This document shows, piece by piece, positions 1 through 64,000 of a DNA stretch of 64,000 nucleotides. Within the stretch, counting starts at the first letter, position 1. The number at the start of each line of letters is the position of its first letter. Position numbers and translations under genes: made by a program. The notes under the pieces were generated by a model. It had not been told where the DNA came from and searched no databases. It saw only the letters and a list, made by a program, of their open reading frames with translations. The stretch spans positions 3,469,501 to 3,533,500 of the forward strand of contig NZ_CP080025.1 of NCBI RefSeq assembly GCF_020463795.1, written 5' to 3'. The stretch is from Echinicola marina. GTDB lineage: Bacteria; Bacteroidota; Bacteroidia; Cytophagales; Cyclobacteriaceae.

Positions 1-534
1 CAGCCGGACAGTCAAGATATATTCACTACCAATAGTTGTGAATTGCTTTCAGAATTGTACCTTGTACGGGTAATCACAGCTCTGCCTCAAAAAGGAAATT
101 TCTCTCTTAAGTTGTGAATTGCTTTCAGAATTGTACCTTGTACGGGTAATCACAGCCGCGAGCTTATGGGGCAGTACAGATGAAGAGTTGTGAATTGCTT
201 TCAGAATTGTACCTTGTACGGGTAATCACAGCAACGGCCATTTTGCGCTTAGCATGAACAATGTTGTGAATTGCTTTCAGAATTGTACCTTGTACGGGTA
301 ATCACAGCCATGGTTCTGTTCTTAGAATATGTGAACTGTTGTGAATTGCTTTCAGAATTGTACCTTGTACGGGTAATCACAGCACCTTTGAACATTTCGG
401 TAAACATTTGCTGGTTGTGAATTGCTTTCAGAATTGTACCTTGTACGGGTAATCACAGCAATTAATCATACATAGGTTTTACAACTTTGTTGTGAATTGC
501 TTTCAGAATTGTACCTTGTACGGGTAATCACAGC
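1..534 (+). CRISPR. Type II-C CRISPR array (right-hand end)
   Basis: Seven complete, identical 46-nt repeats start at 35, 111, 187, 263, 338, 414 and 489; bases 1-4 are the tail of an eighth. Each repeat begins GTTGTGAATTGCTTTCAG and ends GGGTAATCACAGC. Spacers are 29-30 nt. The repeat contains an internal GTAC-CTT-GTAC palindrome. The first 20 nt are complementary to two tracrRNA-like genes at 7067 and 7811. Because the tracrRNA pairs with the GTTGTG end, the crRNA should be read from the plus strand, so the array converges on the cas genes and the leader probably lies outside the window to the left. The array continues beyond the window edge. Confidence 0.98.
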
Positions 535-569
535 ATACCCCGGTATAACCGGTTGGTATGCTGTTTTTT
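535..569 (+). terminator. Terminator at the end of the CRISPR array
   Basis: Immediately after the last repeat, ATACCCCGGT (535-544) can pair with ACCGGTTGGTAT (548-559), with a 2-nt bulge and a 3-nt loop. A run of six T follows at 564-569. This fits a Rho-independent stop for the plus-strand pre-crRNA and supports the inferred direction of array transcription. Confidence 0.7.
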
Positions 570-765
570 ATGTGCGTTTTTTGAATTAAAAAATCAGCCT
601 GTTTTTGTTGATGAAGTTGGGGAGGGGATGAAGTTTTTGTTTTTCAAATTTATTTGAATGGAGAAAGTCTGTAAGGGAATTGGGGTGTGCTGCCTAGAGG
701 AGGGGACTCTTTTTTTATTTTATCCAGCGTCTGGAGACGGGAGGATAACCGTATAGAAGCTTTTA

Positions 766-798
766 AACTTTTCCAAAGTTTAGAACTTTGGAAAAGTT
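766..798. repeat. REP-like palindrome downstream of cas2
   Basis: A perfect inverted repeat with 15-bp arms AACTTTTCCAAAGTT and a TAG loop. The same arm sequence is found inside the RAYT transposase gene at 2421-2453, so this is probably a REP mobilised by that transposase family. It lies just past the cas2 stop and could also act as a transcript end. The rest of 570-811 holds only a small hairpin around 721-748 (CGTCT/AGACG) and no gene. Confidence 0.75.
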
Positions 799-811
799 GG
801 ATAGTATTACT

Positions 812-2045
<1,234 letters not shown>

Positions 2046-2065
2046 TTTGATTAGGTTTGGGTTTA

Positions 2066-2653
2066 TCAATTATCCATTTCCAAGTTTTTATTTAAGATGG
2101 ACTCCCTTTTTATCTCCATCATATCATTTACATGGGACATACCATCAAAGAAATTCATATAATAGGTCCGCTCCAACAGCGACTTCTTTTCCAAATGTTT
2201 ATAAGCATGCCAGCTTGACCATTTCCAATCGATTACTGATGTAGAAAAACCGTGTTTTACTGGGTTGAGGTGGATATAGAGGAAGGTTTCCTGCCATTGG
2301 GACGCTGTCAGGATGGGTTTTCTTTTGAAGTTTTTTAGGAATAGACTTCCTTTTCGCTCATATACTTTATTAAAAGATTGGGTATACGAACTGAAGAAGT
2401 TGGAGAACTGTTTGCTAACTAACTTTTCCAAAGTTTCAAACTTTGGAAAAGTTTTCTCCAATTCTTCCTTTGACCTAACCCCAAGCAAAAAATGGAAATG
2501 GTTTGGTAATAAACAATATGCACAAGTATCTACCACATCCCCCAAATATTTAGCATACTGCTGCATGAAAAAACGATAGTTTTCCTCCTCCCGGAAAATA
2601 TCCTCCGAGCCATTGGCGTGGTTGTAGATATGATAGCTTTGACCTGGTTCCAT
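2066..2653 (-). CDS. REP-associated tyrosine transposase (RAYT, Y1_Tnp)
   Basis: Single-strand HUH transposase of the TnpA_REP family, which cuts and joins at REP palindromes. The 195-aa protein has the HUH pair H52/H54 in LLPNHFHFLLG and the candidate catalytic Y127 in FLYIHLNPVKHGF, plus the family signature FNKVYERKGSLF. It lies in the same direction between cas9 and cas1, so it is embedded in the cas operon. Residues about 67-78 (EKTFPKFETLEK) are encoded by a 33-bp perfect palindrome (2421-2453) identical in its arms to one at 766-798. That suggests a REP was accommodated in frame inside its own transposase, in a segment between the HUH motif and the tyrosine. There is no sign of a frameshift, so it may be active. 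Confidence 0.9.
   Translation of the reverse strand: MEPGQSYHIYNHANGSEDIFREEENYRFFMQQYAKYLGDVVDTCAYCLLPNHFHFLLGVRSKEELEKTFPKFETLEKLVSKQFSNFFSSYTQSFNKVYERKGSLFLKNFKRKPILTASQWQETFLYIHLNPVKHGFSTSVIDWKWSSWHAYKHLEKKSLLERTYYMNFFDGMSHVNDMMEIKRESILNKNLEMDN
2421..2453. repeat. REP-like palindrome inside the RAYT gene
   Basis: A perfect inverted repeat with 16-bp arms AACTTTTCCAAAGTTT and a 1-nt centre. It is 33 bp long, exactly eleven codons, and keeps the RAYT frame open. It shares 15-bp arms with the copy at 766-798. Confidence 0.8.
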
Positions 2654-2680
2654 AAGCTTGATTTGCTGGTTAATGTGTTC

Positions 2681-2713
2681 AAACCGGTCAGGTCTTCCAG
2701 ACCTGACCGGTTT
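2681..2713. repeat. Second-type REP palindrome upstream of the RAYT gene
   Basis: A perfect inverted repeat with 15-bp arms AAACCGGTCAGGTCT and a TCC loop. It lies 28 bp upstream of the RAYT start codon, the usual place for a REP next to its transposase. Its arms resemble those of the imperfect palindrome at 2870-2900 (a CCTGNCAGG-type core). Confidence 0.75.
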
Positions 2714-2746
2714 AGGTTTTAGTTTCTCATAATTTCTTCATAGACC

Positions 2747-2848
2747 TTAGCAGGTGTCGGTTAATACTTCTTTTAGGAAATTACTCTGTGAGCCAATGGT
2801 ATGGTTGCTCCAATAGTTATCAGCGTGGTAGGATTGATCTTGTTCCAT
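2747..2848 (-). pseudogene. Probable remnant of a second RAYT gene (N-terminus)
   Basis: A 33-codon reading frame starts MEQDQSYHADNYWSNHTIGS. It aligns with the start of the neighbouring RAYT (MEPGQSYHIYNHANGSEDIF) at ME, QSYH, a central N and GS, and then decays. It lies between the two REP-like palindromes at 2681 and 2870. I read it as the eroded 5' end of a duplicated transposase gene. The match is short, so this is a tentative call. Confidence 0.45.
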
Positions 2849-2869
2849 ATGGTAAGCAGTTAAGTTTTT

Positions 2870-2900
2870 AAATCTGTTGGGTTTAAAGCCTGACAGGTTT
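2870..2900. repeat. Imperfect REP-like palindrome at the cas9 3' end
   Basis: AAATCTGTTGGGTTT (2870-2884) faces AAGCCTGACAGGTTT (2886-2900). The arms pair throughout if G-T pairs are allowed. It ends 6 bp before the cas9 stop codon and could serve as a transcript end or a transposon scar. Confidence 0.55.
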
Positions 2901-2905
2901 TATAG

Positions 2906-5900
2906 TTAGAATTTAAATCTTATTTGACCATCTAGCCCCATTTCAAAATCTTTATCCTCAATTATGAAATTAAAATTCCCTGGACTTAGTAACAGTCTAG
3001 GAGCTACAAAAGCAGCTGAAAATTTAGAGAAACCATTAATCCCCTTCTTCCCGCATTTTGTGCCAGTGATTGGGTCAATCATGGTCTCAGGGAAGTCTAT
3101 TGATAATTGCTTGTCATCTCTCCCCTCTAAATGATGTTGGAACTGAATATTTCCTCTACTCGCCTGATAAAGCCTTCTTACATAGTATAAATGATTTGAT
3201 AAGTTGACCTTATCTTTTAATTCATATTTGTTCTCCTCAAAGAAGAGAACTTTTTGGCCTGGTCTAAATACATGATGAAGAAAAAATTCCTTCCCTTTTG
3301 CGTTAAAAATTTTACTTTCAAACAATTCCTTTAAGTTTTTAATAGAGTTTAGGTTATCAAAAGATGCAGTTTGAAATAGGTTTAAAGAAATTATAGATCT
3401 ATTCCCTTCCTCATTAACATAATATCCAAATGCAAAATTCTCAGAGTTTTTAGCATAATAATAATTCTTATAGACTTTGGATGATTTATAAGTTTGTTCC
3501 TTGATTTCCATTGGATCAACAGATTGCCAAACTCTTACTCTCCTGATTTTATTTACGACTTTTCCATTTTTATCTAACATATATAAACCCTCAGATATGG
3601 CTTTCTTTAATGGTCTTCCATCTAATTGGTTTTCAATTATTTTAGCTAATTCTGGATTTACTATTGAATTTAAATCTGAAAGGGATTCAATAGGTACTCT
3701 TAAAACAAATTTGAATTCTTCCTTACCTTTTTTAAATTTCCACTGACCAAATTCATTTCTTAATGGCTTACCACTTTCATCTCTTTCAACAATTCTAATC
3801 TTACCGTAGAAAGTATCCAAATGTAATTGCCCCCTAACTGAATCACCTTGTTTGATCATTGGTACTTTTTTACCCTTTTCATTCAGAATGAATTTTCCTT
3901 CATTATCTCTTTTCCAAACTACTCTACCTCTCTTTCTAACTAGCTTTTTACCTGGTGAAAAAGCTTGATCTTTATTTGGTACATTGTTAACTAATATATT
4001 CTGCTTGATTTCATCCAACATAGAATTGCTATATCCTTCAAAAGGCTTTATAGGATAGTCTTGAGTTTGATTGTTTTCTGAGTATTCAAAATACTTTTTC
4101 AAGATAGCTTCTCTCTCAGCAGCCTTAGGAATTAGTGTTAAGACCGCGGCATCTATGGCGTGATGATAGTGTTTCCCTCTATCCTTAACTTCTTCTTTAG
4201 ACTGAATCCCATAAATTTTTCTAAAAAGTGACGTTACTGTTCCCTTTTGTACATCTACCTTATTAAAGACAGTCTTGAGGTAATGAAATGCATATTTTGA
4301 AATGATTTGGCTATCAATCAACTGACTATTTTTAAACCCGGCAGGCACATCGGTTCGTGTAAATCGATCGAGCTTATTTTTCCAATAATCATACTCCATT
4401 TGAAGCATGTGTCTCTTACGAATAGCGTCATCTTTTTGGGCTTTATCCATCGCACTTTTTGATCTGGATTTAGCTGCCTCAATTTGCTTGAAAAGAGATT
4501 CAACTCTTTTCTCCCAATCTACAAGCTGGGGCCTAATAGCCTTACCTTCAGAAGTATCCTTTTCATAATTTGGCAACTCTACAGGCAAGTAGTTCTTCTT
4601 TACATTCCGATTGTAATGAGCATAGCAAACAGTCAGGTTTGCAAGTGAATTGTCAAAAGATTTACTTCTTGGGATAGTATGCTCGAAGTCGATCACATTT
4701 TTATCAAAAAGAGTAGTGAATGGAATCACTTTTCCTGTGTACATACACTTACAGCCTTGTTCCTTCCATAATCTGTATCTTTTAACATCGTCTTTGGTGG
4801 CAAATATTTCCTTCCAAAACTCATTGGGATTAGTTGCTTGCTCTGTCCACAGCCTTAATTTATCTCTGTCCGTTTGATTATCTGGATCTGCACTTCCTTT
4901 GAAGTCAGGATCTTTCAACAATTGTGAAATGGCAAAGGCAATTTCGCGATTTTCATTTTCTCTGTTTCTTTGATATGATTCTATAGCCCATCTTTTATTA
5001 GCATCATTAAGCTCTCGGGCTATCTCAACAACAACCCTAGTATCCTCATCAATTTCACCTATTTCGAGTAGGTTGTTTATCACGCGCCTTAATTCAAAAA
5101 GTGTTTTGTAAGCCATTGGGTTTTTAAATGCACCTGTTTTGGGACTTGGTAAATAAATATTCCCATCCTTTAACCGTTTTGCAGGAGGATAAATATCTAT
5201 TTGAGAAGGATGATACAGCTTGGAAATGGATTTTTCTTCAATATGAAATTCATCTGCAAGGACTTCCTTAATCTGATCAAGCAAATGTGGTGAGGAAAAA
5301 TGTTTCCTGTCTTTTGAATTAAAAAATCCCTGATAATACTGCTTAACTTTGTGAGTGTAATAATCCTTTTCCGACTCTTTCTCCCAAGATTCTTTGCCGA
5401 AATGATTTTCTATAGCATTTTCAATATCTTTTATATCATCTTGGTCTATCATATAGGCCGGATTCCGGAACCCTTGCTTATAATCAGAAAGGTGATAATC
5501 GGAAATCAGCTTATTGACTATGGTCACGACCTTCTTCTCCTTTCTGTTGATTTCAATCGTAGCTTTTATCCTTTCTTTTATGAAATCTTGATGTAGGTTA
5601 AATTTTTCCTTTCCTATAACTTCAGGAATTTTGGCAAGTAAAACCGCTTCAGTGTATATCAACCCTTCTTTTAAAAAGGGTAAAATATTATTGATTGCTT
5701 TTAAACTCAGCGAAGCATACCCAACTGGGAAAGAATTCCAAAGAGTTTTAATCTCCTTAACTTGATTTTCATCTAAATCGAAGTTGATGATTAAAAATTC
5801 CTCTAGCAACTCTTCATCTTCATAGGAGAACAAAATATGCCAAATATCATTTAAAGTATAAGTAATGGTTTTAGGCTTACCATATTTTTTAATAGATTTA

Positions 5901-7039
5901 GAAATCGCAATGTTTTTCCAATCTTCTCCAAAAACTGACTTTAACCGTGCGGAAACAGGACAAGCTGGAACAGTTGTTTCATCTTTATAATTAAGCTTCC
6001 ATTTTTTACTTGTAATCTTTTGCAAATGTTTTGTGATTTGAGAAAACTTGAAATCATTTTTTCCTTTTAGAAAAAACTTTTCCTTAAAAAGAGCAGATTT
6101 CAGTTCTAGAGATAAACTTTCCATTTTACCAGTTTCAGAATCGAAATACTTGATATTATTCAAAAAACTCCAAGCCCTAAATTCTTCAAAAGCTGGGTGG
6201 CTGATAGGACATTTAGGCTTTTGTGGTTCTAAGGTACATTTACCAACAAGCCCTTTCTGCGATCTTAGAGGCCGTTGGAAAAATATAGCTTTTTTAACAG
6301 GGATAGTAAAATTCTCGTCATTTAAGCCTTGGACATTACAAATTAGGTCAACCTCTCTTTCATAATCACTCCTTAGGGTATACCTATTTCTAATTCGTTT
6401 TCCTAAGTCTTCAAGATGAGCAAAAGCAGCACCTAAAGATTTATGGTCTATCAATAACTGCTCATACTCATTTCTTCCAATTGTACCAGTTTCCGAACTT
6501 CCTTTGTAAATCGCCACCTTTTCGTTTACACCATTTTTTCTACTACTTTTAAAGCCTCTCCTTTGTGCGATATGAAATAAAGCTCTGCCTATTTTGTGTT
6601 TATTTTCCTTGATTGATAAATCAAGTGTGTTGTTGATCAGTTCCCTTCTTAATTGATATGGACTGGAATAATCAGGCTTTCCATCTCTATCAAAATCAAG
6701 TTTTATCCATGACTGAAATAGGTCATCATCAACAGGATAAACTCTCCCTTTTCCTTTAGCATAATATTTCCAATGATTAAGCTTTTCTAAACTCAAGGGA
6801 CAAAAACCATTTTGGATCAAAAATTCCAAAGTTGCCCATTTCCTGTATCTTCTTGAGTTATACAATCTTCTAGATGATCTATTTGAAGTCCTCTCTGCTG
6901 CGTATGAATATTCTCCTGATTTTCCTTCTCCAACACCTTTTTTGAAAGTGTAAACACCGTACCAAGGAAACGCTCTCCCTTCTCTTAAGGTGGCACCAAT
7001 AGAATTTGTGCCTAAATCAATACCTAAAATCTTTTCCAT
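2906..7039 (-). CDS. cas9: Type II-C CRISPR nuclease Cas9
   Basis: RNA-guided DNA endonuclease of 1377 aa. RuvC-I is at the N-terminus (D8 in ILGIDLGTNSIG). An arginine-rich bridge helix spans about 50-68. RuvC-II has E672 in VVVEIAREL, HNH has D784/H787 in DFEHTIPRSKSFDNS, and RuvC-III has H960 and D963 in YHHAIDAAV. All nuclease residues are therefore present. The KKGVGEGKSGE segment near residue 35 followed by AAER-NRS-RRLYN marks the Bacteroidetes lineage with this N-terminal arrangement. Oddly, the usual tryptophan after SIG (SIGWA) is replaced: SIGATLREG. The first gene of the cas operon, it is divergent from the tracrRNA-like gene at 7067. A 51-codon remnant of a different Cas9 lies just upstream. 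Confidence 0.97.
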   Translation of the reverse strand: MEKILGIDLGTNSIGATLREGRAFPWYGVYTFKKGVGEGKSGEYSYAAERTSNRSSRRLYNSRRYRKWATLEFLIQNGFCPLSLEKLNHWKYYAKGKGRVYPVDDDLFQSWIKLDFDRDGKPDYSSPYQLRRELINNTLDLSIKENKHKIGRALFHIAQRRGFKSSRKNGVNEKVAIYKGSSETGTIGRNEYEQLLIDHKSLGAAFAHLEDLGKRIRNRYTLRSDYEREVDLICNVQGLNDENFTIPVKKAIFFQRPLRSQKGLVGKCTLEPQKPKCPISHPAFEEFRAWSFLNNIKYFDSETGKMESLSLELKSALFKEKFFLKGKNDFKFSQITKHLQKITSKKWKLNYKDETTVPACPVSARLKSVFGEDWKNIAISKSIKKYGKPKTITYTLNDIWHILFSYEDEELLEEFLIINFDLDENQVKEIKTLWNSFPVGYASLSLKAINNILPFLKEGLIYTEAVLLAKIPEVIGKEKFNLHQDFIKERIKATIEINRKEKKVVTIVNKLISDYHLSDYKQGFRNPAYMIDQDDIKDIENAIENHFGKESWEKESEKDYYTHKVKQYYQGFFNSKDRKHFSSPHLLDQIKEVLADEFHIEEKSISKLYHPSQIDIYPPAKRLKDGNIYLPSPKTGAFKNPMAYKTLFELRRVINNLLEIGEIDEDTRVVVEIARELNDANKRWAIESYQRNRENENREIAFAISQLLKDPDFKGSADPDNQTDRDKLRLWTEQATNPNEFWKEIFATKDDVKRYRLWKEQGCKCMYTGKVIPFTTLFDKNVIDFEHTIPRSKSFDNSLANLTVCYAHYNRNVKKNYLPVELPNYEKDTSEGKAIRPQLVDWEKRVESLFKQIEAAKSRSKSAMDKAQKDDAIRKRHMLQMEYDYWKNKLDRFTRTDVPAGFKNSQLIDSQIISKYAFHYLKTVFNKVDVQKGTVTSLFRKIYGIQSKEEVKDRGKHYHHAIDAAVLTLIPKAAEREAILKKYFEYSENNQTQDYPIKPFEGYSNSMLDEIKQNILVNNVPNKDQAFSPGKKLVRKRGRVVWKRDNEGKFILNEKGKKVPMIKQGDSVRGQLHLDTFYGKIRIVERDESGKPLRNEFGQWKFKKGKEEFKFVLRVPIESLSDLNSIVNPELAKIIENQLDGRPLKKAISEGLYMLDKNGKVVNKIRRVRVWQSVDPMEIKEQTYKSSKVYKNYYYAKNSENFAFGYYVNEEGNRSIISLNLFQTASFDNLNSIKNLKELFESKIFNAKGKEFFLHHVFRPGQKVLFFEENKYELKDKVNLSNHLYYVRRLYQASRGNIQFQHHLEGRDDKQLSIDFPETMIDPITGTKCGKKGINGFSKFSAAFVAPRLLLSPGNFNFIIEDKDFEMGLDGQIRFKF

Positions 7040-7066
7040 ATTAAAATTTTATTTGTATTTTTGTTT

Positions 7067-7140
7067 TTCTGAAAGACAATTCACAACAAGGCTATAAGCC
7101 GAAGAAATTCTTAATCCCGCGTACTCCGTGGGATTTCCTG
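7067..7140 (+). ncRNA. tracrRNA-like gene A, next to cas9
   Basis: TTCTGAAAG-A-CAATTCACAAC (7067-7087) is the reverse complement of the first 20 nt of the CRISPR repeat, with one inserted A. It is followed by a short nexus-like hairpin GGCT-ATA-AGCC (7090-7100) and a 9-bp stem AATCCCGCG/CGTGGGATT (7113-7121/7127-7135), then TTTCC. A possible -7 box TATTTTTG lies at 7056-7063. It is divergent from cas9 and its 3' stem overlaps the end of the Cas9 remnant. The poor U-tract makes the exact 3' end uncertain. The anti-repeat match makes a tracrRNA role likely. Confidence 0.8.
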
Positions 7141-7266
7141 TTTCTCTCCACCATTTCCTTCTCTATCTTCCATTTTCAGTTTACCACACTTTTCTTGAAA
7201 GTCTTTCTCAACCAAAGCCCACCCAATTGAGTTTGTTCCTAAATCCAGTCCTAATATCCTTTTCAT
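7111..7266 (-). pseudogene. Remnant of a second cas9 (N-terminal RuvC-I only)
   Basis: A 51-codon frame starts MKRILGLDLGTNSIGWALVE and runs into unrelated sequence ending at a TAA inside tracrRNA gene A. The first 20 residues are the canonical RuvC-I segment of Bacteroidetes II-C Cas9, including the catalytic aspartate and the tryptophan that the complete Cas9 lacks. After that (KDFQEKCGKLKMEDREGN) the sequence does not match the neighbouring Cas9, so this is the stump of a different Cas9 lineage rather than a recent duplicate. Its ATG is 2 nt after the stop of the HIRAN gene, as in an intact operon. It is too short to encode a nuclease. Confidence 0.85.
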
Positions 7267-7267
7267 A

Positions 7268-7774
7268 TTATCTTACTTTTATATCATAAAAATTATTGCT
7301 TCTATAAATATCATCTACCTTATCTGCTGGTAGTTCATTGAGTTTTTCTGATGTGGCGGCATTGGAATTGATGATTATTTCTGTCCAAATCCCAATGCTG
7401 ACTTCATAGATAGAGCCTTTTGAAGTGATCATTCCTTCTAGTTTTCCACCGGCATCCATCAGGTTGGCCAAGACAATGTTTTCATAGGCCGGTAAATAGC
7501 CCAAGAAATATTTCTCCCATTCCACCCCAATGGCAAAGCGATCGTATTTATGATCTGCAAATCTCTTTAGACCTACTTTATCTCCTGGCTTTATCAGTTT
7601 CATGCATTTACCCAAATCATAATATTGTACTCCTTTGATATAGTTGTCATAAATTTTTATTGACTGGGAGAGTAAATGGGGATTATAGTTTGGCTGAGCG
7701 GCCAGTGGAGGGAGTATTAGGTTGGCACTTCCTAGACCGATGACCTTTAAAAATTCTTTTCTGTCTATTTTCAT
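7268..7774 (-). CDS. HIRAN-domain protein with N-terminal signal-like segment
   Basis: HIRAN domains bind DNA ends or are found with DNA-processing enzymes. Here the C-terminal two thirds of the 168-aa product carry the pattern LIKPGDKVGLKRFADHKYDRFAI followed by LGYLPAYENIVLANLMDAGG, which I recognise as HIRAN. I chose the ATG at 7774 (MKIDRKEFLKVIGLGSANL). The RKEFLK plus hydrophobic stretch ending LPPLAAQ resembles a weak Tat-type signal, which would place the protein outside the cytoplasm; this is unusual for a DNA-binding domain. It lies between two tracrRNA-like genes, directly upstream of the Cas9 remnant. A functional link to CRISPR is not shown. Confidence 0.75.
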   Translation of the reverse strand: MKIDRKEFLKVIGLGSANLILPPLAAQPNYNPHLLSQSIKIYDNYIKGVQYYDLGKCMKLIKPGDKVGLKRFADHKYDRFAIGVEWEKYFLGYLPAYENIVLANLMDAGGKLEGMITSKGSIYEVSIGIWTEIIINSNAATSEKLNELPADKVDDIYRSNNFYDIKVR

Positions 7775-7810
7775 ATAATGCTTTGGTTTTTTATGCAGAT
7801 CATGTCTATT

Positions 7811-7890
7811 TCTGACCTGAAAACAATTCACAATAAGGATTATTCCGTTGTGAAAACATTTAGTGCCTCGACTATCTTCGGGGCTTTTTT
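7811..7890 (+). ncRNA. tracrRNA-like gene B
   Basis: CTGAAAACAATTCACAAT (7817-7834) is the reverse complement of the first part of the CRISPR repeat except for one mismatch and one G-U-type change. It is followed by AAGGATTATTCCG with a small GGA/TCC hairpin (7837-7846) and GTTGTGAAAACA, a layout I associate with tracrRNAs of classical Bacteroidetes II-C loci. A 7-bp stem GCCTCGA/TCGGGGC (7865-7871/7878-7884) and six T (7885-7890) then give a convincing terminator. Structurally this is the better tracrRNA of the two. It probably belonged to the lost Cas9 whose remnant lies at 7111. Confidence 0.78.
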
Positions 7891-8673
7891 ATTTTCTGTT
7901 TTTTTGAATACGCCTAACCTGGAATTTGGATCCAAGAAAATTCCGGGGCAACTGTACTTTTTGAAATAGAAGCTTGACTGTTTAGTGCTAAGATCAATGA
8001 GATTAACTTTATGCATTAAGAAATACTTTGCCCCAAAAATGAAATTAAAGTATTCGTGGTCGTTCAATTTTATCAGTGGTCCAAAGTTACTTCGCTTGAA
8101 ACAGTCAAAAATCATAAGCAAAACAGGAAGTCTAATAGTTAAAAGAATTGGCATTTTAGGTATCAGTGTGTGGAATGAGGAAAATAGTTTTATATTTTAT
8201 TCACAACTAAAATAGTAATTAAAAAGCGGAGAAGAAATACCTTAATTATGGTATTTTTTGATGTTAATATCGTTTTTTAGGAAATAAACTAGCCAAATAA
8301 GGCAATAACTTATAAATGGTTCTTGGTGAAAAGAACTAATAAAGTGACTGAAGGGTGTACTAACCGAATAGCTGGGATAGGAATAATTAGAGAGGACTAT
8401 TTTTATTAAGATTGATCAATTCTGTATACAAGTACAAATCACGAGCTTTATCCTTATTTCATATACAGTCCATAGTGATTCCAAAATAAATCATCCCGTC
8501 GATAGCTTTTCAAGCAGTCCTTATTTGAACCTGTAAAATTGTAATTAAACGTCCAACAGTTTCCTGTCTCATTGATGGTTCTGCCTAGGTGGTTCGGTCT
8601 ATTCTGCCTGTTTCTGTTTATTCCGGCTTTGGTCTGTCTTGACCTTGGTTAGAGGGAAAACAGAATATTCTTT

Positions 8674-8728
8674 GGATCACTCAGGGATCACCTTCGGATC
8701 TCCTTTGGATTACCCTCGGAAAATTCCG
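8674..8728. repeat. 11-bp tandem repeat
   Basis: Five consecutive 11-bp units, each starting GGA, with consensus GGATCACCTTC. The first four are close copies and the fifth (GGAAAATTCCG) is degenerate. The unit is not a multiple of three and there is no gene here. Confidence 0.75.
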
Positions 8729-8923
8729 AGTGAAATCCGAAGATAATTTGGGAGAAAAGCATGTTTGATCCAAAAGAAAGTAAATTGGGCAATAGATATA
8801 TGTGAGGATAATTGCAGGGAGGTAGTAGGGGGGCTTGTAGATTGGTGGTGTTTTCACTAGGTCTTTCGTATTCTTCAAACAGTCAAAGAAGCATGTCAAG
8901 TTGCGCTAAAAAGTGATTGTTTT

Positions 8924-8980
8924 AATCAAAACTATAGTTTTGATTCGCTTATAACCTATACTGGTGAAATTACTGATATA
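8924..8980. repeat. Palindrome plus dispersed 39-bp sequence, copy 1
   Basis: AATCAAAACTA (8924-8934) is followed directly by its reverse complement to 8945, a 22-bp perfect palindrome. The adjoining 8942-8980, GATTCGCTT...GATATA, matches 42429-42467 at about 33 of 39 positions. Further downstream both places share AAACAGGCCT and a CGGGAAA block, so a longer degraded element may be present. Confidence 0.55.
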
Positions 8981-9136
8981 GCTACTAGAAAATATTGTTC
9001 TGAAAACAGGCCTTTTCTTAGCGCCTAACAACCACAAGACAGAGCAGTTTATACTTTCCGGGAAACTTGGACGAGGACATCATCTTTTTTGTCTGCAATG
9101 GAGTCAAAATTTCATAAAGGGCTATTTAGCATTGGG

Positions 9137-10021
9137 CTAACTTGCCCGGTGATGTTTTTGGGTATGGGTTTTTATATATTGGGAAGGGGTATAGCCTGTG
9201 ATGGATTTAAACTGCCTGTTGAAATAGGAAATATTGTAATATCCGCTATCAAAAGCTACTTCTTTTACACTGTATCCTTCTTCTATCAGTTGTTTGCAGG
9301 CATGACCAATACGAATTTCATTAAGGAACTGGGAAAAGGTTTTCCTGGTGTGCTGCTTGAAGAAGCGGCAAAAGGCATTGACACTCAGGTTGGCCACATT
9401 GGCAACTTCAGCGAGGGTGATGTCCTTGGAGAAGTTATCCATAATGAAGTTAATGACGGTATTGACTTTTTTGGTATCGGTGGGTTTAGGTTCATGGTCA
9501 AAATTAATATGGCTTAAGGCCATCAGTTCATTGCTTCTGGATAATTTATGCAGCTGTTTTAGGAGATAGATCAGTCTTTCTATGCCTTTTTTATGCAGCA
9601 TTTTATTGGCGGATTGATACAATTTGGTGCGGGCATTACCTTGGACCATCAGGCCCCTTTTACTGTAGTGCAGTAGTTGTTTGATGGCATAAAACTCGGG
9701 AAGTTCCAAGAATTTTTCGCCCAGACTTTCCAAAGAGAAGATGATAGAGATGTTCTTTGATCTTAAATGGGTGTTTTCTTCGTAATAGCTTTTGTCGCTT
9801 CTGAAAAAATGGGGGAGGTTAGAACCCAAAATGAATATATCCCCTGCTTTAAAGTTGCCAATGGCATCCCCCACAAAATAGGTGCCTTCTCCCTCCAAAA
9901 TCACCATGATCTGTGTCTCGGAGTGATAATGCAGGTTGTCATAAAAATACGGGTAATCTTCCTGTAGGATCCTGATGGACTCCTCCTCTGTTTTGGCAAT
10001 TTTAAATAATAAGGGTTTCAT
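9137..10021 (-). CDS. AraC-family transcriptional regulator
   Basis: A 294-aa regulator with an N-terminal cupin sensor domain (HYHSETQIMVILEGEGTYFVGD and the following beta strands, residues about 30-90) and two helix-turn-helix motifs at the C-terminus (ITLAEVANVANLSVNAFCRFFK, then IEEGYSVKEVAFDSGYYNISYFNRQFK). It ends with the usual GYTPSQYIK. Cupin-AraC proteins of this layout usually sense a small sugar or related effector and control nearby catabolic genes. No target is obvious: the next gene, gamma-glutamyltransferase, is divergent across a 369-bp gap. The effector cannot be told from sequence. Confidence 0.93.
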   Translation of the reverse strand: MKPLLFKIAKTEEESIRILQEDYPYFYDNLHYHSETQIMVILEGEGTYFVGDAIGNFKAGDIFILGSNLPHFFRSDKSYYEENTHLRSKNISIIFSLESLGEKFLELPEFYAIKQLLHYSKRGLMVQGNARTKLYQSANKMLHKKGIERLIYLLKQLHKLSRSNELMALSHINFDHEPKPTDTKKVNTVINFIMDNFSKDITLAEVANVANLSVNAFCRFFKQHTRKTFSQFLNEIRIGHACKQLIEEGYSVKEVAFDSGYYNISYFNRQFKSITGYTPSQYIKTHTQKHHRAS

Positions 10022-10390
10022 TTTATTGGGTATTCGAATAATAGCTTAAGTTTACAATAAGGCTAGGAAAATGAAAAATAATTTGTTTGATATTATATTT
10101 AGGAGTGTATTGATGTGTTTTTAGGAGGGGAAAGCTGATTAAACTGACTTATAAAATAGGGCTAATATAGAGGTCCAACAGATAGGTAATGTCTGTTTAA
10201 AAGACAAGGATGGTGCAAATGGTCAAGGTCAAGCACCGCTTTTTGATGATTGATTTGTGAAAGACGATTTCAAACAAGTTAGGTTCCCAAAGGGCTGAAG
10301 GGGAGGGAAGCTTGGAGCAGCTTGAATATTGCGAAGAAGTCGTAACTGTATAAAGATGAATAATTGATCCCATTAAATAACAGTTGATTT
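10022..10390. other. Intergenic region between araC-type gene and ggt
   Basis: A 369-bp divergent spacer that must contain the promoters of both flanking genes. I see no convincing consensus promoter, no terminator and no open frame. Confidence 0.5.
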
Positions 10391-12133
10391 ATGTCCAAGA
10401 AAAGAATTTATAGTCCTAAGCTTAGGTTAGCGCATTTATTGGTCCTAATAATTTCGGTGAGCCAATTTTTAGCCTGTTCAAATTTTGAAAGGAAGAATTA
10501 TAAGGAAGGCAAAACGGTTTTGGCCAATAAAGCCATGGTGGTGAGTGCACATCCTGAGGCCACAAGGGTTGGGGTAGAAGTTTTGGAGAGAGGAGGAAAT
10601 GCGATTGATGCGATGGTGGCAGTGCATTTTGCGCTAGCGGTGGTGTATCCTTCTGCCGGAAATATCGGTGGTGGGGGATTTATGATTTACCGACCGGTGG
10701 AAGGGGAAGTGAGCAGTTTGGATTTTAGGGAAAAGGCTCCACTGTCAGCTTATGAAGAGATGTATCAGGATGAAAACGGTGAGATCATAGACGGGCTCAG
10801 TCTAGCCGGTCCGATGGCTTCAGGCGTGCCTGGTTCTGTGGATGGGATGATTCAGGCTCATAAACGATATGGCTCTATTTCTTTGGAAGAATTGATCGAC
10901 CCGGCTTATAAACTGGCCAAGGAGGGCTTCCCCATTACTGAAAGGCAGGCAAAAAACTATAACAGCTATAAACCTCTATTTATAAAACATAATCGGGACA
11001 GTACCCATATTCCATTGGTAAGGTTGGATAGGGAATGGAAAGAAGGGGATCTACTCGTGCAGGAGGATCTAGCCGAGACTTTGAAAAGGATACAGGAAAA
11101 TGGCCGGGATGGTTTTTATAAAGGAGAAACAGCCGAGCTATTAGTGGCTGAGATGAAAGCAGGAAATGGGATCATATCGTTAGAGGACTTGGAGAAGTAC
11201 GAGGCAAAATGGAGGGCTCCAATTGTGGGGGATTATAGGGGCATCAAGGTTTTCAGTATGGGGCCGCCCAGCAGTGGAGGAATAGCATTGATGCAGTTGT
11301 TGAAAATGTCAGCCCATTTTCCCTTGGGAGATTTGGGCTTTCATCAAGCAGAGACCATTCACTTGATGACAGAAATGGAAAGAAGGGTGTATGCGGACAG
11401 GGCTAAACACTTGGGGGATTCAGATTTTTGGGATGTGCCCAAGGATGATTTGTTGGATGAGGCTTATTTGGAGAGCAGGGTGAAGGAAATCGATACCGCG
11501 CATGCAACCGATAGTGAAGCAGTATTGGCCATGAATTTTGACCATCAGGAAAGTGAAGAGACCACGCATTATTCTATCGTTGATACCAATGGGAATGCTG
11601 TTTCAGTGACCACGACAATTAATTCTGGTTATGGTTCGAAGGTATTTGTTACAGGAGCTGGATTTTTGATGAATAACGAGATGGATGATTTCAGCAGCAA
11701 GCCTGGGGTGCCCAATGTCTACGGCCTGTTAGGGGGAGAGGCAAATGCCATTCAGCCTGAAAAGCGGATGTTAAGTGCCATGACGCCTACGATATTGGAA
11801 AAAGACGGAAAACTAATGATGGTGGTGGGCACGCCTGGTGGCAGTACCATTATTACCTCTGTGTACCAGACCATATTAAATGTGGTAGACCACAGTATGG
11901 ACATGACTGAGGCCATTTCATCAGGAAGAATCCATCATCAATGGAAGCCTAACTTTATTTTTCCAGAGAAGAATGCTATTGATGAAGCAACAAAATCAAT
12001 CTTGGAAGGACTGGGACATGAGATCAAAGAAAGGGGAAATATAGGTAGGGTAGATGCCATTTTGGTCAATGCAGAGGGGTTTTTGGAGGGGGCTGGAGAT
12101 CCTAGGGGAGACGATTGGGCAGCTGGTTTTTAG
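10391..12133 (+). CDS. ggt: Gamma-glutamyltransferase
   Basis: Hydrolyses or transfers the gamma-glutamyl group of glutathione and related peptides; made as a proenzyme that cleaves itself. The 580-aa length is standard. The probable nucleophile is T391, the first threonine of ETTHYSIVD, which becomes the N-terminus of the small subunit. The substrate-binding VGTPGGSTIITSVYQ block follows near residue 478. Earlier markers include GGNAIDAMVA and NIGGGGFMIYR. The N-terminus VLIISVSQFLACSNF is a lipoprotein signal with the cysteine at about 29, so the enzyme should be anchored in the periplasm or outer membrane. It stands alone, with no co-directional neighbour for 250 bp on either side. Confidence 0.96.
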   Translation: MSKKRIYSPKLRLAHLLVLIISVSQFLACSNFERKNYKEGKTVLANKAMVVSAHPEATRVGVEVLERGGNAIDAMVAVHFALAVVYPSAGNIGGGGFMIYRPVEGEVSSLDFREKAPLSAYEEMYQDENGEIIDGLSLAGPMASGVPGSVDGMIQAHKRYGSISLEELIDPAYKLAKEGFPITERQAKNYNSYKPLFIKHNRDSTHIPLVRLDREWKEGDLLVQEDLAETLKRIQENGRDGFYKGETAELLVAEMKAGNGIISLEDLEKYEAKWRAPIVGDYRGIKVFSMGPPSSGGIALMQLLKMSAHFPLGDLGFHQAETIHLMTEMERRVYADRAKHLGDSDFWDVPKDDLLDEAYLESRVKEIDTAHATDSEAVLAMNFDHQESEETTHYSIVDTNGNAVSVTTTINSGYGSKVFVTGAGFLMNNEMDDFSSKPGVPNVYGLLGGEANAIQPEKRMLSAMTPTILEKDGKLMMVVGTPGGSTIITSVYQTILNVVDHSMDMTEAISSGRIHHQWKPNFIFPEKNAIDEATKSILEGLGHEIKERGNIGRVDAILVNAEGFLEGAGDPRGDDWAAGF

Positions 12134-12382
12134 TGAGAGGGATAGTATATGTGGAATTGATTTGGACATTGGTGTTTTTTGGTACAATAATTAATTTTGG
12201 CTTTATGGAAATATTGTAATATCTTCCGAAATAATTATGATTTAAAATCAGGTCATAATCGTTGTAATTCAGGTGGTTAGAATGTTTTGGGTATCAAGTT
12301 TGTCTCACCAGCAAACATTTTGGTATTAAAATTGTTCTAATTTATTCTTTTACGAATCTGTTGCCACACACACCAGAAAACT

Positions 12383-12751
12383 ATGTCTAAAGTCGTAATT
12401 CTAGAGAAAGATTTTGATCTAGCCGATAATATCAAAGAAATCCTCAGTTACAAAGATTATGAGGTATGTAGTATCGGTTCAGGGATCAATTCAAAAGCAT
12501 TGGTCAATCGATTTGCACCTTCCTTTGTGATTTTGGGAACAAGATTAAATGGAGGAAAGGATGGTATTGAGACGGCGAGGGATATCAGGAAAGACTATTC
12601 CTGCCCTTTGTTGTTTTTAAGTACAAATGAAAACAGCGAATCGATGAAAAAGATGATAAAAAGGATTCCAAATAGTTTTATACTTCAAAAACCCTTTTCG
12701 ATCAAATCCTTGCATTTGGCGGTTGACAGGGCTTTGAGTCCAAAAATGTAA
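12383..12751 (+). CDS. Receiver-only protein lacking the phospho-aspartate
   Basis: A 122-aa single-domain response-regulator fold. The usual landmarks are there except the critical one. The segment FVILGTRLNGGKDGIETARDI has G52 exactly where the phosphorylated aspartate belongs (normally VLMDIRLxGGxDGI). The acidic pocket is also altered (ILEKDFDLA instead of VEDE). The conserved S80 and K103 (LQKPF) remain. It is therefore probably a pseudo-receiver that works by binding or by something other than His-Asp phosphotransfer. It is transcribed alone, with a terminator at 12779. Confidence 0.85.
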   Translation: MSKVVILEKDFDLADNIKEILSYKDYEVCSIGSGINSKALVNRFAPSFVILGTRLNGGKDGIETARDIRKDYSCPLLFLSTNENSESMKKMIKRIPNSFILQKPFSIKSLHLAVDRALSPKM

Positions 12752-12778
12752 GGTCCTTTTAAAGAAATCATTTACTTG

Positions 12779-12809
12779 AATCCATATCATTGCGGTATGG
12801 ATTTTTTTT
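12779..12809 (+). terminator. Terminator after the pseudo-receiver gene
   Basis: AATCCATA (12779-12786) pairs with TATGGATT (12796-12803) and is followed by a T run up to 12809. Confidence 0.8.
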
Positions 12810-13211
12810 GTGGAATTTTCATGGACCAAGCCGAAAAGCTGGGGGAAACAGTCTATTTTTAGCTTTGATATGCGCTATTTATTAACCACTGATGGATAAG
12901 GATGAACGCATATGTATTATAAATAAGCAGTTCCATGTTCATCCTTTTGCGCAATTGACTGTCTAAGTAGGTTTATTACTTAAACTACGCTTAATCTGAC
13001 AAGAGTGGACAAAATTTAAGTTTGAAATTATTCACGTCCCAGAAATATTGCTTGATCCATTTTTAGAAATGTACATCTAATGGGATTTATCTTTTGGTAG
13101 TTGACAAATATCATTTTTATGTCCTCAAAAAACGCTTAAATTTAAATACAAGTGAGAAGCTCAAGCGCGCTTTGTTGGTTAAGACTGCAATAAAAAATTA
13201 ATGCTATTCCT
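12810..13211. other. Intergenic region with inverted repeat and dispersed repeat
   Basis: No gene. It holds an inverted repeat AAGGATGAAC (12898-12907) / GTTCATCCTT (12937-12946), and from 12980 to about 13060 a sequence repeated at 26850. It also must hold the promoter of the dehydrogenase gene at 13212. Confidence 0.55.
12980..13060. repeat. Dispersed about 80-bp repeat, copy 1
   Basis: Starts TTAAACTACGC and contains TAAGTTTGAAATTATTCAC and CAGAAATATTG. The same string of blocks, with scattered differences, occurs at 26850-26937. It is non-coding at both places and lies upstream of single genes. Confidence 0.7.
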
Positions 13212-14201
13212 ATGAAAGTAAGTGTGTTCAGTGCCCATAAATTTGAGCAAAGTTATCTGAAATCGGCGATTCCCAATCACCAGCTTCATTTGATCGAAGC
13301 CAGACTGACAGTCAATACTGCTGGGCTGGCGGAGGGATGTGATGCCGTATCTATTTTTGTAAGCGATGATGCCTCTGCGGCTGTGCTGGAAAAGTTGAGC
13401 CAATTGGGCGTGAAGTATTTGGCATTAAGGTCTGCCGGCTTTAACCATGTGGACTTGAAAAAGGCAGCAGCACTAAGCATCAAGGTGGCCCGGGTTCCAG
13501 AATACTCTCCTGCAGCCATAGCGGAACATACTGTAGCGCTTATGTTGGCCTTGAACCGTAAATTGCCGCGTGCACATCACCGGATAAGGGATCTTAATTT
13601 TTCTTTGGATGGTTTGGTAGGCTTTGATATGGAAGGCAAAACAGTTGGTGTAGTGGGTACGGGGAAAATAGGAAGTAAAGTGGTGGCTATATTAAAAGGA
13701 TTTGGGTGTCGGATTTTAGCTTATGATCCTTATATCAATGAATCATTGGTGGAAAAATATGGCGTGAAGTATGTCGGTTTTAAGGAATTGTGTCGGTCCT
13801 CCCACATTATCAGTCTTCATTTGCCTCTTAGTCCTGAGTCCAGGTATTTGGTAAACAGGGAAAGCATCAAGGAGATGAAAAAGGGCGTGATGCTGATCAA
13901 TACCAGTCGGGGAGCATTGGTGAATACTTTGGATGTTATAGAAGGATTGAAAAGTGGGCAAATCGGGGCAATGGGAATGGATGTTTATGAAGAGGAGGAA
14001 GACTTGTTTTTTGAGGACCATTCCGAAGATATTCTTCAGGATGATGTGATTGCCCGCTTACTAACTTTCCAAAATGTTCTGATCACAAGTCATCAGGCTT
14101 TTCTAACAAAGGAAGCCTTGGAGAAGATAGCAGAAGTCACTGCATTTAATTTAGATTGCTGGGATAAGAATAAGCCCAGCCCGAATGAGCTAAAATTATA
14201 A
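13212..14201 (+). CDS. ldhA: D-lactate dehydrogenase / D-2-hydroxyacid dehydrogenase
   Basis: NAD-dependent reduction of a 2-keto acid, most likely pyruvate to D-lactate. The 329-aa protein has the family's catalytic domain (LALRSAGFNHVDL and VARVPEYSPAAIAEHTVALML), the NAD-binding GVVGTGKIGS near 150, the catalytic arginine in INTSRGALVNT near 234, a glutamate around 262 in MDVYEEEEDLFF, and the catalytic histidine in ITSHQAFLTKEA near 295. The sequence is closest to fermentative D-lactate dehydrogenases such as LdhA, though a related hydroxyacid substrate cannot be excluded. It is monocistronic. Confidence 0.92.
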   Translation: MKVSVFSAHKFEQSYLKSAIPNHQLHLIEARLTVNTAGLAEGCDAVSIFVSDDASAAVLEKLSQLGVKYLALRSAGFNHVDLKKAAALSIKVARVPEYSPAAIAEHTVALMLALNRKLPRAHHRIRDLNFSLDGLVGFDMEGKTVGVVGTGKIGSKVVAILKGFGCRILAYDPYINESLVEKYGVKYVGFKELCRSSHIISLHLPLSPESRYLVNRESIKEMKKGVMLINTSRGALVNTLDVIEGLKSGQIGAMGMDVYEEEEDLFFEDHSEDILQDDVIARLLTFQNVLITSHQAFLTKEALEKIAEVTAFNLDCWDKNKPSPNELKL

Positions 14202-14438
14202 GGAGAAAATTCCTTTTAAGGAAAAGAGGATATTTTTCATAAAAATATTGCCAATCGCATGGTATTTGGTTAAATTAAGATATAACAAATTAGGTGTTGG
14301 GAATCATGTAAGGACCTTATTAAAAGGGACAATAGCGTGAGTCTAATGGGATGTCCATTTGGGACAGTATAGATTAAGCGTGTATGCGTTGCGCTGAATT
14401 AGCAGCAGGACTTCATGTAATCAAAACAAGTCTGGGAC

Positions 14439-14897
14439 ATGGCAGGGCAAATAGGAATACAATCAGGTGTTGGGGTGAACCTAAATCTCAATGGGGATAT
14501 ACTGACGAATTGTTATGCCTTGGGAGAACATTGGCGTTCAGATTTGGCTTTTTATAAAGATGAACTCCGGTTTCTCAAGGAACTTTTAGGGAAATATTTC
14601 TACAGGTTTATGGAGGATATTGATCTTAACCATGTGCGGAGAATTGAAAATAGGCTGATGATTTTGGATAGAAGAAGAGAGGAAGTGGATTTTAAAATAG
14701 ACCGTCAGATGAAGGCCATCAGTGAGCATTTGAAATCCGGAAACAAATCCGCAAGTCATCTTATTATTTCCAGTCATGAAGAATTAGAGCATTTATTGAA
14801 TCTTCTGGCCAAAGACTTTAGAAAATTAAAGAGGACTATTTTTCGATTGGTAGAAGATGGCTTGGATGCATTCCAACCTGAGGAAGGAAGAGAATAA
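14439..14897 (+). CDS. Small helical protein of unknown function
   Basis: A 152-aa protein I do not recognise. The first 20 residues are rich in glycine and asparagine (GQIGIQSGVGVNLNLNGD). From about residue 30 it is strongly helical with heptad-like spacing (IENRLMILDRRREEVDFKIDRQMKAI), suggesting a coiled coil; charged residues dominate and there is no signal peptide or membrane segment. It precedes a YtxH-domain gene in the same direction by about 145 bp, so the two may belong to one stress or envelope-associated transcript. Codon use looks normal for the region and the frame is clean, so it is likely real. Confidence 0.65.
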   Translation: MAGQIGIQSGVGVNLNLNGDILTNCYALGEHWRSDLAFYKDELRFLKELLGKYFYRFMEDIDLNHVRRIENRLMILDRRREEVDFKIDRQMKAISEHLKSGNKSASHLIISSHEELEHLLNLLAKDFRKLKRTIFRLVEDGLDAFQPEEGRE

Positions 14898-15041
14898 ATG
14901 CTTAAAATACTGTCTATGCTGTGGTTTTAGCATGGTTGTTGCAACGTTAAATGTATCAGATCATTTGATTTTTATACCAAGCAGATGTTTTGATGGAATA
15001 TATGTTTATTGAAATTATTAACCACTAAAATTTGTAAAATT

Positions 15042-15287
15042 ATGGGTGAAGGAAAAGTATTGTTAGGAATAGCAGCAGGATTGCTTACAGGTGTAGCCTT
15101 GGGAGTTATGTTTGCTCCAGATGAAGGTGGCAAGACCAGAAAGAAATTTCAAAAACAAGGTGAAGATTTGGCCCACTCCTTAAATGGTAAGATGGACAAG
15201 AAGTTTGATGAATTAAAGGGTTCTATCAATGAACTTTCACAGAAAATCAAAATGAAAAAGGAGACCATAGTAAATAATGAGTCCTGA
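15042..15287 (+). CDS. YtxH domain-containing protein
   Basis: An 81-aa protein with one N-terminal glycine-rich membrane helix (VLLGIAAGLLTGVALGVMFAPDEGGKTRKK), the hallmark of the YtxH family, followed by a basic, helical tail (KMDKKFDELKGSINELSQKIKM). The APxxGxxTR motif after the helix is present. Family members are general-stress-induced membrane proteins of unclear activity. I chose the ATG at 15042 (MGEGKVLLG) because it places the helix at the N-terminus; the longer frame from 15009 adds 11 residues without family support. A strong terminator follows at 15312. Confidence 0.88.
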   Translation: MGEGKVLLGIAAGLLTGVALGVMFAPDEGGKTRKKFQKQGEDLAHSLNGKMDKKFDELKGSINELSQKIKMKKETIVNNES

Positions 15288-15311
15288 TTAATTAGAGATT
15301 GTTTAGGTTAA

Positions 15312-15349
15312 AGCAGCCTCCTCATAGCATTGAGGGGGCTGCTTTATTT
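15312..15349 (+). terminator. Strong terminator after the YtxH gene
   Basis: AGCAGCCTCCTCA (15312-15324) pairs with TGAGGGGGCTGCT (15331-15343), a 13-bp stem with one G-T pair, followed by TTATTTA. Confidence 0.85.
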
Positions 15350-15749
15350 AATAATGGAAAGGTTCTTAGAGAAAAGGGATCTATCCATATTTCTAAAGAG
15401 TGGATGGGAATTGGAGCAGGCCTAAAGGGTTTTAGGATAATGATTATCCATAGATAAAGAAGAAAAACACAGATTTATCCTGAAAAAATCATCACATCTG
15501 TGTGCATCGGTGGATCAAACTAATGAGGGATGGTGAAAGGCAAAGCAGGTATAGCATGCCCCATCGACTTTTTCGATTGGTCCAGAAAAAAGACATAGGG
15601 GATGAAGGGGATATTTCTGATATGTTATTAGCTTCGGTAACATGGATTGGTTTCTAAATGCTATTTTCGAAAACTTATTTTTATCGCGATAAACTATTGT
15701 ATTTGTTTATTATTTGTATTTTTAGCTTGTAAATCAAAAGAAAATTGTT
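15350..15749. other. Intergenic region upstream of the sulfatases
   Basis: About 400 bp without a gene. Apart from the palindrome at 15680 it contains a stretch near 15468-15520 with ACACAGATTTATCC and CACATCTGTGTGCATC, similar half-sites in inverted order, whose role is unknown. Confidence 0.5.
15680..15693. promoter_or_regulatory. Possible operator for the sulfatase genes
   Basis: A perfect 14-bp palindrome TTTATCGCGATAAA centred about 63 bp upstream of the sulfatase start. Such A/T-flanked CG-centred palindromes are typical of LacI-type operators. No regulator of that family is seen in the window, so this is only a candidate. Confidence 0.4.
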
Positions 15750-17342
15750 TTGAAATATTGTAGTAGTAGCGTGATAAGGTTTTTAATGGCTCCAATTATG
15801 ATGGGGCTATTGGCTATGGTGTCAAGTCCTGTATCGATGGCCCAAGAGCGACCCAATATCGTTTTTGTATTGGTAGATGATTTGGGTTACCATGATCTAG
15901 GCGTCACAGGGAGCACTTTTTATGAAAGCCCCAATATCGATGCATTGGCAAAATCTTCCTTTCAGTTTATCCAAGGATATACCGCAGGAAGGGTCTGCAG
16001 TCCAGCAAGAGCTAGTATCATGACAGGAGTGAGCCCAGATGTGCATGGAATAACTGATTGGATAGGTGCGCCTGAAGGAGAGCAGTGGAGAAATTATGGA
16101 AGAAGCACTAAATTATTGCCCCCTCATTATGAACATCAGTTGAGGAACGATTTCCTGACGCTTCCAGAGGCATTGAAGCAAGAGGGCTATGCGACATTTT
16201 ATGCGGGAAAATGGCATTTGGGAGATGAAGGTTCTTATCCTGAGGATCATGGTTTTGATATCAACAAAGGTGGTTGGGATAAAGGCAGCCCATTGGGAGG
16301 GTATTTTGCCCCATATATCAATCCTAAATTGGAGCAGGGCCCAGACGGAGAAAACCTAAGCATCAGACTGGCCAAGGAAACGGCACAGTATATCAAAGGA
16401 GATCATGAGCAACCTTTCTTTGCCATGTTGGCTTTTTATGCGGTTCATGGCCCTATCCAAACAACCGAGGAGAGGTGGAGCAAATATAGAGAGAAAGCAG
16501 TGCAAAAAGGACCTGTAGAAAATGGTTTTGCCATGGAAAGAAGACTGCCTATCCGAGAAGTCCAGGATAATCCGGTTTATGCAGGTCTGGTAGAAACCAT
16601 GGATGAAGCTGTGGGTATCGTTATGGATGCCTTAGAAGAAAGTGGATTGGACAAAAATACCATTGTCGTGTTTACTTCAGATCATGGTGGTGTGGCTTCA
16701 GGAGATAATTTTTCCACTTCCAATTTGCCGCTTAGAGGCGGTAAAGGCTATCAGTGGGAAGGAGGGCTTCGTGTTCCCTACTTTATTAAAGTTCCGGGAA
16801 TGCAGCCCAATATGCTGATTGATTATCCTGCGAGTGGAATTGATTTCTATCCTACCATTTTGGATTTGGTTGGAGCTAAAAATACCGGTAAAAGAGTAGA
16901 TGGTATAAGTTTACTTCCTGCTATGAAGGGAGAAGCCATGAAAAAGAGAAGCCTTTATTGGCATTATCCGCATTATGGAAATCAAGGTGGAGATCCTAGC
17001 TCGATCATAAGGGAAGGGAAGTGGAAATTGATTTACTATTGGGAGAATGGGCAGCCGGAGTTGTACAATTTGGAAACGGATCCTTTTGAATATAAGGACT
17101 TGGCTTCCCTTGAGCCTAAGGTGACCAAGCAATTGCAACAAAAACTTTTCAAAAGACTGGATAAAACGGAGGCGAATCTACCAGAGAAGGATCCGCAATA
17201 TGATGCTGACAAGGAGAGGGAAGTGCTCAATAAGGCCCGGGAAGTCAGGTTGCCACAGCTAGAAAAGCAAAGGATGGAAATGTTTGAGAAAGATTGGCAG
17301 CCGAATCCAGATTGGTGGGGTTCAAAAGTTACTAAGGATTGA
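15750..17342 (+). CDS. Sulfatase (alkaline-phosphatase superfamily)
   Basis: Removes sulfate esters from a glycan; activated by conversion of a cysteine to formylglycine. The 530-aa protein has RPNIVFVLVDDLGYHDLG with the metal-binding DD, the activation site C83 in GRVCSPARASIMTG, GKWHLGD near 155 and TSDHGG near 311. The N-terminus is a Sec signal ending SMAQ. The reading starts at a TTG (15750), which gives a normal charged N-region (MKYCSSSVIRF); the next ATG is at 15786 and would leave the signal without it, so TTG is preferred. A second sulfatase follows after 31 bp, probably in one operon. The sulfatase-maturing enzyme is not in the window. Confidence 0.95.
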   Translation: MKYCSSSVIRFLMAPIMMGLLAMVSSPVSMAQERPNIVFVLVDDLGYHDLGVTGSTFYESPNIDALAKSSFQFIQGYTAGRVCSPARASIMTGVSPDVHGITDWIGAPEGEQWRNYGRSTKLLPPHYEHQLRNDFLTLPEALKQEGYATFYAGKWHLGDEGSYPEDHGFDINKGGWDKGSPLGGYFAPYINPKLEQGPDGENLSIRLAKETAQYIKGDHEQPFFAMLAFYAVHGPIQTTEERWSKYREKAVQKGPVENGFAMERRLPIREVQDNPVYAGLVETMDEAVGIVMDALEESGLDKNTIVVFTSDHGGVASGDNFSTSNLPLRGGKGYQWEGGLRVPYFIKVPGMQPNMLIDYPASGIDFYPTILDLVGAKNTGKRVDGISLLPAMKGEAMKKRSLYWHYPHYGNQGGDPSSIIREGKWKLIYYWENGQPELYNLETDPFEYKDLASLEPKVTKQLQQKLFKRLDKTEANLPEKDPQYDADKEREVLNKAREVRLPQLEKQRMEMFEKDWQPNPDWWGSKVTKD

Positions 17343-17373
17343 TTAAGTGTTCAGTGAAATTTAAATAAACCTA

Positions 17374-18909
17374 ATGAAGAGCTGCCATGTATTGTTTTTC
17401 TGTACACTCCTGCTTTTGGGAGCATGCCAGCATCGTCCTGATGATGCAGACAAAGAAGCCGTAAAATCGCCCAATATTCTGTTCCTATTTGCGGATGATT
17501 TTACCTATGAAGCCATTCATGCGCTGGGCAATGAAGTGATCGAAACCCCAAACCTGGATCGCTTGGTCAGGGGAGGTACTACTTTTACCCATGCCTATAA
17601 TATGGGAGGGTGGAATGGTGCCATTTGTGTGGCATCCAGGGCCATGATGATTTCCGGAAGGTATATTTGGCAGGCCCAGCAAATGAATGCCCCCTGGACT
17701 TCCGGAGACTCGACGGCGATGCAACAGACATGGGGTCGCTTAATGGAGGGTGCGGGCTATGATACTTATATGACAGGAAAGTGGCATGTAAATGCTGCTC
17801 CAGACCAGGTGTTTAAAGAGGTCCGTCATGTGCGGTCAGGTATGCCCCGTGATCATTGGGGCACAGTTCCGGATAAAAAGGAGTTGATAGAAGCGGTAAG
17901 TGCGGGAAGAGATTATAGGGATTTACGGCCTAAGGGCTATTTCCGACCCTTGGATATAAATGATCACTCGTGGTCCTCTGCTGATACGAGTAATGGTGGG
18001 TATTGGGCTGGAGGTAAACATTGGTCGGAAGTAGTCAGGGATGATGCACTGGACTTCTTGGCCGATGCAAAAAATAAGGAAAATCCTTTTTTTATGTACG
18101 TGGCCTTTAATGCTCCCCATGACCCAAGGCAGGCACCACCGTCATTTTTGGATAGATATGATATCGACGAGATACCGGTGCCGGAAAATTGGTTGCCAGA
18201 ATATCCTTATAAGGAGGCCATAGGAAATACCATCGGCTTGAGAGATGAGGCTTTGGCACCATTCCCAAGGACTGAATTGGCCATAAAGACCCATCTGAAA
18301 GAATATTATGCCATCATAACGCATTTGGATGAGCAAATCGGAAAGATTTTGGACAGTTTAGCCGCTTCAGGAAAAATGGAAAATACCTATATATTCTTTA
18401 CCGGAGATCATGGTTTGTCAGTAGGTCACCATGGATTGATGGGTAAGCAGAGTATGTTTGATCACAGTATTAGGGTTCCGCTTATGATAAGCGGTCCCGA
18501 TATTCCGAAAGGGAAGCTGGTCGATGAGGATGTTTACCTTCAAGATATTATGGCTAGTAGTTTAGATCTGGCCCATATTGAAAAGCCATCGTATGTAGCG
18601 TTCAACAGTTTTTTGGACTTGGCAAAAGGTAAGCAAGAAAGAGGTCATTATGAAAATGGTATTTATGGTGCTTATATGAATTCCCAAAGGATGATCCGCA
18701 AGGATGGGTTTAAACTTATGGTTTATCCAAAAATTAATAAAATACTATTGTTTGACATGAATAAGGATCCGATGGAGATGAATGATTTATCCCAAGAGCC
18801 GGAATATGCAGATAGGGTGAAAAGTATGTTTGAAGATTTGCTGAAGTTACAGGAAGAGATGGATGATCCCCTGGATTTGAAGCCTGTTTATTCGGAGATT
18901 TTTATGTGA
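17374..18909 (+). CDS. Sulfatase, lipoprotein
   Basis: A 511-aa sulfatase of a different subfamily from its neighbour. It has SPNILFLFADD with the metal aspartates, the formylglycine site C85 in ICVASRAMMISG (CxASR type), TGKWHVNA, and FFTGDHGLSVGHHGLMGKQ near 345-365. MKSCHVLFFCTLLLLGACQH is a lipoprotein signal with the lipobox cysteine at 18. The enzyme is probably held on a membrane facing the periplasm. Having two unlike sulfatases suggests that sulfate is removed at more than one position of the same glycan. A terminator follows at 18962. Confidence 0.94.
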   Translation: MKSCHVLFFCTLLLLGACQHRPDDADKEAVKSPNILFLFADDFTYEAIHALGNEVIETPNLDRLVRGGTTFTHAYNMGGWNGAICVASRAMMISGRYIWQAQQMNAPWTSGDSTAMQQTWGRLMEGAGYDTYMTGKWHVNAAPDQVFKEVRHVRSGMPRDHWGTVPDKKELIEAVSAGRDYRDLRPKGYFRPLDINDHSWSSADTSNGGYWAGGKHWSEVVRDDALDFLADAKNKENPFFMYVAFNAPHDPRQAPPSFLDRYDIDEIPVPENWLPEYPYKEAIGNTIGLRDEALAPFPRTELAIKTHLKEYYAIITHLDEQIGKILDSLAASGKMENTYIFFTGDHGLSVGHHGLMGKQSMFDHSIRVPLMISGPDIPKGKLVDEDVYLQDIMASSLDLAHIEKPSYVAFNSFLDLAKGKQERGHYENGIYGAYMNSQRMIRKDGFKLMVYPKINKILLFDMNKDPMEMNDLSQEPEYADRVKSMFEDLLKLQEEMDDPLDLKPVYSEIFM

Positions 18910-18961
18910 GTAATGAGTTGATTATCCGGGGGTAGCGATAATATTTCAAGTCATCTGTTGG

Positions 18962-19014
18962 TATTGCCCCAAGCTTTTGCTCCATATAGTAAGAGATTGG
19001 GGCAATATTTTTTT
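18962..19014 (+). terminator. Terminator after the sulfatase pair
   Basis: TATTGCCCCAA (18962-18972) pairs perfectly with TTGGGGCAATA (18997-19007), followed by seven T. Confidence 0.85.
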
Positions 19015-19248
19015 GAGCTGATCAGGATAAATGAAGGGAGAGGTTGAGGTTGTCCTGTAGATAATTTTTTAAGATATGGCAGGAAGTAGGGGCTTTAATT
19101 TGAAGGAAAGAATTTCCTAATTCCTTTGTGTTGTTATATCTTTAATCATACTGATTTTAATATTATTTGCGCTAGTTTTTACTTACGTTTTTTTAGGGGG
19201 AAACCGGAAAAAGATGGGTATGATTAGCCTGACCAATTTTTGTTCCCA

Positions 19249-22200
19249 ATGATGAAGCAAGTAGTTACCAATAATGATCAATCTGAGCTTACAAAATACT
19301 CAAAAATCACCCACAAAGTGCAGCGGTCTTTGGAGCTGTTGAGGATGAATTGGGATTTACCTGTTGCTCTTATTGTAAAAAAAGAAGATGAGGAAATCCG
19401 GTACTTAGTGGGGCTGGGCATTAGTGAAGGGGATTTTAAGGAGCAGCAGGATAGTTTTCAGCTTTTATGTCAGGATTTTTCCGAAGGTTTGGACTATTCA
19501 AAACTTGAGGATCTTGTTGGTTTTGTATGTGGGGATGTTGAGTTGTCCTATGCTGCTGTTTTGCCTCTCGAGCTTGAAGATCAAATCGTCGGGCATTGGC
19601 TTGTGCTATTGGGGGAAGGAGACCGCCAGCCCGATGAAAACCAGCTAAAATCCCAAGGGCTTATTTTGGAGGGAATTAAGGAGCATTTATCCCAATTGGA
19701 GGGGATGGAAGGGAATGAAGGACAGCGATTCAAGAGATTTTTTGAAAATTCTTTGGGCTTGATGTGTATCCATGACCTTTCTGGAAAACTGTTGATGGTG
19801 AATGAATCCAGTTCGAACAGTTTGGGCTATAATCAGGAAGACTTGATAGGTAAGAAACTTCCGGACCTTATGCCTGTTGATCGTCAGGAAGGCTTCGATG
19901 CTTATCTTAAAATCATCAAAGATAAGGGATTTGCCCAGGGGACCATGAAAATTCTGAATAAGTCCGGGGAGCTTCGAATTTGGCTTTTTTCAAATGTTTT
20001 GGAGAAGAGTAAGGACGGACCGGCATATGTTTTGGGCAATGCATTGGACATCACTGAGCGCAATAAATTGGAGATGGAATATAATCGTCTTAAAGAGATG
20101 CTAGAACATACCAATAAGATGGCGAGTGTAGGTGGATGGGAATGTGATTTTGCCAGTAAGAAACTTTATTGGTCAGAAGTGACCCAGCTGATCCATGAGG
20201 TGGGGGGAGATTACCAGCCAGTAATTGATGAAGGGATTAACTTTTACAAAGAGGGTGAGAGTAGGGAAAAAATAATCAAAGCTGTTGAAAGGGCGACTAC
20301 AAAAGGAGAACCTTATGATCTGGAGCTACAGCTGATTACTGCCAAGGGTAAGGAAAAATGGGTCAGGGCCATGGGGCGTCCGGAGTTTAAAAATGGTGTT
20401 TGTGTAAGGCTATTTGGTGCCTTTCAGGACATAGATGAAAAAAAGAAGGCAGAAATAGAAATTATCCGGTCCAAGAAATTATTAGAGGATGTTCAGAATG
20501 CTTCTTCGGAAGTGAGTATTATTTCTACAGATATAGATGGGGTCATCAACGTTTTCAATAGAGGTGCAGAAAAAATGCTGGGCTATTGTGCGGAGGAGAT
20601 GGTCAATAAAGAAAGCCCGGTCATCTTTCATGATCCTAAGGAACTGGCCAAAAGAGGGGAAGAATTAAGCAAGGAGTACGGAGAGACGATAACGGGGTTT
20701 AGGATATTTGCGTACAAGTCACAGCTGGTGGGAGCAGAGGAAAGAGAGTGGACTTATATCAGAAAGGATGGTAGCAGATTGTATGTTTCTTTGGCCGTAA
20801 CGCCCATTAGAAATGAAAAGGATGATATAATAGGGTATTTGGGTATTGCGACAGATATTACCGAAAGGAAAAACGCAGAGAAGCAGCTCATTATAGAGAA
20901 GGCGCGATTAAATGCCTTTGTTACCCATGCGCCAGCTGCAGTGGCCATGTTTGATACGGAAATAAAATATGTGGCTTATTCAAACAGGTGGCTTGAAGAA
21001 TACAGACTTCAGGGCCAAGACTTGAAGGGCAAGTCTCATTACGAGGTATTTCCTGGTATTACGGACGAGTGGAAGGAGATCCATTCCAGGTGTTTGAAGG
21101 GGGAAGTGATCAGTAATGAAGAAGATATATGGACGCCTCCTGGCTGGGACCACCAGCAATACCTAAGGTGGGAAGTAAGGCCTTGGTACCAGTTTGATGG
21201 AGAGATAGGAGGGATCATGATGCTTACCCAGGACATTACAGAAACCTGTCTGCAAAGAGAAGAACTGAAGAAAGCCAAGCGGCTCGCTGAGCAGGCAAGT
21301 ATTGCCAAATCGGAATTTTTGGCCAATATGAGCCATGAGATCAGGACGCCTTTGAACGGGGTGATTGGTTTTACGGATTTGGTATTAAAAACAGAGCTTA
21401 CAGAAACACAATCCCAGTACCTGTCTATTGTCAATCAGTCTGGCAATTCCCTGCTGAACATTATCAATGACATACTTGATTTCTCAAAGATCGAGGCAGG
21501 AAAGCTGGATCTGGATGTGGACAAAAGTGACTTGTATGAACTTAGCAACCAGGCAAGTGATATCATTACTTATGAAGTCCACAAGAAAGGACTAGAAATG
21601 TTGCTGAATATCGATCCGGAGATTCCCAGGTATATTTGGGTGGATAGTGTGCGGCTAAAACAGGTTTTGGTGAACTTATTGGGAAACGCCTCAAAATTTA
21701 CAGAAAAGAGAGAAATCGAATTGAAATTGAGGCCATTGAGCAAGAAGGACCAAAATGGAGAGATGAGCATCAGGTTTTCTGTGAAGGACACAGGGATAGG
21801 GATACATCCTGATAAACAGAAGAAAATCTTTCAGGCATTTTCCCAAGAAGATGTTAGCACCACCAAAAAGTATGGCGGAACTGGGCTTGGACTGACCATT
21901 TCCAATAGTTTGCTTCATATGATGGGCAGTGAAATGTGTTTGGAAAGTGAAGTGGGGAAGGGGAGTACTTTTTTCTTTGATCTAAAGGTGAAATGTGAAC
22001 ATGGGGAGCCCATGGTGTGGGATGAAGAGCTCAACATCAAGAATATTCTGATAGTCGATGATAACGAGAACAACAGAACGATCCTAGAGCGAATGCTGGC
22101 GCTAAGAGGAATTGCGACTGTTCAGGCGAAGAATGGTTTCGATGCCATCCAAAGGCTTATCAATGAGGAAAAATTTGATGTGATTCTGATGGATTATCAT

Positions 22201-23217
22201 ATGCCTATGATGGATGGTATAGAGACAATACGGAAGATTAGGGAAAGTTTCGAAAGCCAACCGATTATTTTTCTGCACAGCTCTTCCGATGATGAAAAAA
22301 TAGTAAAGGCTTGTAAGGAACTCAATGTTCAATTGAGGTTGGTTAAGCCGATCAAATTAAGGGATATGTATGATGCGCTACTGGCGATCAACCGAAAAGA
22401 AAGTAATAAAAGGCAGGAGATCAAAAGGGAGCAGGAAGCTTCGGTTTTGCCCAATGGTGTCAAAGTGATGTTGGTGGAGGACAATACCATTAATATGTTA
22501 TTGGCAAAAACGGTCATGGAAAATATTTCTCCTGGCATCAAAGTCTTAGAAGCCAGTAATGGAAAAGAAGCTTTGGAAATCTGTGCCACTGAGCTTCCGG
22601 ATATTATTTTTATGGATGTCCAAATGCCCGAAATGAATGGTTATGAGGCCACTGCAGCCATTAGGGAAAAATATCCACAGCAGCATATCCTGATCATCGC
22701 TTTGACTGCGGGGAATATCAAGGGAGAGAAAGAAAAGTGCCTTAAGGCAGGTATGAACGATTTTATCGCAAAACCATTTGTGGAAGTGGATTTGATCAAG
22801 TTACTGGAGAAATGGGAGATGAGCACCCATCATGCTGTTTGTCCGATAAAAGCCCTTAAAGCAGCCCCCAACAGTGATTTTGATGTGGAGCAGTTAAAGA
22901 ATTTGTTAGGCATTAGAGAGATAGAAGATCCGATGTTTCAGGTTATTTTGAAATCAGGCCTAAAGGAACTGGAGAGTTCACTCCGTGATATCATGCAATT
23001 TGCAGCGGCTAAAGACCCGCAATTGACCATTGCTGCCCACAAGTTATATGGATCTGCTAAATCACTGAGAATGGAAAAACTGGCTGAATTGTCCGGTGGA
23101 ATTGAACGTTCCGATTGTAAAGATTTTGAAGATTTAAATTTGAAGGTGTTGATAGATAAGGCTTTGGAGGAGTTGGAGATATCTATAACTTCCATAAAGG
23201 AGTATATAAAAGATTAA
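19249..23217 (+). CDS. Hybrid histidine kinase with four PAS, two receivers and Hpt
   Basis: A complete phosphorelay in one 1322-aa chain. An N-terminal unassigned (possibly GAF-like) domain is followed by about four PAS/PAC units (roughly 160-680), HisKA with H696 in NMSHEIRTPLNG, HATPase with its N box (LLGNASKFTEK) and G boxes (DTGIGI, GGTGLGLT), receiver 1 with D982 (ILMDYHMP), receiver 2 with D1123 (IFMDVQMP) and a C-terminal Hpt with H1264 (AAHKLYGSAKSL). No membrane helix is seen, so it should be cytoplasmic. I chose the first ATG (19249); an in-frame TTG at 19240 adds three residues. It lies between the sulfatases and an NtrC-type regulator, which suggests control of this locus, but the partner is not proven. 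Confidence 0.95.
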   Translation: MMKQVVTNNDQSELTKYSKITHKVQRSLELLRMNWDLPVALIVKKEDEEIRYLVGLGISEGDFKEQQDSFQLLCQDFSEGLDYSKLEDLVGFVCGDVELSYAAVLPLELEDQIVGHWLVLLGEGDRQPDENQLKSQGLILEGIKEHLSQLEGMEGNEGQRFKRFFENSLGLMCIHDLSGKLLMVNESSSNSLGYNQEDLIGKKLPDLMPVDRQEGFDAYLKIIKDKGFAQGTMKILNKSGELRIWLFSNVLEKSKDGPAYVLGNALDITERNKLEMEYNRLKEMLEHTNKMASVGGWECDFASKKLYWSEVTQLIHEVGGDYQPVIDEGINFYKEGESREKIIKAVERATTKGEPYDLELQLITAKGKEKWVRAMGRPEFKNGVCVRLFGAFQDIDEKKKAEIEIIRSKKLLEDVQNASSEVSIISTDIDGVINVFNRGAEKMLGYCAEEMVNKESPVIFHDPKELAKRGEELSKEYGETITGFRIFAYKSQLVGAEEREWTYIRKDGSRLYVSLAVTPIRNEKDDIIGYLGIATDITERKNAEKQLIIEKARLNAFVTHAPAAVAMFDTEIKYVAYSNRWLEEYRLQGQDLKGKSHYEVFPGITDEWKEIHSRCLKGEVISNEEDIWTPPGWDHQQYLRWEVRPWYQFDGEIGGIMMLTQDITETCLQREELKKAKRLAEQASIAKSEFLANMSHEIRTPLNGVIGFTDLVLKTELTETQSQYLSIVNQSGNSLLNIINDILDFSKIEAGKLDLDVDKSDLYELSNQASDIITYEVHKKGLEMLLNIDPEIPRYIWVDSVRLKQVLVNLLGNASKFTEKREIELKLRPLSKKDQNGEMSIRFSVKDTGIGIHPDKQKKIFQAFSQEDVSTTKKYGGTGLGLTISNSLLHMMGSEMCLESEVGKGSTFFFDLKVKCEHGEPMVWDEELNIKNILIVDDNENNRTILERMLALRGIATVQAKNGFDAIQRLINEEKFDVILMDYHMPMMDGIETIRKIRESFESQPIIFLHSSSDDEKIVKACKELNVQLRLVKPIKLRDMYDALLAINRKESNKRQEIKREQEASVLPNGVKVMLVEDNTINMLLAKTVMENISPGIKVLEASNGKEALEICATELPDIIFMDVQMPEMNGYEATAAIREKYPQQHILIIALTAGNIKGEKEKCLKAGMNDFIAKPFVEVDLIKLLEKWEMSTHHAVCPIKALKAAPNSDFDVEQLKNLLGIREIEDPMFQVILKSGLKELESSLRDIMQFAAAKDPQLTIAAHKLYGSAKSLRMEKLAELSGGIERSDCKDFEDLNLKVLIDKALEELEISITSIKEYIKD

Positions 23218-23251
23218 AAGCTTTCGGAGGGATCATCCCTCACGAAAGCTT
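23218..23251 (+). terminator. Hairpin after the hybrid kinase gene
   Basis: AAGCTTTCGGAGGG (23218-23231) faces CCCTCACGAAAGCTT (23237-23251), pairing over 13 bp with a small bulge and a 5-nt loop. It begins right after the stop codon. There is no proper T run, so it may act as a weak terminator or stabilise the transcript. Confidence 0.55.
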
Positions 23252-23591
23252 AACTTAAAGTATAATCGAGTTGGTAATCGGGTGATCAATCAACTTTTAC
23301 TAACTAACCTTAAGTATTCTCCTATTGTCTAAAGCAACCATGACCTGATTCATTCTTTTCGTATTCTAATGGCTCAGGTTTTTGATCAGTTCCCAAAAAC
23401 CGGGAGGATCTTGGTAAACAAATAACAATTGATATGCCTGAAAGTTAAATCGTTGATTTTGAGGCTTAATGAAGGGTTTTGCTTGTGCCAATTTTCCAGA
23501 ATATGGAATACATTCTAAATTCTGTAATTTGATTCGCTGATATTTTATATATTAGGTTTTTAGGCAGACTCAATTCAATTCTTTAATTAAT
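23252..23591. other. Intergenic region before the NtrC-type gene
   Basis: About 340 bp with no open frame of note. It should carry the promoter of the regulator at 23592. I see no clear consensus element. Confidence 0.45.
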
Positions 23592-24941
23592 ATGAAAACG
23601 GATGGATTTCAGATTTTTATTGTAGAGGATGATCCGTGGTATGGACAAATCATAGAGTACCATTTGGGACTAAATCCGGATTATCAGGTGAGGCGCTTCG
23701 AAACAGGCAAGGCGCTATTGGCCAACTTGCACAAGAAGCCTGATGTGGTGACTTTGGACTTTTCCCTGCCAGATATGAAGGGGGATGAATTGTTTAAGAG
23801 GATCAGGGAAGCCCAACCAGATTTGCCAGTTATTGTGGTGAGTTCTCAGGAGGACATTGCCATTGCGGTGAAGTTACTTAAAATGGGCGTAAGCGACTAC
23901 CTGCTTAAGGATGATGCCACCAAGGATTTACTATGGAACAGCATCATTCGGATCAGGGAAAACCAAAGTCTGAAAAGGGAAGTGGAAAGCCTTAAGGAGG
24001 AGTTGGGACAGCGATTTTCCTTTCAAAAGCACATCATCGGGAGCAGTGAATCCCTTCAAAAAGTATTCGGCCTAATTGAAAAGGCCATCAAGACGAATAT
24101 CAATGTTTCGATTTCAGGTGAAACAGGAACAGGTAAGGAGGTTGTAGCGAAGGCTATCCATTATAATAGTAAGCGAAAACATAAAAAGTTTGTGGCTGTA
24201 AATATGTCCGCTATACCTGGTGAACTTATTGAAAGTGAGTTGTTCGGTTATGAGAAAGGAGCATTTACTGGTGCCGTGGCCAGGAAAATAGGGAAGTTTG
24301 AAGAGGCCGATGGCGGTACTATTTTTTTGGATGAAATAGCAGAGCTGGATCTTAATAACCAGAGTAAGTTGCTGAGGGTTTTGCAAGAACGTGAAATCAC
24401 TCGTGTAGGAGGGAATACCCCTATCAAACTGGATGTAAGATTGATCGTGGCAACCCACCAGGATTTGGCCGAAAAGGTCAAGAAAAATGAATTCAGGGAG
24501 GACCTGTATTATAGGGTAATGGGGCTGCCAATATTATTACCTGCTCTGAGAGAAAGAGGGAACGATGTTTTGGTACTGGCGAAGTATTTTATAGATGAAT
24601 TTACCCGCGAAAATGAAATGGCTGCCATTGGTTTAAGTCAATCTGCCAAAGATAAATTGTTGAAATATCACTATCCGGGTAATGTCAGGGAACTTAAATC
24701 GGTGATCGAGCTGGCCATAGTCATGTCCAATGAGAAGGAAATAAGCGCAGAAGACCTCTCCTTTAACAGCATAGCAAAAGAGGAGGTGTTTTTATCCACG
24801 CAGAAGTCTTTGAGGGATCATACCATTGATATTATTAAATATTATTTGAATAGAAACAATAATGATGTGGTCAGTACTGCCAAACAATTAGAAATAGGAA
24901 AGAGTACCATTTATAAAATGATGAAGGATGGAGAACTTTGA
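23592..24941 (+). CDS. Sigma-54-dependent response regulator (NtrC family)
   Basis: A 449-aa transcription activator: receiver domain with D56 ([12 protein letters not shown]), AAA+ domain with Walker A GETGTGKE (176-183), the sigma-54-contacting GAFTGA (223-228), Walker B TIFLDE (243-248), and a C-terminal Fis-type helix-turn-helix ([21 protein letters not shown]). All activation motifs are intact, so it should drive RpoN promoters after phosphorylation. The likely kinase or phosphodonor is the hybrid kinase upstream (Hpt H1264) or the Hpt of the following gene. Target genes are not evident, and I did not find a sigma-54 (GG-GC) promoter in the window. Confidence 0.95.
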
Positions 24942-25039
24942 TCGGCATATAGAACGGTGCACAATTAAGGGGAGGAGAACTGTATCCATTCCAATCACTC
25001 CTTTCCTATGAATTTTTAACTACTTTAAATATCTATGAA

Positions 25040-26344
25040 TTGCTGAAAATTTTAGATCGCCATATAGACAAAGCAGATATTGAAAGAGGAAATTTCTCTT
25101 TGGTAAATATTGGCTTTGATCTCCATCGGCTGTTGCAAAGGACGATAAGGCTTATGCTGCCTTATGCCCTAGAAAGGGGACAAAACCTTCGTTTGACTGT
25201 TGGAACACCTTTTCCATCTATTTTTACAGGTGATCCATTTCGCCTTAACCAGGTTGTTTGTCAGCTCATTCACCAGGGCTTGACATATTGCAAAAAAGGA
25301 GGACTGGAAATCAGCTGTACGCTCAAAGAAGAAACTGAATCGGTTCAAATTGTTCAAATAAAGTTTATGGATCACGATTTGACCGATTTAAATACTTCGC
25401 CACTCGATCATTCTTCAAGGGAAAGCTCTGAGCGATCAGTTGGCGATTTTTTTAATTTTTATAATCAGCATACGGATGACAAATTGGTTGCATTGGTCCA
25501 AGGACATCTGATTTATACTATTGATCGGCATTGGCAGGAAGTGCTTTGTTTGGAAGTCAATTTTATGAAGGTAAAACCTGAAGGCCAACTAATGGCTCAG
25601 TATACAGAAGCAGATTTTCTGAGGGGAGCGAAAGTATTGTTTGCAGAGAGTGAAGAGCTGAATGGTATTTTGATCAGGGGAATTCTTCAGGAAGTAGGAG
25701 CGGAAGTATTGCTCTGTAAAAACGGTTTGGAGGTCTTGGAAAAGTTGGAGGGGAATTTGGTGGACTTTGTGCTATTGACCAAGGATTTACCCTTATTGGA
25801 TGGATTGAAGACTGCACGAATAATCAGAGAAAAGGTAGGTGAGGACCTACCTATTATCGGTCTGTTCTCAGGAGTGGATATGGTAGGAGTAGAAGATTTT
25901 AGTCAATCGGGGATGAGCGATTATCTTATCAAACCATTTGATGAGTCTGAGTTATTAGAAAAGTTAGGGAGAAGCAACAGTGCCAAGAGCCAGCCTACAG
26001 GGACTTCTAGGGAGTTATTATATGATCTGGAAAATTTGAAGCGTATCTGTAATGGCAACCAGGACTTTATGCAGCATATGATAAGTTTATTTATTCAGGT
26101 ATCCAATAGCTCTTTGGATGAGATGAGCCTAGCCATAAAGGGACATGATTGGGAAGAGGTACGGCGAATAGCCCATAGGTTAAAACCCTCTCTCAATAGT
26201 ATGGGCATCAATAGCATAGTGGAGGAAGTCATTGCCTTGGAAGAAGCTCAACTTAGCCATGAAGAGGTAGCAGGGATTTTCAATAAGTTGAAAGCAGTTT
26301 TGGGAGAAGTGAATAAGGAATTAGGGCGGTTGAAAATGAGTTGA
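25040..26344 (+). CDS. Degenerate kinase-receiver-Hpt protein
   Basis: A 434-aa protein built from pieces of a hybrid kinase. Residues 1-35 resemble the end of HisKA (LLKILDRHIDKADIERGNFSL), without the histidine. About 40-110 resemble the first part of HATPase (TGDPFRLNQVVCQLIHQGLTY), with the N box lost and no G boxes. A receiver domain at about 200-310 has T247 where the phospho-aspartate belongs (FVLLTKDLPLLDG). The C-terminal Hpt keeps its histidine, H379 (RIAHRLKPSL). Only the Hpt can take part in phosphotransfer. The frame opens at a TTG with no good ATG, and coding-like sequence continues upstream in frame, so the 5' end may be truncated. It follows the NtrC-type gene by 98 bp. Confidence 0.75.
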   Translation: MLKILDRHIDKADIERGNFSLVNIGFDLHRLLQRTIRLMLPYALERGQNLRLTVGTPFPSIFTGDPFRLNQVVCQLIHQGLTYCKKGGLEISCTLKEETESVQIVQIKFMDHDLTDLNTSPLDHSSRESSERSVGDFFNFYNQHTDDKLVALVQGHLIYTIDRHWQEVLCLEVNFMKVKPEGQLMAQYTEADFLRGAKVLFAESEELNGILIRGILQEVGAEVLLCKNGLEVLEKLEGNLVDFVLLTKDLPLLDGLKTARIIREKVGEDLPIIGLFSGVDMVGVEDFSQSGMSDYLIKPFDESELLEKLGRSNSAKSQPTGTSRELLYDLENLKRICNGNQDFMQHMISLFIQVSNSSLDEMSLAIKGHDWEEVRRIAHRLKPSLNSMGINSIVEEVIALEEAQLSHEEVAGIFNKLKAVLGEVNKELGRLKMS

Positions 26345-26605
26345 TGCTGTATTTCTTAAATTGGCTTTAGGGGCATGTGAGATTTCCAAAAGTATATCTG
26401 TTGATCTTGGTTTTTCTAATAATTGAATTGTATTCCAAAAATTGGAAATTATAATGGTTTGGTATCCATTATCTGGCCTTTTTCACTTGATTTTGAGATT
26501 GGCACAGGATTGGTGGTCCTCATAGCAATATCCCTCAATCGTTAATCTTCCAAAGTTGCGATCACCTTATATTAGGGATGCTTTTTGATAAGCGTGATCC
26601 TTTTT

Positions 26606-26643
26606 GAAGTGCCCAGATAATAGGTCTGGGCGCTTCTTTTTTA
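26606..26643 (+). terminator. Terminator after the degenerate kinase gene
   Basis: GAAGTGCCCAGA (26606-26617) pairs with TCTGGGCGCTTC (26625-26636), a 12-bp stem with one G-T pair, followed by seven T. The MITE begins at its 3' edge. Confidence 0.85.
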
Positions 26644-26852
26644 ACCCGGATTATGCATTAGCAATTGTAGTGAGGGCTGAAAATGCAAGAAAATCAGGCT
26701 GTTTGGAAACTGAGGCATAGCACCGCTATGGTGAACCTGTCTTCCGCCAGGTAGAGTCGAAAACAGCAGCAAAGCGTCTGATTTTAAAGCGTTTTCAGTC
26801 CGTAATACTTGTGCGCCGCGGCGTAGATAAGCTAATGCATATTGCGGGTTAA
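26641..26852. mobile_element. MITE-like element, long copy
   Basis: A 212-bp element with 22-bp terminal inverted repeats that agree at 20 positions (left TTAACCCGGATTATG..., right ...ATATTGCGGGTTAA). The TTAA ends may be the target site. It has no open frame worth naming and contains small internal hairpins (CATAGC-ACC-GCTATG; ACCTG/CAGGT). A shorter copy in inverted order lies at 32558-32669, sharing the end and about 50 bp of interior (TTATCTACGCC, ACAAGTATTA, GCTTTAAAATCAG). It is non-autonomous; the transposase is not in the window. Confidence 0.75.
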
Positions 26853-26937
26853 ACTACACCTGATCTGAAAAGGACAGACAAAATATAAGTTTGAAATTAT
26901 TCACCGCCAGAAATATTGTTTGATTCCTAATTTTTAG
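26850..26937. repeat. Dispersed about 80-bp repeat, copy 2
   Basis: Begins TTAAACTACAC directly at the right end of the MITE and shares TAAGTTTGAAATTATTCAC and CAGAAATATTG with 12980-13060. The MITE may have inserted at a TTAA bordering this older repeat. Confidence 0.65.
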
Positions 26938-26950
26938 GACTGATCCTGAT

Positions 26951-27397
26951 TTAGCGTACTCTCCCAAGGTGTTTTTTGATCATGGCATAAAGTTTTGCAG
27001 GTTCGAATGGTTTACTCATGATGTCACATACTCCCGCAGATTCAGCCTTTTGGATATCATCTTCCATCACGACAGATGAGAGACAAATAATCGGGATGTC
27101 AAGGTCTTTTTTAATCATTTCATTTTTAATGATTTGTGTTGCTTCGAATCCATTCATCTCTGGCATATACATGTCCATTAAAATGATGTCAAAACTTTTT
27201 TCCTTGAATAATTCAACCGCTTGAGTGCCAGTTTCCGCTATTTCAAGATTAACATTCCAATCTTTCATGACATGCTTTGCAGCAAACTGATTGATCATAT
27301 TGTCTTCTGCCATCAAAATGGAAACTGTTTCTTCAAAAGGAATAATTTCCTGATTTTTTAGACTTTTATGTTCCATAGACTCTTTCTTTCCTAGCAC
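26951..27397 (-). CDS. Single-domain response regulator (intact receiver)
   Basis: A 148-aa receiver of the type found at the end of hybrid kinases: MAEDNMINQ with the acidic pair, phospho-acceptor D75 in IILMDMYMPEMNG, and K in IMSKPFEPAKL. No output domain follows, and a charged N-terminal stretch of about 25 residues precedes the fold. A start at the ATG at 27376 (MEHKSLK) is also possible. It is the only gene of the signalling group on the minus strand and could act as a phosphate acceptor or sink for the Hpt domains nearby. That link is inferred from position. Confidence 0.88.
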   Translation of the reverse strand: MLGKKESMEHKSLKNQEIIPFEETVSILMAEDNMINQFAAKHVMKDWNVNLEIAETGTQAVELFKEKSFDIILMDMYMPEMNGFEATQIIKNEMIKKDLDIPIICLSSVVMEDDIQKAESAGVCDIMSKPFEPAKLYAMIKKHLGRVR

Positions 27398-27826
27398 GAA
27401 ATCGCTGATAAATGTGAAAATTCATCCTTTTGTCCAAAGTGTCTCCTGATTTTTATTAGCATATGTTATGCTATGGCGAATAGCACTTCATTTTAGTCCA
27501 ATGGCCATCTGTAAGGGTGATTACAGCAGCTGCTGGAAATTGTGTACATGTCAATGGGCTGGTACAGCAGCCTATTACAAGGATAAAACAAATCGTTTCT
27601 TATCCATGGATAGCACATGGTTTTAAGCGGAGACCTCTAGGTTCTTATTGTGTAAAATTAATTGCATTTGTTTATAAATTCAGCAAAAAGTGATTTATGT
27701 TCAAAGAATCTGATAAAAGAGGCTTGATTGCTTCGATTTTGGTCTTAACCTGTCGTTTATATTTCACAGGAATAATCATTATTTCTGTTTTTTTGGATAA
27801 ATTGAGTAAAAACAAGCCAATAGTCC
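27398..27826. other. Intergenic region upstream of the GH20-like gene
   Basis: About 430 bp between divergent genes. No open frame, terminator or clear promoter consensus could be identified. Confidence 0.45.
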
Positions 27827-28966
27827 ATGTCTACAGCTGTTAGCCCAAGATCCAAGCATATGAAAATAGTCATGACCTTATTATTGATCATGATCAGTTG
27901 TGTACAGGCTGTTATGGCTCAGGAGCCCAAGGAGCCTTTGCCGGTAAAAGGTTTTGCTATAGCTGCACCTGTACCAGAGGAAGTGGACCGATTTATAAAG
28001 TTTATTGATGAGGAATTGGGAAAAAGAGGCATCAACACCTTAATCTTGAGGGTTGATTATAGGTATGAATATGAGGGGCACCCGGAGCTGATCGGAGAAG
28101 ATCCATTGAGTAAAGCAGCGGTAAAAAGACTGGTAGCTGCCTGTAATGCTCATGGTATTAGACTGATTCCCCAAATCAACCTGTTAGGGCATCAATCATG
28201 GCACAGTAAAATAGGGAAGTTATTGGAAGTATATCCTGAATTTGATGAAACTCCCCATGTGAGGCTCCCCGAGAAATATGAATGGCCTAATAAGGATGGA
28301 CTTTATTGCAAAAGTTATTGTCCCCTTCATCCGGGTGTGCATGCGGTGGTATTTGATATGGTGGATGAGATTTGTGAGGTGTTTGAAGCAGATGCTTTTC
28401 ATGCAGGTATGGATGAAGTGTTTTATATTGGAGATGATAAGTGTCCTAGGTGTTCAGGGAGGGACAAGGCGGCTTTGTTTGCTGGAGAAGTTACCAAAAT
28501 CAGGAATCATCTAGCAGAGAAGGATAGGGCATTATGGATATGGGGAGACCGGTTGTTAGATGGAAAAACTACCGGCATGGGAATGTGGGAGGCCAGTATG
28601 AACAATACGCACAGGGCCATTGATATGATACCTAAAGATGTGGTGATTGGTGATTGGCATTATGAACGGGCAGACCCAACGGCTGTATATTTTGCCATGA
28701 AAGGATTCCGGGTTTTGACCTGTAATTGGAGAAGGCCGAGGGTCTCAGTAGCCCAAGTAGAAGATATGTATAGGTTCAGAGAAGCTGCAACTACGGAAAT
28801 GAAGCCTCGTTTTTATGGTGTCATGCAAACCGTTTGGTCTGATACGGGAAGTTTTATGGATGGTTTTTATGAGCATAAGCCTGATGGGGAGGGCGGAGAG
28901 GATACTGCTTGGAATACTTTTAGAAGGATGTTTGCTAAAATAGAGGCCTTAGAGAAAGGGGATTAA
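27827..28966 (+). CDS. GH20-like glycoside hydrolase (hexosaminidase fold)
   Basis: A 379-aa secreted protein with a TIM-barrel of the beta-N-acetylhexosaminidase type. HAGMDEVFYIG near residue 198 carries the Asp-Glu pair that is catalytic in GH20, and the preceding IPQINLLGHQSWHS matches the family's strand with a conserved histidine. The N-terminal beta-sandwich of full GH20 enzymes is missing, so this is a short, barrel-only form. The N-terminus carries a Sec signal (MKIVMTLLLIMISCVQAVMAQ); an ATG at 27860 would drop 11 residues before it. Its place beside fucosidases suggests action on the same glycan. The exact substrate is unknown. Confidence 0.8.
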   Translation: MSTAVSPRSKHMKIVMTLLLIMISCVQAVMAQEPKEPLPVKGFAIAAPVPEEVDRFIKFIDEELGKRGINTLILRVDYRYEYEGHPELIGEDPLSKAAVKRLVAACNAHGIRLIPQINLLGHQSWHSKIGKLLEVYPEFDETPHVRLPEKYEWPNKDGLYCKSYCPLHPGVHAVVFDMVDEICEVFEADAFHAGMDEVFYIGDDKCPRCSGRDKAALFAGEVTKIRNHLAEKDRALWIWGDRLLDGKTTGMGMWEASMNNTHRAIDMIPKDVVIGDWHYERADPTAVYFAMKGFRVLTCNWRRPRVSVAQVEDMYRFREAATTEMKPRFYGVMQTVWSDTGSFMDGFYEHKPDGEGGEDTAWNTFRRMFAKIEALEKGD

Positions 28967-29134
28967 AGGGCAGTTTGGATTTTTTATTGGATTTGTTAGG
29001 CCTATAGAGGTGTTCTGTAACGTTCTGCCATGGTTTTTATTTAGTAGCAATGATTCAGGTTGTTAGATAAAGTTTGCTGTTTTGCATATTATTTTAGCAG
29101 AAGTAATGTTTCATGGTTTTGGGAAATGAAATTT

Positions 29135-29165
29135 TTTGTAAATTCCGATTGGTAGAATAAAATTG
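29135..29165 (+). promoter_or_regulatory. Probable promoter of the fucosidase gene
   Basis: TTTG (29135-29138), a 19-bp spacer and TAAAATTG (29158-29165), one base off the Bacteroidetes -7 consensus TAnnTTTG. It is followed within 8 bp by the partly repeated TCGAAGCGAATCGAAA, which could be an operator. Confidence 0.45.
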
Positions 29166-29215
29166 TTTCGAAGCGAATCGAAATAAATCAAAACTAATCT
29201 TTTTTTATTGATGCC

Positions 29216-30688
29216 ATGAATAAAGTATATCGTTGTATCTTGTTTTATTTATTGCTCTTATGGAGCCATTTGACTGTTGGACAGGAATATCAAGCCAATT
29301 GGGAATCATTGGACAGCCGTCCAGTTCCAGGCTGGTTTGAGGATGCTAAGTTTGGGATTTTTATTCATTGGGGTCCTTATTCTGTGCCAGCTTGGTCTCC
29401 TAAGGGAACCTATTCCGAATGGTATCAATATTGGATGGAGAGCAAGAAGCTTTTTGGAAATGGGGATTTCAAGGGGGACGAAGTTTATCAATACCATAAA
29501 AGGACCTATGGAGAAGATTTTCCCTATTATAATTTTGGTGAAATGTTTACCGCAGATCTATTTGATCCTGAAGAATGGGCAGGGCTTTTTGAGAAAGCGG
29601 GTGCGAAATACATTGTTTTGACTTCTAAGCATCATGACGGATATACACTTTGGCCCAACGAGCAGGCCAATGACCGGGGATTTGCCTGGAATAGCATGGA
29701 AGTAGGTGCCAAGAGGGATTTGGTTGGAGAGTTGACTGAGGCGGTTAAAAAAACTTCAGTCAAAATGGGACTTTATTATTCACTTTATGAATGGTATCAT
29801 CCATGGTGGCAGTCTGATAAAGAGAGGTTTGTCAATGAGCACTATCTGCCTCAGATCAAGGATTTGGTACAAAATTACCAACCAGATATTCTTTGGACGG
29901 ATGGAGAATGGGAAATGGAAGGTGAAAAATGGAAAAGTGAGGAATTTTTGGCTTGGTTGTACAATGAATCAGCCGCCAAGGATAATATTCTTGTGAACGA
30001 TCGCTGGGGTAAAGGCCTGAGACAAAAACATGGAGGATACTATACCACGGAGTATGAGGCGGGCAAAGAGTTTGATAAGCCATGGGAAGAATGTAGGGGC
30101 ATGGGCTTTTCATTTGGTTATAATCAAAATGAAGATGCGCAGGACTATAATAGCACTAGGGCATTGATACTGATGCTGGTGGATATCGTGAGCAATGGAG
30201 GGAATCTCTTATTGGACATCGGTCCAGATGCCAGGGGAAATATTCCTCCCATTATGCAGGAGAGGCTGTTGGAAATAGGTGAATGGCTCTCCATTAATGG
30301 AGAAGCTATTTATGGTACAAGAAAGTGGGGACAATCTGCCCAATGGTCTGTAGGAGACCGTAAGATAGACCATGAAAAGGGATATTTGGGAGGAGATTAT
30401 ATTCTTAAACAGACGATAGATCCTTCTCCTGGAAAGGCAGTGAAAGAACTGTTTTTTACGCAAAAAGAAGATGATCTTTATGCGATCAGTCCGAAGTTTC
30501 CCATGGGGGAATTGTTGATCAAAGATGTAAAAGCTTCTACAGGGACCAAGGTGAAGTTGTTGGGCATCGATGCTGAACTTGAGTATGTCCAAAAGGGCAA
30601 GGACTTATTGATCAGCGTGCCTGCCTTGTCATATGATGAATTGCCTTGCAAGCATGCTTGGAGTTTTAAGATCAGCAATGTCCAGTGA
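29216..30688 (+). CDS. Alpha-L-fucosidase, GH29
   Basis: Releases alpha-linked L-fucose with retention. The 490-aa protein begins with a Sec signal (LFYLLLLWSHLTVGQ) and the GH29 start WFEDAKFGIFIHWGPYSVPAW. It has LTSKHHDGYTLWP with the conserved His pair near 140, and the nucleophile D229 in DILWTDGEWE. A beta-sandwich C-terminal domain follows after about 350. The pairing with sulfatases and an F-type lectin suggests a fucose-rich, sulfated substrate. The ECF sigma gene starts 43 bp downstream in the same direction, so the fucosidase may share its transcript. Confidence 0.95.
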   Translation: MNKVYRCILFYLLLLWSHLTVGQEYQANWESLDSRPVPGWFEDAKFGIFIHWGPYSVPAWSPKGTYSEWYQYWMESKKLFGNGDFKGDEVYQYHKRTYGEDFPYYNFGEMFTADLFDPEEWAGLFEKAGAKYIVLTSKHHDGYTLWPNEQANDRGFAWNSMEVGAKRDLVGELTEAVKKTSVKMGLYYSLYEWYHPWWQSDKERFVNEHYLPQIKDLVQNYQPDILWTDGEWEMEGEKWKSEEFLAWLYNESAAKDNILVNDRWGKGLRQKHGGYYTTEYEAGKEFDKPWEECRGMGFSFGYNQNEDAQDYNSTRALILMLVDIVSNGGNLLLDIGPDARGNIPPIMQERLLEIGEWLSINGEAIYGTRKWGQSAQWSVGDRKIDHEKGYLGGDYILKQTIDPSPGKAVKELFFTQKEDDLYAISPKFPMGELLIKDVKASTGTKVKLLGIDAELEYVQKGKDLLISVPALSYDELPCKHAWSFKISNVQ

Positions 30689-30731
30689 TGAGTTTGTAAA
30701 TTGCTTATGTCAATATTAAAAGTAAGGGAGT

Positions 30732-31274
30732 ATGAAGTTTGAGGTTCAGATAGAGCAAGTATTCAGAAAATACTATCCTCGCTTGTGCGCATATGCCTAT
30801 AATTATGTGCAAGATGAGGATGAGGTTGAAGATATTGTTCAGGATGTATTTAAAGTTTATTTGGAAAAACAAGGTGAGCTTTCAGAAGACAGGAATGCTA
30901 TCAAGGCTTTTCTGTATGCTTCCGTAAGAAATAGCTGCTTGAATCTAATTCGGCATCAAAAGGTAAAAGTCAAACACAGGGAAGAGGTCTTTTCAAACTT
31001 TAAGGAAGGTGTGGATGGTATGGAAAATATTATACATGCTGAAGTTCTGGGTAAACTTCATAAGGCCATCAGCCAATTGCCTAAAGGTTGTGCTTTGGTG
31101 ATCAGAATGGGGTATTTGGAAGGTTTGAAAAATCCCCAAATTGCTGAAGTGCTTAATATCAGTGTCAATACTGTGAAAACCCAGAAACAACGTGGATTGA
31201 TGATTTTAAGGGAGAAATTGGATACTTCTACTTTAATGTTGTTATTGGTTTTGATACAAAATAAAACTTGGTAA
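30732..31274 (+). CDS. ECF RNA polymerase sigma factor
   Basis: A 180-aa sigma-70 family protein of the extracytoplasmic function type. Region 2 is visible in FRKYYPRLCAYAYNYVQDEDEVEDIVQDVFKVYLE and region 4 helix-turn-helix in GYLEGLKNPQIAEVLNISVNTVKTQKQRGL. In Bacteroidetes this type is held by a FecR anti-sigma factor and activates the neighbouring susC/susD operon when the SusC receptor binds its ligand. The next gene (31366) is that FecR, which fits. It should control 32769-40612. Confidence 0.94.
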   Translation: MKFEVQIEQVFRKYYPRLCAYAYNYVQDEDEVEDIVQDVFKVYLEKQGELSEDRNAIKAFLYASVRNSCLNLIRHQKVKVKHREEVFSNFKEGVDGMENIIHAEVLGKLHKAISQLPKGCALVIRMGYLEGLKNPQIAEVLNISVNTVKTQKQRGLMILREKLDTSTLMLLLVLIQNKTW

Positions 31275-31365
31275 TAGAATTTTTTTATATTTTTTTAGTT
31301 TTTATTTCACCCATTTTTCGGTTTAAAGTTTCTTAGGTATTGTAAACAGGAAATACCTAAGAGAA

Positions 31366-32508
31366 ATGAACAAAGAGCTATTTGAGCTAGCGGACCTTAT
31401 TGCAAAATTTCTTCAGGAAAAGACAAGCGAAGAAGAGGAAAGCAAAATGTTTTCCTTACTCAGAAAAGAGGAATACAAAGATTTACTACAGCATTACAAA
31501 GGAGGAGAGAAAATCCAGGAGAAATTGGATTTTATGGATAGGCTAAACATAGAAGAGGCCTGGCGTAAAGTCAGTGAAAGCAAAGGTAGTAATTTTATAG
31601 ACAGGCTATTCAAGTTCAAATATGCTGCTGTCTTATTATTTGGATTGTTTTTCCTTGGGTATTGGTTCTATATTGGAAATGAGCCATCTAGAGAGGATAG
31701 GGACTCAAATAATAGATTGGTAATTGATTCCAAAGATCATGTTTCATTGACCCTTTCTTCTGGGAAAAAGATTTCCTTATCTGCTGAGACTGTTCGTATA
31801 ACGGATGGCGAGGAAGTATTGATAGTGGCCAATAATCAACAAATCATCTATAAGGAATTGGTCAATGATTCCAAGAAAAGGCTAAAACAGCATATAGCAG
31901 TACCTGCTGGCAAGACTATAAAAGTCAAGTTTTCAGATGGAACGAATGCTTGGTTAAATGCACAGAGTTCCGTTTCTTTCTTGGCCAATTTTGATGAACA
32001 ACAGCGTAAGGTGTCCCTAAAGGGCGAAGGATTTTTTGAGGTTCAACATGAGGCATCTAGACCGTTTATCGTGGATACAGAGCAAAGTTCAGTAAAAGTC
32101 CTAGGTACCAAGTTCAATGTGAAATCTTTTAAAGGAAAGGCCACTACAGTTTTATTAGAAGGAAAAGTTGAACTTTCTCAAAACCAGGAAAAAGTCATTT
32201 TGAAACCAGGAGAAGGTGCAGAAGCAGATGGTTTTAAATTAAAAAAAGAGGCAGTGGATGTAGCCGGAGCTGTGGCATGGAAGAATGGCTTGTTTCTTTT
32301 TGAAAAAGCAGCACTTTCGGAAGTATTGGATGAAATCAGCAGGTGGTATGGCGTGAGACTAAACGGGAATGTAGATGAATTAAACGACAGAAAGTTCTCT
32401 GGTAAAATAAAGCGAAATACTTCACTGGATGAAATGTTGTTAATTATCAATGATGTAAGTGGTGTCTCGCTTAGCTATGAAAATGATATGATAAAAGTAA
32501 ATCAATAA
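31366..32508 (+). CDS. FecR-type anti-sigma factor
   Basis: A 380-aa inner-membrane signal transducer. The cytoplasmic N-terminus (residues 1-80, with the ELADLIAKFLQEKTSEEE start) binds the sigma factor. One membrane helix (YAAVLLFGLFFLGYWFYIG) lies near 86-104. The periplasmic FecR domain spans about 180-275 (VPAGKTIKVKFSDGTNAWLNA, VLGTKFNVKSF), and a C-terminal DUF4974 domain (FLFEKAALSEVLDEISRWYGV) near 310-378 should contact the N-terminal STN domain of SusC. The order sigma-FecR-SusC is standard for such systems. Confidence 0.95.
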   Translation: MNKELFELADLIAKFLQEKTSEEEESKMFSLLRKEEYKDLLQHYKGGEKIQEKLDFMDRLNIEEAWRKVSESKGSNFIDRLFKFKYAAVLLFGLFFLGYWFYIGNEPSREDRDSNNRLVIDSKDHVSLTLSSGKKISLSAETVRITDGEEVLIVANNQQIIYKELVNDSKKRLKQHIAVPAGKTIKVKFSDGTNAWLNAQSSVSFLANFDEQQRKVSLKGEGFFEVQHEASRPFIVDTEQSSVKVLGTKFNVKSFKGKATTVLLEGKVELSQNQEKVILKPGEGAEADGFKLKKEAVDVAGAVAWKNGLFLFEKAALSEVLDEISRWYGVRLNGNVDELNDRKFSGKIKRNTSLDEMLLIINDVSGVSLSYENDMIKVNQ

Positions 32509-32557
32509 GTTAATAAACAATTAAAAACCCAAGATCATGAAAATTAATAGTTCTTAA

Positions 32558-32669
32558 TTAAATCCGGAATATGCATTAGCTTATCTACGCCTCGGCGAAC
32601 AAGTATTAGGGGCCGAAAATGCTTTAAAATCAGTCCTTAATACGATCACTAATGAATAATCCGGGTTAA
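32558..32669. mobile_element. MITE-like element, short copy in the susC leader
   Basis: A 112-bp copy of the element at 26641-26852, in the opposite orientation and lacking about 100 bp of interior. Ends are TTAAATCCGGAATATGC and ...AATAATCCGGGTTAA. It sits between fecR and susC, so it may affect transcription from the sigma-FecR pair into the transport genes. Confidence 0.75.
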
Positions 32670-32682
32670 AAGAGTCATAAAA

Positions 32683-32719
32683 AAAACCGAGCGTGCGGCA
32701 ACACTCCCGGTTTTATTAA
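32683..32719 (+). terminator. Hairpin in the susC 5' leader
   Basis: AAAACCGAGCGTG (32683-32695) faces CACTCCCGGTTTT (32702-32714), pairing at 11 of 13 positions with a 6-nt loop, then TTTTATTAA. It could be a terminator for fecR or an attenuator ahead of susC. Confidence 0.55.
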
Positions 32720-32768
32720 GGCCGTCAAAACGTTCAAATTTTATTTTCAACCTTAACCATACAAAAGT

Positions 32769-35700
32769 ATGCAATTATTGTACGATAACCTATTCCCGAT
32801 GTTTCGGGGATCTGGGAGTGGTGTTCCCAAACTGTTAAAAATCATGAAATTACTGATGATATTGATGCTGGCTTTTCAAGTAGGTGTTTATGCATCCACA
32901 GAAGCACAGCAAATTACACTTTCTGCCAAAAACAAGTCATTGAAGGAGATTTTCAATGAAGTGACAGAGCAGTCCGGCTATGCTTTTTTTTATAGTGAAT
33001 CGGATCTGAATGAATCAGGTAAGGTGAGCTTTAGCATTAAAAATGCAGATTTAGAAGACTTTTTAAAAGAGTTATTGACAAGCAAGGGCTTAGATTACCG
33101 TCTTCGTGGTGAAACCATTACGATAGTCAAGGCAGAAAACACTTTAGTTCAGCAAAGCGAAGAAAGGACTATACGCGGAGTGGTCAAAGACGCCAAAGGA
33201 ATAACCATTCCTGGCGCCAACGTAATGGAGGTGGGGACCACAAATGGTGTGGCCACAGATATTGATGGATCTTTTAGCATCAATCTGATCACTAGTAACC
33301 CGAAAATCCGAGTGTCCTTTGTAGGATATGAGGTGACAGAAGTGGCCATCAAAGAGGAGGAATTCTACGAAATCATATTGGAGGAGGACTCGGAAGCTCT
33401 AGATGAAGTGGTAGTAGTGGGTTTTGGCGTTCAAAAGAAGGAAAGTCTTGTAAGTTCCATAGCTACTGTTAAGGGAGAAGAGCTCAGAATGCCAACAAGA
33501 AGTTTAAGTAATAACCTGGCAGGACAGGTTCCGGGTCTGATTGCTGTACAGCGCTCTGGGGAGCCAGGATACGATAATGCGGAGTTTTGGATCAGAGGTA
33601 TCAGTTCATTTGCCGGAGGAACCAGTCCTTTGGTTTTGGTAGACGGTGTGCCTAGAAACATGAATGATATCGAACCTGATGAAATCGAAACCTTTACCTT
33701 ATTGAAAGATGCTGCCGCCACGGCTATTTACGGTGCAGAGGGGGCCAATGGGGTAGTGATCATTACTTCCAAAAGAGGTAAGAACCAAAAGACCCAAATC
33801 AGTTATAGAGGAGAGTACAGTGTGCTTCAGCCAACAAGATTGCCAGAGTTTTTAGGTTCGGCAGATTATATGAGTCTTTATAATGAAGCCTTATTAAATG
33901 AAGGAAAGCAGCCCGTATTTAGTGAAGACCTGATTGCCCGCTACAAATCAGGCCAAGATCCTGACTTGTACCCTGATGTAAACTGGCTGGATTTACTGAG
34001 CAATACTACGAATAACACCCGTCATACGCTGAATTTTAGAGGAGGAGGAGAAAAGGCAAGGTTCTTTATTTCAGGTGCTTATTTTAGTGAAAGTGGCATT
34101 TTTGAATCCAATCCAGTTGCAGAATATGACAATAATATTGGTTTAAAGCGGTACAACTTAAGAAGTAATGTAGACTTTGATGTGACCAAAACCACTAAAT
34201 TAATGGTGGATTTAAGTGGACAATATTTGGAAACCAGCTATCCAGGAGTGGGGACTAGTACTATTTTCCAAAGGATGACAATTGCTCCACCTCATTTGTT
34301 TCCCATGATTTTTTCCGATGGTTCACATGCCTCACATCCTGTTCCAAGTGGTAACCGAGTGAATCCTTATAATCTCTTAATGGAGTCGGGTTATGCAAAG
34401 GAGTGGAGAAGTAGTATTCAATCCAAGGTAGCTATAGAACAAGATATATCTGTTTTAACTGAAGGGCTTAAGGTAAGAGGAGTAATAAGTTATGATGCCA
34501 ATTTTAACTTTAATATGAACCGCACCAAAACCCCAGCACAGTATATTGCTGCGGGGAGAGATATAAATGGTGATTTGATTTTTAATCAGACCATTAATGA
34601 AAGTCCCTTTGGAGAACCTTCTGAATCAAATAGTGGGAATAAAAATATCTATTTAGAAACCTCTATTAACTATAACCGGACTTTTGATGAAAAGCATGCC
34701 GTAGGTGGGATGTTTCTTTATTATCAAAAGGAACAGCAACTGCACAATCAGGCCTTGGCCTTTAGGAAACAGGCCTATATTGGTAGAGGAACCTATACCT
34801 ATGATAGAAGGTATTCCTTGGAAGCCAATTTTGGACTTACAGGAAGTGAGACATTTGCGGAAGGTTATCGGTATGGTTTTTTCCCTGCAGTAGGGGTTTC
34901 GTGGATTGTTGAAAACGAGCAATTTATGAATAACCTAAAGCATGTGATTTCTGGTTTGAAGGTGCGAGGCTCTATTGGTCGAACTGGTAATGATAATACA
35001 GGTGGAGAGAGGTTTTTATATAGAGGGACTTTCACAGGTGGCTCAGGTTACCCGATAGGAATAGGAGGAAGTGGTGCGCTAAATGGTATGGGCGGGTATG
35101 TTGAAGGCCGGTTTGCTGCTCCATCTTTGTCTTGGGAAATCGAGAACAAGAGGAATGTTGGTTTAGAACTTGGTTTGTTTGAAGACAGAATTACTTTCCA
35201 AGCAGATTATTTTGATAATTTCAGGTATAATATTTTGCTCCAAAGAAGGACTGTTTCAGCAGCCACTGGTTTTAGGCAGGCACCTTGGCAAAATTATGGA
35301 AAAGTGTCCAATAAGGGGATTGATGCAAGCTTTAATGCCAGAAAATATTTTGGAGAGGTATTGGTAAGCTTGAGAGGTAACTTCACCTATGCCAAAAACA
35401 AAATCATTGAATATGATGAGATAGAGCAACTTTACCCTTGGATGAATGTTACAGGGACTAGTCTGAATACTCCAAACTTATATGTGGCGGAGGGATTATA
35501 TACCTATGATGACTTTGATGTTACGGTAGAAAATGGAACAGAAGTATATACATTGAAGGAAGGGCTTCCGGTTTCATCCTTAAGTTCCAATAATATGCCA
35601 GGCGATATTAGATATAAGGATCTCAACGGGGATGGGGTCATTAATCAGTTTGACCAATCAAGAGGACTGGCATCACCATCTGTACCTGAGATGATTTATG

Positions 35701-36182
35701 GTGCAGGGGTCAATGTAGAGTATAAGAACTTCTATATTAATATGTTTTTCCAAGGAGCCGGAAAAGTTTCCACAGTTTTGGGGGCATCGAATGGTCAAGG
35801 CTTTTTCCCTTTCAGCTGGGGAGTAGATGAAAGTTCGGTAAGGGTAGATGCCCTTAATAGATGGACTCAGGAAAATCCTTCTCAGGATGTCATGTTTCCT
35901 AGACTTAGGACCTCTTCCTATTGGCATAATAGAGCGGAAAGCACTTGGTGGTTAAGAGATGCTAGTTTTGTTAGGCTGAAAAATGCGGAGATAGGCTATC
36001 GATTTAAAAAGAGCCTACTTCAAAAAATAGGAGTAACTACAGGTAGAGTCTATTTAATGGGCAATAATATTTATGTCTGGGACAAAATCAAAATGTGGGA
36101 CCCTGAAATGGGCAATGCTAATGCGGGGATGAACTATCCATTACCGAGGACATTCACTTTTGGACTGGAGTTTACACTTTAA
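32769..36182 (+). CDS. susC: SusC-type TonB-dependent outer-membrane receptor
   Basis: An 1137-aa importer for oligosaccharides, working with SusD as lid. Order: N-terminal signal; STN domain (ITLSAKNKSLKEIFNEVTEQSGYAFF, about 48-120) for signalling to FecR; carboxypeptidase-regulatory-like domain (IRGVVKDAKGITIPGANVMEVGTTNG, about 133-210); TonB plug (LPTRSLSNNLAGQVPGLI..., with the typical SusC signature IRGISSF and LVLVDGVPRN); then the beta-barrel ending in FTFGLEFTL. The N-terminus before the signal is long; an ATG at 32844 (MKLLMILMLAF) is an alternative start. SusD follows 15 bp later. The STN domain ties this receptor to the ECF/FecR pair upstream. Confidence 0.96.
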   Translation: MQLLYDNLFPMFRGSGSGVPKLLKIMKLLMILMLAFQVGVYASTEAQQITLSAKNKSLKEIFNEVTEQSGYAFFYSESDLNESGKVSFSIKNADLEDFLKELLTSKGLDYRLRGETITIVKAENTLVQQSEERTIRGVVKDAKGITIPGANVMEVGTTNGVATDIDGSFSINLITSNPKIRVSFVGYEVTEVAIKEEEFYEIILEEDSEALDEVVVVGFGVQKKESLVSSIATVKGEELRMPTRSLSNNLAGQVPGLIAVQRSGEPGYDNAEFWIRGISSFAGGTSPLVLVDGVPRNMNDIEPDEIETFTLLKDAAATAIYGAEGANGVVIITSKRGKNQKTQISYRGEYSVLQPTRLPEFLGSADYMSLYNEALLNEGKQPVFSEDLIARYKSGQDPDLYPDVNWLDLLSNTTNNTRHTLNFRGGGEKARFFISGAYFSESGIFESNPVAEYDNNIGLKRYNLRSNVDFDVTKTTKLMVDLSGQYLETSYPGVGTSTIFQRMTIAPPHLFPMIFSDGSHASHPVPSGNRVNPYNLLMESGYAKEWRSSIQSKVAIEQDISVLTEGLKVRGVISYDANFNFNMNRTKTPAQYIAAGRDINGDLIFNQTINESPFGEPSESNSGNKNIYLETSINYNRTFDEKHAVGGMFLYYQKEQQLHNQALAFRKQAYIGRGTYTYDRRYSLEANFGLTGSETFAEGYRYGFFPAVGVSWIVENEQFMNNLKHVISGLKVRGSIGRTGNDNTGGERFLYRGTFTGGSGYPIGIGGSGALNGMGGYVEGRFAAPSLSWEIENKRNVGLELGLFEDRITFQADYFDNFRYNILLQRRTVSAATGFRQAPWQNYGKVSNKGIDASFNARKYFGEVLVSLRGNFTYAKNKIIEYDEIEQLYPWMNVTGTSLNTPNLYVAEGLYTYDDFDVTVENGTEVYTLKEGLPVSSLSSNNMPGDIRYKDLNGDGVINQFDQSRGLASPSVPEMIYGAGVNVEYKNFYINMFFQGAGKVSTVLGASNGQGFFPFSWGVDESSVRVDALNRWTQENPSQDVMFPRLRTSSYWHNRAESTWWLRDASFVRLKNAEIGYRFKKSLLQKIGVTTGRVYLMGNNIYVWDKIKMWDPEMGNANAGMNYPLPRTFTFGLEFTL

Positions 36183-36197
36183 AAATTGAAAACAATC

Positions 36198-38033
36198 ATG
36201 AATTTATATAGAATAACGACAAAGTTAGCACTATTACTGACCGTAATTTTGTCTTCCTGCAATATGGATTATTTGGATGTTTCTGATGAGTTGGCGGGGG
36301 AATTGACCATGGAGGAAGTTTTTAATACCCCTAGCACGACAAGGCAGTTTCATCGAAATATATTTTCGGGAATTCCTAATAGCAGTAATATGATGCTTAA
36401 TATAGGGGGGCTTGATAATCCGTGGGCAGGGGCTACAGATGAGATTAAAATGGCCCAAGGTCCATTAAGGAACTTGACCTCCAATGGATTTAATTCTGGG
36501 AATGCTTCATTTCATCGTTGGGGGGCACTGTATCAGCTGATACGTCAGGCCAATTTGTTTCTGGAAAATGCCCGGGTAATTCCCAAAAGTGGTATTGCCG
36601 ATTTTATAGATGAAGATGAACTATCCGAAATGAAAGCCCAGGCGAAGTTTTTAAGGGCATATTATCATTATTTGCTGTTTGAATTGTATGGGCCAATTCC
36701 CATCATGGATGCAGCGGCAGATCCTTCGTCTCCCGATCTTGATTTTGCAAGAAGTCCTGTAGATGAGGTGGTTAATTTTATTGATTCAGAATTGGTAGAG
36801 GTATCTGAGCAATTAAATGATAAAGAAACAGAGCAAAACTTTTTGGCATTACCAACGAAAGGTGTTGCGCTAGCGGTAAGGGCGAGGCTATGGATGTATG
36901 CTGCCAGTCCGCTATTCAATGGAGGATATGAAGAAGCATTGTCATTGACCAATCCAGAAAGTGGAAATAGGCTTTTCCCAGATCACGATTCTAGCAAGTG
37001 GCAAAAGGCCCTTGACGCAGTTCAAGAATTTATTGATTTTGCAGAAAGTGGTTATTATGAACTGTATAAAGAGCTCGATGACGATGGGGAATATGATCCG
37101 TATAGTTCACTTTATAACCTGTTTATGGAATATAATGATGAGATTATTTGGGCTAATCCGAACCATAGTTTTGGAAACCTAACGGGAGAAGGGGTGGATA
37201 GGAGAGCGACTCCTAGAACAGAGCGCGGTGGATTTGCATGCATTGCGATATCTCAAGAGTTGGTAGATGACTTTTTTATGATAGATGGAAAAACTATCGG
37301 GGAATCGGATCTGTATAGTGAGGAAGGCTTTTCCGATCCTGGAGAAGATCTCAGTGGCCAAACAGATATTGGCACTTATAGAATGTGGATCAATAGGGAA
37401 CCAAGGTTTTATCAGACAGTATTTTTCCATGGTAGAAAATGGCACATTAGCAATAATGTAATAAAGTTCAATAAAGGAAACGGTAATGATAATTCTTCCC
37501 AGAATTACCCTTGGTCCGGTTATTTGATGTATAAAAGAATAAGCAGATCCATTTATAATGAGGGAAGCTATCCTAGAAGTGAATATCGTCCATCCATCAT
37601 CTTTAGGCTGGCAGAATTTTACCTTCTCTATGCAGAGGCCTTAAACGAGGTAAACCCATCAGATGCTAGAATTATCGAGTATATCGATAAGGTAAGGAAA
37701 AGAGCAGGAATTCCATTGTTAGCGGATATCAAACCGGAGATTATCGGAGATCAGGAAGCCCAAAGAGAAGCAGTGAGACAGGAGATGCGCGTGGAGTTGG
37801 CAACAGAAGGACAGCGTTACTTCGATGTTAGAAGGTGGATGATTGCTGAACAGCCAGAAGGCCAACAGGGAGGCGCTTTTTATGGTATGAACATGAATGC
37901 GGAAGTGGAGGCAGATTTTTTCGAGAGGACACCTTATGAAGTAAGGGCCTGGGAAAAAGCCATGTATCTGTATCCTATTCCTTTAAATGAAATTCAGAAA
38001 AGTGAAAGGCTGGTTCAGAACCCCGGGTGGTAA
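36198..38033 (+). CDS. susD: SusD/RagB-type glycan-binding lipoprotein
   Basis: A 611-aa surface lipoprotein that covers the SusC barrel and binds the glycan. The start at ATG 36198 (MNLYRITTKLALLLTVILSSCNMDYLD) gives a proper lipobox; a TTG 12 bp earlier is in frame but unlikely. Typical SusD features are the LAGELTMEEVF N-terminus, TPR-like helices (EMKAQAKFLRAYYHYLLFELYGPIPI) and the C-terminal YFDVRRWM and YLYPIPLNEIQKSERLVQNPGW. No frame damage. The partner SusC lies directly upstream. Confidence 0.95.
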   Translation: MNLYRITTKLALLLTVILSSCNMDYLDVSDELAGELTMEEVFNTPSTTRQFHRNIFSGIPNSSNMMLNIGGLDNPWAGATDEIKMAQGPLRNLTSNGFNSGNASFHRWGALYQLIRQANLFLENARVIPKSGIADFIDEDELSEMKAQAKFLRAYYHYLLFELYGPIPIMDAAADPSSPDLDFARSPVDEVVNFIDSELVEVSEQLNDKETEQNFLALPTKGVALAVRARLWMYAASPLFNGGYEEALSLTNPESGNRLFPDHDSSKWQKALDAVQEFIDFAESGYYELYKELDDDGEYDPYSSLYNLFMEYNDEIIWANPNHSFGNLTGEGVDRRATPRTERGGFACIAISQELVDDFFMIDGKTIGESDLYSEEGFSDPGEDLSGQTDIGTYRMWINREPRFYQTVFFHGRKWHISNNVIKFNKGNGNDNSSQNYPWSGYLMYKRISRSIYNEGSYPRSEYRPSIIFRLAEFYLLYAEALNEVNPSDARIIEYIDKVRKRAGIPLLADIKPEIIGDQEAQREAVRQEMRVELATEGQRYFDVRRWMIAEQPEGQQGGAFYGMNMNAEVEADFFERTPYEVRAWEKAMYLYPIPLNEIQKSERLVQNPGW

Positions 38034-38084
38034 GCACTTAAGTTGATCGTCCATTGCCGATTTACAAACAAAAAAACTTGACAT

Positions 38085-39026
38085 ATGAATAACATATCTT
38101 ATAAAATATATTCTTTTTTTCTCCTACTGTGTCTCATTGTTGGGGCAGGTTGTGAGGAAGATGAGCAAGAAATACCTACAGGTATTTTTATAGCACCTAA
38201 CTCCAGGGACATCGTGGAACCAAGGAATGTTGTATTTGTGGAAAATTATGAATCCTCCATTGCATTTTCCGTGGCAGTTTATGAGCCCGCTTCAGAAGAA
38301 ATACAGGTGGCCATAAGGCAAAATAATGAATTGGTAAGCCAATATAATTCTACCAATGGGACGCAATATGAGCCTTTACCTGAACAAAGTATCCGTTTTA
38401 GTTCAGAAACACCAGTGATCGAGAAGGGAGAAAAGAATTCCGCGGAAATTGAGGCATTGATCAACTCAGATCTATTGGATGAGGATAAAACCTATATGCT
38501 GGCTTTGGAAATTACCAATGCCAGTGGAAATATCGTATTAAACAAGGCGATGAATGTAAAGTATTTTAGCTTGAAAGGCGGGCCACCACCAAATATCGCT
38601 TTAGGTAAACCAACTAATCAGTCAAGTATTACCGCTGGTGGACTTAGCCCAAGGGCTGTTGATGGCAATACCAATGGAGCATGGAGTGCAGGATCTGTAA
38701 CCCATACAGCCGGCGTAGGCCAGGATTGGTGGGAGGTAGACCTAGAAGCTATATCACCATTGATTGCCCAGATCAATATATATAACCGTACAGATTGTTG
38801 TGCACAAAGATTGGTGGATTTCCATGTATTTGTATCAGATGTGCCATTTGAATCCACTTCTTTAGAAGAAACGCAGGCCCAAGAAGGGGTATCTGATTAT
38901 TTTACTGCAGGAGTAGGTGGAGCTAAGACTGAAATCAAAATAGGCAGGACAGGCAGGTATGTGAGGGTACAACTAGAAGGGAATACGCCATTAGCTTTGG
39001 CAGAGGTAGAGATATTAGCCTTATAA
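38085..39026 (+). CDS. DUF1735 lipoprotein with F-type (fucose-binding) lectin domain
   Basis: A 313-aa surface protein: lipobox cysteine C23 (LIVGAGCEED), a DUF1735 region at about 45-155 (the usual third protein of SusCD loci), and a C-terminal F5/8-type fold starting NIALGKPTNQSS. The latter shows the F-type lectin fucose motif: H207, then R235-T-D237 and R242 in YNRTDCCAQRL, i.e. R-x-D-x4-R about 27 residues after the histidine. I therefore predict L-fucose binding. This matches the two alpha-L-fucosidases flanking the susCD genes. Transcribed 52 bp after susD; a terminator-like hairpin follows. Confidence 0.85.
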   Translation: MNNISYKIYSFFLLLCLIVGAGCEEDEQEIPTGIFIAPNSRDIVEPRNVVFVENYESSIAFSVAVYEPASEEIQVAIRQNNELVSQYNSTNGTQYEPLPEQSIRFSSETPVIEKGEKNSAEIEALINSDLLDEDKTYMLALEITNASGNIVLNKAMNVKYFSLKGGPPPNIALGKPTNQSSITAGGLSPRAVDGNTNGAWSAGSVTHTAGVGQDWWEVDLEAISPLIAQINIYNRTDCCAQRLVDFHVFVSDVPFESTSLEETQAQEGVSDYFTAGVGGAKTEIKIGRTGRYVRVQLEGNTPLALAEVEILAL

Positions 39027-39046
39027 TAAAAATTAAACAGGATAGT

Positions 39047-39088
39047 AACCCGCTATTGTACCTTTGGTTCGGTAGTGGGTTGCTTTAT
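39047..39088 (+). terminator. Terminator-like hairpin after the lectin gene
   Basis: AACCCGCTA (39047-39055) pairs with TAGTGGGTT (39073-39081) with one G-T pair, followed by GCTTTATT. It precedes the second fucosidase by 10 bp, so it may only reduce read-through. Confidence 0.55.
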
Positions 39089-39097
39089 TAAAAGTAG

Positions 39098-40612
39098 ATG
39101 AAAAAGTTCGGATTATTAATTAAGGTGTTGTTACCCTTGCAGATGTTGGCGTTTTATGCCTATGGTCAAAAGATTAAGCCCAATCATATTCAGTTTATAT
39201 CCCCAGGGGATAGCCAAGAAGACATTATTGAAAAGGCTGCCAATGTGGTTCCAACGGTGAGGCAACTCAGGTGGCAAAAGCTGGAGGTCACAGGTTTTAT
39301 CCATTTTGGTGTCAACACATTTACTGGAAAGGAGTGGGGAACTGGAAATGAAAAACCTGAAATTTTCAATCCTACTGACCTTGATGCAGAACAATGGGTT
39401 TTGGCCGCCAAGGCTGGCGGAATCAAGCAGTTGATCATTACTGCAAAGCACCATGATGGATTTTGTCTATGGCCTACCGAGACTACTGAACATTCGGTGG
39501 TTTCAAGTCCATGGAAATCAGGTAAAGGAGATGTGGTAAAAGCCTTAGCAGAAGCTTGTAGGAAACATGATATGGGATTTGGTATATACCTTTCCCCTTG
39601 GGATATGAATGCGCCGAGCTATGGAACAGAAGCTTATAATGATTTATTTATAGATCAGCTTACAGAACTACTTACTTGGTATGGGAAAATAGATGAAGTA
39701 TGGTTTGATGGAGCTAATGGGGAAGGACCAAATGGTAAAAAACAGGTCTATGATTTTGATCGTTATTATGAAAAAATAAGGGAATTGCAGCCTGAGGCTG
39801 TCATTGCCATCATGGGGCCTGATGTGAGGTGGGTAGGAACAGAAACCGGTTATGGAAAAGATACGGAATGGAGTGTAGTTCCTGTCAATAACCTTGATCA
39901 GGAAAAAATAGCGGCTAATTCTCAGCAAAATGTAAATGTGAAACCTACTTGGGACAAGTCCAAGGAAGTCTTGGGAAGCCGGGAAAGCTTACTCAATGCC
40001 AAAGGCTTGGTATGGTATCCCGCAGAAACTGATGTGTCCATTCGGCCAGGTTGGTTTTATCACAAGAATCAGGACGATAAAGTAAAATCCCCGGAAAAGC
40101 TTTTGGATATCTATTTTAATTCCGTTGGTAAAAATGGTGTGTTGCTTTTGAACTTACCACCGGATAAAAGAGGATTGATTCATGAGGAAGATGTAAAAAA
40201 TTTAAAGGCATGGAAGGCATTAATTGATGAGCTGTTTGATGAGAACTTGTTAAAGCGTGCGACAGGTAATAAGAAATTCAACAAAAGCCTTGTAGATGGA
40301 CAATTAGAGACCTCTATTGTTCCTTCTAAAACCAAAGAAGGTTATGAGATAAGGTTTGATTTTAAAAATCCGATCGCTTTTAATGTCCTTGTACTTCAAG
40401 AAAATATTACCAAAGGGCAGCGTGTGGAGAACTTTCAACTTGAAGTCCTAAAAGATGGAAAATGGCAATCTGTTGTAAACGGAACAACTATTGGGTATAA
40501 ACGAATATCAACGCTTCAGGAGGTAAATGGGAGTCAATTTAGACTGAAAATTCAAGATAGTAGATTGTCTCCGGAGATTTCCGAAGTCGGATTTTATTTA
40601 GATAAGCAATAA
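39098..40612 (+). CDS. Alpha-L-fucosidase, GH29 (second)
   Basis: A 504-aa fucosidase, only distantly like the one at 29216. It has a Sec signal (LIKVLLPLQMLAFYAYGQ), RWQKLEVTGFIHFGVNTFTGKEWG, ITAKHHDGFCLWPTETTEHS and the nucleophile D204 in VWFDGANGEGPNG. The GEG-type sequence after the nucleophile and the WYPAETDVSIRPGWFYH segment near 310 are typical of the GH29-B branch, which often prefers branched alpha-1,3/1,4 linkages. C-terminal residues from about 400 form a discoidin-like extension. Two different fucosidases suggest more than one fucose linkage in the substrate. Confidence 0.94.
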   Translation: MKKFGLLIKVLLPLQMLAFYAYGQKIKPNHIQFISPGDSQEDIIEKAANVVPTVRQLRWQKLEVTGFIHFGVNTFTGKEWGTGNEKPEIFNPTDLDAEQWVLAAKAGGIKQLIITAKHHDGFCLWPTETTEHSVVSSPWKSGKGDVVKALAEACRKHDMGFGIYLSPWDMNAPSYGTEAYNDLFIDQLTELLTWYGKIDEVWFDGANGEGPNGKKQVYDFDRYYEKIRELQPEAVIAIMGPDVRWVGTETGYGKDTEWSVVPVNNLDQEKIAANSQQNVNVKPTWDKSKEVLGSRESLLNAKGLVWYPAETDVSIRPGWFYHKNQDDKVKSPEKLLDIYFNSVGKNGVLLLNLPPDKRGLIHEEDVKNLKAWKALIDELFDENLLKRATGNKKFNKSLVDGQLETSIVPSKTKEGYEIRFDFKNPIAFNVLVLQENITKGQRVENFQLEVLKDGKWQSVVNGTTIGYKRISTLQEVNGSQFRLKIQDSRLSPEISEVGFYLDKQ

Positions 40613-41019
40613 TCAATAGGACTAAAACTTTAATTTCCACATTAGCTGTATTTATATGGATGATGTGGAAATTAAATGCTTTGCTGCCTTATTTTATAAT
40701 AAGGATGGCCGCTATGATGGATTATTCCTTTGAAATTTGCTTGGACCGGGCGAGGTTTACCTAACAGATGATGAAAGAGCTTGTGTCTTAATTCAAACGT
40801 TCGGTAAAAAAAATGAATTTCATAAAGGCCATTGGGCTAGACCTAAAGTTGGTTGTAAAAAGTGTTGGCTTGGGGAATGTGTTGAAGGCATTGAAACGTG
40901 AGGCGAAACTAAAGAAAAATTACCCAAAAGGTATTTCGGGTAATTATTTGTGGTTTATTGGTGTGCTGCCTGAGAATCAAGGAGAAGGAATGGGGAGTCA
41001 TTTATTGGATTATAGTAAA

Positions 41020-41568
41020 TAATCCTCGGGGCAAGCCCACGAGGCATTATTGGTCAATCGAATATTTTTAATTGATAATTGGTCTTCAGTTTTTTATATC
41101 CTTTTTCCAGCCCTTGACTCTTTACATAATTAGCGATCTTTTCCTCTGTTCCATGTTGGCCTACCGTATTGACAAAATATCCCTTACCCCAAAACTCCCC
41201 TCCCCAGAGCTGTTTTTTCACCTCTGGGCATTCTTTAAACACCTCTCGTGACACTAAACTCTTTATCGTTCTCACTATTTTGGTTATACTATACGTTGGA
41301 ACCGATTGGATCAGAAAATGTACATGGTCAGCATCTGTACCGATTTCCAGAAATTTAATCTCATATCTTAGTTCTATCTGTTCACACGTCGATGTCAGAA
41401 CTTTATCAACCTCTTTACTGAACACTACTCGTCTATATTTTGCTGAGCAAACTATATGGTACAGCAAAACTGATACATTATGACTCTTATGGATATACTT
41501 ACTTTCTTGCGACATCGAGTCACAAGATAGTAAAACGAGGCTAGCCTCGGGGAATTTGACCCTAAGAG
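41020..41568 (-). mobile_element. IS200/IS605-family element
   Basis: An element of about 549 bp with one transposase gene and the subterminal hairpins typical of the family. One is CCTCGGGGC-AA-GCCC(A)CGAGG at 41024-41044 on the right-end side, the other the palindrome CGAGGCTAGCCTCG at 41536-41549 upstream of tnpA. Both sides continue the same GNAT coding sequence, which fixes the boundaries to within a few bases. No target duplication is visible, as expected for this family. Confidence 0.85.
41054..41515 (-). CDS. tnpA: IS200/IS605-family transposase TnpA
   Basis: A 153-aa Y1 HUH transposase for single-strand, peel-and-paste transposition. HUH motif at DADHVHFLIQS near residue 65, KIVRTIKSLVSREVF, the WGGEFWGKGYFVNTVG signature and the catalytic tyrosine in IANYVKSQG near 130. 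Length is standard and the frame is intact, so the element may still move. No tnpB is present. Confidence 0.95.
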   Translation of the reverse strand: MSQESKYIHKSHNVSVLLYHIVCSAKYRRVVFSKEVDKVLTSTCEQIELRYEIKFLEIGTDADHVHFLIQSVPTYSITKIVRTIKSLVSREVFKECPEVKKQLWGGEFWGKGYFVNTVGQHGTEEKIANYVKSQGLEKGYKKLKTNYQLKIFD

Positions 41569-41828
41569 ATTAAAGTTAAAAGTCAACGGGAAAATAAGCA
41601 TCTATATCTTGAAACGTCTTCAGAAAGGAATTTGCCATGGTATTCGATAAACGGCTTTGAACTTTACCATCAAATGGATGATTTTGGCTTCCCCTTTTAC
41701 TATTTTAGGTATTTAAGCTATCTGATTATCCGCAATGATGCCAGTAACCTTAAATCCTTTGCTTAAGTGGTTGGGAGTTTGAAGACTGAAGACCGAAGGA
41801 GTTGATATTTTAATATACACTTAGAAAT

Positions 41829-42405
41829 CCACGTTCTGTGAACGTGGTCAGAGACCGTTTCACGGGTTTGCCTAAAAACCGACTCAAGGTTAACTTTCAA
41901 GATGTTGTCCCCACAACAAAAGAAAGTAACCAAATGAGTCGATTCAATAGATTATCTCATGCCATTTGGCATTGTAAGTACCATATAGTTTGGACGCCTA
42001 AATATAGGTATAAAGTGCTTAAGGGCACAATAAAGGAAGAGGTAGAAACCTGCATTCATCTGTTCAGCGAGCAAAAGCGTTGCAAGATAGAAGCATTAAA
42101 TGTTTAGGAGGACCATGTTCACCTGATTATCGAGGTACCGCCAAAAGTATCCATATCAGAAATTGTAGGTGTGCTAAAAGGACGTACTGCAATAAGGGTT
42201 TTTGGTAGGTTCAAGGAGTTGAAGCAGCGCCCCTATTGGGGCAATCACTTTTGGGCCAAGGGCTACTGTGTAGATACGATAGGTCTTGATTCGGAAATGA
42301 TCAGACGATATGTGGAATATCAGGAAAAGCAAGAAAAGAAGTTTGAAAAGTAAATAAAGTTTAACATAGGGGGTTATCACAAATCCCCTTCCTTTGGATG
42401 GGGAT
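41829..42405 (+). mobile_element. Second IS200-like element, degenerate
   Basis: Bounded by the perfect hairpin CCACGTTC-TGT-GAACGTGG (41829-41847) on the left and by ATCCCC (42383-42388) / GGGGAT (42400-42405) on the right. It contains an inactivated transposase gene at 41934-42353. It is a different lineage from the element at 41020. Confidence 0.7.
41934..42353 (+). pseudogene. IS200-like transposase with an internal amber codon
   Basis: 140 codons starting MSRFNRLSHAIWHCKYHIVW. The frame is intact except for a TAG at 42105-42107, directly before EDHVHLIIEVPPKVS, the HUH motif. Relatives usually have a glutamine there (NVQEDHVHL type), so a CAG-to-TAG change is likely. The rest (WGNHFWAKGYCVDTIG, RRYVEYQEKQE) is well kept, which suggests recent loss. 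Confidence 0.85.
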
Positions 42406-43023
42406 GTTTTAATTAAAATGAACATTTCGATTCGCTTTTAACTTTTACTGGTGTAATTGCGGATATACATATTAAGCTAAAAGCAATAATGATGAGTTTG
42501 TTTTGAGTAAGGCTTTTCTGTAAATCTACAATTACATCACCATTCAAACAGGCCTATAAAGAGACACCGCTCTCGGGAAATCCTGGTCATTGGGGGCAGC
42601 ATGCAGGGATAGAATAAGTTGAGGTGGATAAAATAGGGGGCCATGGAGGTATTAATTTTAATTGATACTATACAAATGAGATTTTTCTAATATGTTATTT
42701 TTTCTTTTTGGTGTTAGTTGAAATATTTGTTAGTTTAGGGCATGTGATCTAAATATATTTGACTTTCCAGTCATATGATCAATGGTTTTGGTTATAGAAT
42801 AATGTAATGGTGAGCGTTAGGAGTATAATAAAGAAGAGTCTATATGGACAAAGCTTTTATTATTCCGTTATAAATTATAGTGAACATTCGGTTGTTTGCG
42901 AAATAATAGCTATTGTAAATGGTCTGATAATATGGTTTTATTCTTCTTCTGGATAGATAGAACTATTTTAATTTGTGAAATAATTGAATATGTTTGTTTG
43001 AACAAAAGTACAATATATTATAG
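42406..43023. other. Intergenic region upstream of the cytochrome/DUF1549 gene
   Basis: About 620 bp with no gene. The first part (42429-42467) repeats a sequence from 8942-8980. A TATGTTTG box (42989-42996) 28 bp before the next start codon matches the -7 consensus TAnnTTTG, but its upstream partner is badly spaced, so promoter status is uncertain. Confidence 0.5.
42429..42467. repeat. Dispersed 39-bp sequence, copy 2
   Basis: GATTCGCTTTTAAC...GATATA matches 8942-8980 at about 33 of 39 positions. It is adjacent to the right end of the degenerate IS. Confidence 0.55.
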
Positions 43024-45336
43024 ATGAAAACCCATAATAATTTCTTGTTGGCAGTATTGGCAGGGATAGTGATCTTTACCGCTTGTGATGGGCCATCTGA
43101 GGAAAACAAAAGCTTATTGGCATCGGATCAGATCAGTTATAATTTTCATATTCGACCGATATTGTCAGATAAATGTTTTGCCTGCCATGGGCCAGATGCC
43201 AATAAAAGAGAAGCCGGTTTACGACTGGATACCGAGGAAGGCGCTTATGCAGCATTGAAGGATTCTCCTGATGCGCATGTGATCGTACCTGGAAAAGCCA
43301 ATGAATCTGCCGTTTATCAGCGGATAAGTACGGAAGATCCCAGTTTACAAATGCCCCCGCCTGATTCCAACCTAAAACTTTCGGAAGAAGAAGTCGAACT
43401 CATTAAAAAATGGATCAATAAGGGAGCTAAATATGAGCCCCATTGGGCTTTCACACCTCCCAAAAAATCAGCATTGCCATTAGAGGACGAGTGGTGCAGA
43501 AATGAAATAGATAATTTTGCCCTTGCTCAAATGAAGCAATACAGGCTTTCTCCCAATGAAGAGGCAGATGCTGCTACATTGGTAAAGCGATTAAGTCTGG
43601 ATATCACTGGACTTCCACCAAGTCTGGAATTGATCGATAAGTATTCAGATCTAAGTGGAGATAATTATGAGGCATTGGTAGATGAGTTGATGGCTAAACC
43701 ATCCTATGGTGAAAAACTGGCTGTGCTATGGATGGATGTATCCAGGTATTCGGATAGCTATGGGTATCAGGATGACGAAATGCGCACCCAATGGCCATAC
43801 CGAGATTGGGTAATTCATGCTTTCAATGAGAATATGTCCTATGACCAGTTTATCACCTGGCAGCTTGCAGGAGATATGCTTCCAAATGCCACCAAGGAAC
43901 AAATATTAGCTACGGCATTTAACAGAAATCATAAATACACAGAAGAAGGCGGGATTATTCATGAAGAATATAGGGTAGAATATATCCTGGACAAGACCAA
44001 TACATTCACGAAAGGTATTTTGGGTATCACCATGGAGTGTGCCCAATGTCATGATCATAAATATGATCCTTTTTCTCAGGAGAACTACTTTCAAATGTAC
44101 GCCTTCTTTAATAACACTCCTGAAAAAGGGTTTGAAGGAGATGTTTCAAGAAGTAAACCTGCCAAAACTCCTATCTTATGGATTGACAAAGAAGATACTG
44201 ATCCAGATGGAGTTTTGAGTTATTTGAATGCTCCTGATACATCACAGATTATGGTTTCTGTGATGGACGAACTGGATACCCTTCGTAAGACCTATATTTT
44301 GGATAGGGGTGTTTATGATGCACCTACAGTGGAGGTTCAGGCCTCGACCCCTCCATCCATCATGAAATATGCTGAAGGACTGCCAAAAAACCGTCTGGGA
44401 TTGGCCGAATGGACCACCGATAAGAAAAACCCACTTACTGCGAGGGTATTTGTGAACCTTATTTGGCAAGAGATATTTGGTCAGGGAATAGTGGCCTCTG
44501 CCGGTGATTTTGGGATGCAGGGAGACTTGCCAACCCACCCCCAGCTATTGGATTGGTTGGCAGTGGATTTCATGGAAAATGACTGGGACATCAAGAGACT
44601 GATGAAGCAGATTTATTCATCTGCTACCTACAGACAGTCTTCAATAATCACAGAGAAAAAGCTGTCCAAGGATCCAAGTAATCTTTATTTGGCCAGGGCG
44701 CCAAGGTTAAGACTGACTGCTGAAAATATCCAGGATTTAGTATTGGCCAGCAGTGGGCTTTTGAACAAGGAAATAGGAGGGATGAGCATAAAGCCTTATC
44801 AGCCAGAGGGACTATGGGAAGCGGCCACTTCAGGAAGAGGTTCCTTGGCAAAATATGTTCAGGATAAGGGAGATAAGATTTACAGAAGAGGACTTTATCA
44901 CTTTATCAAATTAACCGTACCACCACCAAAAGCCATCATCTTTGATGCCAGCAATCGTGACCGATGCGAGGTGACGAGAGGCAGGACGAATACGCCATTG
45001 CAGGCGCTCGTGATGCTCAATGATCCATTTGTACTTGAAGCAGCAAGGGTTATGAGTACCCAGATGGAGAAGGAGAATTTAAGTCCTGAGGAAGGGATAG
45101 AAACGGCATTTAAAAAGATCCTTTGCCGAAACATAAAAGATGAGGAGAAGGAAGTTTTGATGGATTATTTTGTCCAGGAGAAAGAGCGTTTCGAAGGAAA
45201 TCCTGAAGTAATAGAAGAAAGTTTGGATGTTGGGGAAAAGCCATTGCTGGAAGAAGGCGTCAGTGCTGAGTCAGCTGCGATGATGCAGGTAATCGTCTCT
45301 TTGTATAATTTAGAAGAAACCATCACTAAGATTTGA
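43024..45336 (+). CDS. DUF1549/DUF1553 protein with cytochrome c domain
   Basis: A 770-aa lipoprotein (C21 in IFTACDG). An N-terminal planctomycete-type cytochrome c domain has heme site CFACH (51-55) and MPPPDSNLKLS as the usual methionine region. DUF1549 follows (LVKRLSLDITGLPPS ... GEKLAVLWMDVSRYSDSYGY), containing a second CxxCH at 339-343 (CAQCHDHKYDP), and DUF1553 is C-terminal (NPLTARVFVNLIWQEIFGQGIVASAGDFG, DASNRDRCEVTRGRTNTPLQAL). The biochemical role is unknown; such proteins are common next to sulfatase or glycan genes in Planctomycetes and Bacteroidetes. It is followed by a DUF1501 gene after 1 bp, so the two are surely co-transcribed. Confidence 0.93.
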   Translation: MKTHNNFLLAVLAGIVIFTACDGPSEENKSLLASDQISYNFHIRPILSDKCFACHGPDANKREAGLRLDTEEGAYAALKDSPDAHVIVPGKANESAVYQRISTEDPSLQMPPPDSNLKLSEEEVELIKKWINKGAKYEPHWAFTPPKKSALPLEDEWCRNEIDNFALAQMKQYRLSPNEEADAATLVKRLSLDITGLPPSLELIDKYSDLSGDNYEALVDELMAKPSYGEKLAVLWMDVSRYSDSYGYQDDEMRTQWPYRDWVIHAFNENMSYDQFITWQLAGDMLPNATKEQILATAFNRNHKYTEEGGIIHEEYRVEYILDKTNTFTKGILGITMECAQCHDHKYDPFSQENYFQMYAFFNNTPEKGFEGDVSRSKPAKTPILWIDKEDTDPDGVLSYLNAPDTSQIMVSVMDELDTLRKTYILDRGVYDAPTVEVQASTPPSIMKYAEGLPKNRLGLAEWTTDKKNPLTARVFVNLIWQEIFGQGIVASAGDFGMQGDLPTHPQLLDWLAVDFMENDWDIKRLMKQIYSSATYRQSSIITEKKLSKDPSNLYLARAPRLRLTAENIQDLVLASSGLLNKEIGGMSIKPYQPEGLWEAATSGRGSLAKYVQDKGDKIYRRGLYHFIKLTVPPPKAIIFDASNRDRCEVTRGRTNTPLQALVMLNDPFVLEAARVMSTQMEKENLSPEEGIETAFKKILCRNIKDEEKEVLMDYFVQEKERFEGNPEVIEESLDVGEKPLLEEGVSAESAAMMQVIVSLYNLEETITKI

Positions 45337-45337
45337 T

Positions 45338-46792
45338 ATGGAAAAGGAAATATTAGAGCACGGATTAAATCAGAATAGAAGAAAATTTCTCTCCAAATTA
45401 AGTTTAGGTGTGGGAAGTATGGCTTTGGGGTCATTGCTTATTCCTGATTTGTTTAAGGGGAGTGGAGGAATGGAAGATGAATTGATGGCGGCCATTCCTC
45501 ATTTTGCTCCTAAGGCAAAAAGGGTCATTTATCTTTTTCAAAATGGTGCTCCCAGTCAACTAGAAAGTTTTGATTATAAACCTATGCTGCGTGAGCGGAT
45601 GGGGGAAGACCTTCCTGCTAGTATTCGGAATGGTCAACGATTGACAGGGATGACAGCTGGCCAAACCAATTTTCCATTGGTAGGTTCCTATTATGATTTT
45701 AAGCAGTATGGAGAGGCAAGGGCCTGGATCAGTGACCTTTTTCCGCATACTGCTAAGATAGTAGATGATATATGTATCGTGAAATCCATGCATACAGAGG
45801 CGATTAACCATGATCCTGCCTTGACCTTTTTCCAAACTGGAGCACAAGTAGGGAATAGACCAAGTATGGGGTCTTGGCTGAGTTATGGTTTAGGAAGTGA
45901 AAACAATAATTTACCTGCTTTCTGTGTGCTTCTGAGTAGGGGGAAAGGTAATGGCCAGGGAGTTTATTCCAAGCTTTGGAGCAATGGGTTTTTAGATGCT
46001 GTGCACCAAGGTGTTCAGTTTTCCAATTCTGAAGACCCCGTATTGTATTTGGGTGATCCCGATGGAATGAAGCGATCAGATAGAAGAAGGATGCTGGATC
46101 AAATAGCTTCATTGAACCAAATATCTTATGATCAGTTTGGTGATCCTGAAATTCAAGCCAAAATCCAGCAATATGAAATGGCTTTTAGGATGCAAACGGC
46201 AGTTCCTGAGGTTACAGATATTAGTAAGGAGCCGGACAGTATCATTAAAATGTATGGTCCAGACTGCTTAGTGCCAGGTACTTATGCGGCCAATTGTCTT
46301 TTGGCCAGAAAACTATCTGAAAGCGGTGTGCGCTTTGTCCAATTATATCACCAAGGATGGGACCAACATGGGAATTTGCCCAATGAAATGGCCGGGCAGG
46401 CAAAGGATGTGGACCAAGCTTCAGCCGCTTTGATCAAAGATTTGAAACAAAGGGGGCTTCTGGACGAAACTTTGGTGATCTGGGGTGGAGAATTTGGACG
46501 TACCAATTATTGCCAGGGCAAGATGTCTGTAGAAAACTATGGAAGAGATCACCACCCTAGAGCTTTCTCTATTTGGATGGCCGGAGGAGGAGTGAAGTCC
46601 GGTATTGTGCATGGAGAAACTGATGATTTTGGCTATAATATTACCAAAGATCCTGTACATGTGCATGATTTTCAGGCAACCGTTCTTCATTTGATGGGGA
46701 TCAATCACGAAAAAATGACCTATAAACATCTAGGAAGAAGGTACAGACTCACGGATGTAGCAGGGACTGTGGTGAAAGAAATCATTGTATAG
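45338..46792 (+). CDS. DUF1501 protein with Tat signal
   Basis: A 484-aa exported protein with a twin-arginine signal (NRRKFLSKLSLGVGSMALGSLL) and the DUF1501 fold, related to the alkaline-phosphatase/sulfatase superfamily. It has YLFQNGAPSQLESFDYKP, a metal-site-like QHGN near 347 and WGGEFGRTNY near 383. It always appears as partner of DUF1549/1553 proteins. The Tat signal indicates export in folded form, perhaps with a metal. Specific reaction unknown. Confidence 0.92.
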   Translation: MEKEILEHGLNQNRRKFLSKLSLGVGSMALGSLLIPDLFKGSGGMEDELMAAIPHFAPKAKRVIYLFQNGAPSQLESFDYKPMLRERMGEDLPASIRNGQRLTGMTAGQTNFPLVGSYYDFKQYGEARAWISDLFPHTAKIVDDICIVKSMHTEAINHDPALTFFQTGAQVGNRPSMGSWLSYGLGSENNNLPAFCVLLSRGKGNGQGVYSKLWSNGFLDAVHQGVQFSNSEDPVLYLGDPDGMKRSDRRRMLDQIASLNQISYDQFGDPEIQAKIQQYEMAFRMQTAVPEVTDISKEPDSIIKMYGPDCLVPGTYAANCLLARKLSESGVRFVQLYHQGWDQHGNLPNEMAGQAKDVDQASAALIKDLKQRGLLDETLVIWGGEFGRTNYCQGKMSVENYGRDHHPRAFSIWMAGGGVKSGIVHGETDDFGYNITKDPVHVHDFQATVLHLMGINHEKMTYKHLGRRYRLTDVAGTVVKEIIV

Positions 46793-46864
46793 TTGAATTA
46801 TCATCCATAAAGAAATTAGGCTGTTCATTTCTGGGCATCTCCTTTAAGTATATTTGAATAAAGA

Positions 46865-48997
46865 ATGAATATTAGAAATAACCTACAGGGCTGGTTGGAA
46901 AATCTCTTAATTGTTTTCTCAGGTCTGATTATCATATTTATCATTGGAGGGGACAGGATGCTGGTGCCTCCAATATTACAGGTTTTGGGGAGAAGTCACC
47001 CTTTGATTTTGCACTTCCCCATAGTACTGATGGTATTGGCCTTGGTTTTTGTTCTGGTTCCCAATCTACTTCCTTCGCCTTATCAACAAAAAGTGGCAAG
47101 GTGGTCCTTGTTATTTGCCTGTTTTTTTGCGGGAATTACTGTGCTAACAGGCTGGATGCTGAGTCAGGAAGAAGGCTATGAAGGAGATAATTTAATACTT
47201 CACAAATGGATGGGGGTGGCGGTATTTTTTCTGGCCGTTTTGATTTATTTCTTGATGGAAAAGCAGCCCAAAATGCAGAAAGGGATGGGCTTAGCATTAT
47301 TGTTGGTCCTTATTGGTGCTGGGCACTGGGGAGCTAACCTAACCCACGGCACTGATTTTTTGATGGCTCCTATTACTTCAAATGATGGTGTACAGGTGAA
47401 CTTGGAAGAAGCCGAAGTATTTGCCCATTTGGTGCAGCCTATCTTAGAACAAAAATGCAATTCCTGTCACCAAGCCAGTAAGAGCAAAGGACAATTGAGG
47501 CTGGATGAAGTCGAAATGATCCAGAAGGGTGGCAAAAACGGTGTGTTATTTGATGAAAAGGATTGGGAGAATTCTTTGTTCGTAAAACGTTTGGTAAAGC
47601 CAATTGAAGAAAAGGGGCATATGCCACCTAAAGGAAAGGCTCAATTGAGTCCCGAAGAACTACAGATCTTACAGGAATGGGTAAAAGGAGGGGCTAAATA
47701 TGATGAAAAACTAAAGGATACTGGAGAGGAAAGTCCACTATTCCAATTGGCCAGTTTACAATTACAAAAAGAGGCTCCATATGATTTTGAAACTGCTGAT
47801 GCTGATCTATTAGCCTCTTTAAACAATTTTTACAGAGTGGTAGCACCGCTTTATCCTGAGTCACCGGCCTTGGAGGTATCTTATTTTGGAGCAAGTGCTT
47901 TTGATCCCGCTTCATTACAAGACTTGAAGAAAGTGAAAGACCAAATTGTTGGGATTAGCCTGAATAAGATGCCATTGAAAGAGGTGGATTTATCAGTATT
48001 GGCCGAATTTAAGAACCTAGAAGAATTAAAGCTTAATTTTTGTGATCTTGGTACAGAGCAGCTCAAAGTACTGGGGGCTATGCCAAGATTAAGAAGTTTA
48101 TCTTTGGCAGGAAATAAGCTAAGTCCTGATATTTTCCAAACTCTTGCCAAAGCTGACAACTTAGCGTATGTATATCTATGGAGTACAGGACTTAGTGAAG
48201 AAGATGCCAAAAGGTATCAAAAGGAGTCTCCACATGTAATGTTGGAATGGGGATTCAGTGATGATGGGATAGTTTATGCCCTCAATCCCCCACAGATTAA
48301 ATACAGCAAAGTGATTTTTGACCAGAAAGAAAAGGTTGAAATCAAACATGGTATAAGTTCTGTGGAAGTGTTTTATACTTTGGACGGATCAGAACCTGAT
48401 AGTATTAATAGTCTCAAATATGAATCTCCGATAATAATTGATCAAACTTCAAACCTTAAAGCCAGGGCTTTTGCTACAGGCTGGACCAAAAGTAACTTGA
48501 CGGAAGCCTATTTTTATAAATCAGGGATTCGACCAGAAAATGTGGATCTAAAAACGTCTCCTTCAGGTCAATACCAGGGAAAAGGAAAGGAAACCCTATT
48601 TGATTTAGAAAAAGGAGATAGTAATTATGCTTCCGGGGACTGGTTAGGTTTTAAGGATGAACCCATGATTTTGGAGCTAAGTATTCCGGAGGGGGGGAAT
48701 GCAGGAAATATTGCTTTCAGTTTTATTTATCATGAGCAAGCCCATATTTTTCCCCCAGTAAAAATATTGGTACAGGGTAAAATGGGGGAAGGTGCTTGGA
48801 AGACCATAATAGAAGACAGTCCGAAAGTTCCTGAGAAGCGAAGGGCTAGTAGAATGAAACAGGTGAGTTATCCATTAGATGGGGCCCATTATGATCATCT
48901 CAGGATAGAAATTCACCCAAATCAGCATTTACCATCATGGCATAGGAGTGCTGGAGGTAAGGGATGGGTATTTATAGATGAAGTGGTGATTGGTTGA
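46865..48997 (+). CDS. Membrane cytochrome c-LRR protein
   Basis: A 710-aa mosaic that completes the three-gene set. Residues 1-165 hold about five membrane helices (DUF2231-like, with HPLILHFPIVLMVLALVF). A cytochrome c domain follows with CNSCH (198-202) and MPPKGKAQLSPEELQIL. Leucine-rich repeats span about 350-445 (LEELKLNFCDLGTEQLKVLGAM and neighbours). Then come a chitobiase/HEX C-terminal type domain (EVFYTLDGSEPDS) at about 480-555 and a beta-sandwich at the end. It may deliver electrons across the membrane for the two upstream proteins. The role is inferred from context. Confidence 0.88.
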   Translation: MNIRNNLQGWLENLLIVFSGLIIIFIIGGDRMLVPPILQVLGRSHPLILHFPIVLMVLALVFVLVPNLLPSPYQQKVARWSLLFACFFAGITVLTGWMLSQEEGYEGDNLILHKWMGVAVFFLAVLIYFLMEKQPKMQKGMGLALLLVLIGAGHWGANLTHGTDFLMAPITSNDGVQVNLEEAEVFAHLVQPILEQKCNSCHQASKSKGQLRLDEVEMIQKGGKNGVLFDEKDWENSLFVKRLVKPIEEKGHMPPKGKAQLSPEELQILQEWVKGGAKYDEKLKDTGEESPLFQLASLQLQKEAPYDFETADADLLASLNNFYRVVAPLYPESPALEVSYFGASAFDPASLQDLKKVKDQIVGISLNKMPLKEVDLSVLAEFKNLEELKLNFCDLGTEQLKVLGAMPRLRSLSLAGNKLSPDIFQTLAKADNLAYVYLWSTGLSEEDAKRYQKESPHVMLEWGFSDDGIVYALNPPQIKYSKVIFDQKEKVEIKHGISSVEVFYTLDGSEPDSINSLKYESPIIIDQTSNLKARAFATGWTKSNLTEAYFYKSGIRPENVDLKTSPSGQYQGKGKETLFDLEKGDSNYASGDWLGFKDEPMILELSIPEGGNAGNIAFSFIYHEQAHIFPPVKILVQGKMGEGAWKTIIEDSPKVPEKRRASRMKQVSYPLDGAHYDHLRIEIHPNQHLPSWHRSAGGKGWVFIDEVVIG

Positions 48998-49091
48998 GCA
49001 GTGATTTCCTGATTGCAAGGTTACCGTGTCGTAAATCACTTGGTCAATCTGAAGCTGAAAATTCCTTCTAAACGATAAAGATATACTTATT

Positions 49092-49139
49092 TATCACCAA
49101 TAGAAAAGGGGCTGTCAAGCCCCTTTTCTATTGGTGATA
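49092..49139. terminator. Bidirectional terminator
   Basis: A perfect inverted repeat of 22-bp arms (TATCACCAATAGAAAAGGGG...) with loop GTCA. A/T-rich outer halves give U runs in both directions, so it can end both the plus-strand cytochrome operon and the minus-strand DUF4494 gene. Confidence 0.9.
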
Positions 49140-49169
49140 CCTTAAAGCAGGTACGTGCATATTCGATTT

Positions 49170-49859
49170 TTATTTTTCTTCCTCTTCGGATTCAGAAGCC
49201 AACTCCTCATCTTCCAGTTGCTCTTCATCAGTTTGGTCAATTGGCTCTTCTTCCTCTGACTCAAAAGATTCTTCATAATTATCTTCAGCAATAACCTCCT
49301 CAGTTTCCTCTTCTTCTTGAGTGTTTACGGGAGCATTGGCAGCTCTTGCTTCTTCTCTTCTGGCTTGATCAGCCCTTACTTCACTGACAGGTTTAAGGTT
49401 GGAAGGTGGAGGGGGAAGTAATTCTTCATCTTCACTTTCATAAGGGAATATTTCTACGATAGGGCTTTCGTTGATATCAGGTACCCTAAAGCTTACCAGC
49501 ATATTGCTTAGGCTTTCGTGAATCCTATCATAGGCTTCTTTTACATCATGTGCAGAAACCAACATGTATTGGGTGACCTTCTTCTCCTTACCGCTATCAG
49601 CATCTGTAACCACGTAAGTGATTTTACACTTATGCCAGATATCAATATCCTCATAGAAAAATACATCAACAATATTACTTTTGCTGATATTGGTCACCTG
49701 AAAATCGCCCCTGATCACACTACCGAGCATATCGTAGATCCTCGCCTCTGCTTCAGTAAATGACACAGCGTCGATGAGGTATTGTTCATTTACATTCTTT
49801 AGCAATCCCTGCTCGTTTTCCTTGGCATATTTTACTTTGCACAAAAACCAAATTCTCAT
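49170..49859 (-). CDS. DUF4494 protein with acidic tail
   Basis: A 229-aa protein. The first 150 residues (MRIWFLCKVKYAKENEQGLLKNV, FTEAEARIYDML) are the DUF4494 domain known only from Bacteroidetes, function unknown. The last 70 residues are almost entirely Glu/Asp with Ser (runs such as EEEETEEV, SESEEEEK) and preceded by a proline patch, suggesting a flexible, charged tail. No signal or membrane segment. A consensus promoter lies 55 bp upstream. Confidence 0.85.
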   Translation of the reverse strand: MRIWFLCKVKYAKENEQGLLKNVNEQYLIDAVSFTEAEARIYDMLGSVIRGDFQVTNISKSNIVDVFFYEDIDIWHKCKITYVVTDADSGKEKKVTQYMLVSAHDVKEAYDRIHESLSNMLVSFRVPDINESPIVEIFPYESEDEELLPPPPSNLKPVSEVRADQARREEARAANAPVNTQEEEETEEVIAEDNYEESFESEEEEPIDQTDEEQLEDEELASESEEEEK

Positions 49860-49914
49860 ATTTTTCCTCTTTAGACTTTTCGGATGACTAAGGTAATACC
49901 TATTGTAGAAAGCC

Positions 49915-49945
49915 CAAATATAAATTTTAATATTCCTTATGACAA
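49915..49945 (-). promoter_or_regulatory. Consensus promoter of the DUF4494 gene
   Basis: On the minus strand TTG (49945-49943), a 20-bp spacer and TATATTTG (49922-49915) match the Bacteroidetes TTG-N17-23-TAnnTTTG pattern. The start codon is 55 bp downstream. Confidence 0.6.
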
Positions 49946-50040
49946 GGCTTAAAAGGTGAGCAGATGTCTATTCTTTTTTAGGTAATCCTTACTGATAAGC
50001 CGCCAAAAAGTGTATATTAACTATTACAAAAATACAATTT

Positions 50041-52320
50041 ATGTGGAATAGCCTTTTGCATAGTTTCCCAGTTCAATTACTCATGCTCCATTTCAAAAAG
50101 AATATTGCCTTGGTGGCAATTTGGGGACTTTTGGTACTGGTGATTTCCAATAATTTCGGTAAGGTTTTGGGTATTCCCTATCTTTTTTTGGATCCAGAGT
50201 ACCTCAATGAAGTTTCTTGGATTGGTTTTTTTATGATGGGGATAGGCTTGGCCATTTTTACCATGGCCTTTCATATGACCACTTATATCATGGATGCTGC
50301 CCGATTTAAATTTTTGGCGGTCCTTTCCAGGCCTTTTATCAGGTTTTGTATCAACAATAGTCTGATTCCATTAATGGCTTATTTGGTCTATATCGCTAGT
50401 ATTGTCAATTTTCAACTGGATAATGAGTTGGAGAGCAATTGGGAGATTTTTAGATATGTAATCGGATTTTTGATTGGGAGTTTGCTGACTTTCCTGTTAT
50501 TATTTGCCTATTTCGCTTTGACCAATAAGCATTTCTTTTTGATGTTTACTGATACATTGGACAAGAAACTGAGAAAGACTAAGGTGTCCCGTGCCAATGT
50601 GATCAAGCGGTATAAGGACCGGAAGAGGGCTTTGGACTCAGTGGGGACTTATTTGGATATTGATCTCAGGCTCAAAGAGGTCCGGCCGGACCTGTCACAA
50701 TTTGAAGGGAATATGCTGCTGAAGGTTTTTGATCAAAATCACCTTAATTTATTTATCATTGAAATAGCCTTGGTGGCCATTATTTTGTTTCTAGGATTTT
50801 TCAGGGACAATGAATTATTACAGTTTCCTGCTGGGATGAGCGTGATGCTGATGTTCTCTATTTTGACATTGTTGGTAGGCGCTGTTACGTTTTGGTTGAG
50901 AAGCTGGTCCACATTTGCGGCCATAGCCATCTTTTTGATATTCAACAGTGCTTCCAAAACGGAGTTCATGAACAGACCCCATTCTGCTTTGGGAATGGAC
51001 TATGATACAGAAGCAGTGTATAACTTGAATCGTCTGGACAGTCTGGTGCATCCAGATACAGTTCAAAAAGACAAGCGCAATACCATTCAAATCCTGGATA
51101 ATTGGAGGGCACAGTTTCCAGCTGAAGAGAAGCCAAAGATGGTACTGATCACTTGTAGCGGAGGTGGACAACGTGCTGCTTTATGGACTTTGCATGTCTT
51201 GCAGCAAATCCATTTAGTGACTGAGGGGAAGTTTATGAAACACACCCGACTCTTTACTGGGGCATCTGGTGGAGTGGTCGGTGCCGCGTTTTTTAGGGAG
51301 CTTTACCTTAGGTCTAAGGAGGGGGGGCATATTGACCTGAGCGATGAAATTTACCTTGATCAAATATCTGCAGATAATTTAAACCCTATCATTTTTACAT
51401 TGATGGTCAATGACTTGTTGATCCGAAATCAAAAGGTGGAGTATAATGGACGAGAATACTTGCAGGATAGGGGATTTGCTTTTGAAAATCAGTTGAATAT
51501 AAATACAAAAGGGGTCTTGGATAAGCCGCTTATAGCTTATGAAAAACCAGAAAGAGAAGCTGTCATTCCCATGTTGCCTATCACTCCGTTGATCGTTAAT
51601 GATGGGCGGAAGTTGTTTATTTCCCCACATTCTATGAGTTATATGGGGACATTCCTTGATGGGGTATTGGACAAAGAGGAAAAAAGTCAGGCCATAGATT
51701 TTATGAGGTTCTTTAGGGAGCAGGATGCAGAAAATTTAAGATTTATCAGTGCGCTGAGAATGGGGGCTACCTTTCCTTTTATTACACCGAATATACAGCT
51801 GCCCTCTGACCCATTAATGGAAATAATGGATTCCGGTTTATCAGATAATTTTGGGATCGGTGATGCCATGCGCTTTATTTATGTGTTTGAGGAATGGATT
51901 GCTGAAAATACTTCAGGGGTATTGTTGATTACCATTCGTGATTCTGAGAAAATCCTCGAAATCGAACAGAAAACCCCACCTACAGTCTTTCAAAAATTAG
52001 TGACTCCTCTAAAAAATATCTATATCAATTGGGACAATGTACAGACCTTAAATAATGAAACCCTCTATAATTATATGAGGGAAACCATGCCTTTTGCTCT
52101 CGAGCGGGTGGAGTTTGAATATTCATCCAAGGATTATCTGGAAGCCAAAAAGGAAAATGGCATTAGTGATGATGTCACTTTAAAAGAATTGGAAATCCAA
52201 AGGGCATCACTCAATTGGAGGTTAACTTCAAGAGAAAAGAAAGATATAATTGACTGCATAGGCAGTACACAAAATCGGAATGCGCTTCAGGAGCTCCAGA
52301 CCATTTTTGAAGCGTATTAA
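50041..52320 (+). CDS. Patatin-like phospholipase with membrane segments
   Basis: A 759-aa protein. The N-terminal third has several hydrophobic helices (VAIWGLLVLVISNNFG, FFMMGIGLAIFTMAFH, FLIGSLLTFLLLFAYFAL, LFIIEIALVAIILFLGF). The C-terminal half has a patatin fold: oxyanion loop CSGGGQRAALW, nucleophile S409 in GASGG and dyad aspartate D597 in MDSGLSDNFG. It probably hydrolyses membrane lipids from an integral-membrane position. The DSG instead of DGG/DGA is a mild variation. The Kef-type antiporter gene converges on it with 18 bp between the stops. Confidence 0.85.
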   Translation: MWNSLLHSFPVQLLMLHFKKNIALVAIWGLLVLVISNNFGKVLGIPYLFLDPEYLNEVSWIGFFMMGIGLAIFTMAFHMTTYIMDAARFKFLAVLSRPFIRFCINNSLIPLMAYLVYIASIVNFQLDNELESNWEIFRYVIGFLIGSLLTFLLLFAYFALTNKHFFLMFTDTLDKKLRKTKVSRANVIKRYKDRKRALDSVGTYLDIDLRLKEVRPDLSQFEGNMLLKVFDQNHLNLFIIEIALVAIILFLGFFRDNELLQFPAGMSVMLMFSILTLLVGAVTFWLRSWSTFAAIAIFLIFNSASKTEFMNRPHSALGMDYDTEAVYNLNRLDSLVHPDTVQKDKRNTIQILDNWRAQFPAEEKPKMVLITCSGGGQRAALWTLHVLQQIHLVTEGKFMKHTRLFTGASGGVVGAAFFRELYLRSKEGGHIDLSDEIYLDQISADNLNPIIFTLMVNDLLIRNQKVEYNGREYLQDRGFAFENQLNINTKGVLDKPLIAYEKPEREAVIPMLPITPLIVNDGRKLFISPHSMSYMGTFLDGVLDKEEKSQAIDFMRFFREQDAENLRFISALRMGATFPFITPNIQLPSDPLMEIMDSGLSDNFGIGDAMRFIYVFEEWIAENTSGVLLITIRDSEKILEIEQKTPPTVFQKLVTPLKNIYINWDNVQTLNNETLYNYMRETMPFALERVEFEYSSKDYLEAKKENGISDDVTLKELEIQRASLNWRLTSREKKDIIDCIGSTQNRNALQELQTIFEAY

Positions 52321-52338
52321 ATGGTCTGGTACCGCCAT

Positions 52339-54360
52339 TTATTTTTCCTTTACTTCCATTTCGAATTGGTTGAGCGCATCGGGTTTTCCCACTACATACA
52401 CTACATCTCCCAATTGAAGTTTGGTGTCTCCATCTATTTTTGAGCTGGTTTTTCCGTCTCTTTTGATGGCCACCAAGTTTACGCCTAGATTTTCTCTGAT
52501 CCTTGCTTTTTTCAAGGGCTTGTTGATATAGTTGCCAGAGTCCCTTCCGACCCGAAGGCTAACAAAATTAATTTCGGGAAGGTCAATGTTTAAGCGGTCT
52601 CGTCCTTTGGTAAGGGATGACCTAAACATTGCATAATTTCCAGACCTGACTTCCTCTGTGAAATCTTCTATTTCATCTTTGGCAATCAGGTACTTGTTCA
52701 GTACCCTGGTGAAAATTTCAATGGATGTTTCAAATTCCTCTGGAATAACTTCATCCGCACCCATGGATAGATTATCGGAAATTTCATTTACATAACGGGT
52801 CCTTACGATTATGGAAGCATTTTGAGTCAGTTGACGAATAGCCGCAATGATGCTTTTTGTGGCATTGCTATTTGAAATGGCGATGACGATTACCCTTGCC
52901 CGGTGGATATTGACATGTTTCAATACTGTTTCATTGGAGGCATTGCCAAAAATAATGGGTTCACCTTTTTCCCCTTCTATTTTGACGGTTTCAGGGTTCA
53001 TTTCTATAATGGCATAAGGGATTTCTGCCCTTTTGGCTGCTTTGGAAAGATTACGTCCATTTAGCCCATAGCCGATAATGACCAGGTGGTCGCTCAGTTC
53101 TTCCCCTCCAACATTGGCCATCGAAATACTTTCTGTAGTGCGGACAAAATGTGTCTTAAGGCCCTTGGGCAAAGGTAGATTGACCAATTTATAGGAAAGC
53201 TTTTCCCTGTTGCTCAATACAAAGGGGGTAATGGCCATGGTTAAAATAGAGACGGCCAAAAAATATTGGTAATTGGTGTCATCCAAGAGTTCGTAATCCA
53301 TGCCTACTTTGGCCAATAAGAGAGAAAATTCACCGATTTGAAAGATTGAAAAGGCCACGATGAAGGCTTCTCTAAAACTCATTCCCAAAGCTTTGGCCGA
53401 TATGGTGGTCATGATAAATTTGGAAAGGAAGACAATCAGCACAATGGTCAAAATGACCAAAATGTTCTGAAACAGAAAACTTACATCAAAGAGCATCCCC
53501 ACAGATACAAAGAAGAAACTGAGGAAAATTTCCCGGAAGGGGAGGATCTTTCCCGTGGCATGATGTCTATAATCCGATTCAGAAATGATCAGGCCAGCCA
53601 AAAAGGCGCCTAAGCCCAAAGATAAGCCCAATAGGGAAGTCAAAAATGCAACAGCAAAACAAATGACGATGATGCTGAGCAGAAACAATTCCTCATTTCT
53701 GGTTCTTGCTATTCTGTATAATAAATTAGGGACCAGGTATTTTGCTGAAAGAATGGTCATAATGACCACCAGTGCTCCTTTAAATAGCATGAGCAACAAG
53801 GAAAGAGCAATGTTCTCAGACTCTCCGGCCAGCATGGGCGTCAATAACATCATAGGGACGATGATGATATCCTGAAATATCAGAATTGCCAAAATAGTTT
53901 TGCCTGAAAGGTTGTTGACCTGTCCACCTTCCTGCAATAGTTTCAAGACAATGGCCGTGCTACTTAGTGCCAAAAGAAAGCCAATAAAAACTGCTACATT
54001 CCAGTTGAAACCAAAAGCATGGGCGAGAAGAGCAGTTACAAAAATAGTTAGACCGACCTGTAATGTTCCCCCTATAAATACAGCTTTTTTTATGGACATG
54101 AGGCTTTTCAGCGAGAATTCCATCCCTATTACAAACAGTAAAAGTATCACACCTATTTCACTGAGCACATCCACCGTAGTGGAGGCATTGACCAAGGACA
54201 AACCATAAGGACCAGCCAGAGCACCAGTAAAAAGAAAGCCAATGATGGTGGGCACTTTTAGGCGCATAAATAGCAGGATCACCAGCGTTGCCAATCCGAA
54301 AATGATGACGATGTCCTGCAACATGGGAAGCTGCGCGGCAGCTAATAAAGAATAAATCAT
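52339..54360 (-). CDS. Kef/CPA2-type cation:proton antiporter with RCK domains
   Basis: A 673-aa inner-membrane transporter. About 12 membrane helices (residues 1-400, e.g. LLLFVIGMEFSLKSL and LGLSLGLGAFLAGLIISESDYRH) form the CPA2 exchanger. They are followed by a TrkA-N domain (HLVIIGYGLNGRNLSKAAKR, Rossmann GxGxxG-type, about 430-550) and a TrkA-C domain at the end (GVNLVAIKRDGKTSSKIDGDTKLQLGDVVYVVG). It should exchange K+ or Na+ for H+, gated by nucleotide binding. The regulator KefF/G is not adjacent. Confidence 0.93.
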   Translation of the reverse strand: MIYSLLAAAQLPMLQDIVIIFGLATLVILLFMRLKVPTIIGFLFTGALAGPYGLSLVNASTTVDVLSEIGVILLLFVIGMEFSLKSLMSIKKAVFIGGTLQVGLTIFVTALLAHAFGFNWNVAVFIGFLLALSSTAIVLKLLQEGGQVNNLSGKTILAILIFQDIIIVPMMLLTPMLAGESENIALSLLLMLFKGALVVIMTILSAKYLVPNLLYRIARTRNEELFLLSIIVICFAVAFLTSLLGLSLGLGAFLAGLIISESDYRHHATGKILPFREIFLSFFFVSVGMLFDVSFLFQNILVILTIVLIVFLSKFIMTTISAKALGMSFREAFIVAFSIFQIGEFSLLLAKVGMDYELLDDTNYQYFLAVSILTMAITPFVLSNREKLSYKLVNLPLPKGLKTHFVRTTESISMANVGGEELSDHLVIIGYGLNGRNLSKAAKRAEIPYAIIEMNPETVKIEGEKGEPIIFGNASNETVLKHVNIHRARVIVIAISNSNATKSIIAAIRQLTQNASIIVRTRYVNEISDNLSMGADEVIPEEFETSIEIFTRVLNKYLIAKDEIEDFTEEVRSGNYAMFRSSLTKGRDRLNIDLPEINFVSLRVGRDSGNYINKPLKKARIRENLGVNLVAIKRDGKTSSKIDGDTKLQLGDVVYVVGKPDALNQFEMEVKEK

Positions 54361-54446
54361 TATGGTAAAATAAAAGGCTTAGTGATTAATGGTTTAAAAA
54401 TACAACATCATCTATGAATTACATAAAAAGTGCTGATATTCTCCGA

Positions 54447-54941
54447 TTAATAGGCAAAGCCCCATTTTTTGTATATCATGTGCATTAACCACGCGGGTCC
54501 AATTAATAGGAACTGAATGTCCTTGAAAAAAGAGGGCTTTTTTCCTTCGATTTTATGCCCATAAAACTGTAAGATCCAGGATAAAATAAACAAGCTTATG
54601 CTAATCTGCCAAAGGGGAACAGGTGAGACAATGGTGATCAGGTTACACAGGAATACACATAGTGCAACAAACAAAAACATACCAAGTGCTAAAGGTGGCG
54701 ACAGCGAATAGTAATAGCACAAAACAAGGATAAGAGCGAAAGTGGCCCAGTTGGCAAAGGGCCCAAGATAATCGATCAGAAAGTCAATGGGGCCAACCGG
54801 GATGCTAAAGATCATCCCCACAATACTGAAGAATATGGCTGGCACACATATCCAATGTATCATTTTGTTGGTTGGATGCTGATGGCTTTTTCCATATTCT
54901 TGAAGCAATTGGTCTATTTTTCTAGTTGTGGCCTGGGGCAT
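54447..54941 (-). CDS. Mpo1-like (DUF962) membrane protein
   Basis: A 164-aa protein with four membrane helices and the Mpo1/YGL010w pattern: GKSHQHPTNKMIHWICVPAIFFSIVGM at the start and WILQFYGHKIEGKKPSFFKDIQFLLIGPAWLMH at the end, with conserved histidines in both. In yeast the family is a dioxygenase that shortens 2-hydroxy fatty acids; the same chemistry is possible but not shown here. It is divergent from the FAD oxidoreductase at 55020 across 78 bp. Confidence 0.9.
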   Translation of the reverse strand: MPQATTRKIDQLLQEYGKSHQHPTNKMIHWICVPAIFFSIVGMIFSIPVGPIDFLIDYLGPFANWATFALILVLCYYYSLSPPLALGMFLFVALCVFLCNLITIVSPVPLWQISISLFILSWILQFYGHKIEGKKPSFFKDIQFLLIGPAWLMHMIYKKWGFAY

Positions 54942-55019
54942 TGTAGTGGTATTTGGTACGGTTAATACTTTCTATTAATTTAAGGAATCTTAATCAAAAA
55001 ATAATTTACCTATGCAGAT

Positions 55020-56135
55020 ATGTTAAGTTACTGGGAGAAGAAAAACCTATTAAATTATGATTTAGTGGTTATTGGGGCAGGCTTTGTGGGATTGTCCACA
55101 GCCATTCATTATAAAGAAAATTTTCCCGGAAGATCAGTGTTGGTATTGGAAAGGGGTGTGTTTCCGAGTGGTGCCAGTACCAGAAATGCAGGTTTTGCTT
55201 GTTTTGGCAGTCTTACAGAAATTTTAGATGATTTGGAGAAAACATCAGAAGAGACTGTTTTTGATTTGCTCGTAAAGCGTAGATTAGGTTTAAAGAATAT
55301 CAGGAGTGTTTTTGGAGATGAAGCTTTGGATTATGCTCCCTCAGGAGGTTTTGACCTGATCAGACCCCAAGATGAGGCATGTCTAGGCAAATTGGGCTAT
55401 GTAAATGGTATGCTTAGGACAGTCTTTGGTGGAGAAGTTTTTGAGATGGCCAAGCCCAAAAGTTTTGGGTTTGGGAAAGAAATATCTCATTTGGTGAAAA
55501 ACAGGTATGAGGGGCAACTGGATCCAGCAAAATATTTAAAATGTCTCTGGCAAAAGTGCCAGGACTTACAAATCAATATCCTTACAGGTGCAGAGGTGAC
55601 AAGTTTGGAGGAGGAATCATGTAAAGTCCATGTACATTCCTTTTATGATGAGGATATCATTTTCCAAGGAAGGTTACTTGCCGTATGTACCAATGCCTTT
55701 GTGAACCAGTTGATTGGAGGTTTGGATATTAAGCCTGGAAGGGGGATGATCATGGTCAGTGAATTCATACCCGATTTTCCATGGCAGGGTACTTTTCATA
55801 TGGACAAGGGATATGTTTATTTTAGAAACGTGGATAATAGGCTCTTGATAGGTGGTGGAAGGAACTTGGATGAATCCACAGAGATGACAACTGATCGTGG
55901 TATCAATAGTGTCATAAAGAACTATTTGGTCGAGCAAGCCAAGAATATTGTTTTTCCTGGTAAAAATCTCCTGTGGGAAAACGAATGGTCTGGATCAATG
56001 GCCTTTGGGGAAATGAAAAGACCTATTATACAGCAGGTTAATGCTAGGGTCGCAGTTGGAGTAAGGTTAGGAGGGATGGGGGTCGCTATTGGGTGGGAGG
56101 CAGGAAAGGAGCTTGCCCATCTTCTGGGTTCTTAA
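55020..56135 (+). CDS. FAD-dependent oxidoreductase (DAO family)
   Basis: A 371-aa enzyme with the Rossmann FAD site LVVIGAGFVGLSTAIHY, the ERG at the second strand's end and ASTRNAGFACFGS where the glycine-oxidase/GlpD-like group binds flavin. It ends with the C-terminal AVGVRLGGMGVAIGWEAG. It probably oxidises an amine or amino acid of glycine-oxidase type, but the substrate cannot be fixed. The start MLSYWEKKNLLNYD adds about 13 residues before the Rossmann fold. It is followed by nhaC after 56 bp in the same direction. Confidence 0.88.
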   Translation: MLSYWEKKNLLNYDLVVIGAGFVGLSTAIHYKENFPGRSVLVLERGVFPSGASTRNAGFACFGSLTEILDDLEKTSEETVFDLLVKRRLGLKNIRSVFGDEALDYAPSGGFDLIRPQDEACLGKLGYVNGMLRTVFGGEVFEMAKPKSFGFGKEISHLVKNRYEGQLDPAKYLKCLWQKCQDLQINILTGAEVTSLEEESCKVHVHSFYDEDIIFQGRLLAVCTNAFVNQLIGGLDIKPGRGMIMVSEFIPDFPWQGTFHMDKGYVYFRNVDNRLLIGGGRNLDESTEMTTDRGINSVIKNYLVEQAKNIVFPGKNLLWENEWSGSMAFGEMKRPIIQQVNARVAVGVRLGGMGVAIGWEAGKELAHLLGS

Positions 56136-56191
56136 AAAAATCATATTTTTTGTTAATTTTGACTTTGTAATTTTATTTTGATCCAATATCA

Positions 56192-57673
56192 ATGACCAAT
56201 CTTCAAAGAAAGCCCAGTTTGGGAGAGGCTTTAGTCCCTATTATATTTCTGATTTTATTATTGGTGATCAATATCCGTATTTTTGGAACAGACAGTTTAT
56301 CTGGCTCTAACCAAATGGTCTTGATTATTTCATCAGCTGTGGCCGGTTTGGTGGCGGTTCTTAGGCTGAAAATTGGTTGGGAAGCCCTTCAAACAGGAAT
56401 AGTAAATAGCATAGGAGCGGCTATGCCTTCCATACTTATTTTACTTTTGATCGGCGCCTTGGCTGGTACATGGCTGTTGAGTGGCATCGTTCCTGCGATG
56501 ATATATTATGGCCTTCAGATATTAAGTCCAGGAATATTTTTGCTAGCAGCCTGTGTGGTAAGTGCTATTGTGTCCATTGCTACAGGAAGTAGTTGGACAA
56601 CCGTGGCCACTGTGGGGGTAGCATTATTAGGGATAGGTAAGGCATTGGGATTTGAAGAGGGGGTAATAGCAGGTGCTATTATCTCAGGAGCTTATTTTGG
56701 GGATAAGATGTCACCACTATCAGACACCACTAATCTGGCACCGGCCATGGCTGGGACAGATTTGTTTACCCATATCAAGCACATGACCAAAACCACCACG
56801 CCATCTATCTTGATTACCCTGGTGATTTTTGGGGTTATGGGCTATACCATCAGTGCGGAGGGGTCTGTAGATCAGGTGAAGGGGATTTCTGAGGTGATTT
56901 CTGATCGATTCAATATCACTGGTTGGTTATTTATTGTTCCGGTTTTGGTTTTGGGCATGATTGTGAAAAAAGTGCCTGCGGTACCTGCACTGCTTTCAGG
57001 AGCACTTTTGGGAGGTGTTTTTGCGGTGATTTTCCAACCACATATTATCCAGACTATCGCTGATGAGTCAGGTAGGAATTATGGCTATCAGTCATTCAAG
57101 GCAGTGATGATGGCACTTTATGGAGATATAAGTATCGTGACCAGTAACGATATGGTGAATGAGCTTCTATCCACTGGAGGGATGGCTGGCATGTTATATA
57201 CCATTTGGTTGATCATTAGTGCCATGATTTTTGGAGGAATTATGGAGAAAAGCGGCATGTTAATTGTCATTGCAGAAGCAGTTATCGCAAAAGTACATTC
57301 ATTAGGCTCTTTGATCGCCTCTACGGCTGCTACTTGCGTGTTCTTTAACCTGACGACCTCGGATCAATATTTGGCCATTTTGGTGCCGGGAAGAATGTAT
57401 GCTGACATTTATAAGAAAAGAGGCCTAAAAGCGGAGAACCTGAGCCGTACGCTGGAAGATAGTGCAACGGTAACTTCCGTTTTGGTTCCTTGGAATACTT
57501 GTGGAGCTACCCAAGCCTCTGTTTTGGGCGTGGCTACCTTGACCTATGCACCGTATTGTTTTTTTAATATAATTAGCCCCTTTATGACTGTATTATATGG
57601 TTATTTGAAATTGGGGATTAATTATTATACAGAAGAAGAAATGAGAGAAATTCAAAAAGAACTGGCTGTATGA
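56192..57673 (+). CDS. nhaC: Na+/H+ antiporter NhaC
   Basis: A 493-aa transporter with about 11-12 membrane helices and NhaC signatures: GALAGTWLLSGIVPAMIYYG, ATGSSWTTVATVGVALLG, and GAYFGDKMSPLSDTTNLAPAMAG. It exports Na+ in exchange for protons, as expected in a marine cell. Its stop overlaps the start of the next gene by 4 bp (ATGA), so the two are co-translated. Confidence 0.94.
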   Translation: MTNLQRKPSLGEALVPIIFLILLLVINIRIFGTDSLSGSNQMVLIISSAVAGLVAVLRLKIGWEALQTGIVNSIGAAMPSILILLLIGALAGTWLLSGIVPAMIYYGLQILSPGIFLLAACVVSAIVSIATGSSWTTVATVGVALLGIGKALGFEEGVIAGAIISGAYFGDKMSPLSDTTNLAPAMAGTDLFTHIKHMTKTTTPSILITLVIFGVMGYTISAEGSVDQVKGISEVISDRFNITGWLFIVPVLVLGMIVKKVPAVPALLSGALLGGVFAVIFQPHIIQTIADESGRNYGYQSFKAVMMALYGDISIVTSNDMVNELLSTGGMAGMLYTIWLIISAMIFGGIMEKSGMLIVIAEAVIAKVHSLGSLIASTAATCVFFNLTTSDQYLAILVPGRMYADIYKKRGLKAENLSRTLEDSATVTSVLVPWNTCGATQASVLGVATLTYAPYCFFNIISPFMTVLYGYLKLGINYYTEEEMREIQKELAV

Positions 57674-58275
57674 TACCTTTTAAGATAGCAAAAGAAGAAG
57701 TAAACGAATTGCCCTTGGGGCATTTTGAGGGCGATATTATGTTGATTGAAGATGAAAAACTGGTTCCCGAAGCCATTCAGGAACTAAGGAAACATAGGTT
57801 GATCGGCTTTGATACGGAGACCCGTCCATCTTTTAGAAAAGGGGTGAAATATGATGTTTCCTTATTGCAATTGTCTACACCTGAAAAGGCCTTTTTGTTT
57901 CGCCTAAACCATGTAGGCTTTCCTAGTGAGGTGAAGATGCTCTTGGAAGATCCGAACAGGGTGAAAATTGGTGCGGCAGTAAGGGATGATATCAAAGCCT
58001 TGAAAAAGCTAGATCCCTCTTTTAAACAGGCCAGTTTCTTTGATTTGAATGAGGAACTTAAAAAAGTGGGCTTTCATAATGTAGGGGTGAGAAACCTCAG
58101 TGCCATGGTGCTTAATATCAGGATTTCAAAATCTGAGCAAGTATCCAATTGGGAAGCAGAAAAATTGAGTATGAAACAGCAATTATACGCGGCTACCGAT
58201 GCTTGGGCCTGTTTGGAAATCTTTGAAGAACTTTATAAAAAAGGCTATTTGGATCAACTTTTTTCTAATCAATAG
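57670..58275 (+). CDS. 3'-5' exonuclease (DEDD, RNase D-like)
   Basis: A 201-aa exonuclease domain with all motifs: Exo I LIGFDTETRPSF (D and E), Exo II around GAAVRDDIKALKKL, and Exo III in YAATDAWACLEIFEELY. The domain is alone, without an HRDC domain. It could trim RNA or DNA; such small DnaQ/RNase D proteins are of unknown target. Its stop lies 11 bp inside the converging IMPACT gene. Confidence 0.93.
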   Translation: MIPFKIAKEEVNELPLGHFEGDIMLIEDEKLVPEAIQELRKHRLIGFDTETRPSFRKGVKYDVSLLQLSTPEKAFLFRLNHVGFPSEVKMLLEDPNRVKIGAAVRDDIKALKKLDPSFKQASFFDLNEELKKVGFHNVGVRNLSAMVLNIRISKSEQVSNWEAEKLSMKQQLYAATDAWACLEIFEELYKKGYLDQLFSNQ

Positions 58276-58867
58276 CTTTAAAAGATCCGATATCAGTTAG
58301 CTTATCCATGACTTCTTCGTATAGCGATGCCCTAATGGAGAGATGCATCAGGCAGGTATTGTCAAATTCCTGCTTTTTTATTTCCAGATCATAATCTTTT
58401 ATTAACCTCATGACATCGTTCATGTCCAGATAATCAAAGTAAAACTTTACGGTCTTTTTGACGATGGCAGTAATGGTTTTGCCATTGGAGATGGCTTCTG
58501 CTGCGGCTGTTTTATAAGCATGGATAAGCCCTCCAACTCCCAGTTTGGTACCTCCAAAATACCGGACCACTACCACGAGTGCATTGGTTAGGTTGTTTGA
58601 TCTTAATTGACCGAGGATAGGGTCCCCTGCTGAATGATTTGGTTCTCCATCATCATTGGCACGAAATTGTTCTTGATCCTTGCCAAGGATATAAGCATAG
58701 CAATGGTGCCTCGCATCATAGTATTTCTTTTTTAATGTCTCTATATGTTCTTTGATTTCATCCTCATCATGGACAGGATAAGCATAAGCCAAAAACTTAC
58801 TGCCTTTTTCCTTGTACAATCCCTCTGATTCCCCTTCCAAGGTTAAAAAAGTATCTTCTGCATTCAT
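58265..58867 (-). CDS. YigZ/IMPACT family protein
   Basis: A 200-aa protein with the IMPACT domain (SKFLAYAYPVHDEDEIKEHIETLKKKYYDARHHCYAYILG, DDGEPNHSAGDPILGQL, VVRYFGGTKLGVGGLIHAY) and a C-terminal DUF1949 domain. Function unclear; in eukaryotes IMPACT counters Gcn2 signalling. I chose the ATG at 58867 (MNAEDTFLTLEGES) because the longer frame from 58927 adds 20 residues unlike the family. Confidence 0.93.
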   Translation of the reverse strand: MNAEDTFLTLEGESEGLYKEKGSKFLAYAYPVHDEDEIKEHIETLKKKYYDARHHCYAYILGKDQEQFRANDDGEPNHSAGDPILGQLRSNNLTNALVVVVRYFGGTKLGVGGLIHAYKTAAAEAISNGKTITAIVKKTVKFYFDYLDMNDVMRLIKDYDLEIKKQEFDNTCLMHLSIRASLYEEVMDKLTDIGSFKAID

Positions 58868-59079
58868 ATTGATGGATTCTTTTTTGCTCAAGCAGCCAAA
58901 AGTAAAACCTCTTTTATGGATTGGCAAAAATAATGGCTATTAATACCCTGTATTTTCATGAAGGAGAATATTTGAAAAAGGACACTAATTCTTTAGGAAT
59001 ATCCTAAGGAGGGATGGTGAAAATATTTAAATTAGCCATTAGAATGATAAGTTTAAGTAGCAATTTGCAGATCAATAAA

Positions 59080-59481
59080 ATGGTTAAACCTTATGTTTTT
59101 TCTTTGGGTGCAGTGAAGCGGGATTCCGGTAACCTTTGCTTTTGGAATCAGGAGATATTCCCTTTTGAAGTCGCACGTTCTTTTTGGATAACTGGGGTTC
59201 CAGCTGGAGAGAAAAGAGGAGTGCATGCCCATTATGCTGATGAGCAAATTACGATTTGTTTGCAGGGAAAGGTAACTGTGGAATTGGAAGATATAGCGAA
59301 GAACGAATACCATTTTATTTTGGATGATCCTGCAGAAGCGCTTTATTTACCTGCTTTGGTATGGTCCAGTTTTACTTTTGAGGCAAACAGTGTTTTATTG
59401 GTGCTTTCCAATAAGGCTTTTTCAGAGGCTGATTATATTAGAAACAAAGTTGATTTTGAAAAACTCCAAAATGGATCCTAA
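59080..59481 (+). CDS. Sugar 3,4-ketoisomerase (FdtA/WxcM-like cupin)
   Basis: A 133-aa cupin enzyme of the dTDP-6-deoxy-hexos-4-ulose 3,4-ketoisomerase type, used to make amino sugars such as dTDP-Fuc3NAc or Quip3N. RSFWITGVPAGEKRGVHAHY with the catalytic His pair, then LQGKVTVELED and the LYLPALVWSSFTF strand. I chose the ATG at 59080 (MVKPYVFSLGAVK) as in relatives; the frame extends to 59014, where AAGGAGGG sits just before the ATG. The next gene overlaps by 11 bp. Confidence 0.88.
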   Translation: MVKPYVFSLGAVKRDSGNLCFWNQEIFPFEVARSFWITGVPAGEKRGVHAHYADEQITICLQGKVTVELEDIAKNEYHFILDDPAEALYLPALVWSSFTFEANSVLLVLSNKAFSEADYIRNKVDFEKLQNGS

Positions 59482-60382
59482 AAACTATGATTTTGTACTT
59501 CATGAAAATCCTAGTGATGTTCATGATTACTTTTTGCAAGAGGGGATATTGTCTAAGGGAGACAGGTATTTTTGTGCTAAACTACTGAAGAAGAACAAGT
59601 GCAAGATGTTATTGTACTTTGTTTTGCTCTCCAATGGTCAGGCAGTATCGCTTAAAAACACCCCTTTTGGTGGTTTTTGGGTAGAGAAGAAGGTCTCATC
59701 TGAGGCTGTCCAATATTTCTTGGAGGAGCTGATTGTTCATCTGAAAAAAATACCTTGCAGGTCTTTAAAAGTAGTACAGGCACCGGGTTTATATGAAAGT
59801 AATAATGCTTTGATCCATTATATTTTATATTCCAAAGGATTTGAGCTTAAGGGGATGCTTTTGCACCAATTTTTGGAAGATAGGAAAATTATTAAGGGGC
59901 TATTGATGGCCAAGCTGCCTAAGCACAAAAAGAAAATGAAGAAGCTGGGTTATAGCGTAGAGCAAGGAAGCATCAAAAGCTTCAATTTTTTAAAGGACAT
60001 CCAGCAATGGCGTAGGATCAGGGGGCATGAATACAATGTCCAGGAAGAAAGTTTAATCAATCAAATCAGCAGCTTTCCAGATCGGTATTTTTTGGTTTCA
60101 ATTTATCATGATGAGACACCTGTTTCTCATGTGCTTTGCGTGAAATTAACCAGTAACAGCTTGTATTATTACCTTCCGGCGATTAATCCACAGATGCAGG
60201 TAACCTATAGTGGCGAGGCCATGATGTTGGAAGTGATTCAGTTGGGAGATGCTTTGGGAGTAGATTTCATTGATTTTGGTTCGTCGGATCTTGATGGGGC
60301 CACAAACCATAGTTTGATACGATTTAAAAGTAAATTTGCTAATGCCACAGCTAATAAGCTAACTTGGATTTTGGAGCTTTAG
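59471..60382 (+). CDS. GNAT/FemAB-like acyltransferase
   Basis: A 303-aa protein with an acetyltransferase fold of the FemAB/GNAT group. The best marks are IQQWRRIRGHEYN, YFLVSIYHDETPVSHVLCVKL and the acceptor loop EVIQLGDALGVDFIDFGSSDLDGATNHSLIRFKSKF near the end. With an FdtA-like isomerase upstream and a glycosyltransferase downstream it may acylate an amino sugar of a surface glycan, but this is inferred only from position. The longer frame from 59324 lies inside the upstream gene and is not used. Confidence 0.7.
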   Translation: MDPKNYDFVLHENPSDVHDYFLQEGILSKGDRYFCAKLLKKNKCKMLLYFVLLSNGQAVSLKNTPFGGFWVEKKVSSEAVQYFLEELIVHLKKIPCRSLKVVQAPGLYESNNALIHYILYSKGFELKGMLLHQFLEDRKIIKGLLMAKLPKHKKKMKKLGYSVEQGSIKSFNFLKDIQQWRRIRGHEYNVQEESLINQISSFPDRYFLVSIYHDETPVSHVLCVKLTSNSLYYYLPAINPQMQVTYSGEAMMLEVIQLGDALGVDFIDFGSSDLDGATNHSLIRFKSKFANATANKLTWILEL

Positions 60383-60387
60383 ATTCA

Positions 60388-61347
60388 ATGATGGAAAAAA
60401 AATTAGTTTCCATAATATGTATTTGCTATAATCAAGAGGATTATATTTTAGCAGCCCTTGAAAGTGTGTTTAAGCAATCATACGAAGCTTTTGAGCTTAT
60501 TATGGTGGACAATGGCAGTACGGATTCAAGTCAGGAGAAGATTCAAGTATGGTTACAAGAAAATGGTCTGATAGAAGAGGTGAAGACGGTTTTTTATCCC
60601 AATTCCATTAATTATTGTAAAGTTTTTAATCAGGCCCTCGAATTGACAAAAGGAGAATTTGTAATAGATCTTTCTGGGGATGATGTGCTTTATCCTGAAC
60701 ATCTAGAAGCGTCTGTAATGGCCTTGCAAAATTCCCCTCAATCTGCCTTGTGTTCATCCAATGCGGTTTTGTATCATGAAGAGAAAGGGAAAAACAATTA
60801 CTTTTTTCCGCTCTCCAATAAACAAGTCCCTGCTGACTGGGAACCTAAAGGTGATATTTATAAAGAGGTAGTTCGGAACTATTGTTTGTGCACGCCAACG
60901 ATGGTTTTTCGTTCAGCTATTTTAAGACAAGAGGGGGGCTATGATGATCGTTTGGTTTATGAGGACTTTGATATTATAGTGAGATTGGCCCGTAAATATA
61001 GCTTTACTTTCAGTCCGCATATTGGGGTGAAGAAAAGGATACATTCAAGAGCCTTTGCACAGCAGCAATATAAAGTCCGTAAGTCCGAAATGCTTTGGTC
61101 GACCTACAGGGTTTGTCAAAAAATTGTCCAGTTGAATCAGTCCGAGGTAGAGAGGGGCGCCTTGGTTTCAAGATGTAAGTATGAGGCCAAGCATGCCCTT
61201 TCATCGGCTAATTTTGAGGTTGCCAAATGTTTATTGCAGTTAGCAGATGAGTCTGGAGCAAAAGGCTTTGGATTTATTTTGCTTAAAGCTTGGGCTTTTC
61301 TGAAACTGGACCTCTCATTTTTTTATAGACTTTACGCAGGAAGTTAA
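60388..61347 (+). CDS. Glycosyltransferase family 2
   Basis: A 319-aa GT-A fold transferase: VSIICICYNQEDYILAALESV at the N-terminus, the nucleotide loop MVDNGSTDSSQE, the metal-binding DLSGDDVLYP (D-x-D-like) and VYEDFDIIVRLARKY near 195, where the catalytic base (ED) usually lies. The ATG at 60388 follows the FemAB-like stop by 5 bp. Probably adds a sugar to a surface polysaccharide or glycoprotein; donor unknown. Its last 4 bp overlap the converging M16 gene. Confidence 0.92.
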   Translation: MMEKKLVSIICICYNQEDYILAALESVFKQSYEAFELIMVDNGSTDSSQEKIQVWLQENGLIEEVKTVFYPNSINYCKVFNQALELTKGEFVIDLSGDDVLYPEHLEASVMALQNSPQSALCSSNAVLYHEEKGKNNYFFPLSNKQVPADWEPKGDIYKEVVRNYCLCTPTMVFRSAILRQEGGYDDRLVYEDFDIIVRLARKYSFTFSPHIGVKKRIHSRAFAQQQYKVRKSEMLWSTYRVCQKIVQLNQSEVERGALVSRCKYEAKHALSSANFEVAKCLLQLADESGAKGFGFILLKAWAFLKLDLSFFYRLYAGS

Positions 61348-62618
61348 CCTACAACCACCTCAATGATGTTCTTTCTGTCAAAATGTTTCTGGCCGATTTC
61401 CATGATTTCCTCAGGCTGGAATGACCTGAAATAATCGAGTTGAGCTTCGTAAAAATCGTAATCCATGCCAGCATGATGAATTGCCTTAAAACGATTGATC
61501 AAGTCAAAGGCATTGCTGAAATTGGACAGGAAATGCCCGATCATATAGTTTCTAAGGGTTTCTAATTCTTCTTTACCGACAGGAACTGTTTTTAACAATT
61601 CAATTTCCTTATAAACTTCTTCGATGACCTCATCAGCATATCCCTTTTGGACATCAGCCATGACCACCCAATAATCGGATTTTTCCAAGCTGCCAATGGA
61701 GCTGTAAATGCCATATGTATGTCCTTTATCTTCCCTAATATTCTTGATTAACCTGCTTCCAAAATATCCTCCCAAAATGGTGTTAAACACTGTCAAGGGA
61801 TGATAGTCTGGATGGGTTTTGGGGATGAGGTGCTGTCCTAATCGGATGCTGGATTGTACTGCTTTTTCTTTTATTTCACTGATCCTTTTATCAGGCCAAA
61901 TTTGAAAATCGGTTGATACATTTGGAGATTCAATAATTTCCAGGTTTTCAAATTCCGAGATGATCGCCTCAATTTCAAGCTCGTTTAAATTGCCTATGAC
62001 GAATATTTCTGGTTTCACCAAGAATTTCTGTTGGTAGAAATCACTTAATTTTTCGGCTGTTACCGCATTGACATGCCTTTCTTCCGCTATAAATCCATAG
62101 GGGTGATCCGTACCAAAAATAGCTTTTCTGTATAATTGATTTGCTCTGGCTCCATTTTGCTCCAACTGCAAGGAAATCGTAAGGGCTTTCTGGGATTTTC
62201 TTTTCTCTAATTCCTTTTCTGGGAAAATAGCTTCCGTGAGCAATGATCTGAATACAGGAAGTACATTTCCAAAATGCTTTTTAGTGGTAAGGAGGGAGAT
62301 GCCTTGTTGTTCAAAAGAAGAGATGATGTCCACTTCAGAGGCATAATGATCGAAGAAGTGGTCGAGTTCGGGAGAACTCATTTCCTTGGTGCCTTCCAAA
62401 AGCATATGAAGGGCAAAGAAGGGTACCAAAGAATCTTCTTCTTTCAAGAGTGATTTATCTGAGCGGGTAATTATTTCCAGCTTGATGGCATCAATTTCTG
62501 GAGTGGGAATAAAATACAAAGGGACTCCATTTTTTAGAGTCCGCTTTTCAGGTTTTATCAGTTCTATATGCTCCGGTATTTTGAATTGTGGAGCTTTTGA
62601 GCGGTCAAGCGTTATCAT
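61344..62618 (-). CDS. M16 peptidase-like protein, zinc site lost
   Basis: A 424-aa M16 (insulinase/pitrilysin) family protein with both typical half-domains (SGHxYGIYSS-type loop GHTYGIYSSIGS; LGQHLIPKTHPDYHPLTVFNTILGGYFGSRL). The HxxEH zinc motif is missing: the aligned segment is FFALHMLLEGT, so the first His and the Glu are lost. It is therefore the non-catalytic partner, which usually pairs with an active M16 peptidase; none is in the window. Its start overlaps the porV stop by one base, so it belongs to the porU-porV operon. Confidence 0.88.
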   Translation of the reverse strand: MITLDRSKAPQFKIPEHIELIKPEKRTLKNGVPLYFIPTPEIDAIKLEIITRSDKSLLKEEDSLVPFFALHMLLEGTKEMSSPELDHFFDHYASEVDIISSFEQQGISLLTTKKHFGNVLPVFRSLLTEAIFPEKELEKRKSQKALTISLQLEQNGARANQLYRKAIFGTDHPYGFIAEERHVNAVTAEKLSDFYQQKFLVKPEIFVIGNLNELEIEAIISEFENLEIIESPNVSTDFQIWPDKRISEIKEKAVQSSIRLGQHLIPKTHPDYHPLTVFNTILGGYFGSRLIKNIREDKGHTYGIYSSIGSLEKSDYWVVMADVQKGYADEVIEEVYKEIELLKTVPVGKEELETLRNYMIGHFLSNFSNAFDLINRFKAIHHAGMDYDFYEAQLDYFRSFQPEEIMEIGQKHFDRKNIIEVVVG

Positions 62619-63832
62619 TACTGTGGTATATTATAAGCTAGGGAGAAGCGTAATGTTTCTGCCAATGGGTGATTTTGTTTTTGGGGTACAAGGTAGGAGA
62701 AGTCAAAGCCAAAGCGTTTGATATCAAAGCCTACACCCATGGTGAAATATTGTCTTCCACCTTTGTTCTTGTTTTCGTGGAAATATCCAGTCCTAACGGC
62801 AAATTTTTCAGCGTATTCATATTCGACGCCAAAAGAAATCATCAATTCCTGCATTTCCTCACTGAAGCCATTAGGAGCATCAGTGAAGGAGCCAAACATT
62901 CCGCTTAATAAGGGTCTGTTTGGGTCTTTTCCTTTTAGGATAATGGGGTTTCCTTCAGCATCTGTTTTGAGGGAACCGTCTTCATTTCTATCATAAATAG
63001 GAGGTGTCGGTATCAATAGCTTGTTGATGTCAAAGGCAAATGTCAAATCATTGTTATCGTCTAATGCTATTTCCAAGGCAGTGCCCAAGCGTAAATTGGT
63101 GGGGATATAATCTAAATCATCGGCACTATTATAAGTGATTTTAGGGCCTATATTGCCGATATTGGCGCCAAGTGACCAGTTGGCTTCCTTTCCTCCAAAC
63201 AAAACTTCCTTGGTGTAATACACGCCAACATCAACGCCCACACTAATTCCGGGTTTACTATCACTGCCACCACCGGAGCTAATATTGCCAGAAAGATTAG
63301 AATGAATAAATCTTGCAGAAATACCCAAAGAAAGTTGTTCGGATAATTTCCTCGCATAAGTACTTCCAATGGCAATGTCCCGTGGGTTAAACTGTCCAAT
63401 GTCCTGCCCAGAACCATTGGTGAGTTGGATATCGCCCATATTAAAGTACCTGAGGTCTAATCCAAAAGTGGACATTTCGTCTATTCTCATATAGCCACTT
63501 AGGTAATTTAAGGACATATCAGGTACTAATTTCCCCAACCAAGGAGAGTAGGATAGTGAAAAGCCCATTTTATCCTTTACAAAAGCTAACTTTGCTGCAT
63601 TCCAATGAGCAGAATTCGCATCTGGTGATGTCGCTACACCAGCATCACCCATTGCTGAGTGGCGACTGTCCGGTGCAAAATTCAAGAAGGGGACAGCCGC
63701 AATGAGTACTCTTCGACCATCATCTTGACCAGAAAGGATAACAGAATTGTTCTGAGCTTTAGCAGTAAAAACTGTTAAACTAAGTCCAGTTAAAAAAATA
63801 AAGCCTTTTAAATAACCACTTGATATCTTCAT
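62618..63832 (-). CDS. porV: Type IX secretion system outer-membrane protein PorV
   Basis: A 404-aa FadL-like beta-barrel of the type IX secretion system, which shuttles CTD-bearing cargo to the attachment complex (PorU, PorZ). Sec signal ending AKAQ, then the PorV signature AAVPFLNFAPDSRHSAMGDAGVATSPDANSAHWNAAKLAF and the repeated barrel strands to the C-terminal FSLAYNIPQ. Its ATG overlaps the porU stop (ATGA). Glycan enzymes or adhesins with T9SS signals may depend on it. Confidence 0.95.
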   Translation of the reverse strand: MKISSGYLKGFIFLTGLSLTVFTAKAQNNSVILSGQDDGRRVLIAAVPFLNFAPDSRHSAMGDAGVATSPDANSAHWNAAKLAFVKDKMGFSLSYSPWLGKLVPDMSLNYLSGYMRIDEMSTFGLDLRYFNMGDIQLTNGSGQDIGQFNPRDIAIGSTYARKLSEQLSLGISARFIHSNLSGNISSGGGSDSKPGISVGVDVGVYYTKEVLFGGKEANWSLGANIGNIGPKITYNSADDLDYIPTNLRLGTALEIALDDNNDLTFAFDINKLLIPTPPIYDRNEDGSLKTDAEGNPIILKGKDPNRPLLSGMFGSFTDAPNGFSEEMQELMISFGVEYEYAEKFAVRTGYFHENKNKGGRQYFTMGVGFDIKRFGFDFSYLVPQKQNHPLAETLRFSLAYNIPQ

Positions 63833-64000
63833 TGAATATTTATTTTTCCAATAGCTTGATCAGATGTTCCATCCGCTTCACTGAATAGCTGCAATTTGTA
63901 AATATAAGTTCCTTTTGCGGGAATTTTGGTGATGTCACGCAAAAATATCCATTCTAAATCTTTGATTTCGGGATCAGCTTTAATTAAACGTTCGGCTGTT
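63829..64000 (-). CDS. porU: C-terminal end of PorU (partial)
   Basis: The last 56 codons of a minus-strand gene that enters from the right edge: ERLIKADPEIKDLEWIFLRD, then IPAKGTYIYKLQLFSEADGTSDQAIGKINIQ, stop. The KGTYIYKLQLFSEADG...GKI pattern is a type IX CTD-like domain. Position directly before porV, with a 4-bp ATGA overlap, is the usual porU-porV order. The identity rests on this context and the short tail. Confidence 0.75.
   Translation of the reverse strand, partial: TAERLIKADPEIKDLEWIFLRDITKIPAKGTYIYKLQLFSEADGTSDQAIGKINIQ

Follow-up and report, generated by a model that had tools for sequence, protein, structure and literature searches.

Type II-C CRISPR-Cas systems are defined by Cas9 together with cas1, cas2, and an array, with csn2 and cas4 absent between them, and in the Bacteroidota such loci run cas9-cas1-cas2, have repeats of 36 or 46 nt, and carry a divergent tracrRNA gene upstream. 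In Flavobacterium psychrophilum, an in-place replacement of Fp1Cas9 by Fp2Cas9 is described in the parts of the report considered here (PMC10309648), and tracrRNA clusters have been tied to Cas9 clades in a second source, considered to the same partial extent (PMC7606464). Here, we describe a locus in the window (the whole stretch of DNA that was analyzed, 64,000 nt) where two different tracrRNA genes, A and B, lie beside one intact cas9. Our results make it very probable that a clade-A cas9, bringing tracrRNA A with it, took the place of the original clade-B gene and that tracrRNA B was left over.

Layout of the locus and its two tracrRNA genes

The locus belongs to CRISPR-Cas type II-C. It has Cas9, cas1, cas2, and an array, with no csn2 or cas4 between them, the ORFs of at least 80 aa at 812-7039 being cas2, cas1, a RAYT-like gene, and cas9, all four assigned by family searches, plus small frames opposite these genes. 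The resident Cas9 belongs to the Csn1 family (TIGR01865, 392 bits against a cut-off of 100), and Pfam HNH_4 and RuvC_III also exceed their cut-offs. The features of the locus are as follows.

35..534, plus strand: 3' end of the CRISPR array, 46-nt repeat GTTGTGAATTGCTTTCAGAATTGTACCTTGTACGGGTAATCACAGC, 7 copies inside the window
812..1204, minus strand: cas2, 130 aa (Pfam CRISPR_Cas2, E 1.2e-17)
1152..2069, minus strand: cas1, 305 aa (Pfam Cas_Cas1, E 1.9e-28)
2066..2653, minus strand: RAYT-like gene (REP-associated tyrosine transposase) between cas9 and cas1 (NCBIfam NF047646, E 8.3e-18; 64.7 bits, under the family cut-off of 80)
~2714..7188, no strand: putative swapped-in segment with cas9-A and tracrRNA A, edges approximate, from homology breaks
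2906..7039, minus strand: cas9, clade A, 1377 aa, the sole intact cas9 detected in the genome
7056..7063, plus strand: -7-type promoter box of tracrRNA A, TATTTTTG, score 6.6
7067..7140, plus strand: tracrRNA A, with anti-repeat at 7067-7087, nexus AAGGCTATAAGCC, 9-bp stem, and weak U-tract
7186..7266, minus strand: putative 5' stub of a clade-B cas9 (MKRILGLDLGTNSIGWALVEKDFQEK...), ~27 codons, by Cas9 similarity
7268..7771, minus strand: HIRAN-domain gene, ATG at 7771 (Pfam HIRAN, E 5e-13)
7805..7812, plus strand: decayed -7 box of tracrRNA B, TCTATTTC (TATCTTTC in L100 and L098), by the promoter motif model
7817..7893, plus strand: orphan tracrRNA B, with anti-repeat at 7817-7834 carrying one G-to-A change, core AATAAGGATTATTCCGTTGTGAAAACA, and hairpin with U6 terminator

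Including the upstream stretch (L002), the array holds 23 intact repeat copies, preceded by at least four copies that are split by an insert. This insert of 49 nt lies at the upstream end of the array (L002 6368-6788) and splits the repeats at the same site, after GTTGTGAATTGCTTTCAG, with a spacing of 125 nt.

An earlier note on this DNA had claimed that both tracrRNA genes carry anti-repeats to the same repeat and that what follows the anti-repeats differs completely, and our results bear this out. The 5' handle of the one 46-nt repeat serves as pairing partner for both anti-repeats: with repeat nt 1-24, A forms a duplex of -28.0 kcal/mol (one bulged base, on the tracrRNA side) and B one of -20.5 kcal/mol (one mismatch), and for each of them 0/2000 shuffles were as good. 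The tails are unrelated, with distinct nexus or core and terminator; A has a GGCT/AGCC nexus and a 9-bp stem, and B has GGA-UUAU-UCC followed by GCCUCGA/UCGGGGC and U6. The nexus and 3' terminator hairpin typical of its Cas9 clade are present in A, and its U-tract is weak, so the A transcript might read on towards B. The U-tract is broken at 7131-7146 (ATTTCCTG), where a same-genus A copy (L043) has ATTTTTTTA.

The note had also proposed a genome-wide search for each anti-repeat, and neither behaves like a chance match. The anti-repeat plus AAGG pattern (at most 3 mismatches) occurs at 17 places in the whole 5.69-Mb genome, namely, 15 within the array on the minus strand (including 3468065, in a repeat copy split by the insert), B with 0 mismatches, and A with 2, so that only A and B match outside the array; the reversed pattern, used as a control, occurs at 1 place. 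Covariance models, whose training included the window copy, gave E-values over the whole genome of 1.8e-17 for A and 5.7e-12 for B; the next-ranking places were at E 0.39 for the A model (besides B, at 0.011) and E 0.06 for the B model. Profiles built without the window copy (and for B also without L100) gave 3.1e-22 for A and 1.9e-18 for B in the 64-kb window. An Rfam scan of window positions 1-12000 at a lax threshold gave 8 matches with no tracrRNA family among them, these being weak CRISPR-DR50 matches plus one viral pseudoknot.

Remains of a second cas9 and the arrangement in relatives

Between tracrRNA A and the HIRAN gene, the minus strand encodes the stub peptide given above, followed by 25 residues that are not Cas9-like and a stop. 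Compared with 69 clade-B and 29 clade-A Cas9 proteins, the stub matched 60 B and 14 A, and its best match was a clade-B Cas9 (77% over 30 aa). This similarity marks the stub as the beginning of another cas9, distinct from the resident one.

The earlier arrangement is found intact in a relative. In the same-genus sample of 11 genomes, a clade-A cas9 was present in two, the window's own and G234 (with one internal stop), and the B core was present in five others (G146, G190, G220, G245, and G255). The G190 locus (L100) has the order tracrRNA B, HIRAN gene, intact 1503-aa clade-B cas9, cas1, cas2, and array, and its HIRAN protein lies in the same place as that of the window and is 95% identical to it. 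At the DNA level, the window and L100 are 96.2% identical over 814-2045 (cas1-cas2) and 90.8% identical over 7195-8844 (part of the stub, the HIRAN gene, B, and beyond); blastn gave no match from 2045 to 7195. In G255, the homology to the window runs through the RAYT gene up to 2713 and starts again from 7189 (90% over 83 nt), which puts the swapped piece at about 2714-7188; in the clade-A locus L004, homology to the window runs up to 7125. Since L100 keeps B, the HIRAN gene, and an intact cas9-B beside cas1-cas2 genes that are 96% identical, the piece at ~2714-7188 appears to have been swapped into the window.

When the G190 Cas9 was used as a query against the window's genome (E <= 0.01), the matches were two stretches of the resident cas9-A and the stub (71% over residues 1-31, E 3.1e-7); there was no other Cas9 match and no intact clade-B Cas9. 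Codons 1-13 of the stub are exactly those of L100, while the remainder is unlike L100 and resembles G255, and L100 is therefore only a stand-in for the ancestor. No spacers were common to the window and L100 (22 versus 16 compared), and their repeats, which share an 18-nt handle, differ in the middle, so the idea that the same array outlasted the swap stays without support.

Other observations were made in these comparisons. A block of 200 nt at 7245-7444 is identical to G190 in a flank that is otherwise ~91% identical, and it is probably a recent recombination tract beside the seam. In L096 (G255), two inverted copies of the clade-B tracrRNA region with matching flanks lie at 7292 and 12739, 5.4 kb apart. 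In L004, which has an A tail with the HIRAN gene upstream, a local-alignment scan found no fossil of B (best scores of 21/60, none of them near the HIRAN gene).

Tail type, Cas9 clade, and repeated exchange of cas9 with its tracrRNA

The loci for a wider comparison came from a Cas9-only search, with 20/295 family genomes (E <= 1e-20) and 9/390 order genomes (E <= 1e-100) plus 5 further loci from genome contigs, and from a B-core-only search (<=3 mismatches), with 49/295 family genomes and 26/395 phylum genomes; the genome draws overlap, and neighborhoods were fetched around the genomes found. The resulting Cas9 tree has 94 rows (67 B, 20 A, 4 A+B, 1 A with a B fragment, and 2 with A-like tails that are off-pattern). 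Duplicates (L059 and L062), a fragment (L128), and L097 (frame of <900 aa) were left out of it, as were L043, L064, L065, L096, L113, L133, and L145, all of which lack a Cas9 frame of 600 aa or more.

Tail type goes with Cas9 clade. On the 94-row tree, a single change accounts for the B label, compared to a shuffled mean of 23.7. An open clade-A-type Cas9 frame occurs in 27 loci; the A pattern was seen in 25 of them, and the other two (L018 and L053) had only an A-like tail. No A tail (<=4 substitutions) was found in clade-B-type Cas9 loci (0/68), and B was the only tracrRNA in none of the clade-A Cas9 tree rows (0/26). The second tracrRNA of the window is thus mismatched to its surroundings, as its tail type goes with clade B and the resident Cas9 is clade A. 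Two long rows fall outside both main clades: L058, with an A tail and a Cas9 scoring about equally to both types, and L198, which is B labelled and placed beside the A side, its own tracrRNA having an A-like tail and being fused to a B body with only a remnant anti-repeat.

The adaptation genes give a different picture. On a Cas1 tree of 90 loci labelled by best-scoring Cas9 type (26 A and 64 B), there were 18 A/B changes, 17 of them forced by supported branches (bootstrap range of 18-18, shuffled mean of 22.7, and 3/500 shuffles as low). Since the tail tracks Cas9 and the Cas1 tree switches 18 times, cas9 and its tracrRNA move as a cassette, and this cassette has been exchanged over shared repeats and adaptation genes repeatedly among related bacteria. 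The near-isogenic pair L044 (A) and L127 (B) has flanks that are 98.9% identical over 6.9 kb and 95.8% identical over 1.9 kb, and their homology ends at the tracrRNA terminator at one edge and, past the cas9 stop, immediately ahead of the RAYT gene at the other edge; this cleanest pair indicates that the unit of exchange, cas9 plus tracrRNA, reaches from the tracrRNA terminator to just past the cas9 stop. Identical 36-nt repeats occur with clade A in L055 and L045/L049 and with clade B in L130 and L139. The 17 forced switches on one Cas1 tree can be regarded as natural experiments on which parts of a guide RNA have to match Cas9 (the tail) and which the array (the anti-repeat).

Shared spacers as evidence of an array surviving the swap were dropped, as none were common to the A/B partners in the three pairs tested. 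The tracrRNA stretch matches three plasmid records (Phocaeicola, Persicobacter, and Prevotella) in its B part only, and no plasmid or phage record covered 80% of the resident Cas9, the partial matches being to 15 plasmid records and 1 phage record.

RAYT-like genes were present within the fetched stretch in 12/28 clade-A-type and 30/68 clade-B-type loci, no clear difference, and some of these genes sit elsewhere than between cas9 and cas1. Palindromes of REP-like form lie near the RAYT gene of the window at 766-798 and 2421-2453. The RAYT gene or its palindromes might conceivably drive swaps. Relatives of the HIRAN gene were found within the fetched type II-C stretches of both Cas9 types (5/28 A and 6/68 B), and this gene, retained in the window despite the change of Cas9, is possibly an accessory gene.

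Further scars of replacement were found in other loci. Among the 24 loci whose A tail is followed by 2 kb or more of sequence, 4 have a full B tail beyond tracrRNA A (the window, L052, L146, and L147). In addition, L049 has a B tail without an anti-repeat directly after the A terminator, making it, along with L198, a tracrRNA-tracrRNA fusion, and L003 has the first B bases ~35 nt beyond the A terminator, where the contig ends. The order and orientation are cas9-A-B in all six loci. Among them, a cas9-B stub between A and B was found in the window only, so for L052, L146, L147, L049, and L003, the swap is deduced from B alone. Stubs were also found in L051, where a 3' cas9-B stub lies between cas9-A and cas1 (69% over 135 aa, matching 27 B and 0 A), and in L056, where a 5' cas9 stub lies between two tracrRNA genes that both have A-like tails. 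The clade of the L056 stub is ambiguous, since its best match is on the A side (L018) and most of its matches are to B (59 B and 15 A).

State of tracrRNA B and the alternative readings

For 73 B anti-repeats in loci without an A tail, an expectation-maximization motif search of the 42 nt preceding each one returned TATATTTG, a motif with the shape of the Bacteroidetes -7 box; that consensus was among the seeds, and the model was the same when seeds came from the sequences themselves. The B of the window scored 2.3, which is at the 45th percentile of shuffles and the 4th percentile of the 73 contexts (median of 6.8, some also low), and no promoter was recognized at the usual place. In the same comparison, L100 and L098 scored 7.4, L101 scored 6.9, and L099 scored 4.7, and the B copies beside A scored -0.2 (L146), 3.1 (L052), and 6.3 (L147). 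The score alone is no proof of silence, since L140, beside an intact cas9-B, scored just 2.4 and tracrRNA A in several clade-A loci was also low. The motif model did not support a shifted TATTTCTG as an alternative -7 box for B, and this idea was abandoned.

The -7 box of B in the window differs from that of L100 and L098, and the G-to-A change in the anti-repeat is seen in the window alone when it is compared with five same-genus clade-B loci. The B duplex is -20.5 kcal/mol in the window versus -27.2 kcal/mol in L100. Between the window and L100, the core and terminator of B show no change, starting just behind the altered anti-repeat base and continuing beyond the U-tract. This could be held against the loss of function of B, as a sign of continuing constraint; however, the zero-difference block at 7245-7444, which is unrelated to B, is present in the same comparison, and most of the divergence between the window and L100 probably predates the swap.

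Small repeat-like RNAs located outside the array are known as scaRNAs. The B tail (window 7826-7856) holds a short repeat-like GTTGTGAA that mimics the 5' end of the repeat, is conserved in 26/26 aligned copies, and can pair with the anti-repeat of B itself; the main match of B is the anti-repeat strand.

We propose that a distantly related clade-A cas9 arrived with its own upstream tracrRNA A, with one crossover near the cas1 side and a second within the earlier cas9, around codon 27. A crossover at this codon would explain why B, the HIRAN gene, and the 5' stub were retained. The swap would be workable since, within a lineage, loci of both clades share one repeat handle (GTTGTGAATTGCTTTC...) and have cas1-cas2 genes that are close relatives, so that only the Cas9-specific tracrRNA tail would differ between them. 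Most likely, Cas9-A uses tracrRNA A alone, and B, without a Cas9-B to bind, is an unused orphan that is losing its promoter and its crRNA pairing; we infer both of these roles, and the route of the swap, from the comparisons above. The earlier note had offered two explanations for the locus. One of them, a tracrRNA that outlived its replaced Cas9, finds support in the stub, the intact order in L100, the link between tail and clade, and the lack of any other Cas9 match in the genome, and the other explanation, that Cas9 uses both, gains no support, as B is never the sole tracrRNA in the clade-A rows.

An extension of the replacement reading, which we regard as doubtful, is that cas9 and the tracrRNA tail form an exchangeable cassette that fits a shared repeat handle and adaptation module, and that orphan tracrRNAs persist as crRNA binders and damp the new Cas9 until decay of their promoter and anti-repeat releases it. 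If true, this would be a natural guide-RNA conflict after effector replacement. The note had suggested that a leftover tracrRNA may act as a competitor or decoy for crRNA, but it is rather improbable that B is kept, whether as decoy or regulator, to draw crRNA off Cas9-A by titration. The intact core and terminator of B and the -7 score of 6.3 in L147 would fit such a role, as would the recurrence of B beside A in 4/24 loci compared to A tails in 0/66 clade-B tree rows (Fisher p 0.004; 3/23 and p 0.016 without the window), although this asymmetry is only a lead since the loci come from two different queries and are mutually related. However, neither the window nor L146 retains the promoter box, that of L052 is weak, the B duplex of the window is weaker, and the copies in L049 and L198 have no working anti-repeat. 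The lost -7 box and weakened anti-repeat argue against strong competition, and simple leftovers explain all of the cases.

A true dual-tracrRNA system in which Cas9-A uses both is less probable still. Both anti-repeats do pair with the repeat, and B lies beyond A in the four loci with a full copy and in L003 with a contig-cut one, but the distribution of tails over the clades (B alone in 0/26 and A in 0/68) speaks against it, as do the absence from the window's B of the -7 box that is common upstream of B and the copies with no anti-repeat (L049) or just a remnant (L198). The reverse assignment, with A as the leftover and B as the working partner, is hardly tenable: B does have the stronger terminator, but the only intact cas9 is clade A and directly adjoins A, A keeps its -7 box and the stronger duplex, and the broken cas9 is clade B by most matches. 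That either tracrRNA is a chance match can be dismissed, being contradicted by the genome-wide scan, the models, the leave-out profiles, and the identical copies of the 29-nt B core in many genomes of the family and phylum.

The replacement of a clade-B by a clade-A cas9 has a parallel in F. psychrophilum, where a type II-C cas9 at a fixed place is likewise exchanged for a divergent cas9 by recombination, its neighbors being conserved; in contrast to the window, cas9 lies there between one tracrRNA and cas1, with no second tracrRNA or cas9 stub in the parts of the report considered (PMC10309648). The A/B split found here is an instance of the association between tracrRNA clusters and Cas9 clades, but loci with tracrRNAs of two clusters are not treated in the parts of that source considered (PMC7606464).

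In-place replacement and the link between tracrRNA and clade were thus already published, and what is new here is the leftover tracrRNA with a cas9 stub, the tracrRNA-tracrRNA fusions, and the count of switches. Among the literature matches listed, there was no report of a tracrRNA left by a replaced Cas9, a weak negative since main papers on tracrRNA and type II evolution are not covered by it. Our findings also serve as a warning that searches accepting any anti-repeat near cas9 can choose the wrong partner, as here the tail alone discriminates. Compared with the Bacteroidota type II-C loci, including the relatives fetched here, the window has the same cas9-cas1-cas2 genes, a repeat of the 36-/46-nt kind, and a divergent upstream tracrRNA but differs from the usual form in having an extra tracrRNA of the other Cas9 clade and a 5' cas9 stub, and an odd dual-tracrRNA locus would in this way become the scar of an effector replacement.
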